64,000 bases of DNA, taken from assembly GCA_000827495.1 (NCBI GenBank), contig KN817580.1, positions 133,549 through 197,548 of the forward strand. The letters run 5' to 3'. Numbering within the stretch: position 1 is the stretch's first letter; each line of letters begins with the position of its first letter. This DNA comes from Hypholoma sublateritium FD-334 SS-4. Lineage: Eukaryota > Basidiomycota > Agaricomycetes > Agaricales > Strophariaceae. Below the pieces are notes generated by a model, which saw only the letters and a program-made list of their open reading frames with translations, was not told where the DNA came from and made no database searches. Positions 1-64,000 of the stretch are shown here, piece after piece. The translations under genes were made by a program, and so were the position numbers.

Positions 1-2
1 TC

Positions 3-809
3 GCAGTCGCGCGCCCTTCCCGCCTGCAGGAGCGCCTTGCTGCTCGTGCCCGTAGCTCACGCCCCCTCGTCCACGCGGATGGCACCACTGTGCTCACGGC
101 GGAGGCTGCTCCCTCAAACGTAACTCACGCCACTGAGTTCAGCACCAACTGGTCCGGTGCCGTCCTCGTGAGCCCCCCGGCTGGACAGACATTCACCACC
201 GTCACCGGTTCCTTCGTCGTGCCAACCCCCAAGGGAACTGGTGCCGCATCTGCATGGGTCGGAATCGACGGAGACACCGCTCAGAACTCCATCCTCCAGT
301 CTGGTGTCGACTTTACCGTCGCCAGCAACGGCCGTGTCACTTATCAGGCATGGTTCGAGTGGTTCCCTAATTTCGCCATCGATTTCTCCAACTTCCCCAT
401 CTCCGCTGGACAGACGATCACCGTCACAGTCCATGCCACTTCCAAGACCGCCGGCACCGTTGTGCTTACCAACGCTTCCACTGGCAAGAGCATCACTCAG
501 GCCGTCAGCGCGCCTTCTTCCTCGGTAAATTATTAAATACTACCGAATATGAACGAAATTCACGAACCTCTCCAGGCTGCCCTTGCTGGACAGAACGCCG
601 AGTGGATTGTTGAGGACTTCGAAGAGGGTAACTCCCTGGTGACCCTCACCAACTTTGGCAGCGTCACATTCACCGGTGCCAGCGCCTCGACGGCTTCTTC
701 ATCAGTTGGATTGACTGGAGCCACCATCATCGACATGCAACAGAACTCCGTCACCCTCACCAGTGTTTCCGTTGGAAGCAGCTCCTCCGTCACCATCACC
801 CACACGTAA
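3..809 (+). CDS. Secreted G1-family (eqolisin) glutamic endopeptidase, 5' partial
   Basis: The 3' part of an acid endopeptidase of peptidase family G1 (scytalidoglutamic peptidase / aspergilloglutamic peptidase type), which acts outside the cell on proteins at low pH. The reading frame is open to the left window edge, so signal peptide and start are missing; the Arg-rich stretch at 12-70 fits a propeptide. The mature part begins near STNWSGAVL. Family hallmarks are visible: the catalytic Gln in the YQAWFEWFP block (about 340-370) and the catalytic Glu in AEWIVEDFEEG (about 597-627). One 51-nt intron (525-575, GTAAAT..CCAG) lies between them at phase 0. Stop TAA is at 807-809. The domain looks intact. 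Confidence 0.9.
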
Positions 810-1323
810 AGCCATTAATTTGGTCAAGTGAATAGTCGTAGGATCATCGGTATGTTAAGGTGTCCATATCTGACTTCCAAGTTGCTAAAGCAGAGTTTTT
901 CAGAATTGCTATACTACTCCGCTGACATACATGTGTACATTTACTTGAGCGACGAATAACAGTATTTATAACATTGTCCAACATTCTCATAATAAATGAT
1001 AGCGCCCGGACTCGAACTTTGAATAAGCTCGTACTCAAGGTAACTCGTCGTAAGGCCAAATAAATCGTGCCAACGAAAGCATTCTTTGTGGCTACGGTCA
1101 TGATTCATTCAAATCTTGCCTGTACTGTGTCAGTGAATTCGGCGGGAATTCGGATGATGGGTATTGAACAATGAAATATGAGTAAAATATTGCGTCTATA
1201 CAAAAACAACGGTTGACAGGCACCGATAGCATGATAAAGTAATGAGTAGTAAGGCAGATAATAGCAAAGCAATGAGCAGACGAGGGAAAACCAAACCAAA
1301 TATTTCAAGCCCCACGAATGGAT
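810..1323. other. Convergent intergenic spacer
   Basis: AT-rich sequence between the 3' ends of the G1 protease and the MAU2 gene. No coding exon is supported. An isolated tRNA B-box-like string occurs at about 1007-1018 on the minus strand but has no cloverleaf around it. Confidence 0.5.
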
Positions 1324-3860
1324 CTATTCCACTTCAAGGAATTTTCGCTTTTGCACCCTCACCACCGCCGCCATGAATTTCTCATTAGCAGCTATTTGTT
1401 TCGATGCTCCCCGCTCGTCAGCGCTGCGCCGCTTAAGTTCTAGCAATTGGAATTTAGCGACGCTAGATAGGAAAGCGGTGAGCCTACCTAAATTCCGTTC
1501 TCCGATCCACAGCCTCAGATGTGCATTTCCCACACCATCTCGCTCAGTCAGTGTAGGGGTCACCTTGGATGTATCAGCCTTTGGTGGTGCCTTGGGTTGC
1601 GCACCAAGACCCGCCGCAAGCTGCTCAGCAGTGCCAAGCATTGTTTCTGCATGCTCCGTTGAAGTGTGCACATATTGGGCAGCGACAAGAGCTAGGACAA
1701 GGGCCCGAAGGTGATTGTCTTGCGCAGAGGTGGAGAGGTTGAGAGCAATACGCAGTTGAGCCCTTGTGCAGTCGAATAAACACCTAGACTGACGAGAGTG
1801 GTAGGGGGCACTTACTTGGTCACCAAAAACTCCTTTGATAACATAGCAGAAAGTACAGCACCGACAGCCCGGAGGGTCCCTCCTAGACCTTCACATTCCT
1901 TGGCGACTTTCTCGCCTTTCCTTCGTAATGGCTTCATCGCCCTTTCGAATGAATCTTCGTCTGTCTCTTCACCCGCAAGACCCACACGTAGCCAAATCTC
2001 GCCTATCCGCGCGGATACGTTTACCCAATAGTCTTCGCAGCCGCTGTCCTCGTTGTCAGCAGAATGTTGTCCGATATCGTCTGTTTCCTGACGTCGAGAA
2101 ATAAAAGCAGCTATTTGGTAACATTTTAGGGCGCGGTCGGCCTGGCCAAGGGAATGAGCAAGGTGAGCTTGATGTAGCGTTATTCTTGCACTGTAGATTG
2201 TAAAAAGATTATAGGTGCGTGTATGCGCTATGACTTGGGCTAGATGCTAGCGTTGGAAATGATGAGTTGGTTTCAGACGCGAAGAGTGTGAGGGCTAATT
2301 CGCGTACACGTTCGGCGTCGGTGAATTCGCTCCGGGATATGCATAGCTGTACGAAAGGGGAAAGTCATGAGCGAGGCTCAACAAAAGGGAGTAAAGAAAG
2401 TCACGCACCCCAATGAGTTCACACATCATATCAGCTTTCATCTTGTACATCCTAAGCTGGAAATTTTCTACATCCGCCAACGAACCCCAGGAAGGCACTG
2501 GGGAGGGTGTATGTAAGAGTCACGTCGCGACCAAAAGAAGAGACGTACATGGAATTTCCTTCTTCAATTCCTTATCGACCACAAGCATCCCCTCGTTGGC
2601 GAACATGCGCCTCTTGGGTTTTCGACCAACTGGGTCACGCTTCGAGATGCTGCTGATGAGGAAGCCTAACGTAAAAATAACACGGGGATGGGTCACTTGG
2701 ACCCGAAAAAGTGGCGAACGAGGCAGATTGACGTCGACGATGCCACTGGTACCAAAGGCGTCAAGAGCTCCGCCGTCAAGTAATTCATGTAGTTGCTTTA
2801 ATCGTACATGCCCTCTGGTACTGTCACCGGCGTATGTGTGGTAAAGTACGCCGATGATCAGAACATGGACAATGAGCACTGTCTCCAGCTTCGTCCTTTC
2901 TGCAGGAAAGGCAGGTTGAGCAGAAATTTGCTTGGTCGGATTACCTTCGAAAATGAGATTGAGTTGCCGTTCGATGCTCTTCAATGATTCGCCCACCCTC
3001 GTCCAGGCGCCGTATTGAACAAGATCCCGTAATTCGAGGACCATGGCCAACTGAGCAATTTGGGGGTGTTGATTTTGTATAGCTAGATCATGCAGATCAC
3101 GTATGGCACCTAAACTCTTCAAACTCGGCGACGCGGCTGAATATGTTGGTGGATCGTGGTTATGTGAGGTAGCAAAGTGACTGTTGATATACGCCAAATG
3201 GGCTGTGTATGTGACTTGGGGAGGGTCGGAGGGCAACAAAAAGTTCGTTATAACCTTTTTCAGCGAGTTCTGTGCCTGTTTGGTATTCTTCTGATACGAA
3301 GCGAGGCGAGCAGAAAGGTGTGTGAGTTGCGGCTTGTAGACTCGAAGGGAAGGATGCTACAATGACAATGGTCAGTATAAGCTTTGTGAAAAGCTATAAC
3401 ACGTACTTTGTTAGCTATCATAAGCTACGTGGCATAAAATCATTATTTGACGCGTCCCAGGTAAACATACAAGACTTACCGCTTTCGAGATGGCCTTGCT
3501 GACCTCGCTTTCGATCCCGGGCTGATCCATGCCAATCCTGAGTCCTACTTCTGCCAACTCGGTCCACGCGCGACATTCAACTAGTATATCAAGGTTTGGG
3601 ACAGATAAACACTTGCGCAGGGCGAATAGAGTCACAAGGAGTGATCGTGTGTGGTACTTGTGCGTAGGTGGGTGTGCGATGAGGTGAGGTAGAGACAGTA
3701 GTAGAACATCGGGGGGAAGAGTTTTTGCATTCTGAATATCTAGTTTCTGTCTTTTGAATGGTCTTTCTGTACAGTCGCTGGATGCCATAGTGAGTGTTTG
3801 GAGAAGAGCCACGGCAGCTTGTCGACACCAGTCGATCGGAGCCGGGAGCCTGGGTGGCAT
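1324..3860 (-). CDS. MAU2: Cohesin loading factor MAU2/Scc4
   Basis: TPR-type helical-repeat partner of the Scc2 cohesin loader; in the nucleus it helps load cohesin on chromatin. Six exons give a continuous frame of about 735 residues: 3860-3480, 3356-2549, 2497-2409, 2346-2308, 2246-1816, 1783-1324. Blocks that read like the fungal family are HPSLRVYKPQLTHLSARL, TYNLFTIYSARITLHQAHLA and DNHLRALVLALVAAQYVHTS. A naive reading suggests a frameshift near 2247, but a 61-nt intron (2307-2247, GTACGC..CTAG) joins FTDAER to HLAQVIAHTR in phase. The assignment rests on remembered family motifs and the helical-repeat character. It is head-to-head with the GNAT gene at 4176, with 315 bp between. Confidence 0.7.
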
Positions 3861-4175
3861 GCGTTACATAATGTGACTGATCGCGTTTAGTGTCACAAAG
3901 ATGTTTCCCTTTATATCCACCAAATATCCACCTTTGATCTACCTTCCCTGACCGTACGCTTCATAAGCAGATTCTTACCAGGAAAAACAAATGGTAGAGA
4001 ACGGATTCTCGTCTCTATATGCACCTGCGCTGCGCATACTGCGACAACAATCTGGAAACAGTCGCAATTTCGTCTTGCTTTCACCTCATTACTTAAGGCC
4101 CGATCCACCCTCGTTCACCCTACAGTCTACTAGATAGCATAGAGCAGTCACTGCAGTGCGCCGAGGTTGAATGCA

Positions 4176-4990
4176 ATGGACATTCAAATTCGTCGAGTCC
4201 AAGAAACGGATTCAGAGCGCATCCGCCAGCTGTTCAAGGAGGTAATGATCTATGGCGGTGAGTTTCCGGAGTCTTGAAGTCTGATTAAAGCGACTGACGT
4301 GTGCCGACAATTGTAGCCAGCTCTCCGGGAAAACTCGCTTTGAATCACCAGCTTTATGTACAGCCCGCATACGTCCTCTACGGCATATTCTCTCTGGGCG
4401 TCCTTATTTCCTATTATTCCATAGCGCCAGGCAGCTTAATCTGCGTTGCCTCGCTTGCCTTCTTCCTCGCATGGCGCCAGAGGATCTGGAGGGAGATTAA
4501 AAAGTACGATGACGCGGCAATGAATGGAGGAGACCTGGCGGACATTGGAAGCCATTACGGGCCAGTTCCAAGCGCATTTTGGGTTGCAGAAGTCCAAGAC
4601 AGTGGAGGAGCAGGTACAGTTATTGGTTGTGTTGGTCTGGGTATGTCTCTATGTATTTCTTCAATTTTGGACACTTACACCCTGATTTCCGGGATGCATG
4701 CAGATTCTTCAACCAATCCAGATCCTTCAGTCGTCGAGATTCGCCGGATGCTGGTGTCGCCATCTTACCAGCAACGTGGTGTAGGGAGTTCTCTCCTGAG
4801 AGCGGCCATTGACCATGCACGCACTCAAAAGATGCAAAGAATTTTCCTGTCGACCTCTATGTTTCAACCAGCTGCAAGGAAGTTGTACGAGAATTTTGGC
4901 TTTTTTGAAGAAGGGAAATTGGACGTCGGAGTGAAATTCTGTTCTATTTCATTTGATATAGATTTTTATGTTTACGGGATGCAGCTCTGA
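4176..4990 (+). CDS. Membrane-anchored GNAT N-acetyltransferase
   Basis: Acetyl-CoA-dependent N-acetyltransferase of the GNAT fold, 230 residues in three exons (4176-4257, 4317-4640, 4704-4990). Two hydrophobic segments (about residues 45-61 and 64-80) sit inside the N-terminal half, as in NAT8-type membrane GNATs. The acetyl-CoA pyrophosphate loop is the Q-x-x-G-x-G/A-type motif QQRGVG at residues 158-163, preceded by the usual strand (EIRRMLVSP). The C-terminal KLYENFGF matches the motif B region. The start ATG at 4176 opens a GNAT-like strand (MDIQIRRVQETD). A competing ATG at 4171 is out of frame. The substrate cannot be told from sequence. Confidence 0.85.
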
Positions 4991-5228
4991 CGCCCGGGGA
5001 CATTGGGACTGCCCGTTTTCCGATCCATAATTCCTTTCTAGAAGTGGGTACCAATGTATTAGGCTAGTCAAGTTTTATTATCTTTATAGTATTTGAATGT
5101 TCAAATGTTCAATCTGCATGCAGAAAGGAATGCCAGTGTAGTGACTTTAGTTACAGTAGTACTACGACAGAATGTGTTCCAGATAAAATCGTCCCTATGA
5201 TAGCGTCGCGAAGGTGGATTTATGGCAA

Positions 5229-6519
5229 TCAATGGAAAGCTGGATCAAGTCTTGATGTGCTGTCCCAACCTGCAAGTCCAGCTGCAACCCTCAAAACTGC
5301 GCGTAGCACGTCCTGGCTGATCGCCACCTGACTCGCCTGCGGTCCCTGTTTATTAAGCCATACGGCAATTACAACGCAGTTCAGGTCTTTCCGAAGGTGG
5401 TTGTTAGTGGACAGGGTAACTAGGAGATCCAGAAGGAGAGTCCAGCCTAAGAGCCTAGTTGCTTGGAAGGAAATGAAGCGTAGCTTTGGTAAATAGGTTG
5501 GGTTGTTGATCCCGGCATTCGTCGATACCTCCGAGAGCTGGCGGAAAAATTCTCGTGGAAAGGCGTCGCCGTATTCTAAAGATAAGGATATGTATAGATG
5601 TTGTAGCTCTGGGACACTAGAAAATAATGGGTCAATATCGACTGCGTACAGCGCTGCGTCAAGTAACAATAAACTCTCCAGTGAACACCCTGAAAGATGG
5701 AAGAACGACGCGACGGCGATAGCCTCAATTCCTTCCCTACGCGCTTGGATTTTGCAAGTTCGGAGTGAAGCGCATCTCAGTTCCTCAAATTTTGAATGTT
5801 CCCAAATTGAACGTGCCGACAATTCGCGAGATGTGTGCCTTTAGCCTGAGGGTTCTCAGCATTGAATATCCGGAGGTATGGCCTGCAAAGTATGAAAGGG
5901 CAGAAGAGGGGCCTTCGTATTTCGATCGCAACCAACGTGTCGAGCATTGATTAAGAACAGCGATCATCCTGGAAATAAGAGTGGGCGCCAAGTTTCTTGC
6001 AGGACTGACAGTTAGATTGATGGACAATGGAAGCTGGCCTGAGCGGTCTATCCAGTCTTTGGCAAGAAGCGGCAGCGAACGCAGATTGAATGTCCGGAGG
6101 CGAAGGGGTATATCCATCCAGAGTTGCGGAGTGGATTGGGCTGTAGCCCTCCACCTTCGGCATACAGCAGAAAGTGCCAATGAAGCGGCAAGGACGTGCT
6201 TTGAAGTTTCGCTGTTTAAATCATTGTCCATGATGTCGGTAGGAAGGTACATTTGAAAGATGTCGGCGGATATTTCTGATGGAAAGCGGTGGATCAAGCG
6301 ATCGTGGTGCTCGTTCATTTGTGTATTCAAGTCCTGGCGTAAATTCTCGATATCTGTGAGCATCTCTCGCATCCCTCTGATTTTCCCGTCTAGCTGAGCG
6401 AGTTGCTGACACGGGGGACACGCAGTGTGATCTGCAGGTCTGCACAGTGGCCATACGTCAGGAAGATATAACTTCACTTCTCTAGGCAGAGATTTGCAGC
6501 GTCGAATTGGTGTAGACAT
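5229..6519 (-). pseudogene. F-box-like protein with apparent frameshift
   Basis: An F-box-like protein of the type expanded in Agaricomycetes, expected to act as the substrate receptor of an SCF ubiquitin ligase. The N-terminus has a Cys-rich stretch and a short coiled coil, then the F-box core (FPSEISADIFQMYLP ... ALSAVCRRWRATAQSTPQLW). The frame from 6519 stops in TFNLGTFKI at about 5785, and the continuation (EELRCASLRTCKIQ onwards to 5229) lies in another frame. Removing one base in the aaaattt run at about 5787-5793 joins the two perfectly. No intron with standard ends and workable phase was found. It is either a one-base assembly error in a homopolymer or a recently broken allele. Confidence 0.65.
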
Positions 6520-6531
6520 GATGGGGCACAA

Positions 6532-7320
6532 AAGAGACAGCTAGCTTATAGTACGTAGTTCAGCTAGCAGGGTTCCGAAACGGTCAGTTGAACCCCTTTT
6601 GATTTGGCAAACATACGCACTAGTAGGATGGCGAGTAACGGAGGTATCCAGAGTTTTGAAACGAAGGGAACGAACCAGACCCATTGGGCATTCAGTATTT
6701 GAACAGGGCGAGGAACAGGGTTTTGTCGCAGCTAAATTCAAGCGTCGTTGACAACAGCCTGAGCACTTTTGATTTGTGTTCAGAGACTAAAAAGACGACA
6801 AGTAAGCATAAAAATGCAAGGAAGGTATGTCTTCCAAAGTCGATGCACTTCAATCGTTGATCAAGGTCTTGCACGCAATGCTCGCTCTATGCGTTGATTG
6901 GTACGTGCATACCTTGCACCCAATTACCACAAACCGCGCGGATTGGGGAATGCGTCGCAAAATAGCTTTACTAGATCCGACAAATCATTGCATCGTATGA
7001 GCAAACTAGAACATTATAGCGCGGGTCCGAGCTCGATAAATAGTGTTCGATATTGGTTGTCATATACCAGACTTGTGACTGCAATGTACCATGTCATGCT
7101 GCATATGATTAGCTTCCCTGTGTCGTTATATTATTCCTGACGATATCCGTGTGCACTTGCTCTCATGCGACAGCAGGCTCGTGACATGGTATCTGCGCGT
7201 TTAAGAAAAGAGCGTTGAACGATAATTATTCCGCCGTTCTATATCTAAATATGTCAATTGAGCCAAATCGTTCAGAAGGCGGGAACGGATGACTGTACCT
7301 ATTCACAGCTAATGGGATTT
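6532..7320. other. Intergenic region without supported gene
   Basis: About 0.8 kb upstream of the F-box gene and downstream of COX6. Short open frames occur on both strands, but none has a domain, splice pattern or plausible start that supports coding. Confidence 0.4.
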
Positions 7321-7799
7321 TTACGAGGTATACAACTCTTCCTTCAACACCAATCCTGTAACAACGTGTCAGGGAAGCCCGAAACCGCGCGATAGGGTGT
7401 AAGAAACTTCGACGTACCTAGCTCTTCGCGCAGGGGCTTAAGCTCAGTGAGGTAAGCCTCGTACTGAGCCTTGTTCTCGACCTTCTCTTTGATTCCCTCG
7501 AACACGCGTACGGCAGTCGCGTAGTCATTCACGCGGCGGGCAGCGCGGACGGCGGCTTCAACGACAGAGGGCGAAGGAACAAGATCGTGGGCGAAGCAAT
7601 TGTTGAGACCACGCTGGACTTCGAAGAGATCCTCGGCGCCCTGAAAGAAACTGACGTAGCGCTCAGAGAAAGACTCAAAGGTCTCCTGGGCGTGGCCAGA
7701 AGCATTGCGGACGAAGATAGGGGCTGTCCGTGCACTCCTGGCGAAGACGGAAGGGCGAGCAGCGGTGCGGAGGGCGGCAGAGAGCATCTGAGCACGCAT
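7321..7799 (-). CDS. COX6: Cytochrome c oxidase subunit VI (COX6 / Va family), mitochondrial precursor
   Basis: Nuclear-encoded subunit of respiratory complex IV (yeast Cox6, mammalian COX5A), on the matrix side of the inner membrane. Two exons (7799-7418 and 7355-7321) encode about 138 residues, the expected size. The N-terminus is Arg/Ala/Ser-rich and lacks acidic residues, like a mitochondrial presequence. The mature part has the family signature around ETFESFSERYVSFFQGAEDL, RGLNNCFAHDLVPSPSVVEA and DYATAVRVFEGIKEKV. The short second exon supplies the C-terminus (GLVLKEELYTS). A start at the in-frame Met four codons later is equally possible; the upstream open frame before 7799 looks like 5' UTR. 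Confidence 0.92.
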
Positions 7800-7883
7800 G
7801 TCTGAGTGAAGGCGAAGTGGAAAACGGAGAGGGAAGGAGGGGTCGGGTGCACCGGGAATACCCGCTACAGAATAACAAACCAT

Positions 7884-10068
7884 AACAACGCTTGTATCAA
7901 CCTAGGCTCGTCTCGACCGTCGTCGTCGCTTGTCTGCCGCTTGCACTCACTCCTGCGTCCCTTCCAACACCCAAGTATCCAGCTGCGTCTCTTGAGTCTC
8001 AGTATTCCTCGTGCCGTATAGTCTCTGGCACCACAGCGGTCTCCTCAAAGCCTTTTCGTTAGGTCCTGGACCTCACTGCCACTAGCGCTCGGCGGAATGA
8101 CCTATCAGACATCCGAACAGTACATCACTCAAGCGTCCGGGACGTCAATGGTGTGCACAGCCCGACACTTCATTCCGTTCAATACTCCACTATGTAACCT
8201 CAGGCAACCTCCATATCCAAGCCGTGATTTAATATGTCGACCGATCAACTTTCGCAAACTTCCTGGCATGGACATTGTTACTTGCCGTGGCTTGTAGGAA
8301 TCGGATCTGGAGGCTCCCCACAATTATGTGCCATACACTAGCGATGGGCACTGTCACAACGTAGCACTTAAGAATATGGCTCCTCGCCCGAGGTACTCCG
8401 AGCGGGCACCTTGGTTCAGAATGCAGCGCCTCCGCATGGGTTGCGACGGGTGCGCTCAGGGCGCTCCGCCTATTTTGATCCTGACATGCCGTCAGCGCAT
8501 CAAAATCTCACGGCGCGCGTCGGCACAGCCCACCAGGCCCCGCGTCCCCCGCCCGCCTCTCATCATTTAGCGCCTCCCGCCAGGCCGTTAGCGCTGCTTG
8601 TAGCAACCATGCTCTCGTTGGCATGCCTGGTATCTACTGCCCTTTCCCCTGAGCACTGGATCTCAACTCTCGAGCGCGCAAATAGGTGAATAGCCTCATG
8701 GACCGCACATACTTCGGTCTGCGACGTCGAGCAAGATCACCGGTCGTAGTGAAATCGTCAGCGCCGCGGGAAGGCGCTGGACTACGTTCCTGCCGAAATG
8801 TACAAGTGGCACGACGCATGCATCAACACTGCTGGTAGCACTCTGCACTGCTGCGTAGAAGGGATTGATTCGCCGTTCTGCTCGATTGAGTGTGCAGCTC
8901 GGTGGTATAGTGTCTACTGCCCAGTTCTGCAAACCTTATCCATTTTATCGAAGGGTCAAATATAAACGCGCTTTGGAACCTGCCGGAACACCACAAATGA
9001 TATATTGGACACACCAGCTTCTGTGGGTGATTATCGAGCGTTTGTTCCAGAAATGCTTGCTATGGTCCTTGGCACTCGGGCTATATGATAATTACGCTAT
9101 GTGAGGCCAAGTGACTCGGCGGAAAACACGCAGGATAACTTCGGCGCAGTGATCTGCGTGAACTCTGCGGCAGCGGTGCTTTCACAGGTCCTCAGACGGC
9201 TGTCGTTCACATCTGTCATCCTGGATTGGTACTAAATACATATCCCCAACTTCCTAATATTTTTTGCTCTTCCCAATCCCAAGTCAGGTAGGTCGTGTCA
9301 GGTAAATGTATATAATCTATTATTCTAGAAAAGACTTATTTGGCAGAATGAAAGCTGAGCTATCCGGAAAAGTCCAGATTCATACTTGGCTGACTCCGGG
9401 CTGCAGCTTCGCCGTGTCATAATGAAGATTCAGAGTATATAGCATCATGGCGACATGTTTGTCCTGTGGATGTAACGTGAAGCCTCTGCTTGACCTAGAA
9501 ACCCGTATGTGGACAAGATTTTTGTCTTCTTTGAGTTGAAATTTAACTCCTCAAGAAAGGGCTGAGGTTGCTCTGAGCCACTCGGGGAAACAGAAGAATT
9601 GTTTGCACAAAGCCCACGAGACTGCGCACGCTAAGGGATTCTGAAGGGAGCAAGTAATGTGCGCTTTTCAAGCTTTATTCGTGTTATGAATTTGTTTGTA
9701 AACGGCCTGTGCACATACTTAAGTGCTTGAGCCTTATAATGGTAATGCATGCAATGGACTGGCATTATTATTCAACATTTGAACAAACGACATCCACCCA
9801 TTGGTGGAGGTAACTAAAGTCGGCTATTACCGAATCGGGAAAGTAAGGTGCAACGTGGCCATGGAAGTAGAGGACCACACTCAAACCACCACCACATTGG
9901 GAGATCTGAGCCAGCCAACACTTACATGGGGTGACTATCGGCTCTTGCACTATACGCAGGCGACACGGGAAGGCGGTGACTCACGCATCGCAATTCGTCG
10001 TCACATTGCTAAATTCGGCAGTGAGCACAGCAGCGGCGAATCTAGATTGCCCCTCATGTCTATCTCAA
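7884..10068. other. Long intergenic region
   Basis: About 2.2 kb between the divergent COX6 and bZIP genes. No exon with domain or splice support was seen on either strand. The right end holds the bZIP promoter elements listed separately. Confidence 0.4.
9977..9983. promoter_or_regulatory. TGACTCA (Gcn4/AP-1-type) site upstream of bZIP gene
   Basis: A perfect palindromic TGACTCA heptamer 87 bp before the TATA box and 230 bp before the start codon of the bZIP gene. Gcn4-type factors bind this sequence, so autoregulation is a natural inference; it is not shown by the sequence. Confidence 0.5.
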
Positions 10069-10069
10069 G

Positions 10070-10076
10070 TATAAAG
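10070..10076 (+). promoter_or_regulatory. TATA box of bZIP gene
   Basis: TATAAAG 137 bp before the bZIP ATG. There is no ATG between it and the start codon at 10213. A short upstream open frame (10056-10121) begins before this TATA box and is probably outside the main transcript. Confidence 0.5.
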
Positions 10077-10212
10077 AGGCGCGGGCGCCCTCGTATAATT
10101 GCTCATTATCTGTCTTCCTAACTCATCTACCCCTCTGTACAAACGCGCAGCGGCCCGTTCTCCGCTATTCTCTACTCTCCTCATAACCAACGGCCTAGCC
10201 AGCATTTCGACC

Positions 10213-10833
10213 ATGCAACCCTCACTCAGCAAGGAGGAAATGCCCTCGAGCTATGATCCTATCCCGACAATGACTCTTTGGGAAATGACTCACCTACCCA
10301 CGAATGAGCAAGGCTTTGGGAGTGGTCCCGGTCCTTCAACAATGGGACATGCTCGTTCTATCTCTTCCGAATCTATGTCTTCGTCCTCGACATATGATCA
10401 GCAGAACGCACTATCACGCAACCACCCGTCCCTAAACTACCGTACTGGTATCGACCCCGGACTTTACCTTTCCCCCAACTCCGTTGAACAGGGAACCTAT
10501 GTCACCATGGCTATGAGGAGAGACTCTCCCCCGAGGTCGCACCATCCTTCTCGTCGGCGGGGGGCATCGCCGAGGTCTGACGAAGAAGACGAGCTCGTAG
10601 ACGAACCGTTGGATCCAAACGCATCTGAGCAGGATAGACAAGCATACAAACGTCGCCGGAACACGCTAGCCGCGCGTAGGAGTCGACAACGCCGCCAAGC
10701 TCAATTCCAGAAACTCGAGGAGGATGTCGCCCGTCTCAACAGAGAACGCGATATCTGGAAGGAGCGCGCTCTCATGATGGAGCGCATGTTATCGACCCAT
10801 GGTCTTCCCTGTCCCAATTTCTCTGATCGGTGA
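10213..10833 (+). CDS. bZIP transcription factor, Gcn4/CPC1-like
   Basis: Single-exon nuclear DNA-binding protein of 206 residues. The N-terminal two thirds is Ser/Pro/Met-rich and likely disordered, with acidic patches (DEEDELVDEPLD, about 123-134) that could serve in activation. The C-terminus is a bZIP: basic region KRRRNTLAARRSRQRR (about 146-161), carrying the N-x3-A-A-x-x-S-R signature, followed by a short zipper with Leu/Val at about 168, 172, 175, then Leu187 and Met191. The NTLAARRSR core is that of Gcn4/CPC1, the regulator of general amino-acid control. The 5' UTR downstream of the TATA box has no ATG, so uORF control of the Gcn4 kind is not evident. Confidence 0.85.
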   Translation: MQPSLSKEEMPSSYDPIPTMTLWEMTHLPTNEQGFGSGPGPSTMGHARSISSESMSSSSTYDQQNALSRNHPSLNYRTGIDPGLYLSPNSVEQGTYVTMAMRRDSPPRSHHPSRRRGASPRSDEEDELVDEPLDPNASEQDRQAYKRRRNTLAARRSRQRRQAQFQKLEEDVARLNRERDIWKERALMMERMLSTHGLPCPNFSDR

Positions 10834-13161
10834 ATGGCTACGTTCATCTCACAATTTCTCGGAGCCGGGTGCCATAGGATGTCTTTACTCCTCCGTTCGT
10901 TTTTGCTTCGCCAAGCGTGTGTGTCACATTTTTCTTGCATTACTGTTCCTTTCGGACTTCTGCGATGACTGGTATTTACGTGTGTTCGCCGTGTTGTGCG
11001 TCTCTGTCCTCTCTCATGATCGTGAGTGCCCAATCGCCTCTTTCATACAATAGTATAACTAATTTCGCACTTTTCATGCCTTTTCTAGATGATTTTCGCT
11101 ACCCTCCTCCATTCTACGCCCAAACAAACACGAAATGATACCCACAGGTTACTTCTCTCCTGATTTATTGATCTCCTTGTCGCATAGCATCCTTCTTTAG
11201 ACCCCGTCCTTTGACTCTACATCAGCATTACCACTATACCGTCTTTGTCTTTGCATATAACATCTTTATACCCGCGTATGTACATATCGTCCGGCAGCGT
11301 CTACATCGACGTCTGGCTGATGGATATCTACTGCTCCTTTTTATTACTCAATTGTATCACGATCCGCATTACTGAATATACCACTTGCATCCACTGTAAT
11401 TTACTTCAATACGACTTTTGTACGACTTGCCTAAGCGAGATTCTCTGCTCACATTCTTCAGAGATCGAACGGCAGCAAACTTAATGGAAATAGATTAACG
11501 GTTCCGATGGTAAATGGTGAATAAATGATCAATGGCTGACGATGTGCTTCATCTTGATTCGTTCAAGTGGTACGTAACCTGCGGACTGATGTTACGCAGA
11601 CGGAACACGGCGGCGATGAGCTGAGAGTTTATATTTAGACATTCCAATCAGCTGTCACTTGTCTTGATGCCCAGGCTTGATATAGTTTCTCGGCGCAGCG
11701 ATTGCTTTAGACGCCCACGGCGGTGACCTTCACTAAGGTGCAGGCGCGCGATCACTGTGAAATTCTTCACAGTACCAATTTTATCTTCAGAATACTAACG
11801 GAATCGTCGTCCTTCCGATTGCCACACAATTCTTCGCTCTCGCTAAGAATTGTGATCGTGATGATTTGGCGCTCAATGAAAAGATTTTGTATCTCATCAC
11901 TGCGCTTGCAAAACAGGGGCCTTTTCCTTATCAACTTTGCTTTCAGAGCACTTCAAGCACTGTCCCGATAGATCCAGTTGCAATAATTCATCCTCAAGGC
12001 TTGAATACCTAGTTGGCTTCTTCTGGATCGGGTATCGAGTTACATAAATCTCCGGCACTATTGCAGACTTGGCACAGACACTAGCAGACTAATTTCCCTA
12101 ATACTTTTATTGGGCGTGCTCAAAAAATTAATTCATGGAGCGATAACGTTACGTGTAATATTCCAGGCGATCCATGCCCTTCCCGACGAGATGGTATATG
12201 CAAGGTACAAACTTGACATCCTTGGAAGTCCATGGAATGAACGTTTTCAGTAATACGCAGCATCGTGACTTGCATCAAGTTCCAAGTACGTTTCAACGTG
12301 CGGAATCAACGTGTACCGCAGTATTTGATGTGATTCGTTCAGAATTCCGAACGTTCCCCACAACCCCACTGTACGTGCAACACATGTATTACTTAGTCAT
12401 GAGAGACTCAATAAGCGCTTAAAAAAGGATACAATCTTCTTGTTCAGTATAAAATCTTTATAATACAGTTTTCGACCGGTGTGCTGTATGAAGATCTATC
12501 GCTGCCTAGCGCTACCGAAAATTTGGAGCCTTCAGGCAAATAATAGATTCTGCCGCCGACGTTCGGGACCATCGACTGTTGAGTGAGTGTCCCAAATATG
12601 GCGATTTTCGCAGACTACATATATTTCTACAACCGCCAGAAGAGCCTACACCCAGACTCCAGACCCTTCCCAACAGGCAATTCAAGTCAAGTAATATAAC
12701 TTATTACAATTTACGATCTCTTTCCTGTGCCGTGGTGGTAATATTTACGATTGCTCCAGCAAACAATGCATATTTTAGATTTCGAGGATGCCCATATGGT
12801 TGTTCAAGCGAAGGACTTACTTATTAGCCTGCTCTGAGCCTGCGACGAACATTTCGGAGCCTAACACCATAATACATATAGAAGATCTCGAAAAATCACA
12901 GATAACTTTTGAAAAAGTTGGATGATTGATGGGCACATGTAATGATGTAATGCAAGATGCACTGGAAAATGCAACATTCATAACGGCGTCAAAGCTATTT
13001 TTCTCCGAGTCAAGGAGACAAACAATTTGACAACAATCGCCCTTTGCCCTCGGAGGTAGCGGAGGCTATTATGGGGTGGCTATGTTGCACAGCCGCGTGG
13101 CCCACTTAGGTAAGCAAAGGTGATAATTATGGTCGCGCGTCGGTAGAATTGCAAAATTATC
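10834..13161. other. Long intergenic region
   Basis: About 2.3 kb of 3' flank of the bZIP gene and 5' flank of the aminopeptidase gene. The first few hundred bases are pyrimidine-rich and may be 3' UTR. No gene, repeat array or RNA gene is supported. Confidence 0.4.
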
Positions 13162-15475
<2,314 letters not shown>

Positions 15476-15722
15476 TTTTTTTCTGTGGAAATGTACAAAT
15501 GCTTGGATCTCACGTTTACCCAGCTTACATACATATCTAACAAGGGGAAAATGTATTTTTACTGGAATGAACCTGTTTGGTTTTCATACCGCTCCTCTTA
15601 TCCATTTTGAAATTTCAGCATTGTCGGCATCTACTTAAGTATTTTGATAGCAAGGAAACATCTCCAGTACTAGTACATCTTCAGTGTGTCAGGTGTGCAC
15701 TTATTTTTTTTTACAACAGAAA

Positions 15723-16253
15723 TTATAGTACTGAATTGACCCGTTGAGAAACGTGGGCCTTGGAAGCAACATAGGGCATGATCGCAGGGACGATCTGAGT
15801 GTCCGTGGCTAAAACGTGGTGAGCGAGATCAAACATCGCATCCGGAATGAGAATTGCCTGAAGGAGAACACATACGGCCATTGCCAAAAACAGCAATATT
15901 CTTCCCCCCCTCAAATCAGGTGAGGGATCCCATGCTGCGCTTGGCACGATTTTACCTTTGGAATTCTTCAGCCTTTTGATGTGAGGCAGTTTAGGCTCTA
16001 GCAAGCTACCGACCGCCGAAATGAGGATATGGGCGTGGTGCTCGGCAGGGCCAGCACTTCCGCGTGATTTCTGCGGACGTCCTCTGCTTGAATACGCACC
16101 TTCACGATACAATGAAATTGTTGAACCCCAATTGCGTTTGTAACTGTAATAGTACGGCAGTGCATAGTCCGCCAACACTTCCCCCATGATAAGCACTTCC
16201 GAATGTCGTTGTAGTGTGCTCTTGGACGTGATTGACTCTAATTTGCTATTCAC
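15723..16253 (-). CDS. Hypothetical single-pass membrane protein
   Basis: Unrecognised open frame of 176 codons (154 if the second Met at about 16187 is used). It has one clear hydrophobic segment (ILLFLAMAVCVLLQAILIP) about 55 residues from the C-terminus, preceded by a basic Pro/Ser/Lys-rich stretch. The first Met lies inside a 17-bp tandem duplication, which favours the downstream start. No family motif was seen. The frame is longer than chance would usually give, but there is no splice or homology support, so the call is tentative. Confidence 0.35.
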   Translation of the reverse strand: MNSKLESITSKSTLQRHSEVLIMGEVLADYALPYYYSYKRNWGSTISLYREGAYSSRGRPQKSRGSAGPAEHHAHILISAVGSLLEPKLPHIKRLKNSKGKIVPSAAWDPSPDLRGGRILLFLAMAVCVLLQAILIPDAMFDLAHHVLATDTQIVPAIMPYVASKAHVSQRVNSVL

Positions 16254-16268
16254 TCTAATTTGCTATTC
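16235..16268. repeat. 17-bp perfect tandem duplication
   Basis: The string ACTCTAATTTGCTATTC occurs twice back to back (16235-16251 and 16252-16268) at the 5' end of the hypothetical membrane protein frame. Confidence 0.9.
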
Positions 16269-16593
16269 ATGGCCGCAACCAGAGGATGTGATGAAGTTTG
16301 GGAAAGGGGTGTTTGTAATGCAAGCTTACTACTACCTAGGTAATATATCAACTAAGTTTGTACAAGAGGCCACAGGGCGAATTAGTTAATAATGGTAAAG
16401 ATACTCGTATGTCTGTGGGCAGTCAAAGTTTCAGTGTAAAGCGATGAATTTGAAAATTATGAGATAGACAATACAGATATTAGGTGGAAAGGCTACAACA
16501 GCAGTTATGCAATTGGAAGTGGAAGGGAATAATTGTTACATAAATATAAGGAAGTCAATCTACAATCTCTGTCAAACAATATGCTTGCTTACG

Positions 16594-19500
16594 CTAACCT
16601 TGACAGAAGCCGAGCTGCTCAACGAAAGTATTCCAAGAAGGGTCAAGCATTATTGGCGAATGCCCGAATCCACTCCCCCACCCGCTCTGGAACCCCAGTG
16701 GAAAGACCGCCGCGCTTCCAAACCCGCCGAGACCGTGGGCACCCGTACCGATACTGCTGCCACCCGGGCTGCCGCTTCCAGTCTGCGTTAGGGCATGCGT
16801 CGAACGCCGCGGCTCAGACAAAAAACCAAGTGGCTCCTGCTGGAGCGTGGTGTGGAAGTATTGATTATGAGAGGGTATGTGGGGGGAATCAGGTGAAGGC
16901 ACAGGCGAAATGGGCTCTCGGCTGAGATAGTCGCGGTTGATCTGCGGATGCAATTGAACCTGTGGCTGTGCTTGTCCGATTGGAGGCAGATGTGGTGGTT
17001 CCTTCGGTCGTGCAGTCTCCTGAAAAGTAGAAGGTGGCGGTGATATGGACATTGTAATGTCCACGTCACTGGGTCCATCCTCGGTGCCGCTGAAGTCGAA
17101 GAAATCCATTGCCCCCACTGTACCCAGACTGAACTCACGCAGATCATGAGCCAGCGTGGCGTGAAGTTTGTCCACAATGTGGAAAAGGGATGTCGGTGGA
17201 GTGTAATATGAATGACTGCCCTCTGCGACGTCTGAAATAGTGACAGAAGTTGCGCGGGAGCGTGAAGTGTCATGGGAAGTAGATACTGAAGACGAGAACA
17301 CATTGCTGCCAGAGAGAGAGGTCGACGAAGATGTGCGGTGTTCAGAAATCAAGGTTGTCTTGCCATTCAAACGATCAAGTTCGGCAACTGTGATACTGTA
17401 GCCGCTTTCTTCGGAATAAAGCTGGAAACGTCTAGGCGGGGGGGCCGTAGCGTCATGGGCTTTCTGTCGCAAGTTTTGCACAGTCGCCTTGCAATTTATG
17501 AACTTCAGTAATTGAAATGATTGAAGACTTCGGCAATGCTTACGTACCAGTAGTGTAGAAGATGCATAACAGGTCGATGCTGCAGAATCAAATAATGACG
17601 TCAGGTTATCCAACTCATCTAACCCCGCCGACGTAAAATGGGACGTCGGTGCCCGTGTAACCAATTGACACAATAAAATCTAAGATTCATTAGTCGATCT
17701 GAAAACCGGAATTGTATGTCTAGATACGTAGACGTACTGCAGCAGAGAAACCATGAGACCACGCGATATTGACGCGAGCTAGAAATTTTGGGATGGCTGT
17801 CCAGGTCACTATCAGACCGTGAATAAGTCGCCATGAAGAACGATATATTGCCACGACTGAAGGCAGATATCTATGTTGTTGGAGATCTGCAGGCGCCTCT
17901 TGCAATGCCTGTGCGAAGTATCCACGATGCAGATTTATCAAAGCTACGAAGTACATTTCCAAATAAGCTAAGCCTGGCAAAGAGACCCCATAATTTCTTA
18001 CCTGCTTCTTTAGCCGACAAAGCAAGCCACCGATACATGGCGATGTCCGACGACAACGATTCTGCGTCACCGGATATCCTCCATTGCTCCAGTATTTCGA
18101 AATCTCGAATTCTGCGATCATTATCAATGATAACTGAGTAGGTAGAGGTGTTGGGAGTCGGGACTGTTTCCGATATGGAGGACAAAAGTAGCGTGAAATG
18201 GATATTCCATAAGTGAACTAGAATGCTCTGGAGATTAACTTCGGAAAGAAAAAGGTACAAAAAACATACATAGATCTGCAGGAGCATTAACATGATTACG
18301 GGGCTTGGGAGGTGGCGGAACATCAATATGGGTACTTGAGACAGAGGCAGGTCTACCCATATGACTACTCTAGTTTCAAAAAGGATCAACGAGATTTCTC
18401 GATTGACGCCCTTATATTAAGATCGGCGCTCACAATCTGAACATCCGAAACGTATAACCGCCAAAAGAGGTTGTGCCTTCTCTGAGAAAGATCCTCTCCT
18501 AATTTCCATCTTGCACTGTTCAGATCTGGGACGAACGAAGTAAGATAAGTCGTTGCCTATTGCCAGGCAGACATACAGAAAAAAACGCACGAAGTCCAAC
18601 CTGAATAGCAAGATACGTATAATGATCCGCTTTGCGCTCAGTATTGCAAGGCCGAGGTGGGATCAGGTGGGAAAGGCACTCACACCATGTGCCAAGCGCA
18701 TGGCATACCCTATATGCATCCATCCAGTCTCCGGGTTACTCAAATCGAGTTTAGTCAATTCTAGGTATTGAGCCATATGGATCTGCGAGCAAGAGTAATA
18801 CATGGAATCTGTTAACACACGTCTTGCGAAGTTTCGTTGCTAGCCGTAGGTTGTGTTACAAGAAAATACTTACTAGACTTTGGATTCCTTGAAGTGTGGT
18901 ATCGTTCGCTGGTGGGGAAAATTGGAGGGCAACGCGCGAAAGGTGGTAATACTCATGCGCTTCAGGGGTGTAAGGTAGTTTCTTAAGATTGAAAAGCTCG
19001 GCAACAGCAAATATAATAAAAAGCAGCGAGAGCATGTGGTAGTGGTCGAATTCACTGTATTGTCTGGGCACGGTTGAGCCTGTGTTCAAGACGAGAAAAA
19101 AACACCGTACCTTGCTCTGTACACGACAGCTAATGCCTCATCTACGATTTCCCTCCTTGACATGGGAGAGTATCTAATTGATATTTTCAGTCAGTAGTTT
19201 ATGATTTTTTGATTTTAGATATAAATATAATCACAGAAATTTCCCATATTCGAGGTATACTTCACAGAGATGCAGGGCTTCCGAGTATGACGGAAGGAGT
19301 TCAAGGAGCTCAGAAAGAAGGCCTTTGTCTCTTATGCTAGAGTCAGACAGAGAGACTTGCGAAATTCGCGTCGACAGTCGAGAAGATTGGGTCGACGTTT
19401 GAGGAACCCTGCTTCCCACCTCATTTAAGTACTAAACAAGAACGTCAATGAGTACTCTAATTCACCTGGTGGGAGATATACATACCTCTGCACGAGCAGT

Positions 19501-20292
19501 TTGTCCCAAGTATCTAGACTCTCCTCGCCGCCCAACGATCAAAGTACCTGAGGCCGATGTTGAATATTGCCCTTTTACAGGAATGAATGAAAGACAGACC
19601 GAATACATCTACATTAGAGCGATCCTCCTCCGTCCTCGTTTCGGCGACATCATGAGGCTGATTCGCGGGGCTAATTCGCGATGTTGATGGTGACTTACTC
19701 GAGGAAGGCGTACTAGGGTCCGAAGATGAACCCTGCTGGATGGTGATCTTTAGATTTAAACGATCTTTCTCCAAGAGCAGAGGATGAGGTTGATCAGAGA
19801 CAGTGCCTTGCAACGATCGCAAGGCGTTCTCCAGTTCACGATTCCTCGCCATTATTAGGTCGATTCGGTCATGCAGCTGTTCAGTATTCGCCAGGATCAT
19901 GCGATTATTCTTTCCAGGAGTCAGAACGCCTATATGTGAATATATCAGCATAGGAAATGCAACCTACCAGTAGGTTACTGACCGTTTGGACATATTGATC
20001 CACACCCCCGCGATACGCATTTTTCGCAGGGCACCTACACGAACACGGGGGTGAGGTCAGTAAAGAAACGGAAATAGCGCCCGCCATTTGTGAGATACAC
20101 GGGCGCTGTCTACGGCGAAGGACGACGTACATTTCGATCACAGCGCAATTTGAGTCTCCTGCACTCCGCGCAAGAAGTAGGCCTGTTACGCCATAGGTGA
20201 GGACAACATAGAGGTTGCGGGCAGAGAGTGACGTACACGCGACCCGGTTTCTTCTTTTGCTTCGGCTCCTTTTCTTTCCCCGCAGAACCCAT
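16594..20292 (-). CDS. Zn(II)2Cys6 fungal transcription factor with Fungal_trans domain
   Basis: Nuclear regulator of the fungal binuclear-cluster family, spread over a dozen or more exons. The start (20292) opens a basic Lys-rich tail. Exons 2-3 form the zinc cluster: CAECRRLKLRC then, after an intron, VPCEKC and RGCGSIC, giving Cx2Cx6Cx5Cx2Cx8C. A coiled coil follows (EQLHDRIDLIMARNRELENAL, about 19890-19830), then a Ser/Pro linker. The fungal-specific domain includes FGTLIVGRRGESRYLG (joined over an intron), LFNLKKLPYTPEAHEYY, RRHNLFWRLYVSDVQ and NLHRGYFAQALQEAP. The C-terminus is long and Ser/Pro/Gly-rich. The target genes are unknown. A TATAAAT-like string on the minus strand lies near 20405-20412, about 115 bp before the start. 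Confidence 0.85.
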
Positions 20293-21335
20293 TTAGAGTG
20301 AAATTAGGATGTTGATGGTCGGTGGAAGAGTAATTTATGCATGTATATCAAGCTCGTTGTAGCGATTGCTCGCGAGAGCGTGAGGCGACCACAATGGGGT
20401 TGGCATTATAAATAGGCGGTCGTGGCGCATGTCCGACTTGCGTTTCGCCGGAGCCACGGTCAGTCAAAGACTCCGGTGAGATCAAGGCTCGCTCGAGATA
20501 AGATTAGATTTTACTCGCCAATCTTCTCTGCAAACACTCAGAAAACACTCATCTCCCTAATTGAACTCAACCACTACTGCAACACTACTGCGTACACTAT
20601 CCGCGGCCGTCACCTTTACCCATTTCAACCGCATCCCTCCCAATCTCGTAATGAAAAGATGGAAGGTCCTAGACGACACTTATATGACTTGTGACAGATC
20701 GACTTATGACGGCGAGCAAACGGCGAGACGTGACTTCAGACTGAACGAAAGGTGCTAACTATGTGGTGCCGCCAACACCAGCAACTCAGCAACTCTGACA
20801 ACAACTCCCTTTGTATGGCGGCTGGAATTGGGCTGGGATAATTGGCTACCTTCATTTCAAGCGGGAACAAGTTCATGGTGGTGAGAATGAGAGGAGAAAT
20901 GAATCGGTCCTCAAGCTTCAAGCGCCAGCAAATACTCCCGGCTTCTTCAATGTGTCTACGTAAAAATAAAAGGAAACACTTTTGCTGTTCAGGTTCTAGG
21001 CTTTCCCTTCCCCTCGTCGACTTACTACATGCTTGACTCGATCTGCACACATGATCTTTTCTCTGGCCACCAATGAACGGGACAAGACGCTGGTGCCGTC
21101 TGCTAGTGCTGTTCCGAACTGTCGATTGTCAAAAATGCCTATTGCTTCTTCGACAAGTCCTTCTCCTTTTGTTAACGGTGGACCATCTGTAAGGCACCCT
21201 TGACGGCTATGTTATCAGCAATTCCACATACGATGCTTTTAGCACGGAAGCGAATAGAAGTGAAATACCCTCGCCGAATTCTTCATAAAGTCCTGGCAAA
21301 CTCCCACTCCTTTGCTCCTCGTTCGCTTCTCCGAA
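20293..21335. other. Divergent intergenic region
   Basis: About 1 kb between the divergent starts of the Zn2Cys6 regulator and the DUF2235 gene. Apart from the TATA-like element near 20405-20412 nothing coding is supported. Confidence 0.4.
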
Positions 21336-23632
21336 ATGTCTCCTCAGCACCGTAACCCAACCATGTCCTCGATCGACGAAAAATCCTTGATAGTGAACTC
21401 TGAATTCGATGTTCAGACTGACTCCCCCATCGATCATTACCCCGGATTCCCGAAGACCGTCTCCCCTCGGGCTGCCACATCCGACCGCTCTAGCGATACA
21501 ATTCACGAGGCAACCATTCCTCCTCATAATAGTCATCGCACCGTCATTCTTTGCTTCGATGGAACAGGTACTTAGACTTTCAGCGCACTCATAATGTCCT
21601 AATATCCTTATTCATATTTTTTCTGCTTCAGGCGACCAATTTGACGACGACGTCAGCATTCCCTCTTCAGAGCCATTGTTCTCTTCACCGACTTGTTATC
21701 TGATAGAACTCCAACATCGTCAACTTTCTATCTATGTTGAAGAAAGACAAACCCCGGCAGCAACTCGTGTACTATCAGGTACGTTGTGCATGGTCCCCCG
21801 CGCAATCATCATCTGACTCGGGAACAAACTCTCCAAAGGCCGGAATTGGAACATACACCATCCCGCAGATTGCAAAACCAATGATGGCAAAGTTGCACAG
21901 GATCATGGACAGCATGGTCGGCGTACATCTTAATGCTCATGTCATGGGTAAGCCTAGACTGTCTCCTGTCGCTTGACATCAATTTCCGGATTTCTGATTT
22001 GTAAACGATATCAGGAGGGTACGAATTTCTCATGCAAAATTGTGCGATCTTGATCAGACATCGAATCCCTCGGAGACTCGGGCGCTAATAATACAGTAGA
22101 TGAAGATGGAGACAAGATTTTCCTCTTTGGTATGTTTTGAATGATCCTGAAAATCGGTTCTGACACTCGATGCAGGTTTTTCTCGTGGTGCATGTGAGTA
22201 CGGGGTGGCTTTGGATCTCCGCCGTCTAGCCATCTAATCATTGAACGGTAGACACGGCACGGGCGCTTGCAGGAATGTGAGTTTCCCACCGTAGATCGAC
22301 ATGTGTGACTCTCCTAATCTTATTCGTGGATAATCTGTAGGATTCACAAGGTAACCCAAACTCCATCTGTCGCCTCAATCAAAGCGAACAACTCGCATAC
22401 AGGTTGGACTTCTCCCGAGAGATAACCATCAGCAAGTTCCGTTCGCATACAAGATGTATTCCCGAGAAGATGAAGTAGGATGGCGGCAAAGTGCGGCTTT
22501 CAAAAAGGCGTTTTCTATTGACGTTGACATAGAACTTATCGGAGTGTGGTCAGTGATTCGAGACTCAATGACTTAGAGACCCACGCGAAAAGTAAAATAA
22601 CTCTGACAAATTTACAGGGAAACTGTTGGATCTGTAGGGTTCATTCCTAAGCGCTTGCCGTTCACAACTTTCAATACCCATGTAAAAAACTTCAGGCACG
22701 CGTTAGCACTGGACGAGCACCGCGTGCGATTCAAACCCAACTTTTTCAATCGTCCAACTCATGAAGAGATGGAACTCGGACTCAAGTGGGGCGAACTGCA
22801 TAGCCAGTCTCAGAAACCTCACCGCAGAAAAACTCTGCGTGAACTAGAACGTCAGTATAATCATGGCGGCCAGCATTACACCGACGTCGAAGAAGTTTGG
22901 TTTTCGGGTTGTCACTGTGGTCAGTGACATCAATTCGTACATCTGCTCATCCATGTTGATGTTCGTTCGATGGTTTTAGATGTTGGTGGAGGTGCAGTGA
23001 AAAACGAAGTACGCAACAACCTTGCCCGTATCTCCCTGCGCTGGATGATTCGCGAGTGTTTCAAACTCAAGACCGGAATCCTTTTCCACCGCGACTCGTT
23101 CAACATCGTCGGCATGGATCCTGCTTCGCTCTGGCCTCACGTAAAACCTCGGCCCGAGCCAGTAAATAAGTTCTCCGGTGACCCACCTCCGCTCGAGCGC
23201 AAGGGCATGCACCTTGTGGGTGTCAATGGGACACTCGGGCAGATTGATGATTTTGTCAACGAAGAAGAGGAAGACCTTGTAGACTCTCTCAGCCCTAAGA
23301 ATGATATGCTCAAGATCTCACTGTCCTGGTGGATTTTGGAACTTTTTCCGCAACAGATTCGCTTCCAAACGGATGACGACTCCTGGGTACGCAAACTGTC
23401 GTAAGTTCTATCCCTCCTATATCTGGCAATCTAATTCTAGCTGATTCCGTATGATATCTCTTCACGCAGGATTAATCGCGGGCGCGGACGTGTTGTACCA
23501 AAACAGCGTCAAGAAGGTATCAAAATGCACCGCACCGTGCAGCTGCGCATGGAGATGTTGAAAGAAAACGGTAAACCATATGAACCTAAAGCCAAATTGG
23601 TCCGTGGTATTGCTCCAACATGGGTTGATTAG
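21336..23632 (+). CDS. DUF2235 alpha/beta-hydrolase-like protein
   Basis: A DUF2235-family protein, related to the catalytic domain of bacterial Tle1 phospholipases; in fungi the role is unknown. About a dozen exons with small introns join in phase. The order of motifs is: RTVILCFDGTG with a following DNSNIVNFLSML, AGIGTYTIPQ, the nucleophile elbow FGFSRGAYTARALAG (G-x-S-x-G, split over three small exons near 22100-22280), VGLLPRDNH, then GVWETVGSVG, and WFSGCHCDVGGG. The usual GVWDTV Asp reads Glu here. The C-terminus is basic (GRVVPKQRQEGIKMHRTVQ). The first ATG (21336) is taken as start; a second in-frame ATG lies nine codons on. It is oriented away from the regulator upstream. Confidence 0.8.
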
Positions 23633-23829
23633 TCTCGGGTTGGCAAATTTGGGGTTAATAGTGTGCAACAAGGAGCTGTAAGTAAGCATATGTAGACCAG
23701 ACTATAAATTGCTATGTACCATACGCAAGGCATACCGGGCGACAGTATATAATAATATTGTACAAACGAAGCTTCGAAAAGTACAGTCGGGAATTAAGAA
23801 TGAACATGTGCCCCGATAATTACGCGTAG

Positions 23830-23905
23830 GATGAGAGACACATGATTGCCTGCCCCTGGATTGGACCTCAGAAGTGGCCTTTTGTACGATAAATGATTTA
23901 AATGC
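23830..23905 (-). pseudogene. Decayed partial copy of the P450 3' end
   Basis: On the minus strand this reads KSFIVQKATSEVQSRG and then breaks up. It matches the C-terminal exon of the P450 at about 24190-24275 ([18 protein letters not shown]). At DNA level about 70 bases align with roughly three quarters identity by eye. It lies just beyond the P450 stop codon in the same orientation, so it is a remnant tandem duplication of the gene end. Confidence 0.6.
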
Positions 23906-24164
23906 TCGAATGCTAGTGTAACGGATACACAACCGGTGTACGATCATTTACTTTTTTGAACTACTTTGTATATCTTCCGTGCGCGTTTGTTTCCAGTTAT
24001 TAGTTGTCGTCAGTAGTTTTAAATTTATCGTCGCACGTTTGGCGGCACAAGTTCGGGTGTGCTTCAAGTAGATTATTAGATTCAGATGCGAAAATTTGCA
24101 TAGTAATTATATAAGAGATCACGGAACGAGATAAATAAGACGAAGACATAGTCATGTACTTCCA

Positions 24165-26452
24165 TCACGCCTGCACAACAGGCTTCAGGATAAGAGGCAT
24201 TTGATTTCCTGCCTTTGGATTGGACCTCAGAAGCGGTCTTTGGACAATGAATGATTTCTTGCCGATTTCACTTGCTGGCACGGCCAATTCGAATTCAAAC
24301 GCCCGAACAAGGGTGAATAGTAGTACTTTCATTCTAAAATAATGGTATCCATAAATATTCAGCGCTGAGTATGGACAGCAGATATAGACGTACTCGACGA
24401 GTGAGAATCGATAGCCAATACAAGCGCGAGGTCCACCGAGGAAAGTCATCATGTTTCCCCAGACTCCAGGAATTGACGAGGCGGCTTCGGGAACCTTCTC
24501 CCACCGTTCTGGCCTAGATTAGGGTGCAGGCGCATATCAGTAATCACGCTAAAAGCTATCGATACGAAGGGATCATTACTTGAATTCCGTTGCGTCTTCG
24601 CCCCAAATGGATTTTATCCGGTTCATAGATTGAATGGGCACAAGTATTGTCTGACCCTTCTTGATTCTGTGGATGGAGGGTCAGATCCTTGCTTGATTAA
24701 AATAGAGAGTCTATCTCACTGGAGGCCGTTTATCATTTTGCCGTGCTTATCCATGAGAGGCTCACTGAACGGTAAGAAATCATCCTGTGCAGCTTCGCGT
24801 GTCGTGGCTAGAACAGGTGAATGAACGCGCAGCGATTCTCGAACGACAGCATCAAGATATGGCAGAGCGTTTAGCTCATCCATGGTAGGATTGTCAGTCC
24901 CGACGGCGAGCAGCTCCTGGCGTAGCTTCCGTTGTGCCTCTTGATTCTGCGTGAGAGCAAACAATGCCCAGGTTGTACCCGTGCTGCATTAATTGTCAAG
25001 ATGGTTCAAGAGAGAAAAAAAGGAGCGACCAACCTCGTTGTTTCATGTCCAGCAACCAGAAACGTAGGTACCTCTACGGATTTCTGAATAAGGCTGGTTC
25101 GTTAGATAATTTAACACGAGAATCACTCACGGGACAGTACATCTGCGTCGGTCATACGCTGAGTAGGCGGAAGATCCCCCGATACATTGGCCCGAAGCAG
25201 AAGTGACAGCAGATCTCGTCTCGTCCACGACGTTTTGCCATTGGTGACATCAGCTTTGCTCTCTTGCATCAGTTGTTGACCGATTTGATTCATTGTCTGG
25301 TGGGCCTCTTTGATCTTCCCATCTCGCGGGTCAGGCTGGACAGTCCAAAGTTAGTGCAAGGAAAGGGGGCCAGCCAATAAGCCGTACCAGAAAACGGAGT
25401 GCAGGAATCATTCCCCTCAAAAGCATGACGATCGAAGCAGTAGTAGCAGATTCAAAGATGGCTGAAAATGCCTCGCTCAATTCGCTAGTTTTCCCAGACA
25501 ACGCGTCAAATCTGTAATTAAACCCTGTAGTTATATTGAGAAATTGTTTGAATCCAATAGGGGGAGAAAAATATTGCATACCAGCCTGACCGATGACATC
25601 CAAGGTCATTTTACTGAGCCATGACAGTACTTCTACATGGCCATTACTGCCTTCTTTGCTACTTTCCATGGCCCAGATATCTCGAAGCTGTTGATTCACC
25701 ATGAGATACTTTCTTAATTTTGATTATCAATAGTACCTGGATGGATTTTTCGACAAATATCTCAGTCAGCTCGCGGATTTGACTAGCTCCAAATGCCGGA
25801 TTCTAAAAGGGTGGCATAATTTCCTGTCAGCGAGCGGTGATTTGTTATGCGTAGATTGATCATACCATGATTCGTCGCTTGAAATAGAACTTCATCAGCG
25901 CCCACCAGCTTCCTGCATCCAAATACGCACATACCTGCTGTTTATGCACATCCTCTTCCGCGACGAGGACACCTCCACCCACAATTCGAGTGAGATTGTA
26001 CTTCGACGCAGCAGGTTTCTGGTATATATAACTGTTCATAAGGATATGGTTCAAAGCTTTGGTATCCGTCGTGTACAAGCGGTCTTCCTAGCGGCACATA
26101 AATAGTAGACTCGGAAGGTCAGTAATAATTGCGTATACCAGATAAAGTTACTTACCAAAAACATCATCTTATATGTGAATGTGTGACCGTATTCAGCAGT
26201 CCACTGCTCATGCAGGCCCGCATTTTCCTAAAACAAGAATTTAGGGATTCGAATACAAGTAGATGATTGTCATAGATAAAATACCGATTTCTGTATGGGT
26301 CCCATATTTCCGAAGAGGAGACTTGGGTTGGGAGGGCCTCGAAGTGTACGAAGAGGCGACGTCCATAGAGTGATAAAGAATCTGGAGACTTGGTAAAAGA
26401 CATAACATCCCAAGGTCGTAAGTGCCGAGACAGCAAGGCTCGGTAAGGCCAT
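24165..26452 (-). CDS. Cytochrome P450 monooxygenase
   Basis: Heme-thiolate monooxygenase with an N-terminal membrane anchor ([20 protein letters not shown]). Roughly a dozen exons join in phase. All key motifs are present: I-helix AGHETTS (split by an intron at about 25030), K-helix ExxR in [11 protein letters not shown], the PERW block (FKPERW), and the heme loop [13 protein letters not shown] with the Cys ligand near 24420. The C-terminal exon begins at EMKVLLFTL after an intron of about 70 nt. The class fits basidiomycete E-class P450s; the substrate is unknown. A TATA-like ATAAATA (minus strand) lies about 110 bp upstream of the start. The neighbours do not form an obvious pathway. Confidence 0.9.
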
Positions 26453-26861
26453 TTCTATTGCTGCAGTGAATGAGAATCTCTTCACGGATGAATGTCGCAG
26501 GGGTGTAAGTGGTAAATGCAACAGGGGGTTGTGCAGGACATAGACAGCTGTCGTCCAGCTATTTATGCCCTTGCTGTCTTATTCCATGCAGACCAGTGTG
26601 AGACGACCCGGACTGTTAGCCGGACTGTTACAGAATGTACTTAGTCAGGCTGCCGTGTTTGAGCAATGCGCGTCTGAGCGGCGCGCGATGCGATGTGAGC
26701 TGCGGAGATTGAAAGACGGCTTATAGCCTTCAGCGCCATGTATGTTGAGCGGCACGCTCTCGGAACGAGCACTCGAGTCAAGCTCAGAATAAGTATCGCT
26801 GTGCGCGATTCTCGACAGACTCTAATGTAATTTCAAGTATGTTCTGCCAGGGATTTACACC

Positions 26862-28329
26862 TTAAAAACGTTCAACGCTCCATCCAAAGAGACCTTCAGA
26901 TTCCGCTAACCGCTCGCAGACCATTTGCACTTTTTCATCATCTACATTTGCGACCGAAAATCGCATCCATTTATGCTCTTCTTCGACATCGTCCGCCAGT
27001 TCGACTTTCTTCCAGTCTGTGCTACCTCTGTCCCCATCTTCATGCCTTGTTTCCTCTGAGAAGAAGACCGATGGAAGAGTTACGACCCCGATTTCTTCTG
27101 CAAGTCGCCGACTCACGTCCACCGCTCGTACTTTCATGTACGGATGTCTGACAAAGGCAAAGTAACCCCCTTGCGCCCCGACGCGCCACCTTGGTGGTAA
27201 CCGCGCCTTGAACAGAGCATGTCTTGCCTGTAGACTTTGCGCTGTATTTCTTACAAACTCACGTAGTTCCGGAAGAAGTGGCGCTAATGCAAGCTGGATG
27301 GGACGCGGCGGGCATATCTGCAACGTGTCAAGGACAGAGCGCACAGATGCGAGGAGGACGGGTGACGCGACAATGGCACCGAGACGATGGCCTGGCAAGC
27401 AGTACGACTTTGAAAAGGAGAATAGGTGGATGAAGGTGCTTCGCCAGGGAGATGTGGCATCAGGCGAAAAGAGATCATGTGGTGGCATGCCAGTGGTAAT
27501 AAAATCACGGTAGGTTTCGTCAACAATAAGGGCCAGATTATTCGCGTGCGCGAGGTCTGCAAAAGACGCGATCAACGACGGCGAATAAGTAGCACCTGTG
27601 GGGTTGTTGGGTGTAACAAGGACGATTGCTTTTGTTTTCGGGGTGATGAGTTCTCGACAACTGCTAACAGATGGTGTAAAATTATCTTCTGGACGAGTTT
27701 TGAGTGCAATGGCTTTCATGCCGAGTAGATTCAGCGTCATTCTATACCACGGTCAAAGTCAAAATTGTGACGATTATAGGAGAGGATGCTTACTGATGAT
27801 TGAAGTACCTACCGAGAGAGTGGAATTAGTGTGGTTCACCTAAGTCCTCGGTGTGACGCACCAAGGCACAGGCAATATAACTTCGTCACCTGGATCTGCA
27901 ACGCTCATTGCAGCTGCCACGAACGCAAGATTACATCCCGAAGTCAGCGCTACATCGTCAATATGCACATCCGAATCCATTCCATACACTCTCTTCATCT
28001 CTCCAACCAGCGCACTCCGCAAGCTTGGCTCTCCGTCCCATCGACAATACCCGAAACTTGCAGGAGACGCCGATGCATCACCGAGAGCAGAGTGCACAAA
28101 TTCGGGAGGTGGGATTCCAGGGACTCCTTGCGACATATCTAATAAGGGGTGATTCGGTACTACTTTGTACTTGCTGGCCCATTCGTAGGCACGGGGGATT
28201 CTGTTGAAAAGGGTAGATCGCAAAAAACATCAGCCCCTTTTAGTACAGTTTCTAATGTGAGGAGACATACGGGGGCGCAATGGTGGAAAGAGCTCCCCGA
28301 GATACTCTGAATCCCAAGGCAGAGGACAT
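26862..28329 (-). CDS. PLP-dependent aminotransferase, class I/II
   Basis: Pyridoxal-phosphate enzyme of fold type I, 430 residues in four exons: 28329-28271, 28200-27862, 27808-27794, 27741-26862. The third exon is only 15 nt and supplies YFNH plus parts of the flanking codons. Motifs: LLDMSQGVPG near the N-terminus, LTSGCNLAFVAA (cofactor phosphate pocket), VTPNNPTGATYS, IVDETYRDF (Asp to the pyridine nitrogen), FSFSKSYCLPGHRLG with the Schiff-base Lys, and a C-terminal MRFSVAN with the substrate carboxylate Arg. The start ATG at 28329 gives a short presequence-like MSSALGFRVSRGALSTIAPP, so mitochondrial import is possible. The substrate is not determined. Confidence 0.88.
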
Positions 28330-28730
28330 CGTGGAAGCGATTGAAGTCTGAACGAGGCAACCAGAATACCAAGATTGCGATATCGGATAAAACTGTGAAA
28401 GTGATTTTCTCTATGAAGAGATCAAAAGAAGGCACGTGAAGTGATGAGTACGAGAAAGGAAAGACACGAAAAGGAAATCGAATTTCAACAAGTCCCACTT
28501 CCCCTTGGAGCTGTGAGTGTACGGTGACAATACCTGATCAGCTCCTTCTCGTGTGGAGGGTGTGCATGGTTCAACGGCGGATTACGTCGTACGAGGTGTA
28601 TGAGTCGATAGATTGAGGCGAACTTTTCCAATAAAGGTCATCAAGTTCGCAAAACACTTTAAAACATAATATTCGCATCATTTTGGACGGCATGAAGCAC
28701 TCGCTTTGTGTCTCTTGTTGATGTGAGATA
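28330..28730. other. Intergenic spacer
   Basis: About 400 bp upstream of the aminotransferase and downstream of the GH28 gene; no additional gene seen. Confidence 0.5.
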
Positions 28731-31086
28731 TCATAGACCAAGCCCAGCCTTTGTGCGAATGAACGGTCCATCCCAGCATTTGAACCCAACGTCGGTGGAG
28801 ATCTGCGTTGAGGAGAAGGAATAAGAGCATGCCAACCTTTGTAAATTGGGAGATTTCTGTTACCGTTGTAGAGTTACACATGACGGTCACCGGAGCATGA
28901 GTTTCAGTTGTTGCGAATATGTTTTTGGCAATGACGTTGACCGCTATCGTGAACAATTCCATCACATTTGTTGAAGTGATGCGATAAATCGGCCGTGTTG
29001 CTCACCAGTACCGGCATAAAAATCAAAAATCGCCACTTCTTTCCCTGTGGCTCCTGGAACAAAATACCTTGAAAAGGACCGTCAATAAGTGACGTTGACA
29101 GATTCAAAACATAGCTGACCAGCAAGGATCGCTCACACAACTTCCTTCCACGTATGGGACACTGCACATTTTTAAGAGCAATGAAAGCCAAGCGAAACAG
29201 TGGGGCTCACTCCTTAATTGTCCCAACAAAGTTTTCGAATAAAAAATCCTGAATATGAGTGTTATTGACGCTTCCTGTTACATTAGGTTGTGGGCCGGTC
29301 TATGAAAGTCGAGGACATTGCTTAGTATGTGTGTACAGACGCAGCGGAGGACTGAAGTATACCTCTTGGTCCCAGTAGCTAGGGGCATGTGAGTCCTTCA
29401 ATTAGATGAATTGTAATAGATATTCAACTCATTCGTACTTTTGAGTGATGTAGATCTAGCCTTTTATTAGTGATGATTACTGTCACAGATAGCGAGACTT
29501 ACAGGGAAAGGCACGTCATAGAATGTAATGTCTTTCCATGTAATGCTTGGATACAAATACCATCAATGCGCGAGCAAATATTAAGTTTGGTAACCCACTT
29601 TCTTGCTAATCCATTCCCTCCTGTCCAACTTTTGAATCTTGCCGCATAGAGCGTGTTATTCTGGGAAATATAGCTAACAAGCGGTCAAGGTAGCATTGAA
29701 CAAGGGTGACGTACCATTACTATATTTTCGATACTGGATGCGATCTCCTATTTAGCGCATACACTCAGGATTGACTCAATGAACGAACTTACAGAATATC
29801 CTGGACATCCGCCACCGATCCACCACTACCAAGGGAACCGATAGACAATCCATGACTTCCTTCACAATAGGAATTTCTGAGTACCCCAAGTTAGAAACCG
29901 TAATCCTTCATATACCTCCCTGGGCCCCAAAACCGACCTGAAATGTATATTTTTGGCACCGTTTCCAACAGTCAGACAGTCATCGCCATTTTGAATATGA
30001 TTATTTTCAAATAGCATGTTCGTGCCGCCAGCGGAGAATCCTTGAGAATTGATGGCATTTAATGGCATTATAATGCGATACAGGCCTAAACTCACCGTCA
30101 CTGTTTCAGTGATATTGAGTGTCGTTCGACGATTAAAATTCTCCAGAATGAAAGGATAAAAAAAACATACGTGTTGAAAGGAAATGCCTTACAGAATATA
30201 AGGTCAAGATGGTACCATTGCATAGATAAGCGAAACTTACGTCGCTATCTGAAACGGCGTCAATCTTGTTGTTAAATGCGTGGAGATTGGTCGAGCCGCT
30301 GGTAGCAAAATTCCATCCGATAGGCTTTCAACAAGGAAGTGAGGAAAAGGAATTTCTCGTCAAATAAGATTATAATGACCTTCCATATCTTCATATCACG
30401 GATAACACCGTTGGTAATCTTGCTGAACGAAATGCCGTGAGGACGGTTGACCTGTTGCTGAGCGTCCCACCACTGCGAATTTCAGTGAAATTTCGACGCT
30501 AATTCGATGAGTGATTGAGATAATTACCTGTTGTCCATGACCATCAATCCAGCCCCATTTCGGGTCCAGGGAACCTCGCAGGGTGACGTTACTGCCGCCT
30601 GTAAAAGTGAACCTACATGATACTGTCAATACGCCCGATATATTAGCCACCTCACAGAAAGATTTACCAGGATCCCGGAAAGCTCTGTTAAACCAAAGTT
30701 TGAAGCTCGTTCTTTTGCACTAGCGACGATAAAAATGACCCACGGATGCACCGACAATTGCTTTGGATGGCGTAAATAGTTTGGCTATACCAGTATTATC
30801 ACTAATACATACCTTGAATAGTTGGAATATCATCCGGATAGCTCAGATTCCCGGAAATTACAATCTCGACATTGTTCAACACGGGAAATTTGACGGGCGT
30901 GAATATATTGTATGTGATCCCACTTTGGAATATAATGGTGGCATTTTCCGCGTAGCTGGAAAGAGCTGCAAGAACTGCCGGCGTGTCGTCTTCGCCCGGA
31001 GTATGGGGCACAGTAAACGTCGACCAAGCACTAACTAGATGCGCGCCTGTAAGCAGAAGTCCGACTTTTGAAGAGAACGATGCCAT
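28731..31086 (-). CDS. Glycoside hydrolase family 28 (polygalacturonase-type pectinase), micro-exon rich
   Basis: Secreted pectin-degrading beta-helix enzyme of 435 residues. The N-terminal signal peptide ends near HLVSAWS. Twenty exons join in phase: 31086-30813, 30760-30744, 30684-30668, 30612-30528, 30472-30380, 30324-30241, 30187-30171, 30100-30096, 30040-29938, 29876-29793, 29733-29715, 29660-29599, 29545-29503, 29455-29439, 29378-29363, 29299-29211, 29161-29120, 29067-29006, 28943-28837, 28802-28731. Catalytic motifs: NTDG (the Asp comes from the 5-nt exon), NGDDC, GSHGLSIGSLG and RFK in place of the common RIK. A TATTAAA box lies about 40 bp upstream of the ATG. The RFK variant fits exo-acting or rhamnogalacturonan-type members; exact specificity is open. 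Confidence 0.92.
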
Positions 31087-31816
31087 GGTTCAGCTGTCGA
31101 TTCGGATGCCAACCTCCGGGAGTCCTTTAATACGAGGGTTTCGGTACCATTGACTGCTCTACTCATGTTTAGAGGAAGTATGGTGTCCATGCTTTCAGGC
31201 CACATGTGACGAAGGCGCGTGAAGCCTGTTGCGGTCATGATGGACGTCGATAGAAGACATAAATGCCGCTGGAGTCCGACAGTCAACAGGCGGTCCGCTT
31301 GTGCGGCCCGTGGATTAACCGTTCGACTTTGCTGTCCTGCGAGTCGCCGCTGCACATTTAAATAGTTCAAACCGTCATTCAGTCGTTATATAGGGATCCA
31401 CAAATTACAGTTGCAATCGGATTGTTGATAAAGAAACAGTGAAAGGGGCACAAAGGTATCCAATTGTAATTTATAAAATGTGTACAAGTTCTGAAAAGCA
31501 TAGGAAAATCCAAAAGTACTACATGTGTATCATCAGATTGTCGTAATTTATTTAAATGCGGCTCGTGCTGGCCGTAGAGGCCCCAGAGTGTGTATAGATT
31601 AATCAATCATCCAGTGTTCATCGGCACATCTTCAAGGTCCAGGCGGTTTCCGGGTGGAGTGAGCGTTGCAGTCGCAGAATCCAGATATGGGACGCAGTCC
31701 GAGATATGGCTCAGGCGCGAAAGAGAGGGAAAATCCAATGCTCGGAGTCGCTGCCATTCATCGGAATCGAATAATTCGTGTGCTTTCACGTCGAAAACGT
31801 GTTGAACTCCACTCGT

Positions 31817-32738
31817 TCATGCCGGGCCCACGCCCACCGCAGCAGCAGCAGTCACCGCGTCTTCAAACCGTTTGCTTTCGTCCTCGGCCTTATGAAGCAT
31901 CTTCGAGAGCCGCTCCTCGCGTATGTCCAACCTTTGGTCCATTCCGAGAATGAGCATCCGGACCTGTTCGATCTGCGCCATTGCCGCCGTGCGAATGGCA
32001 TCTTTCTCTTGCTGCGCTTCGGCGCCCCTCAAGGGCGATGGACTCTGCGTGCGTGGAGCATGTGAGAACAGCGGCGTGTTGGACAGGAAAGAGGCTTCTG
32101 GACGAATGGACGGCGTGGGGGAGCCTTGCACGAGGCCACGGGCTATTGGCGAGGAGACGTTGACAGTGTTGGCGCGCTGGTGTGAGCGAGACGTGATGGT
32201 TGAGCCCATTACCGGCGGGATTTCGAGGTTTGACTTTATAGAAGGTTAGGTATGAGCATGAAATATAACACAGCGACGTACTCTCCAGTTATCGCCGGCT
32301 AGACGGGTCAATTCACGTTCGAGCATCTTTTCGCGCTGTTTCGCTCTATTGCAGGGTTAGACCATGTCACCGAGATAAATAAGGAAACGCACTGCTCAAT
32401 CTGTGCCATACCCTTCTCGTTCTCCCTCTGAGTGCCCACTAAGATGAGCTCCAAATTCTTATACTCCATCTCGAGCTCTTGTATTTTCTCCAGGGGCGGT
32501 CGTTGGGCGAGTTGTTCTTGAAGAGCCTGTATGGCCATTTGGAGCTGAATAGAGTAAGAATATGTCGTGGTCATTCTAGAGAGGTCCTCACCCTATCGCA
32601 TTCCCTATCCTTTTCAACCAGTTGCCGCCTCAGAACGTCCTCGTTCGACTCATCGCCCTCGCGCAGAACACCCAAGTCGTCGGCTGCAAGGGCTAACGAT
32701 GGGCGGGCGTAATGCCGAACACTTTGGGCTCTGCGCAT
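31817..32738 (-). CDS. Coiled-coil protein of unknown function
   Basis: Unrecognised protein of 259 residues in four exons (32738-32592, 32544-32393, 32345-32282, 32233-31817). Exons 1-3 are mostly Glu/Lys/Arg/Leu-rich and predicted to coil (for example EDVLRRQLVEKDRECDR and QALQEQLAQRPPLEKIQELE). A Ser/Pro-rich hinge follows, then a second coil (RTAAMAQIEQVRMLILGMDQ). This layout is common in cytoskeletal or spindle-pole scaffold proteins, but no family was recognised. After the TGA at 31817-31819 the same frame stays open for about 70 codons to a stop near 31607; see findings. Confidence 0.6.
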
Positions 32739-33725
32739 TTTTATAGAAGTGGATTGGAAGTGGGCCAAAAGTGGGCTGTTATTAGTTAGAGAAGTCAGAA
32801 CGAAGACAGGAATCAGGATCCATGTGGCACGAGAGAACCACGCGTTGGCGACGCGACCATCACGTGCATATGTAATCGCTCGCGTTGCGCGGCGCGCGGC
32901 GCGCGTTGGGCGCGCGCGCATGTTTTTCAAATGTTTTTCTTAGTTGCTTCTGAGACTACTTTTAGAGCTCTGTGAACATGGCTGACATTCGTTTGTTCAT
33001 TTGATAGAACAAGAACGTACTAAACATGTTTCGATCCAATAGCACTTAAAGAACTGTTTGGACATGAGATGGACAGCTGGCGCTGAGCGCTCGCCGTTCA
33101 CAGCGGCAATTCGTGTTAAAATGTCTGGTAAAACAATATACGCATGAGATTTCCGCATTGAATGTTTTTCAAAAAACGACGCCCGAGGAGCGATTTATAT
33201 CTCCTTGACGATAGTAGTAGCTGCGCGATTTGATCATCCACAGACAAAGGGTTCTCGAGCAACATTAATACTCCGAAGGGGAGATGATTGCAGGCTTCCA
33301 CTTGCGCCCATAAATAATATGCGTTTTAAGACATATTGCAGTGCTACTGAGTAGCTCCTTGAGGAACATCAACCCAACTCAGCATTACTTCCGCTTTCCT
33401 GTCACCGAAGATAAGATCGACAGATTACTTTTTTATTCGTCGAGACACGATGAATAAAACGTGAGATGCTAGAGTACGAGGATACACTGAAAGGACGGAA
33501 ACTAGTAGTAATACAGGTTGAAGTTCTAATCCGAGAGATGAGACCGATGCGAGCACTACAAATACACAGGGAATAGTGGGATACATGATATAATGGTAAT
33601 TGCTGGGTATCGTGGTAAGAGAAATATGTTGGTGAGTCAAAAGTAGAGTAAATAAACCAGAGTGTAGAATAAAGAATGGATGGGGGCCGAATTCTCCCCA
33701 AGCGCAGGAGTAACAGTATAAAGCG
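32739..33725. other. Intergenic region
   Basis: About 1 kb between two minus-strand genes. A run rich in GCGC (about 32880-32920) lies in the upstream flank of the coiled-coil gene. No coding exon is supported. Confidence 0.4.
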
Positions 33726-35522
33726 TCAGCACCACCACACGTTGTCCATTTCCCTGGGCGCGCGCAGATGCGACACGGTCATTAGGGTGTCGGCGACGAG
33801 GGGCGCAACCTGGCCGTCCTGGTTCTCGTCCAAGGAAAGAGCCCTGTCTTCGTCGCCCATCATCCACGCACGCGCGTCAATGCGAAATATCCGCGTCTCC
33901 CGTTTGGCGAATAGATGGGTGGGTATGGGGATCCAGAACTTGAGGTACCACCCGCGCGCTTCTGCCCCGAACCCCATACCACCTGCTGCGCGTGCATACG
34001 CTTGCGCAATTTCCCGGCGGCGCAAGACGCGGGCGCGCCCGCCGCCCTCGAGATCGGGCTGCGAGTACGTGCGGGTCCAATGACCTTGGAACGTAATCCG
34101 GTCGCGTGCCATGACCGGTGGGTGCGTGTCTCCGAGGGGGTCCGGACCGTCGTTGTGGCCTGCGGGGGTTGGGTGCGGGCCCATGTAATGGGTGTAGTAC
34201 TCCTGATCAGGGTCGTACGCGGTCATCCGTGCGCGGACAGGGACGTCACTGCAGCGGATGTCGAGGAGGGACACGTCTGGGAGAGCGAGGGGCATGCCGG
34301 ACCATGTGCGAGCGTCCTTAGCCATGATGCAGAGCAGGGCCGGAATGGCGATGTGCGAGCTGTGGCAATGCATTAGAACAGGATGTTGACAATGAGATCA
34401 GACGACTTACTCATCACCCATGTCCCATACCTCGAAATGCGATGTCTGCGGGAAGGCGATGGTCAATTCACAGTCTGAAGCTCCAAGGTGGGTGCACCCC
34501 CAGGCGTCCTTCTTTGAAGATGAAGGCCCTGTCGGTACCTTTGGTTCAGGAAGCGGTGGGTTAATCTTGGCGGAGCCTTGGGATGGTAAACTTGGTAGAG
34601 GGCGATGAGAAGCTCGGTTCTGACAAAGCGTGCTTAAAGGAAGAGGATGTGGGAGGCCCGGGAGGTCCTTCGGGGGTGGGGAAGCAGTGGGCGAATCTAT
34701 TTTGGCATGTCTATTGAGTATGATACCTCCACTAGTGAGGCTGCTTCGGCCTTTTGTGGCATTCTTGGTTTTCTTGATACCCATGTCTTCCAGCACGACT
34801 TTAGCATGTCGATTGAGTGAGAATGGCAGTTCATTCTCGAAGAGTGTGTCATCTTCGATGGGGTCGGAAAATGGGTTACGGATGATCGACGGAGAAGCAG
34901 CAAGAGATATGGTGCGCTGACCCGGGCTATCAGGGGGGCTGGGAATCGACGGTAGTGAGTCCATGTCCCAACGCGATAGGTCATCTAAAGTGTTGATCGA
35001 TAAATATGGCGAAGGCTGCGTCGCGTTTCCGGTAGCGACGTTGAACAAGCCTACATTGAGTATAGAAGACGCGGACCTAAGATGACGAGCGCCAACAGGT
35101 TTGTCTGAATGGTTTGAATCGCCAGTTTTGCGTAGATCTTGGGTGGTGTTCTCGTTATATAATGACGTAGATGCTGGGGTGGGCCTAGGGATCTTTGAAG
35201 TAGCGCCGGCGCGGTAATGTGTGGTCAGAGGAACGCGTTCATGCCCAGTGACTCCCGTCGGAACCGTTGCAGGCTTTGTCGATTGGACTGAAGTTGACTC
35301 GAGGGGAATAAACGGAGGTCGTTGACGCGCGACGCGTTTCTTTATTTGAGGTGTGGATCCATCCTCTGTCAAAACGGGCTGGTCGGCGGAGGGCTTGCGC
35401 CGCGGTCCTCCGCGTGCAGTTTGTGCGAGGCCGGTAATATTGTCGAGTTTGAGCCGAGGGCGTGGTAAGGAGCGACGAGTTCGGGACAGATGAGCTGCCG
35501 ACGTGCGGCCGTCCGGTTCCAT
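33726..35522 (-). CDS. Unrecognised protein with disordered N-terminus and folded C-terminal domain
   Basis: Two exons (35522-34411 and 34359-33726) give 581 residues. The first about 330 residues are Pro/Ser/Thr-rich with basic patches (for example RRSLPRPRLKLD, IKKRVARQRPP) and look disordered. The rest is denser and Trp/Tyr-rich: CELTIAFPQTSHFEVWDMGDD, HIAIPALLCIMAKDARTWSGMP, then GHWTRTYSQPDLEGGGRARVLRRREIAQ-like text, GWYLKFWIPIPTHLF and RIFRIDARAWMMGDE. No domain family was recognised. The exon junction splits the GDD codons in phase. The start is the first ATG in the frame after upstream open sequence that encodes no evident protein. Confidence 0.65.
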
Positions 35523-36501
35523 CAAGAGCGGTACTAGGATGACAGTGCGCAAACAGAGCCAGCAAATCCACACAAGACAGAGCAGATCGCAGGATCAAAG
35601 CACGAGCAGAGACGGGGCGTGCCACTGACAGCCAGAGTTGATTTTGGAAACCACGCGTTGGGGCGCCCTTAAGACACCGACGGCGGTGGCCCACGACCAG
35701 GACACGGGCCACCAAGAAGGCCGACTCGGACGATGTGGCCCCGTATTCGGAGGTTTGAACGCGCTCACGCCGTGTCACACCTCATCGCTCTCTTCCGGCG
35801 GAGTCTCAATCGTCTGCCCCCGTCCGCTCGCTTGCCGTCGCGAAGAAGTCCTTCATCTGTTACCACCGCCTGTACAGCCCATTGCATTTCCATCATGCGT
35901 ACATGACTCCTTTGTAGCAGGCATATACGCTCCATGCTTCCTTCTTCCGCATTTCGCCAGTAGTAGAACATGCATTCATTGGTCTCTGGCAACGACGTGC
36001 CCCGTTTTCCCATCTCGTCTCGCTAGCGTCTTGCCGCAGCAAACGTTGCAACTCTTTTGGCGACAATTTCCAGATGCAGAGAATCTTACTGAGCCTGACT
36101 GAGGCTTATTCCTGTGGTTGACTCCTGTGTACTATGCGCATCAGTCGAGGCCGTGGCCATCTTCAAACAACGGCCTGGGCAAGACTAGCAGAGACTAGTC
36201 CGCGCCAGGAAAAAAACGCTTGTGATATGCTTGGCTTCCCGATCAGCGGGGGCCTGCTGCGGGGCTCACTCATTTATGTGGATTCCTCTGATAATTGTCG
36301 TCATCTCAACAAAAAATGAGCAGTCGGTGTGTAGCGATGACCCCGTATTCTCATATAAAACTCAAATCCACCTTCGCATTTCTCATTCTCTCTTCTTTCC
36401 ATCCTTAATCGTTTTTGTGGACCTGGTGTCTTTTGTCCTTTCCTTTCATTCGTCTATCTTCGCTCTCTTTTTAGTTTCTTCTCACTTGAAGCGTCTTCCC
36501 C
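35523..36501. other. Divergent intergenic region with TATA box
   Basis: About 1 kb between divergent genes. TATAAAA at 36354-36360 lies about 145 bp upstream of the ATG at 36502, followed by a pyrimidine-rich leader typical of fungal promoters. No coding exon supported. Confidence 0.5.
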
Positions 36502-38582
36502 ATGGCTGGCTTCAGAGGTTTCCTGATTTCCGCTCTTGCGCTCACATACTCCCTGCAGGCAAATGCTGGTAAGCCATATTCTACCCTCTTTCGCCCGGCA
36601 TATCTGACACTAGTCTTTTACCCAGCCCCACTAGACATGCGTAGCACCAAAGCGAACAGTACTGCTGTCAGTAATACAACATGTGCAAACTCGCAAGCGC
36701 GAGTTGTCGCACTCTTGCAAAAGACCAATAACGTCATCCTTACGATTGCTTCGCTTTCTCCAAAGTGAACTCTATGTTCTCTATAGTGTGTTTAACTGTC
36801 TGAATATAATTGTTACAGTGATACGTCCATGATCACCACGTTGGTCCAAGCGCAAACTGGTCTCCAAGACGCTATCAATGGCCTTCAATCCGTTTCTTCT
36901 GCAGTGGCCGCAGGCTCTGTTCCTTTAACTGGTCTGGCTCAAGTCGACTCGGCCCTCACCTCTACAAAGGATGCTCTCACCGCAGCCAAGGCTCTGTAAG
37001 TATTGATCATTTTGTAGCCAATCGATAATGCTCATCGTACTCAAATAGTAACGGAACGTCGACAAAGGTCGCAAAACTCTTGAAAACTGCTCAGACTCAT
37101 CTCGGACATACCGTTAAAGCAGAAGGACGCGTTGCCGCGGCCTGTGCCCCTGGTACCAGTACCAGCACGACCACCGTTGCAGTATCCTCCGCCTCTAGCA
37201 CATCTACCTCTGTCATAGCTTCTGCGTCTACTTCTGCAAACTCCACGACCACTGCATCCAGCACAAACAGCACCACAAGTGCATCTGTCACCGATACTTC
37301 TACGGTCAGCGCGTCGTTGACTTCCAGCTCCGCCAGTGTATCAGCGACCGTGGATGCCTCTAGCACTACTACCAATGCCACTTCGAGCACCGTGTCCGCT
37401 TCCACCACCGCAACAGATAGCACATCTGTCAGCGCGTCAGCGGTTACCAGCACTTCGGTGGCTACGACCTCCGCCTCGACGAGTGCCACCGACAGCGTAT
37501 CGGCCACCACCACTGCAACGACCAGCGCTGCGGCTAGTACCTCCACGAGCGCTGCAGCTAGTACCTCCACGAGCGCTGCAGCTAGTACCTCGACCTCCGC
37601 TGCATCTTCAGTGGCCGCTGCCGTTGTAACCGAGGCGGTGAAGGTCACTGCTGCTAGCGTACGTGAAGATATTTCATTGACCCGCTGCTTTGCTCATCTG
37701 ACATTGATCGTATAGGAGAAAGTCGCCAATGTCAATGCCAATCCACCCAAAGTAAAGGCCCCGGGAGCCGTCCCTAACCCAAGGAAGAACAGAAACAGGA
37801 CCAGGAAAGTTAAGACCGCTTCGGCGACGGTTGCTGCCACTGCTACCGACACTGCGGTCACCACCACCGATACAGCCACGGCTACTGCCACTGACACCAC
37901 CACCGATACTACCACGGCCACTGCTACTGACACTACCACCACCGATACTGCCACGGCCACTACTACCGACACCACCGACACCACCACGGCTACTGCGACG
38001 GACACCACTGACACTACTACGGCCACTGCAACGGACACCACTGACACTACCACGGCCACTGCTACCGACACCACCGTCACTGCTACTGCTACTGACAGCA
38101 CCACCGACACTACCACAGCTACTGCCACAGACACCACGGATACTACCACAGCCACTGCTACGGACAGTACCACGGATACTACAACGGCTACTGCTACAGA
38201 CACAACCGACACTGCCACAGCCACTACTACGGACACCACGGATACTGCCACAGCCACTGCTACGGATACTACCACTGCTACTGCTACGGACAGTACCGAC
38301 ACTACTACGGCCACTGCTACGGACACCACGGACACCACGACGGCTACTGCTACGGATACTACTGACACTACTGTAACCGCTTCGGCAACCGCTTCGGCCA
38401 CCGTCTCCGCGTCGACTTCCACCGCTACGACGTCCACTGACGCTGCGGCGATCACTGACGTCGTTCGCAGTAGCAAGGCTGCAGTCGGAGTAGCAGATGA
38501 TCTGCCGACTTCCCTCAAGGGAAGGTCCTCGAAATTTATCCGTGCGTATTTTACCATTGTTGCCTTCGCACATCTGGGCTAA
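36502..38582 (+). CDS. Secreted Ser/Thr/Ala-rich repeat protein, cell-wall type
   Basis: Likely cell-surface or cell-wall protein of 619 residues in five exons (36502-36568, 36626-36764, 36819-36995, 37049-37658, 37716-38582). It starts with a signal peptide (AGFRGFLISALALTYSLQANA). A helical domain of about 120 residues follows, with two Cys (NTTCANSQARVVALLQKT ... RVAAACAPG); it resembles hydrophobic-surface-binding HsbA-type domains, a weak call. Next come a Ser/Thr/Ala tail of about 190 residues, a basic insert (NPRKNRNRTRKVK) and the Thr-Asp-Ala repeats. The C-terminus is a short hydrophobic tail (AYFTIVAFAHLG); a splice donor just before it could give another end. Heavy O-glycosylation is expected. 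Confidence 0.75.
37830..38390. repeat. Degenerate ~33-bp coding tandem repeat
   Basis: About 15 imperfect copies encoding an 11-residue unit TATATDTTDTT with small variations. The array produces long spurious open frames on the opposite strand (Val- and Ser/Gly-rich). Confidence 0.8.
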
Positions 38583-39085
38583 TCAAAACATCAATTGTGT
38601 AGGGAGATCAAGAGCCTATAAGAATTGATAGTTAACTCCATCGTATTTTTGCACTTCAGGGATCCTCAGGGATCCTTTGATATGGTTGTTGAGACCTTAT
38701 CGGGACCCTTTTAATCGTTTTAAACTTCTAAGAACCATTGTATAGACACTGGACATTGTGGTATTACGATCACTTTCATTTCTACATGTAAATGTATTAC
38801 GTAGTACCATTTGCAAATTCGACATAGCTTGGAAATTAGTAAAAGTAAGCTACATGGTGCATGCGGCAGAGTATGTTGCATGTTACTTAACTTCTGGTGG
38901 TGCATATTACACGTTTGTATGTCGACCTGCATGCGTTCAGTACACGTTGCATTGCGTTAGCCGTGGTCGCCGGCCAACCGGTCTGTTTTGGTTAATGAGG
39001 CTACGGGAGGTTACGTAATACACATATCCCGGTCCTTGACACGACGAATGACGACGAGGAGGTCGACTCGTTTCTTCTCTAATCC
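38583..39085. other. Intergenic spacer
   Basis: Contains a small direct repeat of GGGATCCT (about 38658-38676). No gene supported. Confidence 0.4.
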
Positions 39086-39871
39086 ATGCTCAATTGGCGA
39101 CCGTTCTTTCGACCTGCCGGCATCGCACAGCGGGCTATCCAAGGTCAAAGACGGTCGATACACGCAACAATCCCCCGGGCGCTTGAAATCCAGCCACGAC
39201 CTGGCGGCGTGCTAGCAAAACTTCGCTTCCGAGCTGATGGTCAACCGCGTTCGCGATGGATGGGAGCCTTCGTCGGTGCGTTTGAGCCCTTGTTAAAATA
39301 ATTCACGGCACCTGGAAATTCAATTGCGCTTTCTACAGGGACATTATTGTTCACCAACATCGTCACGATGGTCTCCATGTTCGATCTCATAGAGGAGAGC
39401 GAAAGTGCGTTGGGCGTCTTGGCCGGTGTCGTCTATATGCACAAGCTAGACCTGGAATATTCAACGGTTAACTTGGACGATCCGGTAGGGACGTACATGT
39501 ATTTTCGGCGGATGTATCAAGCTTTTTCGCAACTGTCTGACGAGGAGATGGACCCGCTTTTCAAGCACTTCAACAAGCTGGCCTTCTCTTCAGAGGAAAG
39601 TGATGCAGAGATGCAGGAGAGGCTGCATGAGATTACGCGACAAGTTGCTGAAGAGATACATGCGACACTTCGAGACATTGATTCTGATTCCATCCTAAAT
39701 CTGGCCAATCACATTCTCTTGGTTATGAAGGATGCACTGGAGTCGATGCTTGAGCTTCTTCAAGACGTGGAAGATGCGGACAGCGATGGAAAATATTCCT
39801 TCCAGTTAATCAAGGCCCGGTCTAGGAAGGACCCCGGCACATCAACTAAGGACTATGAAGTATTAGGATGA
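39086..39871 (+). CDS. Small unrecognised protein, probable mitochondrial inner-membrane type
   Basis: Two exons (39086-39275, 39339-39871) join in phase to give 240 residues. The N-terminus (MLNWRPFFRPAGIAQRAIQGQ) is Arg-rich without acids, like a mitochondrial presequence. A hydrophobic segment spans the exon junction (WMGAFVGTLLFTNIVTMVSMFDL). The C-terminal half is strongly acidic and helical (DEEMDPLFKHFNKLAF, EMQERLHEITRQVAEEIHA). No family was recognised. The in-phase intron interrupting a clean transmembrane helix supports the model. Confidence 0.6.
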
Positions 39872-40697
39872 AGGTCGGATAAAAGTACGACATACACCTT
39901 TCACTCTCGTTCCTGATATTAACGAAGATCAGGGTTTATCCGACGCCTCAAGTTTCTTCAAGTACAATATTAACAAACGGTATTAATAAATCTGGATCAA
40001 TTGAAAATCCTAGCCCCGCTATTCGAGGTGATATTGCAACAAGCAACGCCCTTCTGCCTCATCAAGTTATTCCAACACTACTCAAAATAATTACCTGCAA
40101 CGGCAAGCGTACGATGCTGCATAGCCAATCTGGTGAAACATCACACTCGTTTCGACGCGTAGACATGGATTTGTGGGCTTCTTATATGTCAATATGTATC
40201 TTAACGCTCCAGTGAAAACACTAGATACCTCAACCTATCTTCTAAAGACCTAAAAACTGGATCTCACTTATTGGCTGTCCGGTGCATACTTTGGTTTATT
40301 GGCAATCATCATCTTTATCCCTCTTTCCAGCCTTTCCGAGAATAAATGAATATAATTCCTCGCCCTTCATTGCGGATGCTGAATCTTTTCCTTCATCAAC
40401 AAGATTAATCCCCTATCAAACTTATCCCGATCGATATGGTGAGCAGCAAATCACATCTTTATCATTTGTCTGCTGGCCTGAGCACTGCGATATCCTTTAA
40501 TAGCTTCGTCATCTATGTAACCCATAAAAAATATACTACGGGTCGATGGACATTCTCTACCCGTCATCATTGAAATATTTATGAACACAACAGTGCGAAT
40601 TCTCAGAACTCAATTGTGGAAAAATGTTAATACAGACTAAACACCCAGAGCGATGAACACATGGTGTATGAGAGTGATTCAAACCCGCTGGCTACCT
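39872..40697. other. Intergenic spacer
   Basis: About 0.8 kb between convergent genes; AT-rich, no supported exon. Confidence 0.4.
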
Positions 40698-41412
40698 TTA
40701 CGTCACATCATCATGCCAAGGGATGTCGTGTGCAATCCGAAATGCATCCCATTCTCGCCACTTTTCGTTCATCATCTCGTATGCTGGCACCCAATCAACG
40801 CACGTATGTGTCCCTCCGGTTCTACTCCTGGTGAAATTTCGCATCGTAAAGTCTCCAGGCTCAAGAGTGACGTCGGCTGCGCAGAGCGTCCATTGTCGAA
40901 GATAATTGAAGCAATGCAGAATATGCGCTTGTCGTGAATGGCCGATGGTTTTCCAGCCCTTTTCGATGGAGTTGCGCATCGCGCGAAGACAATGCAATTC
41001 ATGAAACATCGCAACTGCAAACATGCGTTCTTCCTTTCCGATGCGGACGTGTCCGTCTCCTGTCGTCGCAGTCCACAACCATTCTGCTTCTGCTTCGGGC
41101 GCCATCAAGTCGTAGTGGACGCTCTCCTGGACAATCATCTTGACAAGTTTTTCCTCAATCGGCAACCTTATTGGATGATCGGCTCCAATGAACGCTATTT
41201 GCGGACATTTGAGTATATAAATGAGATTGAAGCGAACATATCCCACAGTAAGAATCAATTGGTCGCACGACGGGACTTCTCCGCTGCTGCAGCTGCAAGA
41301 GCTTCTTGAGGTCTTTGGAGAACATTACAAGCGACCAAGACAAATACAAGGAAGCCGCGCTTAGAAGCAGTAATGCGAAGAGGTGGGGGTGTGGTTTCTT
41401 CTCTTTCTGCAT
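40698..41412 (-). CDS. UstYa-like (DUF3328) oxidase 1, both HxxHC motifs intact
   Basis: Membrane-anchored member of the UstYa/DUF3328 family, copper-type oxidases that cyclise or oxidise peptides in fungal RiPP pathways such as ustiloxin and related compounds. Two exons (41412-41247, 41194-40698) encode 220 residues. A single N-terminal anchor (about residues 10-30) precedes the lumenal domain. Landmarks: YSFIGADHPIRLP, the first motif HELHC (H120-C124) and the second HILHC (H146-C150) followed by FNYLRQWTLC, then CVDWVPAYEMM. Both metal-binding motifs are complete. It is head-to-head with the GNAT gene at 41975, with 562 bp shared. Orthologues occur without known products too, so the substrate is inferred only. 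Confidence 0.88.
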
Positions 41413-41974
41413 AGCTGATGACTTGGATGGAGAAGAGTGCGGGGCGGGCGTGCGATGACGAAAGACGGTCTCAAAAGTCACTCATGGTATTGTGAGTCTT
41501 ATGGGTGTACCTATTCATTCGCTTCACAGTTTTACCTATTACCCCTTGCGCAAGAGATCTGGCAAACCTCCAACATGCCAAAACCATCGACATCTCTCTT
41601 CCCAGCTCTCATGACTAATTTTCCAGATCTTCAAATCACGATGAAATAATATTCACAGGGACCTCAGATACCCCTCTACACACTGTCAACCTTTCAGCAG
41701 CACCGACCTGATCTATTGCAGCATAAAGCCCACTTGACCTCCTGCCTATTCGCGCTTTTATTTTGGGAGACATGTCATGGATGGGAAGTGGCACATAGAG
41801 ACTCGGGAACCATAAGCGTGTATCGCATGGTGCGCCAAGTAGGAAAAGCTTCAGGTAGGCCGTGTAACTGCGCGATAGACATTAAAATGTTCACTTCTTG
41901 TCGATATGGCAGTCAGGCATCCATTGCTCCTTTTCAAGTAGTACAGAGTGCCCCATCCCGCCACGTACAGGACG

Positions 41975-43075
41975 ATGCCTCCTTTTCGCGTACAGCGTGT
42001 CTTGAATCCCACAGGTAAATGAATAAACCTCCTTCGACCTGAAACGAGCCTGATGAAATAATTTGCGAACTCTTTCTGCCTTCAGAGGCCCGGCTCGCCG
42101 AGGCCGCGAATCTTTTTACAGACCTCATGAAAAATAGTAAACGTCCCTGATTATTTTGTTTCATCATACACTAAAACTGTAGGATTACATCTCAAAGATC
42201 TAGGCGCCCTTAGTCTAGCTGGCGGGGAAGCCTCTTTGATGAATTATCAAGCGCTGGCTTTGCTGCGGGTAGGCTCTCTATATGGAGAATATTACGAAGC
42301 TACAGACGACGAGGGAAATTTACTTGGTTTTACCATGTGGATGCCACCTGGCCAAGAAATGTTCAGCACGTTAGTCTCTCCGGCTTTGATTTATCCATCG
42401 TTAAAGTTAGCTAATTTGCGTACTTGCAATCCATAGCGAAGAACAAAGACGCCTAGGATTCAACTATTTCATGCAAATGCTTTCTAGCGAAGCAGAGAAC
42501 TACTTCAAGACCAAAGTGAGCAGATATCCACCACGACATTGCCTCGTCCGAACGGGAGCTCACAGCAGTGTTTAGTATGTCGCACAATTTCCAGGATTTG
42601 TAGCTAGCCTACTTGGTCCAAGGGTACACCTATTGTTCGAACCACTTCCCAGATGGGCTGACAACGATTATAAGGGCAAGATAGACTCTTGGTGGCTACA
42701 CATGGCTATGATACGTCATGATCGTCAAAGGAAGGGTGTGTTGCGCGCGCTGGTTGATATCGTTCGGGCGAAAGTAGGTCTACAAATGAATATCACTGAC
42801 GCAAGGTCTCATCAAATGCAACACCACTCTTCACAGGCTGAAGACGCTGGCGAATATCTTGCAACATGTACCACGAATGATGATAATGTAATATTTCATA
42901 AACCGAATCCGCGACTGACACTCATTGATCGACTCTCTAGATTCGTGTCTACACGGGTCTAGGTTTTGCTTACAAGGGATCTACCGAGATGGAATCACCT
43001 TGGGGTAAATGGCCGATCCATGTCTTCAAAATGGATTTTGCAGATAAAAAAGCCCCCAGCAACCATTTGGAGTAG
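41975..43075 (+). CDS. GNAT-family acetyltransferase
   Basis: Soluble acetyltransferase of 229 residues in eight exons: 41975-42014, 42086-42136, 42183-42369, 42437-42515, 42576-42623, 42675-42773, 42837-42887, 42941-43075. The N-terminus MPPFRVQRVLNPTEARLAEAANLF is typical of a large basidiomycete GNAT group. Core signatures: GYTMWMPPG-like GFTMWMPPGQEMF, KIDSWWLHMAMIRHDRQRKGV (acetyl-CoA loop R-x-x-K-G-V), TCTTNDDN, and YTGLGFAYKGSTEM near the end. It lies between UstYa-like oxidase 1 (divergent) and the precursor candidate, so it could acylate a peptide product, but it may equally be an unrelated detoxification enzyme. Confidence 0.82.
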
Positions 43076-44828
43076 GATTTTATGCACACTATCGCACACA
43101 GGGCGGTAAAAAGACGTCCTACCTAGCCTGGGCTCTCCAGTCTGATTCTGGTATGATCGCGACCCATGTAGATTTATTAGAGGTCATATCGAGGTCATAT
43201 TCAAAATTAGATTGTGAAATGTGGTTACCAATATTAATAGAAAGAATTACCAAGTTTGTCGCCTGTTTTCACCTGTTTCGCCCTCACCTTCATGGAAAGA
43301 ACATCTCACGAGCGCGTTGTCCAAACTGAAGATAAATGCGCTGTAAGTCGTCAAATGTCTTAAAACAATCTTAAACGTCCAAAGTGTCTGCCATTGTGGG
43401 AAAGGACACCGGCTCTCTGCCAGGTCGCAGACGGTGGTCTACCGCTTCCTGCAATTCCTTGTACTTACTCATGTCCGCCAAGCAAAACTTTTGATCCGCG
43501 AAGTCTATGGTTGCTGATTATAATTGTTTCCTGATAATTTATCTTTACAGAGTCTAATTCATGACAGGCCCCCTTTTCGTCTCATTCAGTAGACCTATAT
43601 GTCGGAAATTATTAATTGCAACTTTAAATTCAACGCCTACAGCTTACTTGATATCCACTTTTTTGCTTCTCACAGAATTTCACTGTAATGCAGGGCCTCG
43701 TAACATAAATAGGAGTTGTAAATTGCTACTTACCAACCTTTGTGATGACTTCTCCCCTACTGTCTACATATTCAATGTATCTAATTCTTATTCTATCGAA
43801 CTAAAAACTAGAGGTGACCGTGCCGTGCCCGCGTGGCCACATCCGATATGCTTGTCTATGCCATAATATAGACTTATAGTCGCAAATCACATAAAAATGC
43901 TGTCAATCCGACATGTAAATGCACGATCATATTGCTCCCAAATTTAGTGAACACGGCTGGGGACATCGTGAAGCGGCGGTATCGTACCGGATCCCGCAAG
44001 ACTGGCATCGTGATTAACCAGAGGCTGAGAGCTCAAGACATGGGGAAAAGGAATGCTTGGAAATGGAGACACTACTTACTTTAGATTGGTGACTATATAT
44101 ATCAGATCAGATGAAGAGCTCGTTGAGTTAGATTGAACACAGCCTGTTTGAATCAAGTAGATAATTTGTGGGACTGTAAAGTTGCCGGGAAGGGCAAGGG
44201 AAGGGCGCATTTCTAGAATTTGAAGGACCCCTGAGTCGTCAACAATATAGTTCGGTTCAAAAGGCTGTAAACACTGGCAAGTGGGTTGGATGATAGAAGG
44301 TAATGCAAAGCCGTAAGAGGTTGTACATAAAGTGGAGGGTAGGAGAGAGAATCGTAATAGGACATGCATGAAAGATTATTCCATGAATATTTCCACCTTT
44401 AGAGACGTTCAAGATATGTTCAAGATAAGTAGTAGCAAGTACGACCAACAATTTGACAACGATTGTTAATATGTATCGGGCCTCCCGTTCTTTCTTTGGA
44501 CTTGAATAATGATCGGATGACGATAGCGCTGTTTCCCTTTCCTCATATCGTAAGGTGATGAACCGCAGAGCCAAAGTTTCCGCATTTTCTCGAATAAGAG
44601 TGCGGAAGACACACTGGTTACGGCGAGCGGCCCTGGACCCCGCAAATCTCCGACGGACTACAGCATAATCCCACGTGTTAGACCCCGTCTTGTATTCTCC
44701 TTCGGGAATTTATCCCTTACGGCCATAATGAGGACGGATATTCAAACTAAATGCTGGTTACTTCAATGCTCCTTCGTTAACTCACCCCTGGTCCCACCGA
44801 ACACTAATACCCTTCCTCGCCTCACCCA
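43076..44828. other. Intergenic region with a weak possible exon pair
   Basis: About 1.75 kb. On the minus strand between 44574 and 44079 two overlapping frames read plausibly (RYILTIVVKLLVVLATTYLEH, a transmembrane-like helix, and QPTCQCLQPFEPNYIVDDSG), but no ATG with a clean splice was found, so no gene is called. A short tandem duplication containing GAGGTCATAT lies at about 43180-43200. Confidence 0.3.
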
Positions 44829-45859
44829 ATGACACGGCAGAGTGACGAGCTTGAGTCGTTGGAGTTGCTATCTAGGGATCGTGAATACGGCGAAGTACAA
44901 GGTCAGAGCTCTCGGTTACAGACCTCTTCTATAGCACTGTTTGATGGTCCTTTAGAGAGATTGCACTCGCTTCGCAAGCTGAGGGGATCTATCAACTCAT
45001 GGCCTTATATGCTCACCGGTGTATTCTTGTTTTTCATCCTGGACATTGTTGCGTTCATCTGCATTGGGAAATTGCTTCTGGATGCGAAACGCTCGATTTC
45101 CGACCTCGATAACTTGGATTTTAAAGACCCATACGTTGGCCTAGATAAGCTTTATGGAAGCCGCAGAGTCAACAGCTCACGCTACAATTCAGTTATCAAC
45201 GAGCCGCGACTCTCAGCACAGATCAGCCCGGAACAGGCGAACGAGGTGTTTCCCATTGATTCCCATCGTTGGTTAAGCGACTTTGGCCTACTGTCCCCTC
45301 CAGACCGTCGTTTCCAAGTCTCGAGCAAAAAAAAAGTATGTCAACCCACTACACAATCGTTTCAATGAAAATCTTACAGCTATCTATCTATATTTTTAGA
45401 TCGTCACTGTCGTCCAATTCAATATCTTAGATTATGGAATGGAGAATTGCAGTCTGAAGATTCGCCTTCCTCGCCGCGGAGATAAACTACCCCATCCATA
45501 TACACTTCCCTCTATGTGGGATACAGTTCCCCTTGATGTTTGCGAACTCGACGTCAAGCGTCCACTTAAAGAGTGGTCTATTTCGTGGGCAACGCGTCCG
45601 GATTGCATTCGATCCCTGGGTACAGCAAGTGCTAAGGTTGGAGGGGAATTCGAAATTCGAAATTTTTCCTGCAAATCTGGTTCTTTCGTCGGATATCAAA
45701 TTTCCTGCTCTCAACCCTCCCCACAATGTGACCTTGATGTGTGGACAAATCAAAATGCGACATGGGGTGAGTTTGTTCTATTTTCTCCATCTGTGCAGGA
45801 GAATACTGAAACGCGATTTCTTAGGCATTTTCATAGAGCAGCATCAGACCTTACTGTAG
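44829..45859 (+). CDS. Single-pass membrane protein, But2-C-terminal-like
   Basis: Protein of 302 residues in three exons (44829-45335, 45400-45766, 45825-45859). A transmembrane segment (about residues 60-80, YMLTGVFLFFILDIVAFICIG) separates a short cytosolic tail from a lumenal domain. Conserved-looking blocks are EPRLSAQIS, VFPIDSHRWLSDFG, VVQFNILDYGMENCSLKIRLP, the Cys-containing SCKSGSFVGYQISC and DVWTNQNATWGIFIEQHQTL. This is a common Agaricomycete type sometimes annotated as having a ubiquitin-3-binding But2 C-terminal domain; the function is unknown. The tiny third exon restores the family's usual ending. Confidence 0.75.
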
Positions 45860-47230
45860 CTTGCTTTTGTCTTTATTTATATTCCAGAATATAATGCTAT
45901 CCGAATGCCGTCTTCGCCGTCACTTGAAAGCCATATGTAGACTCCGACATTGTTGAGCACTCTCACGCTGCGTGTCGTTTGTGGCACGATCAGAACGCTG
46001 CTAACACCTTCCGAACAAAATGCTGGCTTCATCTGCCTTATACATGCCGCACCTTGGTTAAAATAATTATCCGCGTTTGCACGACTTAACCCTCTATGCG
46101 TAGAACGAGGTTCACTTCTACAGTTCGAGTAATACTGGAATTAACCATTTAACATACTTACATCTCCATTGCCGCCATGAATCCCGATCTACCGCATATT
46201 GCGTATGAGTAATCATCACCGACATCGGCAGAAGTGTAACAGACAGCCGGTTAATGGGCGCTTGCCTATATATCCCATGAATGAATAAACAATGCAGTGT
46301 TCCTGCGCTCTCCTATTGCCATTTGACATTTTCGTGATCCTTATGCGTCTTCTTCCAGCCCTAGATTATTATGATTGCCCACGTGGCCTCAACTGGCACT
46401 TGGATTTGACGATGGCCTGCCCGCATCATTGAGGCCTGAGGCCTGAGGGCTTGGGGTCTGAACCTTCGGGTCTTCCCACCATCATTTGAAGTTTCGAACT
46501 ACAAATACCCCAATTGAAGCGTCTGAGCTGCCTTGATTTGTCTCGGGCATGCTATCCGTCAGCTCTTGGCTCTAGCTACATGATTACCCCGTGGACCAAG
46601 GCTAAGCATTCAGACGGGGGGTGCAGATGACCATTACCAACCTGCCCAGGGCGTCCGAAGCCGACAGCACTCGAGGCTGGCAGGAAGCCTGTATGTGACA
46701 AAAGTGAATAATTGGGACACTCGGTCTTTGAAAACACGGACGTATGTTATACATTTATTCGCGATATCTGAGAGCAACGGATTTTTCCTTTATACTACAA
46801 AATAAAGATGTTCAGAGTGGATTCACGGCAAAATCTATTTTTGTAACAAAGTGGTAGCCGATATCAAGGCTATACAATGCGTAAGTATATCTAGTCCGTT
46901 GTTTGAAATTCCAATGCCCTGGGTCTCTCTGGAGCAGCTGACGTTGCTATTTATTCGGTGGCATTGGATCCTCAACTTTGGTCCCTCCAATATGTTATCC
47001 ACATTTAAATATTGCTAACGTCAAGGTCACTATCAATAATATGGTTTGCCTGCATCTACTACCGACTCAGAGTAACAAATGGGCGTGCAATAAATAACAC
47101 AACAGTTCTTGATTTGACTAAGTAAGTTCCTGCCGTCTCGGACTCTACAGGAATTGTGACCGCGACCACGCCAGCTTGACCCAAAAGTCAGATTTGTGAT
47201 CCAAGACATTAGGTGCCATGCTTACTCTGT
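45860..47230. other. Intergenic region
   Basis: About 1.4 kb between the But2-like gene and the 3' end of the peptide precursor gene. No exon supported on either strand. Confidence 0.4.
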
Positions 47231-47583
47231 TTACGAATCTTCCGCCGCTGATCGCAGCCAAGCGGTGTCAACTAGTTCGCCCTCAGGCAGAGTCCGCAGG
47301 AATATAGTATCGACCGGACCACCATTTGGAAGGTCACGAAGCCAAACAGTATCGATCGGCCCTCCTTCAGGAAGAGAGCGTAGCCAAGCAGTATCGACTG
47401 GGGCACTCTCTGGGAGAGCACGCAGGAATGTATTGTCGACTGGAATGTCTAAACCTTTTGTCAGATCGAGTGCATGCAGCTCAGAAATATGCTCGCTTTA
47501 CCTGCAGTGTCCACAGAGATTGGTCTTGCAGTCACCGAGAGAAAAGACATGCTGATGATGAGGGTGAAGATTTTGCTGAACAT
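47231..47583 (-). CDS. Secreted repeat-peptide precursor (candidate RiPP precursor)
   Basis: Two exons (47583-47502 and 47454-47231) with a 47-nt intron (GTAAAG..AAAG) encode 101 residues. Residues 1-19 are a signal peptide (MFSKIFTLIISMSFLSVTA, VTA cleavage rule), 20-31 a short leader. Residues 32-101 are five consecutive 14-residue units ending exactly at the stop: PVDNTFLRALPESA, PVDTAWLRSLPEGG, PIDTVWLRDLPNGG, PVDTIFLRTLPEGE and a decayed LVDTAWLRSAAEDS. Copies differ mostly at synonymous positions, which argues for selection on the peptide and for this strand. Each unit holds one aromatic (F/W) and one Arg; there are no Lys-Arg Kex2 sites. A TATA box precedes it. Neighbouring UstYa-like oxidases suggest RiPP maturation; that is inference. 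Confidence 0.72.
47234..47443. repeat. 5 x 42-bp coding tandem repeat
   Basis: Five in-register 42-bp copies encoding the 14-residue units of the precursor. The copies are diverged at third codon positions (Leu as CTA, CTT, CTG, CTC; Arg as CGT, CGC, CGG, CGA). The opposite strand is also open but its translation is not conserved between copies. Confidence 0.85.
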
Positions 47584-47625
47584 GTTCTTGGTAGGTCGTC
47601 TGACATGAATTCTGGTTACAAGACC

Positions 47626-47633
47626 CTTTTATA
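47626..47633 (-). promoter_or_regulatory. TATA box of the peptide precursor gene
   Basis: TATAAAAG on the minus strand, about 43 bp upstream of the start codon. A single ATG at 47604-47606 between TATA and start lies in another frame, near the expected transcription start, so it may not be in the mRNA. Confidence 0.55.
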
Positions 47634-49613
47634 CTTCACTTGAAAGCAGAATTTGAATCTAATCGACTGCACAATATCTACTTTGAGCCTTCCCTGAATG
47701 GATCAGAGCTGTTTGAGATTAATTACCTTATCAAATAATACTGGTGAGCATCGGAATCTCCGAGCCTAATTTAGAACAGAATCACCGTGATGCTATCCTT
47801 GTGCCTCTTTCCAGATGCCGTACGAATTATGATATATACTGTTGAAGACAGCACAGAGCGTCGATTGCTCGGACGAGTCTTGTGTATTTCACATTGAAAC
47901 ATGTAGCGTCGAGCTATGGTGTTGCGGTCAAGATTCTAGGGAGCGTGGCATCGGAAAGGGTAAGGGGAGCGAAGGCAAAGCGCAACATATGCTAACCGTT
48001 GCGAAGCTTCTTTTGACAAATGATGCGCTATTACTACTAAAGTCACCCTAAAGTCACCCATTAATCAGTAAATAAACTAATTGCACTCTCGAGTGTCAGT
48101 TCATTGCTCCGGATTTACTCACAGTTCAAAGATTTTCTAAAATGTTATAATTCTTAGAAACAAATTTCTATTAGTTAGTATCAGTATTCAAACTTGTCCA
48201 ATTTTGTGGCTTATAAGAAGCAATAGTCAGTTATGTGATGCCATAGACGACTTGCTTTCTTAGAGTCTGAAGGACAACGTTACTTCTTTGTAATCCTGAG
48301 AGACCGTTTCCAGTGGCACTTCCGCACAGACGTGTGCTAAATTTAGATATAGATATACATTCTATTTATAGCTAAACGAAGGCTTGGCGGCGTTGATGCG
48401 TTGATGCGCTTGTCGCCATTTTGTTGAGAGATAATACGCATCTGCATTAAGATGCGCCTGCTACGTGAGACTTAGTTCGTATGTTGGTAGTACATAGTAG
48501 TCCCAATACCATACTGTATTACAGATATTTATAACGACCATCACCATGGCCTCAGTCGTTTAATATCGGCCGTCATATTGACGGAGTGGATCAGTGGCAA
48601 TTTTGGTTACCTCTGCATGCCGTATGCCAAGATCTTGGAAAAAGCTTTCAACAAAAAGAAATAAGGAGTTACCTCTGCGATATCTACCACAAGTAGGATC
48701 TGATTCATAGCCATGGTAAGTCTATTAGTACATAATCCTAGAAATCGCCAACGAAGTAGATCCGAAGGTTCGTGTGTCTCCCATAAGTTGAAGTACTAGG
48801 AGTCCAAGTGCTCAGACTACTAGTTCTTCTCAACGCGTTGGTCTACGCATTTTGGTTAATGATAAAATTATCGCAAAAACCCTTTGTTCCACGTATTATG
48901 TCCGCACCCAAGGCCCTGGCGGAACATCAGATATTTTAATTATGATATTTATGGTTCGGAAGGTCTTAGAGTTGAAACTATTAATGTCGATTGTATTCAC
49001 TCGCCATACATTGCAATCGCACCTCTTTTCAGTGTCGTCAAGCAAAGCGCTGCCGAAAAGGTATTGACGCATTCCTCATGCCCGTTTCCTAATTGACTAT
49101 TCGTATATTTCGCTCAACTTGGGAACGGACTACAAATAGACTTACTGTTCAGATGCCAGTGATTCTTCGATAATTAGAGGACTGCTTTGTACTGGAATTT
49201 TGAATTTATTTTATTGCCGAGTAATTGTTAACACTCAAAAGCACGATACCGGCGCGGTATAGTAGTATGTTAACTTATAAGCTCTTATAAATGGCACTGC
49301 ACTGTACCCCGCGTCGTTCATAAATATGTTGTCTCGTGCAGACTCCTAGCTCAGCAATATCAGTCTGCGAAGCAATCGGTGTGGGCATTCACCGACCGTA
49401 CGCAGGCTTCTTATTGATTCCGTACTTGAAAATATCCATCCCAGGGCTTCCAAATTATCCAATCGTATTATTTCTATCGATCGTTCTTTAAATCAGAGAA
49501 AAACGAGGCATGCTTCCAGTACATAGCTACGAATGTATTAATTTTAAAAGGTTACTAAGCTGTCCACTGTCTTCTAGCATCAGGATTCAGGAATACCTCA
49601 ATTTTAAGCAAGA
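47634..49613. other. Gene-poor AT-rich stretch
   Basis: About 2 kb upstream of the precursor and downstream of the DUF6534 gene. Apart from the GMC-like fragment near 48938-49063, nothing coding is supported. Confidence 0.4.
48884..49096 (+). pseudogene. Possible decayed GMC-oxidoreductase C-terminal fragment
   Basis: The frame reads YDIYGSEGLRV, then IHSPYIAIAPL and KQSAAEKVL. This resembles the C-terminal strand-helix of GMC oxidoreductases (V-x-G-x-x-N-L-R-V ... AP ... EKAAD), but the catalytic His/Asn region is not recognisable and upstream frames are broken. It could also be chance similarity. Confidence 0.25.
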
Positions 49614-50826
49614 TCACGAAGAGCCAAGGCTTTTAGTACTTCCGTTCCACTTCTCAGTAGCGGTTTCGCCTAATGTTGCAGTTCCGTGACTGTATCCACC
49701 ATGACTTTGAAGCTCGATACCCGACGCGTGTGCAACTGGCCTGCCATTGACAAGAAATTCCACGTTGCTTTGAGCTTGTGTGATGACTTCTCTTCCCCAA
49801 GCGCGGCCGGTGACGACACGAAGAACAATCAATTGAGGAGCGATGCACTGCATAAACACCATTAGTATGACATTGAATTGAAGTTGAGAAGACACACGGT
49901 AAGTTTTGCCCAGACTTGACCAAATGATATAGCAATCGGATTGCCCAAAGCGTAGGGAATCAAAAACATTATGCCAACGAAGCTGTATGGAGCGGCTGAT
50001 TCGATCAACATTGAGGCAACACTGGTGTACATTCTGGCGCTGTCGCGACCGAGAGCCCTAGCCACCGCTTTCCCGAGTTTGAGAAGGCGGCTCACAATAA
50101 GCACAGTAATGATGATGTTGAGGGCAATCGTGATGGTGTAGTATGGGGTCCCGAAATTGATTGTCTTTCCATGGAAGAAGTTTCCACCAGGTTTTCCTGC
50201 GAGAACGAGCTCAATAATAGCCAATGCTGTAAATCTAGGTCAATTGTTGTGTATATCCAGCAGAGACATGCTTACAGAAAGCGGCGAGATACGCAAGGAC
50301 AGGGAACGTTATCACAATGTATCGTGAGCCGTAGATGATGTAAAGGCGGTAAAGCTATTGCATGGATAAGGATGCGTGTTCAATAAAACGAAATCTAATG
50401 TGCATACCAATAAAGCGTCGCCCATGAATATCATGCACACTACGGAGGTAGATCCCATTGTCTGATACCAAGCAGAAGTCTGGGTGGCTATGAAGCCTGG
50501 CACACCTCCTGGACCATTGCGGCCATTGATCCACATAAGCTCACCCCATACAGCATTGACAGAGATGTCGACGGTGAGGAGGAGCAGAAGAATGGTGCTA
50601 TAAATGGCAAAGAACTTGCGACTTCTGGCCGAGTTATGATTGTTCTTCCGTAACAGTCCCTGCAGGGTCAAAAAATACATGACGAGGTTAACCCCTACAG
50701 AGCCGTTCATATCAGCTGGGTGATTCTCGTCATACTGTATCAAACAGCACACATACCATACAGGATACCGCTCATGTAGCTGCCGATGTAGAACGAGTGC
50801 TCAAATTGTGAGAGAGCCGATGCCAT
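49614..50826 (-). CDS. DUF6534-type seven-helix membrane protein
   Basis: Polytopic plasma- or endomembrane protein of a large basidiomycete-specific family. Five exons join in phase from ATG 50826 (MASALSQFEHSFYIGSYMSG): 50826-50757, a long second exon starting at GVNLVMYFLTLQG, LYRLYIIYGSRYIVITFPVLAY, the exon beginning LAIIELVLAGKPGG, and a last exon CIAPQLIVLRVVTGRAWG onwards. Seven hydrophobic helices can be counted. The RLLKLGKAVARALGRDSARMYTSVASMLIESAAPY block (split here for length: RLLKLGKAVARALG, RMYTSVASMLIES) is characteristic. The C-terminal tail is hydrophilic. It is divergent from UstYa-like oxidase 2, sharing 571 bp. The function is unknown; a receptor-like or transport role is speculative. 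Confidence 0.85.
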
Positions 50827-51397
50827 GATGATGATGCTTGTATGTTTTGAAAGCAGGAAAGGGGAAAGGTTTCTCTGGTTCTCACTTATCTTGACGGTGC
50901 GGTTTTATGTATCCTCTACAGCCACGCCAAAATTGTCTCGATTGTACAAACTAAACAGGGTAACCAAGCGTCCAGGGCAAAAATGTCCGTTCGTTTGGCA
51001 ACTTTGATCGATATGAGAATCATCGGTGTAGTATCTTCGCTGGTGTGGGGAATACGTAGATGTTTGGGTGGAGATCAGATACAAGAATAAGAGAGATACT
51101 CAGCTACAGAGACACAGGACCATGCGAGCGACGCTAGGATGGCGACAAAATGGCCCAAAATGGCCTCGAGGTCAGTATATCCGAGCATTGATAGGAACCA
51201 AAAGTAGCGATTTCGCATATCCCCTTATTGCCAGAACCTCCGGGACAACTGTCAAGTATCGTGATCGCAAGAAAGGCGTATAAACTTTATGACCACATAA
51301 TAACCGACTGGCAATATTGCCGTGCGGTTACCACTTAAACAGAAGCATTCGACTCGCACAAGTAAATACACACACCCGGTATTGACCTTCCTTTCTC
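50827..51397. promoter_or_regulatory. Shared divergent promoter region (DUF6534 gene / UstYa-like 2)
   Basis: 571 bp between two divergent start codons. A TATAAAC string at 51279-51285 lies about 115 bp before the UstYa-like 2 start. No coding exon seen. Confidence 0.45.
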
Positions 51398-52066
51398 ATG
51401 CATTCCCATTCCAAGCTCCACGCCCTACCGCTCACAGGAATAAGCTTGGTATTGTTTGGACTGAGTGTGTTAATCAAGTTCGCGGGGACGATATGGATCC
51501 ACAATGAGATCGCCCAGCTAATAAGAGAGTACAGTGAGCATATCGACCAGTGGTTGAGATATCCACTTACTGTCTGCGGGATTTCCTTCTCTTCAGCTTA
51601 TGTGGGCGAGGATTATCCTGAACTCTGGCCCATAGAGAGGAAGAGCGTCTTGATGACCTTCGATAATCCCAAGCACTTCCGATTGGATACAGAGGACGGC
51701 GCGGCTGAATGGTCTACTATCGCACCTGGAAATGGAGTCGTATACCTAGGGCCCCATCATCAGCCTTATACAGTTTCGATGATGCACCAACTCAAGTGCC
51801 TTGACATTATACGCCAGGAGATGGTCCGCGAGGACAGTCTATTCGATGATGGGCAATCGGCCCTTGCACGACACTGCCTCAACTATGTACGGCAAATGGT
51901 CATGTGCCATGGGGACATAGAGCTCGAATCATTTCAATTTGCGTCCCACAAGAACCCAATCGATTGGCATGGGGTGTATGAATGTAAGGATTGGGAAGCA
52001 GTGTACAGCGAGGTGGATAGGAATCAAGCACAGCATGTGGAGTGGTTAGAAAATCGCTTAACGTAA
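51398..52066 (+). CDS. UstYa-like (DUF3328) protein 2 with degenerate HxxHC motifs
   Basis: Single-exon membrane-anchored UstYa-family protein of 222 residues. The anchor spans about residues 12-34 (TGISLVLFGLSVLIKFAG). Family landmarks: AYVGEDYPELWPI, the first motif region MMHQLKCLDIIRQ (H130-C134, Lys133 where a His is usual), and the second region ALARHCLNYVRQMVMCHGD (H159-C160, Leu156 where the first His is usual), then WHGVYECKDWEAV. So one His of each metal motif is replaced, in contrast to the homologue at 40.7 kb. It may be a non-catalytic partner or use different ligands. It is convergent with the siroheme gene. Confidence 0.85.
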   Translation: MHSHSKLHALPLTGISLVLFGLSVLIKFAGTIWIHNEIAQLIREYSEHIDQWLRYPLTVCGISFSSAYVGEDYPELWPIERKSVLMTFDNPKHFRLDTEDGAAEWSTIAPGNGVVYLGPHHQPYTVSMMHQLKCLDIIRQEMVREDSLFDDGQSALARHCLNYVRQMVMCHGDIELESFQFASHKNPIDWHGVYECKDWEAVYSEVDRNQAQHVEWLENRLT

Positions 52067-52326
52067 TGGAGACCAGTAATTTGTGTTGCGTACTTCCAGA
52101 TCTGTCGTAATGATGTCCGTTATGTTTGCATCGATTGCGAGGAGTGCAATGGGTCTTACGTGGTCAATTCCAGACGAGCTAAGACATGAAAGCCACAGGC
52201 CTGATCTATTTTCACGAATATTTCCAGTGGCGCAGAAACCTGCGGCGAAAAAATAAACGCAGAAACCACGAGTCTATTGTAAGGACGGGAGTGGTTTTGG
52301 TAGGTCTGTAGCCGGTGATGCCACTG

Positions 52327-54206
52327 TTAAAGGGTTTCCCACCCTGTGTCGAGGCCCTCGCGCATTTTCCAGCGGTGCCCACCTAGCCACCTCATGACAC
52401 GAGCTTCGTCCTGACTTTCGCCACCTTCATCCAAAACTCCCATGTCGCCTTGTCCATGGAGAGCTAGAACGGCCCAACCGACGATCATCATTCCCGGGGG
52501 ACGTTGTTCGCCATTGCTTTCCAGTGCTTTGACTATATCGCTCAAAGTGGAAGAGATGACACGTTGATCCGGCATAGATGCCCGTTCAATGATGGCAATA
52601 GGAGTATTAGGAGGGTAGGACTGTCCATCGCGACGATGGTTTTCGTCTGCGTCCTTCATAAGGCTGTCAATGACTTGTTGTATGCGCGCTACACCCATAA
52701 GAATGACGACAGTCTGCGAGCGCTTGTATCCAGGCAGCTGGACCTCTTTTCCTTTCCTGCCAACTCCAGTGCAAATGATAAGAGATTCGGCCACGCCACG
52801 TTGGGTGACGGGTATTCCAGCGAACGTCGGTGCAGCGAGAGCGGAACTGACACCAGGTATCACCAGGGGCTCGAAGCCATGTGAGCGAAAGTATAGCACC
52901 TCTTCGCCCGCTCTGCCATATACTACCGGGTCTCCTTGCTTCAGCTGTGTAGAAACATGAGAGGAGATCGATAAAACAAGTTAAATAACGAAAGGAATAT
53001 ACGCACGCGTACCACCGTCATTCCTTGCTTCGCTGCCACGATAGCAGCTTCCATCATCTCAGTTTGTGCGCCTTCGGCATTTCCTGGAAATTTTCTCGCA
53101 ATGCGAACCTCCACATGCTTCGGTATGAGTGATAACACCGCATCTGGTACAAGTTTATCGGAAAGAACGAGATCGGCGAGTTGAGTAAGCGCAGTATGCG
53201 TGGCAATAGTGAGCAAAGAAGGGTGCCCTGGGCCCGATCCGACTAATAGAATGCGGCCAACTTTGTGAAAGGGCTGGTAATGCAATGACGTCAATTGGGA
53301 TTGGGGGCGTTGGTTTATCGCGACATCGAGGGAATGTGGATTTGAATCCGCGAGAATGTTTTCTATATCGGCGTCTGTCATGGTCGAGAGTTTTGAGATA
53401 GGCCAATATTCGCTGACTTGCGCAACCCATTTTATGCGTCTACTTCTGGCCTCTGAGGCGCTTTCTGTATTGCTTCGAGACGGTACAGGTCGATTGGGCG
53501 TTAACACAGCACTTTCTTCGCAGATATCTTCGTCGTCCATCTGATATGCCATATAGTTCCCGTCATCCTCCTTCTTTGCCATGGCGCGCATGCGCCCGAC
53601 TTTTTCCGCTGCAGCACCAACTTCTTTGGGTAGCTTTGATACAATTTCACGACGCAAACGTGCGGCCATTCGACAACCCTGGCCATTTGTTGTCACGCCA
53701 ATTTGGAGTGAAGTCTTTTCGCCAGTTTCGTGATTTTCGAAGCGATGAGATGAGGTGAAGGAAAAGTCGCAGAAATCCACCATATCCGTCGTGTTGACGA
53801 GAATGTTTCTGGCTCTGAATATGCGATAGATCTCCTCGGCAGAGACACAGCTACGCTTTTGAAGGTTCGATAATGTGTCGGTTACAGAAGCAAGGACTAT
53901 GTGTGGGTTCATCTGCAAAAATGCATCGAGTCGATCCGCTTCGTTGTTGGGCATTGAAGAGCACGGCAAGTCCTCCCAGTCAAAGAATTGGACCTGCTTC
54001 TGACTTATCCTCCATTTCAGCTCATCGCAAGCCGATTCGACTCCGCCAGTTGCCAACACAAAAACGGAAGAGTCCGCCTCTAGCGCCGCGAAAGCTCGAG
54101 ATGCGGCAAGAGTGCCAGAACCAATGATCAAGACAGCCTTGTTCCGAAGTTTGAACGACAAGATGAGAGATGCACCACCCTTAGGTACGGCATATGGTCC
54201 TGACAT
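52327..54206 (-). CDS. MET1: Siroheme synthase / uroporphyrinogen-III C-methyltransferase
   Basis: Makes siroheme for sulfite and nitrite reductases: methylates uroporphyrinogen III with SAM, with an N-terminal Met8-like precorrin-2 dehydrogenase/chelatase module. Two exons (54206-53007 and 52944-52327) encode 605 residues. N-terminal Rossmann module: SFKLRNKAVLIIGSGTLAASRAF, then CRMAARLRREIVSKLP. C-terminal tetrapyrrole methylase: VGRILLVGSGPGHPSLLT, LKQGDPVVYGRAGEEVLYF, VIPGVSSALAAPTFAGIPVTQ, MPDQRVISSTLSDI and PPGMMIVGWAVL. The single intron falls between MTVVR and LKQGDP. The start at 54206 is the first ATG; upstream in-frame sequence has none. Confidence 0.93.
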
Positions 54207-54973
54207 GGCTTGTGATGGTGTGAGGGAAAAACTGGGTGCTTCGAAGTCATACTGGTCATTGACGTCGCCGAAAACCGACAAAAAAAGGCAGGTGCTGTGT
54301 CGTGCTCATTTGGTGCTCATGAGCAACCGGGATCCCGGGCCGAATGTCCTAAATTCCGGGGACCAAGCAGGTTGCTTGGATTTGAGGAATGAAATTATGT
54401 AGCCTCCGAAACTTATTTGCAACCTGGTATTGACCTGATACTCAACTTCTAAGCGTACAAAAAGGGCTCCCTAGCACACGAAATTACCCCCCTATATCCT
54501 GAAGAATGGCGCCGACGTATGTCTTTACGGAGCTAATACGCACACCCAAATTCCCAATCGTCCACCTTGAGGCTTGTTGGGGTCTGCGATTCTTGCGGGC
54601 ACGGTTGAGCTCCCCCTTACGCCTCGCCGCTCCCTTCGAGTCCCATAACTAAGATCGCATACTTCATCCGTAGGCCAGTCGGCTCAAACTGTCCTGTAAT
54701 CGAAGCGGACAGGAATTGACCAATTTAACAACATCCAACCTTATAGCAAACGTTATAGCATGAATTTCATTGGCGTATCCGGTCAAAGCATCGTAAGGAT
54801 GGCAGTATGGTAATCTAGCAAAGGGAGGAAGAATAACCAAAAGGATAGAGATGTTAGATTGCGAGCACGAGAAATAATTCACGGGGACCCGCAAGGAGAA
54901 CTGAGAAACACAGAATAGCCACAATGAAAAAAATAGGGTATGATAGCATCAGGCCGCCACGAAAGGGTATCAA
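54207..54973. other. Intergenic spacer
   Basis: About 0.77 kb between the siroheme gene start and the 3' end of the LAM-type gene. No gene supported. Confidence 0.45.
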
Positions 54974-57900
54974 TCAGTCTAGCGCGCTGATCTGCCCGAG
55001 AGCGGCCAAGCCCTCGCGGATGACTTTTATCCTTTGCTCGACCGCATCGAGTGTCTTCGACAGGCTCTCGACCTCGTCGGCCCACGCCCTGGAATCGAGC
55101 TGGCGATCGCCCACAGGCTGAAGAACAGGTGGCAGGGCCTGCTCCGTTGCCGCGGAGGGCGGCACAGCGAGAGTCGACGCGGCGAGCGGCGGCCCAGCAA
55201 CAGGCTCGCCCGGCCCCGCGGCCACGCGCTTGCCCGCCTCCAGCTCCTCCCACAGCGCGGTGACGATAGTGTGCACCCACTTCTCCCTGTCCTCGACCTT
55301 CCGCAGCTCGATCCGCCGCTCGGCGTCGACGTGGCTCGAGCTGACGCGCAGCAGCGTCCAGAGGTTGCTGATGACGAGGATGACGATGACGAACCAGAGG
55401 ATCGTCGTGCTTGTACTCTGGTCCCAGGCGTCGCGGATGAGCTCGATCGCGCCCTTGGCGCTGCGCATGCCGACCTGCCACGCGCCGTCGAAGGTGTCGT
55501 ATGCCCATTGGAGGCCGCGGGCGTTGCGCTCGCGCTCGCGACGTTTCGATTGCTCGTCGTTGATATCCTTGTCTGCTGCCGGTACAACGTCGATACCCGC
55601 GATGACGGGACCGGCGGCGGCTTCTGGAGGTGCCTCGGCAATGACTGCTGCGTCGATTCCTTCGGGCAAGAACTCGGATTTGTGGTCTTGGATGTACGCC
55701 CGCATGGCCTTTTCAAGCTCGCCGTGGTAGACCTTCTGGCCATCTATGGCGGAGCGTTCGATGATACCTATGAAGAACAAGGACAAGGACATCACGATCA
55801 GCAACTTGGGTAAGTCTCGGAATGCACGGGAAACAAAACGAATAAAGCATTCAGTCCTTTTATAGTGACCCAGATACGTGACTGATCTGCCCGCGACAGA
55901 CAAGACGCAATATAAAAAGAAGTGGCAAAGGAACTTTCGCTACAACACCACTCATCCCGAGGGAACCCAGTAGAAAAAGAAAGAATATTGAGCTATACAA
56001 CGATTGCTCACCTTTGATAAAGCTTCGCCCTGTCCACTCCACCTGCGTCGTAACGAGGACTTTCGAGCTAATAGGCCCGGCCCACATAATACACGTCCTG
56101 GTTTTCACAGAGAAGACCCCTCCACTCGGCACATCGGGCGTCCGCGTTGTCGTCACGGTGGACACATAATTGTCAAAGTCGCAGTGCGCGACCTCGTCCT
56201 TGAGCTCGCACTTGGTCTGTTTCGGGCCGAGCGATCCATTCAGAGGCTTGATGTACGACATGTTGCGCGTCAGCAGTTTCGAGTTCGGCGTTACAGGTGC
56301 CCAGTCCGAAATTTGGATATCTATCGGCGGATAAGATATCTAGCGAGAACCGAGTGAAACAAACGTACCGAGTAGCTTCTGGTTTACGGCCATAAATTCC
56401 TTGATGAATCCACTCGCAAAGATCAGGTTGTGTATCTTTTCGGGCGTCCCAGGAATCGCCATCTCCATCGCTGTCTCCGAGTAGTGCTTACCCTCTTTTC
56501 CACAGGTGCACTGGGTCGCCTTCCTCGCCGGCGGCCCTGTCACCGCTACCACCACCGGTGCCACAGACACCGCCGAATTGGCCATGGTCACTGCGCTACC
56601 TGTGATGCTGCCCGTGTTCGGCAGGCCTTCAACAGAGGCGCGCCCGCTGGAAGGGCCGCTCGCGCCATCCTCCGGGCGAGCAAGTCGCCAAATATTGTAG
56701 ATAACGTCGAAGGTGGTGTCACGGGAGAGGAAAGAGGCAAAGGTGTATTTCGCTTGCCGTGTCGTAATCTGGATGGCATTGGGAATGAAGAGCGCTGTCA
56801 TCTTCTTTTCGAGCGAGGTAATTTCATATATAGGGATGGACAGCTGGTTGAAGGAGGGCGAGTCAGCATCTGATTTCGGTTCAATTGCGATGGCAGTGGT
56901 AATGGAATCGGAAGGATGTAAAGAAGGGTGCATGTTGGTGGAGTGTTAAAGCAAAATATAAACCCATGGTGTTGGTCTAGGAAGAAGCCTGTCCGAACGT
57001 TTGAAACGTGCAAGTCATTTCAAAGGAGGCTAGAACTCCAACGTGTGTGTGAACCATGTATCGAGCACAATAAACCTCATCGTCGAAACCACAAGACGGC
57101 GCAATGTTTCAATCAAACTTTTAATCAAAAGAAGTGGCACTATGATTCCCGAACGATTGAACGGGAAGAGCGCAAAGGATTCGAAGGATAAGCGAAAAGA
57201 ACTCACATCGGTAATCCAGCCAAAAATATTGGCATGGAAGCATATATGGTTCTCGGAGATATATATCCGTCCTTGAATAAGAATTTCACGCTGCAGGGCA
57301 CATCCATAATCTATAAAGCATCGTCAATTTCATAGATCAGGCTCCAAGAATAGGCAATCACCTTCAATTAAATAATCACCCTCTGGCACCGTTGGGAACA
57401 GCTCGTGGAAGTCTGCGTTCCTTTTATTACTCGCGACTGCAAATCCAGTTACTGGTATATCTTCTTCGCCTATCCCCAGACTGTCGCTCGAGCTATCACT
57501 CCCTTCGCCGTCCGAGCTGTCTCCTGCCAAACCATTGTAGTAATCCGGCCTTATCGAGGACCCATCCGGCTCAAACGAGGTAGCATCGCTCGGACGGCGC
57601 GAGCGGTGCCCATTCGACGACGCCTTGCGAGACTTGCCCGAGCGCGGGCTCATCTCCGCACTGCGCGTCTTGCCGTGGCTGCGCTGGCTTACGTTGCTCT
57701 GCGCCGGGGAGCGCGACATGTACGGCTGCTTACTGTCGCCGCTGCCCTTGGAGCTGCCCGGGGTAATGACAGGCGGCGGTGGGCCCATCTGCGCGTGCTG
57801 GGCAGACGACAGGGTGGGGTTGGCCATGGCCAGGCCGGAGGCAGCAATAGCGCTCGCGAGACCTGTAGGTTTGCGCGTCGTCGACCGCCTCCAGGGGCGC

Positions 57901-58856
57901 TTCCCTCCCTTGTCGGGCGCCGCAAGTGTCGCGCTGGTGTTCTCACGCGCGACAGCGGGCATGGAGCCATTGCTGCCGTTGGTAGATGGGATAGGAGGGG
58001 GAGGCGAAGCACCATTGGCGGCGGGGAACTTGACCTCTGTCGGAGATTCGACCATCGGCCGTTGAATTACGACACCATGCTCGTTGGCCTCAGGGGCGGT
58101 AGCCGCTCGAGAATGGTTGGTATTAGTGGACGAGACAGTTGCAATGTCTGGAAGTCCCCCCTTCTTGTTGGTGAGGGATTTGTTGGAGGGCTGTTTGCGA
58201 ATCTGGTAAGTACCGGGGGCAAGTGTGCTGGACATGGTCGGGGTGTCAGGGTCTGCGGAGGTGGGAGTGGACGCAGGAGCGGAAGAATGCTTAGACACAG
58301 TTGGTGTAGGTTCAGGAGAAGTTTCCGCAGTGTTAGCAGACTCCGCAGTTCCCTGGGCGCTGTGGATGCTGTTCTCTTCGTCGTCGTCGTCCGAATCAGA
58401 AAGATTAGCGTTATGAACGAGAGGGCTCGGGGGTACAATTGTCACGTTTGGCTGGGTACTGTGCGAAGTGCCGACGCTTTCGAAACTCCTGCGATCACTG
58501 CGGTCTCGGCTGCTGCTGCGATCCCTAGTCTTGCTCTTCTTCCTGCCGAGGTTCTTGGTCCCGTTGCTGATGGTAGTGATGATACTAGGAATACGACTGT
58601 CGCCCGAGTATAAGGTGTTTCGGCGCGCGGAGCCAGCAGTGACGCTGGACTGCGTGGGGGTGGTGGGGGACGATGGGGAGCTCCCGGGGGACCCCACAAC
58701 AGACGCCGACTGCGAGCGAGAGCGCTGCTGCTCGCGTGAGCTGGCAGACGAGTGGGCAACGGAGTCGGAGGAGGACGAGACCCGTTCGCGTGGTGTGTCG
58801 CGGGAAGAGCTTGGGGAGGCGACTTTGACTAGTTTCTGGAAAAAGTTGGGGGCCAT
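54974..58856 (-). CDS. LAM/Ysp-type sterol transfer protein (GRAM-VASt-TM)
   Basis: Membrane-contact-site protein expected to move sterol between ER and plasma membrane, like yeast Lam/Ysp. What looks like two genes joins into one frame of 1,058 residues: exons 58856-57362, 57310-57207, 56843-56369, 56320-56012, 55767-54974. Residues 1 to about 475 are Ser/Pro/Thr-rich and disordered, with phospho-type clusters (DSDDDDEEN). The GRAM domain starts at DFHELFPTVPEGDYLIE and continues over two introns (GCALQREILIQGRIYISEN, FHANIFGWITD, LSIPIYEITSLEKKM). The VASt domain includes TPDVPSGGVFSVKTRTCIMW and VEWTGRSFIKGIIER. A transmembrane helix at about 915-934 (TTILWFVIVILVISNLWTLL) and a coiled coil follow. 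The 363-nt intron inside GRAM is unusually long. Confidence 0.9.
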
Positions 58857-59112
58857 GCACGCCGCCGGTTGTCCCTGGCTGATGCTATCAATATGACACG
58901 CCTAACGCCGTGACCGAATACTGTACAGCGCTCAGCGCATAAACATGAAGGTGGGGGAGAAGAAGGAAGTGTGGACATTTGTTTTGATCACTCTGATCAA
59001 CAAAGTCCTCGAGGCGTTCTTCAACAACTCCCCTGTTCTGTCGGAATGTGCCAAGCCACACTCGGCCCGCCGCATCATGCCTTCTACCATGTCCTCCTGC
59101 CCCACGGAACAC

Positions 59113-59386
59113 AATCGACACGCTATAAGCGCCCTCCAAACAACTCGGAATCCATAGCCGTGCGCAGCCGCTGTACAGCATAGCACCATAACACGAACTG
59201 TCAAGTTAGTGAATAAGCTCAATCGACACGGACGCTATAAGCGCCCGCCCTTTAACAACTCGGAATCCACTCAAAACCCGCCTGCCCCATAACGTTACAT
59301 TGGGCATCCATGACCGTGCGCAGTCGTCGTACAGCATTCTTGCTATGGAGCACTACAATTCAACGAGCTGTCAAGTTAGTCACTCG
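59113..59386. repeat. Imperfect direct repeat of about 105 bp
   Basis: Unit 1 (about 59113-59220) and unit 2 (about 59221-59386) share AATCGACAC, GCTATAAGCGCCC, ACAACTCGGAATCCA, CCGTGCGCAG, TACAGCAT and CTGTCAAGTTAGT in order. Unit 2 carries about 50 extra bases after the third block. It lies in the promoter region between the LAM-type gene and the membrane protein gene at 59522. Confidence 0.7.
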
Positions 59387-59521
59387 CCCATGAGGTCACT
59401 GCAAATCCTGCGTCCCAGTGACTCCCTGGCTCGGAAACCTGCACAACACGCATGCAATTGAAAGCATTATAAAACAGGCTAGCCGAATTGTCAGGATGCC
59501 AATTTCTTTCCATCCCATTGC

Positions 59522-61146
59522 ATGTCAATTCTCTTATCCGTTCTCTTTCTAGCCCATGGTCTCAACGGGCTCCCTCTTTTCGGGCGCCAAGCGCCCATAT
59601 CTCTGAACCCTTCTTTCTCGACGCGCGACACCGGAGATTGCGTCGCCCAGCGCTCACTTTGGACCATCGTATGGAGTTGTCTTGTCACAATCTTCGCATG
59701 CACCTGGACGGCGGTGCACCCAAACATACCAGGACCAACGGACTCGGGTTGGGCGCGTCTCAAGCGTCGCATCGTAGTCATGATTTACGCCATGATCGCA
59801 CCTGAGATGATCGCGACTTGGGCAATGCGACAGTACTTTGGCGCCCGGTTGATCATGAACGACTACAACGACACGTTCGCCACAAGTACGCATCTTACTC
59901 CGTCGCTATATATGACTCTAATATATGAATAGCTCCGCGTCCTACCCAAAATTCGATCCTGCAGTTAATAAAAGAATTCTTCACCGGTCCTCCGCCCTCC
60001 GAGCCAGGCGTTGTTCGCCCGTGGACGACGTCGCAGGCGTTCTTCGTTCAGATGGGCGGCATCATCCTATGCGAAGACGGCGTCCCGGTTCAGGTCCTTG
60101 ACTACCCCCGCTTGAAATCCCATATCCAGAAAAAGACGATCGACATACCGCGCATTACCAGTGCAGAGGTCCAGGACCGCAGCAAAGGCGACTTTATCTC
60201 CAAGGGCGTCGTCATAGTCCACACGACGTGGTTCGTCGTCGAGTGCATCGCTAGGTGGCGGGAAAACCTCCCATTGAGTGAGCTTGAAGTCGTCACCCTT
60301 GGTTTTGCGCTGCTCAATGCCATCACATACGGTCTCTGGTGGAATAAGCCCCAAAACGTCATGACCGCGATCCTCATAGAATCAAAAATCAGCACTGAAC
60401 CCGAGGCTAATGTACAGGCTCCTCAGCCTACAGATGCGACCGATGAGACACCTGTGGACCAGTCAGATGAAAAGACCCAGTTCATATCCGAGGTCAAGGA
60501 GCCGACAGAGCACACCATCGAAGTATTCGAGCGCCCAGTCCAAAAAAAGACACTGAACGAACATCCATCTCTCATCGACAGGGTCTCGCGCAAGCCACCC
60601 CAATTCTTCCGCTCAAAATGGACGTCGTGGATCTGGTATTCACTCGTCACCACCCCGCTCGGCATCATCGCCACCCTCCTCCACCCCTTCATCAAAATGA
60701 TGCACGTCGAAAATGAGATACGGAGCGGCGCGCTGCGTGTGCCTATGTTCTACAGCGGCCACGTCTCGCCGGAGAACGAGCTCCAGGTTGTGCAGATCGT
60801 TGCGCCAGGGATAGCAGGGGCGCTCTTCGGTGCCGTTCATCTCATTCCGTGGTCGTTCAAGTTTGCATCGCGGACAGAACAGATTCTCTGGCGCGTTTCC
60901 GCACTCGTTACGCTCATAGAACCTCTTGCCATCGTCGTATCGCATGCGCTAGACCAGCATCTTTCAGGAACCCGCTATCCCAGGCTTGTGTATATCATGT
61001 TGATTCCAACCGTATTTGTTCTTCCTTTTTATTTTGTTGCTCGATTCGTTCTTATGACTGAGGCCTTCCTCACCCTTCGCAACTTACCATCAGCAGTATT
61101 TCAGAACATTGCATGGACTACAGCTATTCCACACTTTCAAACATAA
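59522..61146 (+). CDS. Large polytopic membrane protein of a basidiomycete-specific family
   Basis: Two exons (59522-59885, 59975-61146) encode 511 residues. The protein starts with a signal-peptide-like segment (MSILLSVLFLAHGLNGLPLF). It has several hydrophobic stretches (SLWTIVWSCLVTIFACTWTAV, IVVMIYAMIAPEMIATWAM, ELEVVTLGFALLNAITYGLWW and two or three more near the C-terminus) around a hydrophilic acidic loop. Recurrent family text includes RSKGDFISKGVVIVHTTWFVVECIARW and WWNKP. This type is expanded in Agaricomycetes and has no assigned function. The second-exon acceptor was chosen because it alone keeps the frame through FFTGPPPSEPG. Confidence 0.75.
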
Positions 61147-61288
61147 TTAATTTCCAGGCAGGGACATTTATCTAATTATATGCAACAAGGGAATAGCAAA
61201 GGAATAGCTATATGTATGTACAGATTGGCAGTAAATTAATAAGGCTCTAATATATACCCATGAATTAGTAGGCAAAACATCCCAATCT

Positions 61289-61768
61289 CTATTCCCACAC
61301 TCGCTCTTCAGATGTCTTGCCATCAAAGACCCACATATTCCTCCGGAACCAAACATAACTCAGGTTTGCCCTGCTGTCCACTGGCACCACCAGGTAAAGC
61401 TTCTGGATCTCCTGTACAAGGATACCTTTGACCCGCCAATACTGCAGGTTCTTCGCTTGCATACCGCAGAGTATCACACAGAATTCATATACTCCGAGGA
61501 GCTTGTTCTGCTCCTCCCTGGTGCCCGCGCGGTAAAAGCCGAAGTCGGCCATAGTTTCCGCGTGCTCCAGTGGCGGGAGGTCGACATAGCACGCCCTGTA
61601 GAGGATGTCGCCTGTCGTGAACGCATTCTTCCGTCCTACGCAGGCAAATTTGTGAAGCCCCCAAGATGAGCGCTGGCAGTTTCGATCGCAGTACCACTCG
61701 CTTTCGCAAGCAGCGCACCGGCGCCTTGTGAGTTTTTCACAGAAATGGTACCCGCATATTCCATGCAT
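61289..61768 (-). CDS. MYND zinc-finger protein
   Basis: Open frame of 159 residues starting with a MYND finger: C-x4-C (CGYHFC), then CAAC, YC, NC and H-x3-C in the order expected (RRRCAACESEWYCDRNCQ, SSWGLHKFAC). MYND fingers bind Pro-rich peptides. The remaining about 110 residues (ILYRACYVDLPPLEHAETM, EEQNKLLGVYEFCVILC, KGILVQEIQKLYLVVPVD) have no recognised fold. A TGA precedes the ATG in the same frame and no splice acceptor can bypass it, so the start is set at 61768. An open minus-strand stretch at 61870-62155 reads protein-like but does not join in phase, so the gene may be incomplete. Confidence 0.6.
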   Translation of the reverse strand: MHGICGYHFCEKLTRRRCAACESEWYCDRNCQRSSWGLHKFACVGRKNAFTTGDILYRACYVDLPPLEHAETMADFGFYRAGTREEQNKLLGVYEFCVILCGMQAKNLQYWRVKGILVQEIQKLYLVVPVDSRANLSYVWFRRNMWVFDGKTSEERVWE

Positions 61769-62583
61769 GACCGGTCACCCTGCTGAATGGCGCTGACAGG
61801 AGGAAGTGGCTCGGACCTTCGTCGAAAGTCAGGTTGTCACTCCGGTATGCGCAAAGTTGAGTTGACTTACAATCGATAATCAGTGGCCACTGGCAGATGG
61901 CACTGCTGTTCGAATTCCGCCCAAGATATGCTCGAGGGAGTACGACTCGGATGGCCTGAGGCAAAAAGAGTACCAGACTCGTGGCGTCTTTTAAGTCGTT
62001 TTTGAGCTGTGTCGGCTAATTCACGGACCACTGCGGTAATTCCGACTGATGTAGTACGTACTAGAATGACGAGAATAGCCCTGTCCAATCCAACGAATTT
62101 CAATGGAACAGTATCTGGCTCGACGTTATTGAGCTTCAAGTCTGCGCATGTTATCAATTCTGTTAAGGGGATATGGAAAACACTACACGTATCAGAATTT
62201 GGCTTCGTCCAAGCTTCACCCTCGCCGACTCGTACTTATTTAGGGGCTACAGTGCATCACGTAATATTTAAGCGCCCATGGCGTCCTCGCCGAAACAGAA
62301 CACATATCCACCTTGCGCGGTTGTCTAGCCTCAAGTTCACCAATGTTGCTCAGCGACGGGATTTGGGGAAATGATAATAATAATATCAGTAAAGAGGAGG
62401 CTAAAGGCAAAGCGCACTTCGGCTATTCTTACAAACATACTTCGTCTGATAGCATCAGACCAAGCTATTTATTAGAATTTCCATGTAGTACGATGAGGGT
62501 ATAGCAATATGATACACATGTAACAGTAAAATGCAACGATTAAAATGATGCCAGGGATACAGCAGCACGGATAGATAGCAAAA
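61769..62583. other. Intergenic region with an orphan open stretch
   Basis: About 0.8 kb. On the minus strand 62155-61867 reads as a plausible exon (VPLKFVGLDRAILVILVRTT, ISWAEFEQQCHLP) but lacks an ATG start and a join to the MYND frame. No gene is called. Confidence 0.35.
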
Positions 62584-64000
62584 TCAAAACTTTTTCCAGA
62601 ACGACTTGCCTCTTGGAGTCCGAGGGGCGTTTTCCTGGCTGTCATCCTTGACATTATTCTCTTTGATAACTTTGAGAAAAACGCTTTCCAGCGATCCTCT
62701 TTCCACAGTGTATTCCACGAGGTCACTGTGCTTAGATAGCGTGCTGAAGAGCTGCGCAAGGCAGTATGGTCCGGTGCCCGATGAAATGGGTACCTCGAAT
62801 CGAGTTGCCACGTCGTCCACCATGCGAGATCCAGGGATGTTTGCCATGAGACTGCGAGCTTTTATAACTTCCTGGCGGGTTCGACATACAAATTGCACCT
62901 CGTACGTGCCGTAGCGTGATGCTAGCGAGGAGGTGGTACCGAGCGCTAGCATCTTTTTCGACAATATACCCACGTTGGTGGCAAGTGCAGCTGCCTCCTC
63001 CATGGAGTCTGAAAGTCATTCGGGTCAATGCATGTGGGTCCCTCAGCACGAGGAAACTTACGAGTCGTGATGACGATTGCTTTCCCTACAGCTACGCGTC
63101 GCAGCGTCTGCCACATGTCGCGCTTCATTTTGGGATCGACTCCAGTTGAGAACTCATCAATTAAGATGACAGGAGGATTCCCAAGAAGTGCTATAGCGAG
63201 CGACAATTTCCTTTGATTGCCCCCGGAGAGTTTACTCGCAAGTCGATCGGCATACATCGCCAACGAAGTCCCGTCGAGGACAGCCTCGATGCTGCTATCC
63301 AGTTCTGGCCCTCTATCCAGTCCCTTGAGACGGCCATATATGACCAGATGTTCTCGGACCGTAAGCTGATCATCGATGGCAGTAAATTGAGGGCAAACCC
63401 CCAATGACATGCGAGCCAGACGTGGATTTGTAACGATAGAATGTCCGTCGATGAACACATCACCTGTGTCGGGTATGACGTCCCCGCGAATAATCTTGAA
63501 GGTCGTAGTCTTTCCGGCTCCGTTCGGTCCCAGAAGTGCGAATATTGTATCTCGTGGGATGTTGAGATTGACGTCATCTGTGACCGATTTGCCATTGAAT
63601 GCCTTTGAGATGCCTACGACGCGTAGTAGGCCATTATCCGGAGGTTGAACATCTAGGTCGTCGTTAAAGTTTAGACTAGAGGTTGACATCAATCTGCGAT
63701 GCATATGAGTCCTCTTGCGCTTGAGAGGTCGGGGATACCTCGATCCAGAGTCGACCCAAACAAGGATACCGAGGAGGATGAAAGCATAGATAACGAGATA
63801 GATGATGGGTCCTCCGTATTTCCGCATGCTTAGAAGAGAGCTGGGGGAAACAACATCGGTCCCATCGCAGAGCAAGGAAAACAAATTGACAGAAATGAGA
63901 GTTGCGCGAATCTGCGAAATGTCCGGCATTCAGTACAATCACAGAAACATATTAGAGATATGACTCACCAGACTGTCAATCGGAGCCAATATCGAAGTCG
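62584..64000 (-). CDS. ABCA-type ABC transporter, C-terminal nucleotide-binding part (5' partial)
   Basis: The end of a full-length ABC transporter of the A subfamily, which moves lipids across membranes; the gene starts beyond the right edge. Exons seen: 64000-63969 (partial), 63911-63062, 63008-62584. A transmembrane helix (YGGPIIYLVIYAFILLGILVWV) precedes the nucleotide-binding domain: Walker A GPNGAGKTTT, Q-loop GVCPQFTAID, ABC signature LSGGNQRKLS, Walker B VILIDEFSTGVDP, and the switch His in ITTHSMEEA, which spans the last intron. The ABCA-type regulatory tail follows (YEVQFVCRT, TVERGSLESVFLKV). Stop is at 62584-62586. Confidence 0.93.

Follow-up and report, generated by a model that had tools for sequence, protein, structure and literature searches.

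A candidate repeat-type precursor gene of a UstYa-modified RiPP cluster in the agaric mushroom Hypholoma sublateritium

The RiPPs of agaricomycetes include the MSDIN cycloamanides and the borosins, whose cytosolic precursors have no signal peptide and are processed by POPB or an N-methyltransferase, with no UstYa. The dikaritins belong to the Ascomycota. For the ustiloxin precursor UstA, a review (PMC6514808) gives a speculated cleavage into 16 peptides of 13–14 residues and describes UstQ, UstYa, and UstYb as each essential for ustiloxin. According to a survey by Umemura (2020), Tyr is the crosslinked residue of ustiloxins, phomopsins, and asperipin-2a, and KEPs are defined by at least three repeats of at least eight residues between KR, KK, RK, or RR (PMC7329392). 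The same survey gives DUF3328 genes beside 30.1% of ascomycete KEPs versus 6.1% (103/1680) of basidiomycete KEPs, and suggests that the cyclization factor of Basidiomycota differs or that cyclization might hardly occur there (PMC7329392). The DUF3328 protein CctR is reported as a binuclear copper homodimer that faces the organelle lumen, in which four His within each monomer hold two coppers (PMC12435403). DUF3328 proteins are also reported to serve non-RiPP pathways (PMC12048977).

In this work, a stretch of 64,000 nucleotides of H. sublateritium FD-334 SS-4 (contig KN817580.1, positions 133,549 to 197,548), called here the window, was analysed around a short gene with tandem repeats. We consider, with a probability of about two in three, that it is the repeat-type precursor gene of a UstYa-modified RiPP cluster. 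The initial annotation had proposed a RiPP-type precursor from the peptide itself; this proposal is now strengthened by UstYa genes on both sides, which it had not mentioned, and by a gene set that recurs in the genome.

The precursor gene, its repeat units, and a seven-unit relative

The precursor gene is located on the minus strand at positions 47231..47583, with the ATG at 47583 and the stop codon at 47233-47231, and has two exons. Exon 1 (47502..47583, minus strand) comprises 27 codons and encodes a signal-peptide-like start, MFSKIFTLIISMSFLSVTA^RPISVDTA, in which ^ marks the predicted cleavage site; a hydrophobic core and a VTA cleavage site were recognized from composition only, and a short leader follows. 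Exon 1 is succeeded by a phase-1 intron and by a repeat exon that runs to the stop. Three in-phase acceptors are available, giving introns of 47, 53, or 62 nt. The protein of 101 residues first described corresponds to the 47-nt intron (acceptor end at 47455). The two-exon gene on the minus strand is retained, but we prefer the 53-nt intron (47449..47501, minus strand, GTAAAG...TTTAG), since the spacing between a CTGAC branch-like site and the acceptor is then more typical, and the protein would have 99 residues. The other elements of the earlier model agree with the sequence: the intron is of the GT-AG type, exon 1 and the repeat exon join in phase, and the TATA box would be TATAAAAG at 47626..47633 of the minus strand, with its first base 50 bases 5′ of the ATG. 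In the genome (46.1 Mb, 281 contigs), this gene was the sole copy that DNA and protein searches found.

The repeat exon encodes five units of 14 residues each, exact in the minus-strand frame and with the last ending at the stop, just as had been annotated. Unit 1 (PVDNTFLRALPESA, 47402..47443) is followed by unit 2 (PVDTAWLRSLPEGG, 47360..47401), unit 3 (PIDTVWLRDLPNGG, 47318..47359), unit 4 (PVDTIFLRTLPEGE, 47276..47317), and unit 5 (LVDTAWLRSAAEDS, 47234..47275), all on the minus strand. The consensus D-T-x-[W/F]-L-R-x-L-P-[E/N]-G given earlier describes units 2, 3, and 4 fully, but units 1 and 5 deviate from it, the first with D-N-T-F...E-S and the fifth with A-A-E-D where the consensus has L-P-E-G. 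Summed over the ten unit pairs, the nucleotide differences between units at codon positions 1, 2, and 3 are 38, 40, and 95, respectively; the codons thus differ between copies, and the excess at third positions means that conservation is at the level of the peptide and not of the DNA, which is what the initial annotation had claimed. The self-similarity of the 101-residue model is 34.5 s.d. above its own shuffles.

No dibasic site is present in the precursor. Its K/R residues are at positions 4, 20, 37, 51, 65, 79, and 93, so that the reported single Arg per unit, without Lys-Arg sites, was recovered with a spacing of 14 residues; Tyr and Cys are both absent. A genome scan for DNA encoding motifs like DTx[WF]LR gave 11 matches, four in the precursor and seven scattered, and the reversed control pattern gave six. 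In a scan of a set of UstYa loci, no two or more such motifs were found clustered beside other UstYa genes.

A search for homologues of the unit, which had been recommended at the outset, found one repeat-bearing relative, P0001 (166 aa, ENA), from another source. It was the one real precursor relative among seven candidates from a protein collection of 5.8 billion sequences. In a profile search of the same collection, scoring was limited to the 8000 candidates with the most shared words, of which two were listed and one was accepted, the sole good match being again P0001; the E-values of this search are not clean, because two of the four profile rows were made up from observed substitutions. 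Another candidate, P0046, was rejected by eye as a different simple repeat. The best PDB match of the precursor, a laccase (E 0.11), and an NCBIfam match to the lanthipeptide model VenA, below its cut-off, were taken as chance.

P0001 has seven units of the same kind versus five in the window precursor, and its unit 1 counterpart is identical. The repeat half of P0001 aligns in frame to the window locus with 71% identity, and its front half matches the unspliced 5′ region, exon 1, and the intron in another reading frame. Since it spans the 5′ region, exon 1 off-frame, the intron, and the in-frame repeats, P0001 most likely represents the corresponding locus called without splicing. In one of its units, the PEG linker is longer by two inserted residues, and in its last unit Arg is replaced by His. 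From this insertion, a single event, VDTx[WF]LR may be taken as the core and LPEGG as a spacer. The family proposed earlier as new is so only in the sense that a single relative was found and that the Pfam UBM match is a partial resemblance.

The flanking UstYa genes and their counterparts in the genome

Two DUF3328 genes are located on opposite sides of the precursor, at 5.8 kb (UstYa1) and 3.8 kb (UstYa2), with other genes between. UstYa1 (40698..41412, minus strand, intron at about 41195-41246) is a canonical DUF3328 protein (PF11807, E 2e-16) with the motifs HELHC and HILHC and an N-terminal hydrophobic, transmembrane-like stretch. UstYa2 (51398..52066, plus strand, intron at about 51534-51596) matches PF11807 with E 2e-17 and has the degenerate motifs HQLKC and LARHC. 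The matches lie within the ORFs 40698-41324 (minus) and 51386-52066 (plus). The genome has 39 UstYa matches, in about 31 genes by our count, and 0.5% of it is within 5 kb of such a match. For a gene picked on other grounds, placement beside UstYa is therefore unlikely by chance.

A gene for a membrane-protein-like product with a But2 C-terminal domain (PF09792) is found at 44829..45894 of the plus strand (intron at about 45336-45399). Eleven But2-like copies occur in the genome, and ten of them, the window copy included, are within 5 kb of UstYa (binomial p ~1e-22). A multi-spanning membrane protein is encoded on the minus strand at 49614..51218, in several exons with approximate limits, and belongs to a family enriched near UstYa genes: 6 of its 19 matches are within 5 kb (p ~4e-10), and 13 are farther off. 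A UstYa pair, the But2 protein, and the multi-spanning membrane protein form the gene set that recurs across the compared UstYa neighbourhoods. In addition, a candidate GNAT-related gene at 42131..42962 (plus strand, approximate limits) has a paralogue at contig C16, a fragment of which resembles GNAT acetyltransferases below the Pfam cut-off. A Pfam scan of the window copy gave no match, and this putative GNAT-type gene, whose identity is without Pfam support, recurs in three UstYa clusters. A Pfam scan of 20 window ORFs, out of 115 of at least 110 aa, found no tyrosinase or S41 peptidase.

A sirohaem synthase-like gene at 52327-54305 (minus strand), with Pfam sirohaem synthase and tetrapyrrole methylase domains, adjoins UstYa2 and may be the cluster border. 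On the other side, at least 12 kb from UstYa1, the segment 24165-28229 (minus strand) contains a weak P450 match and an aminotransferase class I/II gene.

Twenty-seven of the approximately 31 UstYa copies were placed in a tree; those of C69, C132, and C35 and C81:48112 were omitted as broken or partial. A copy was called degenerate when it lacked a complete HxxHC, had the second motif-1 His replaced by K, R, or Q, and still had the first His and the Cys in motif 1 and the final His and the Cys in motif 2. By motif, 10 of the 27 copies are degenerate, 14 have both HxxHC, and three are neither: C135:18789 (HEIHC, HIGDC), and C15:223101 and C56:132105, which fit neither pattern. UstYa1 has both HxxHC motifs, as in CctR-type DUF3328 dimers; UstYa2 does not. 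That all ten degenerate copies have the first motif-1 His and the motif-2 His-Cys follows from the pattern itself, but their grouping in the tree is not so defined. They form one group with moderate support (85/94), in which the long branches C27:51675 and C65:33334 meet. None of the ten has His at the start of motif 2, and a canonical copy is found at most 11 kb from each.

In nine clusters (C16, C27, C31, C63, two in C65, C81, C135, and C136), a canonical UstYa is located 1.2–11.0 kb from a degenerate one. A Mantel test on the distance matrices of the nine canonical copies and of their nine partners gave r 0.84, a value reached by 5 of 20000 permutations; such a correlation would be expected from joint duplication of the pairs. 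The search with UstYa2 found 44 relatives at E ≤ 1e-5, 41 of them with 45–89% identity, including proteins of Flammula, Pholiota, Galerina, Psilocybe, Gymnopilus, Coprinopsis, Laccaria, and other mushrooms. The seven named genera are Agaricales. In the alignment of 21 of the 44 relatives with the window protein (22 rows), H130, Q131, and C134 are invariant and residue 133 is K or R throughout; the second motif keeps R-H-C in 21 rows and has a gap there in the remaining one. With these sequence features, the degenerate UstYa resembles a long-standing pseudo-enzyme partner. For UstYa2, a single-chain model made from the unspliced translation (mean pLDDT 56.8, pTM 0.35) is confident only for the N-terminal helix and too poor to test a shared copper site; both motifs are on helices. 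With these helices in an antiparallel arrangement, the positions of the two lost His would be opposite each other and make up one copper site. In searches of the open-access PMC literature, nothing was noticed on a degenerate UstYa partner, on But2 proteins in RiPP clusters, or on the 14-residue repeat.

Small secreted-peptide genes were also sought at the other clusters. A formal scan near UstYa gave 11 rows with 10 starts, including the window precursor, versus 2.75 ± 1.5 starts in 20 random controls, and the same scan gave one start in the 50 kb of the window outside 39–53 kb. Six of the ten starts were accepted as putative precursors (C16, C65 twice, C81, C27, and the window's own in C63), and four were dropped (C31 twice, C56, and C63:170050). 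C63:170050 is a signal-peptide-like start at window position 36502, 5′ of long Thr/Ser/Ala-rich low-complexity tandem repeats at 37029-38582 (plus strand). Two further genes at C31 (C31a and C31b) and two at C136 were chosen by eye and by paralogy from 67 rows. Putative genes with a signal-peptide exon and a short exon are thus found at C16:372445, C65:69952, C65:25815, C31:240936, C31:340688, and C27:48377, and as two paralogues in C136. In the clusters C81a, C135a, and C135b, no candidate small precursor was accepted. Repeat scans beside other UstYa genes gave low-complexity or unrelated repeats, which were rejected; only C81:50230-50996 (plus strand) was kept, a KR-type repeat precursor at a distance of about 2 kb from a UstYa gene, with ALAMFLKR units and a signal-peptide-like exon.

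In our reading of the putative models, dibasic sites precede the single last core in C31a (KR) and C65a (RR), and therefore they are not absent across the whole candidate set. The window precursor would then be a repeat-expanded, dibasic-free member of a variable set. The paralogous putative genes C136:5466 and C136:16460 (both plus strand), near UstYa genes, share a conserved LGxCLS...CLxLT exon. The C16 UstYa pair is flanked by two paralogous signal-peptide-bearing proteins with basic, KRPxxP-rich tails (L065:3366-4418 and L066:2106-2777).

Proposed maturation and alternative readings

Because it lies between two UstYa copper-enzyme genes, the precursor is probably the raw material of a modified peptide. 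It would enter the secretory pathway via its signal peptide, and in the ER/Golgi lumen the precursor or the peptides cut from it would be oxidatively modified by the membrane-anchored copper enzyme UstYa1, perhaps as a heterodimer with the degenerate UstYa2. The likely targets are the Trp/Phe and the conserved Asp-Thr. Cleavage would give peptides of about 13–14 residues; the most likely cut is behind the lone Arg of each unit (in WLR or FLR, with S, A, D, or T next), with Kex2 acting at these monobasic sites and Kex1 then trimming the Arg. A cut after a single Arg is supported by several Coprinopsis cinerea KEP products made in P. pastoris that appear, as reported, to end in this way (PMC9769878). 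The But2-domain and multi-spanning proteins may help in maturation, transport, or immunity.

Some observations count against the RiPP reading: the precursor has no Tyr and no dibasic site, the UstYa genes are several kilobases away, the last unit of P0001 has His for Arg, and DUF3328 proteins serve non-RiPP pathways as well (PMC12048977). Relatives of UstYa2 are widespread in agarics, yet the two protein searches with the precursor found only P0001; among the named agarics, no precursor relative was detected, unlike for UstYa2.

A clearly less probable explanation is that the precursor is cut at the single Arg into linear secreted peptides of a hormone-, pheromone-, or defence-like kind, and that UstYa acts on another substrate of the cluster. 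It would agree with a core without Tyr, with the detection of linear peptides of basidiomycete KEPs (PMC9769878), and with the few basidiomycete KEPs, 103 of 1680 (6.1%), for which DUF3328 neighbours are given (PMC7329392). Nevertheless, UstYa genes flank the precursor on both sides, and in a splice-aware scan of the window for short secreted repeat proteins of up to 260 residues, no other candidate had a comparable score, the next-best reaching 4.5 s.d. against the 34.5 s.d. of the precursor. The strict 14-residue period, again with no dibasic site, would also suit a secreted repeat protein that stays uncut and has a structural or surface role, but this is improbable, given the UstYa context and the change from five to seven units with a two-residue linker insertion in P0001, as expected for independent cores.

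Pfam matches to the ubiquitin-binding motif UBM (PF14377) would make the repeats a chain of such motifs, with 6e-11 for P0001, which carries this label in the database, and 3e-5 for the window protein, barely above the cut-off (23.8 vs 23.3 bits). This reading is highly improbable and was rejected after single units were scored and other UBM matches of the genome were compared: single-unit fragments reached at most 16 bits over 11–14 of 35 positions and three of the five had no match, whereas the three UBM matches at C55 score 35–51 bits each over 32–33 positions; the signal peptide and the UstYa context do not fit it either. The label of P0001 stems from partial matches to the repeat, and automatic annotation may miscall such precursors as ubiquitin-binding. 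Finally, a chance open frame or a plus-strand gene with no minus-strand protein, for which a 131-codon plus-strand frame is open, is hardly credible against the third-position bias in the minus-strand frame, the self-similarity, and a relative with seven in-frame units.

Comparison with known systems

A dibasic-free precursor beside a UstYa pair suggests that basidiomycete substrates have been overlooked by the search rule. Canonical and degenerate UstYa copies found in pairs, the latter with relatives in many agarics, offer a concrete test case for DUF3328 heterodimers. More tentatively, these clusters could represent an agaric-specific class of RiPP cluster with a canonical UstYa, an obligate partner with one copper site, a But2 protein, and hypervariable, dibasic-free secreted precursors; as part of this doubtful proposal, the partner would lack exactly one of the two copper sites through loss of its second motif-1 His and its first motif-2 His. 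The window precursor would in that case have expanded to five Trp/Phe cores, and such precursors would escape screens for dibasic repeats. In Pleurotus, 6 of 16 UstYa-like genes are reported as developmentally expressed (PMC8893723), which makes a role in fruiting possible.

Like UstA, the window precursor has tandem units of 13–14 residues and two DUF3328 genes in the cluster, and its start, judged by composition, would correspond to the signal peptide of UstA. The dikaritin features of DUF3328/UstYa in the cluster and tandem repeated cores are thus found at the locus, and the Kex2 dibasic sites between cores are not. UstA has Kex2 sites and a Tyr-bearing core, whereas the window precursor has one Arg per unit and no Tyr or Cys; one of the two window DUF3328 proteins, UstYa2, is motif-degenerate, which is another difference from the ustiloxin system. 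The precursor would work like that of a dikaritin, yet we file it neither as a dikaritin nor as a KEP, because the defining Kex2 dibasic sites are absent. It resembles KEPs as a putative secreted repeat precursor, and the KR-type one is near another UstYa gene of the same genome, but with zero dibasic sites it falls outside the KEP definition, and the KEP survey could not have counted it, since dibasic sites are required there.

Asperipin-2a (AprA/AprY) and the epichloecyclins share with the window locus a DUF3328 gene in the cluster of the precursor; asperipin differs in its single DUF3328, Tyr-based rings, and origin in Ascomycota. CctR is of the same DUF3328 family as the window UstYa genes and forms its binuclear copper site from HxxHC...HxxHC, but it acts as a homodimer, hydroxylating cyclochlorotine once this cyclic peptide is complete, whereas the window has a canonical and a degenerate copy together. 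The MSDIN cycloamanides and borosins are agaricomycete RiPPs, as the product of the window precursor would be; from their precursors, that of the window is distinguished by its signal-peptide-like start and its flanking UstYa genes.
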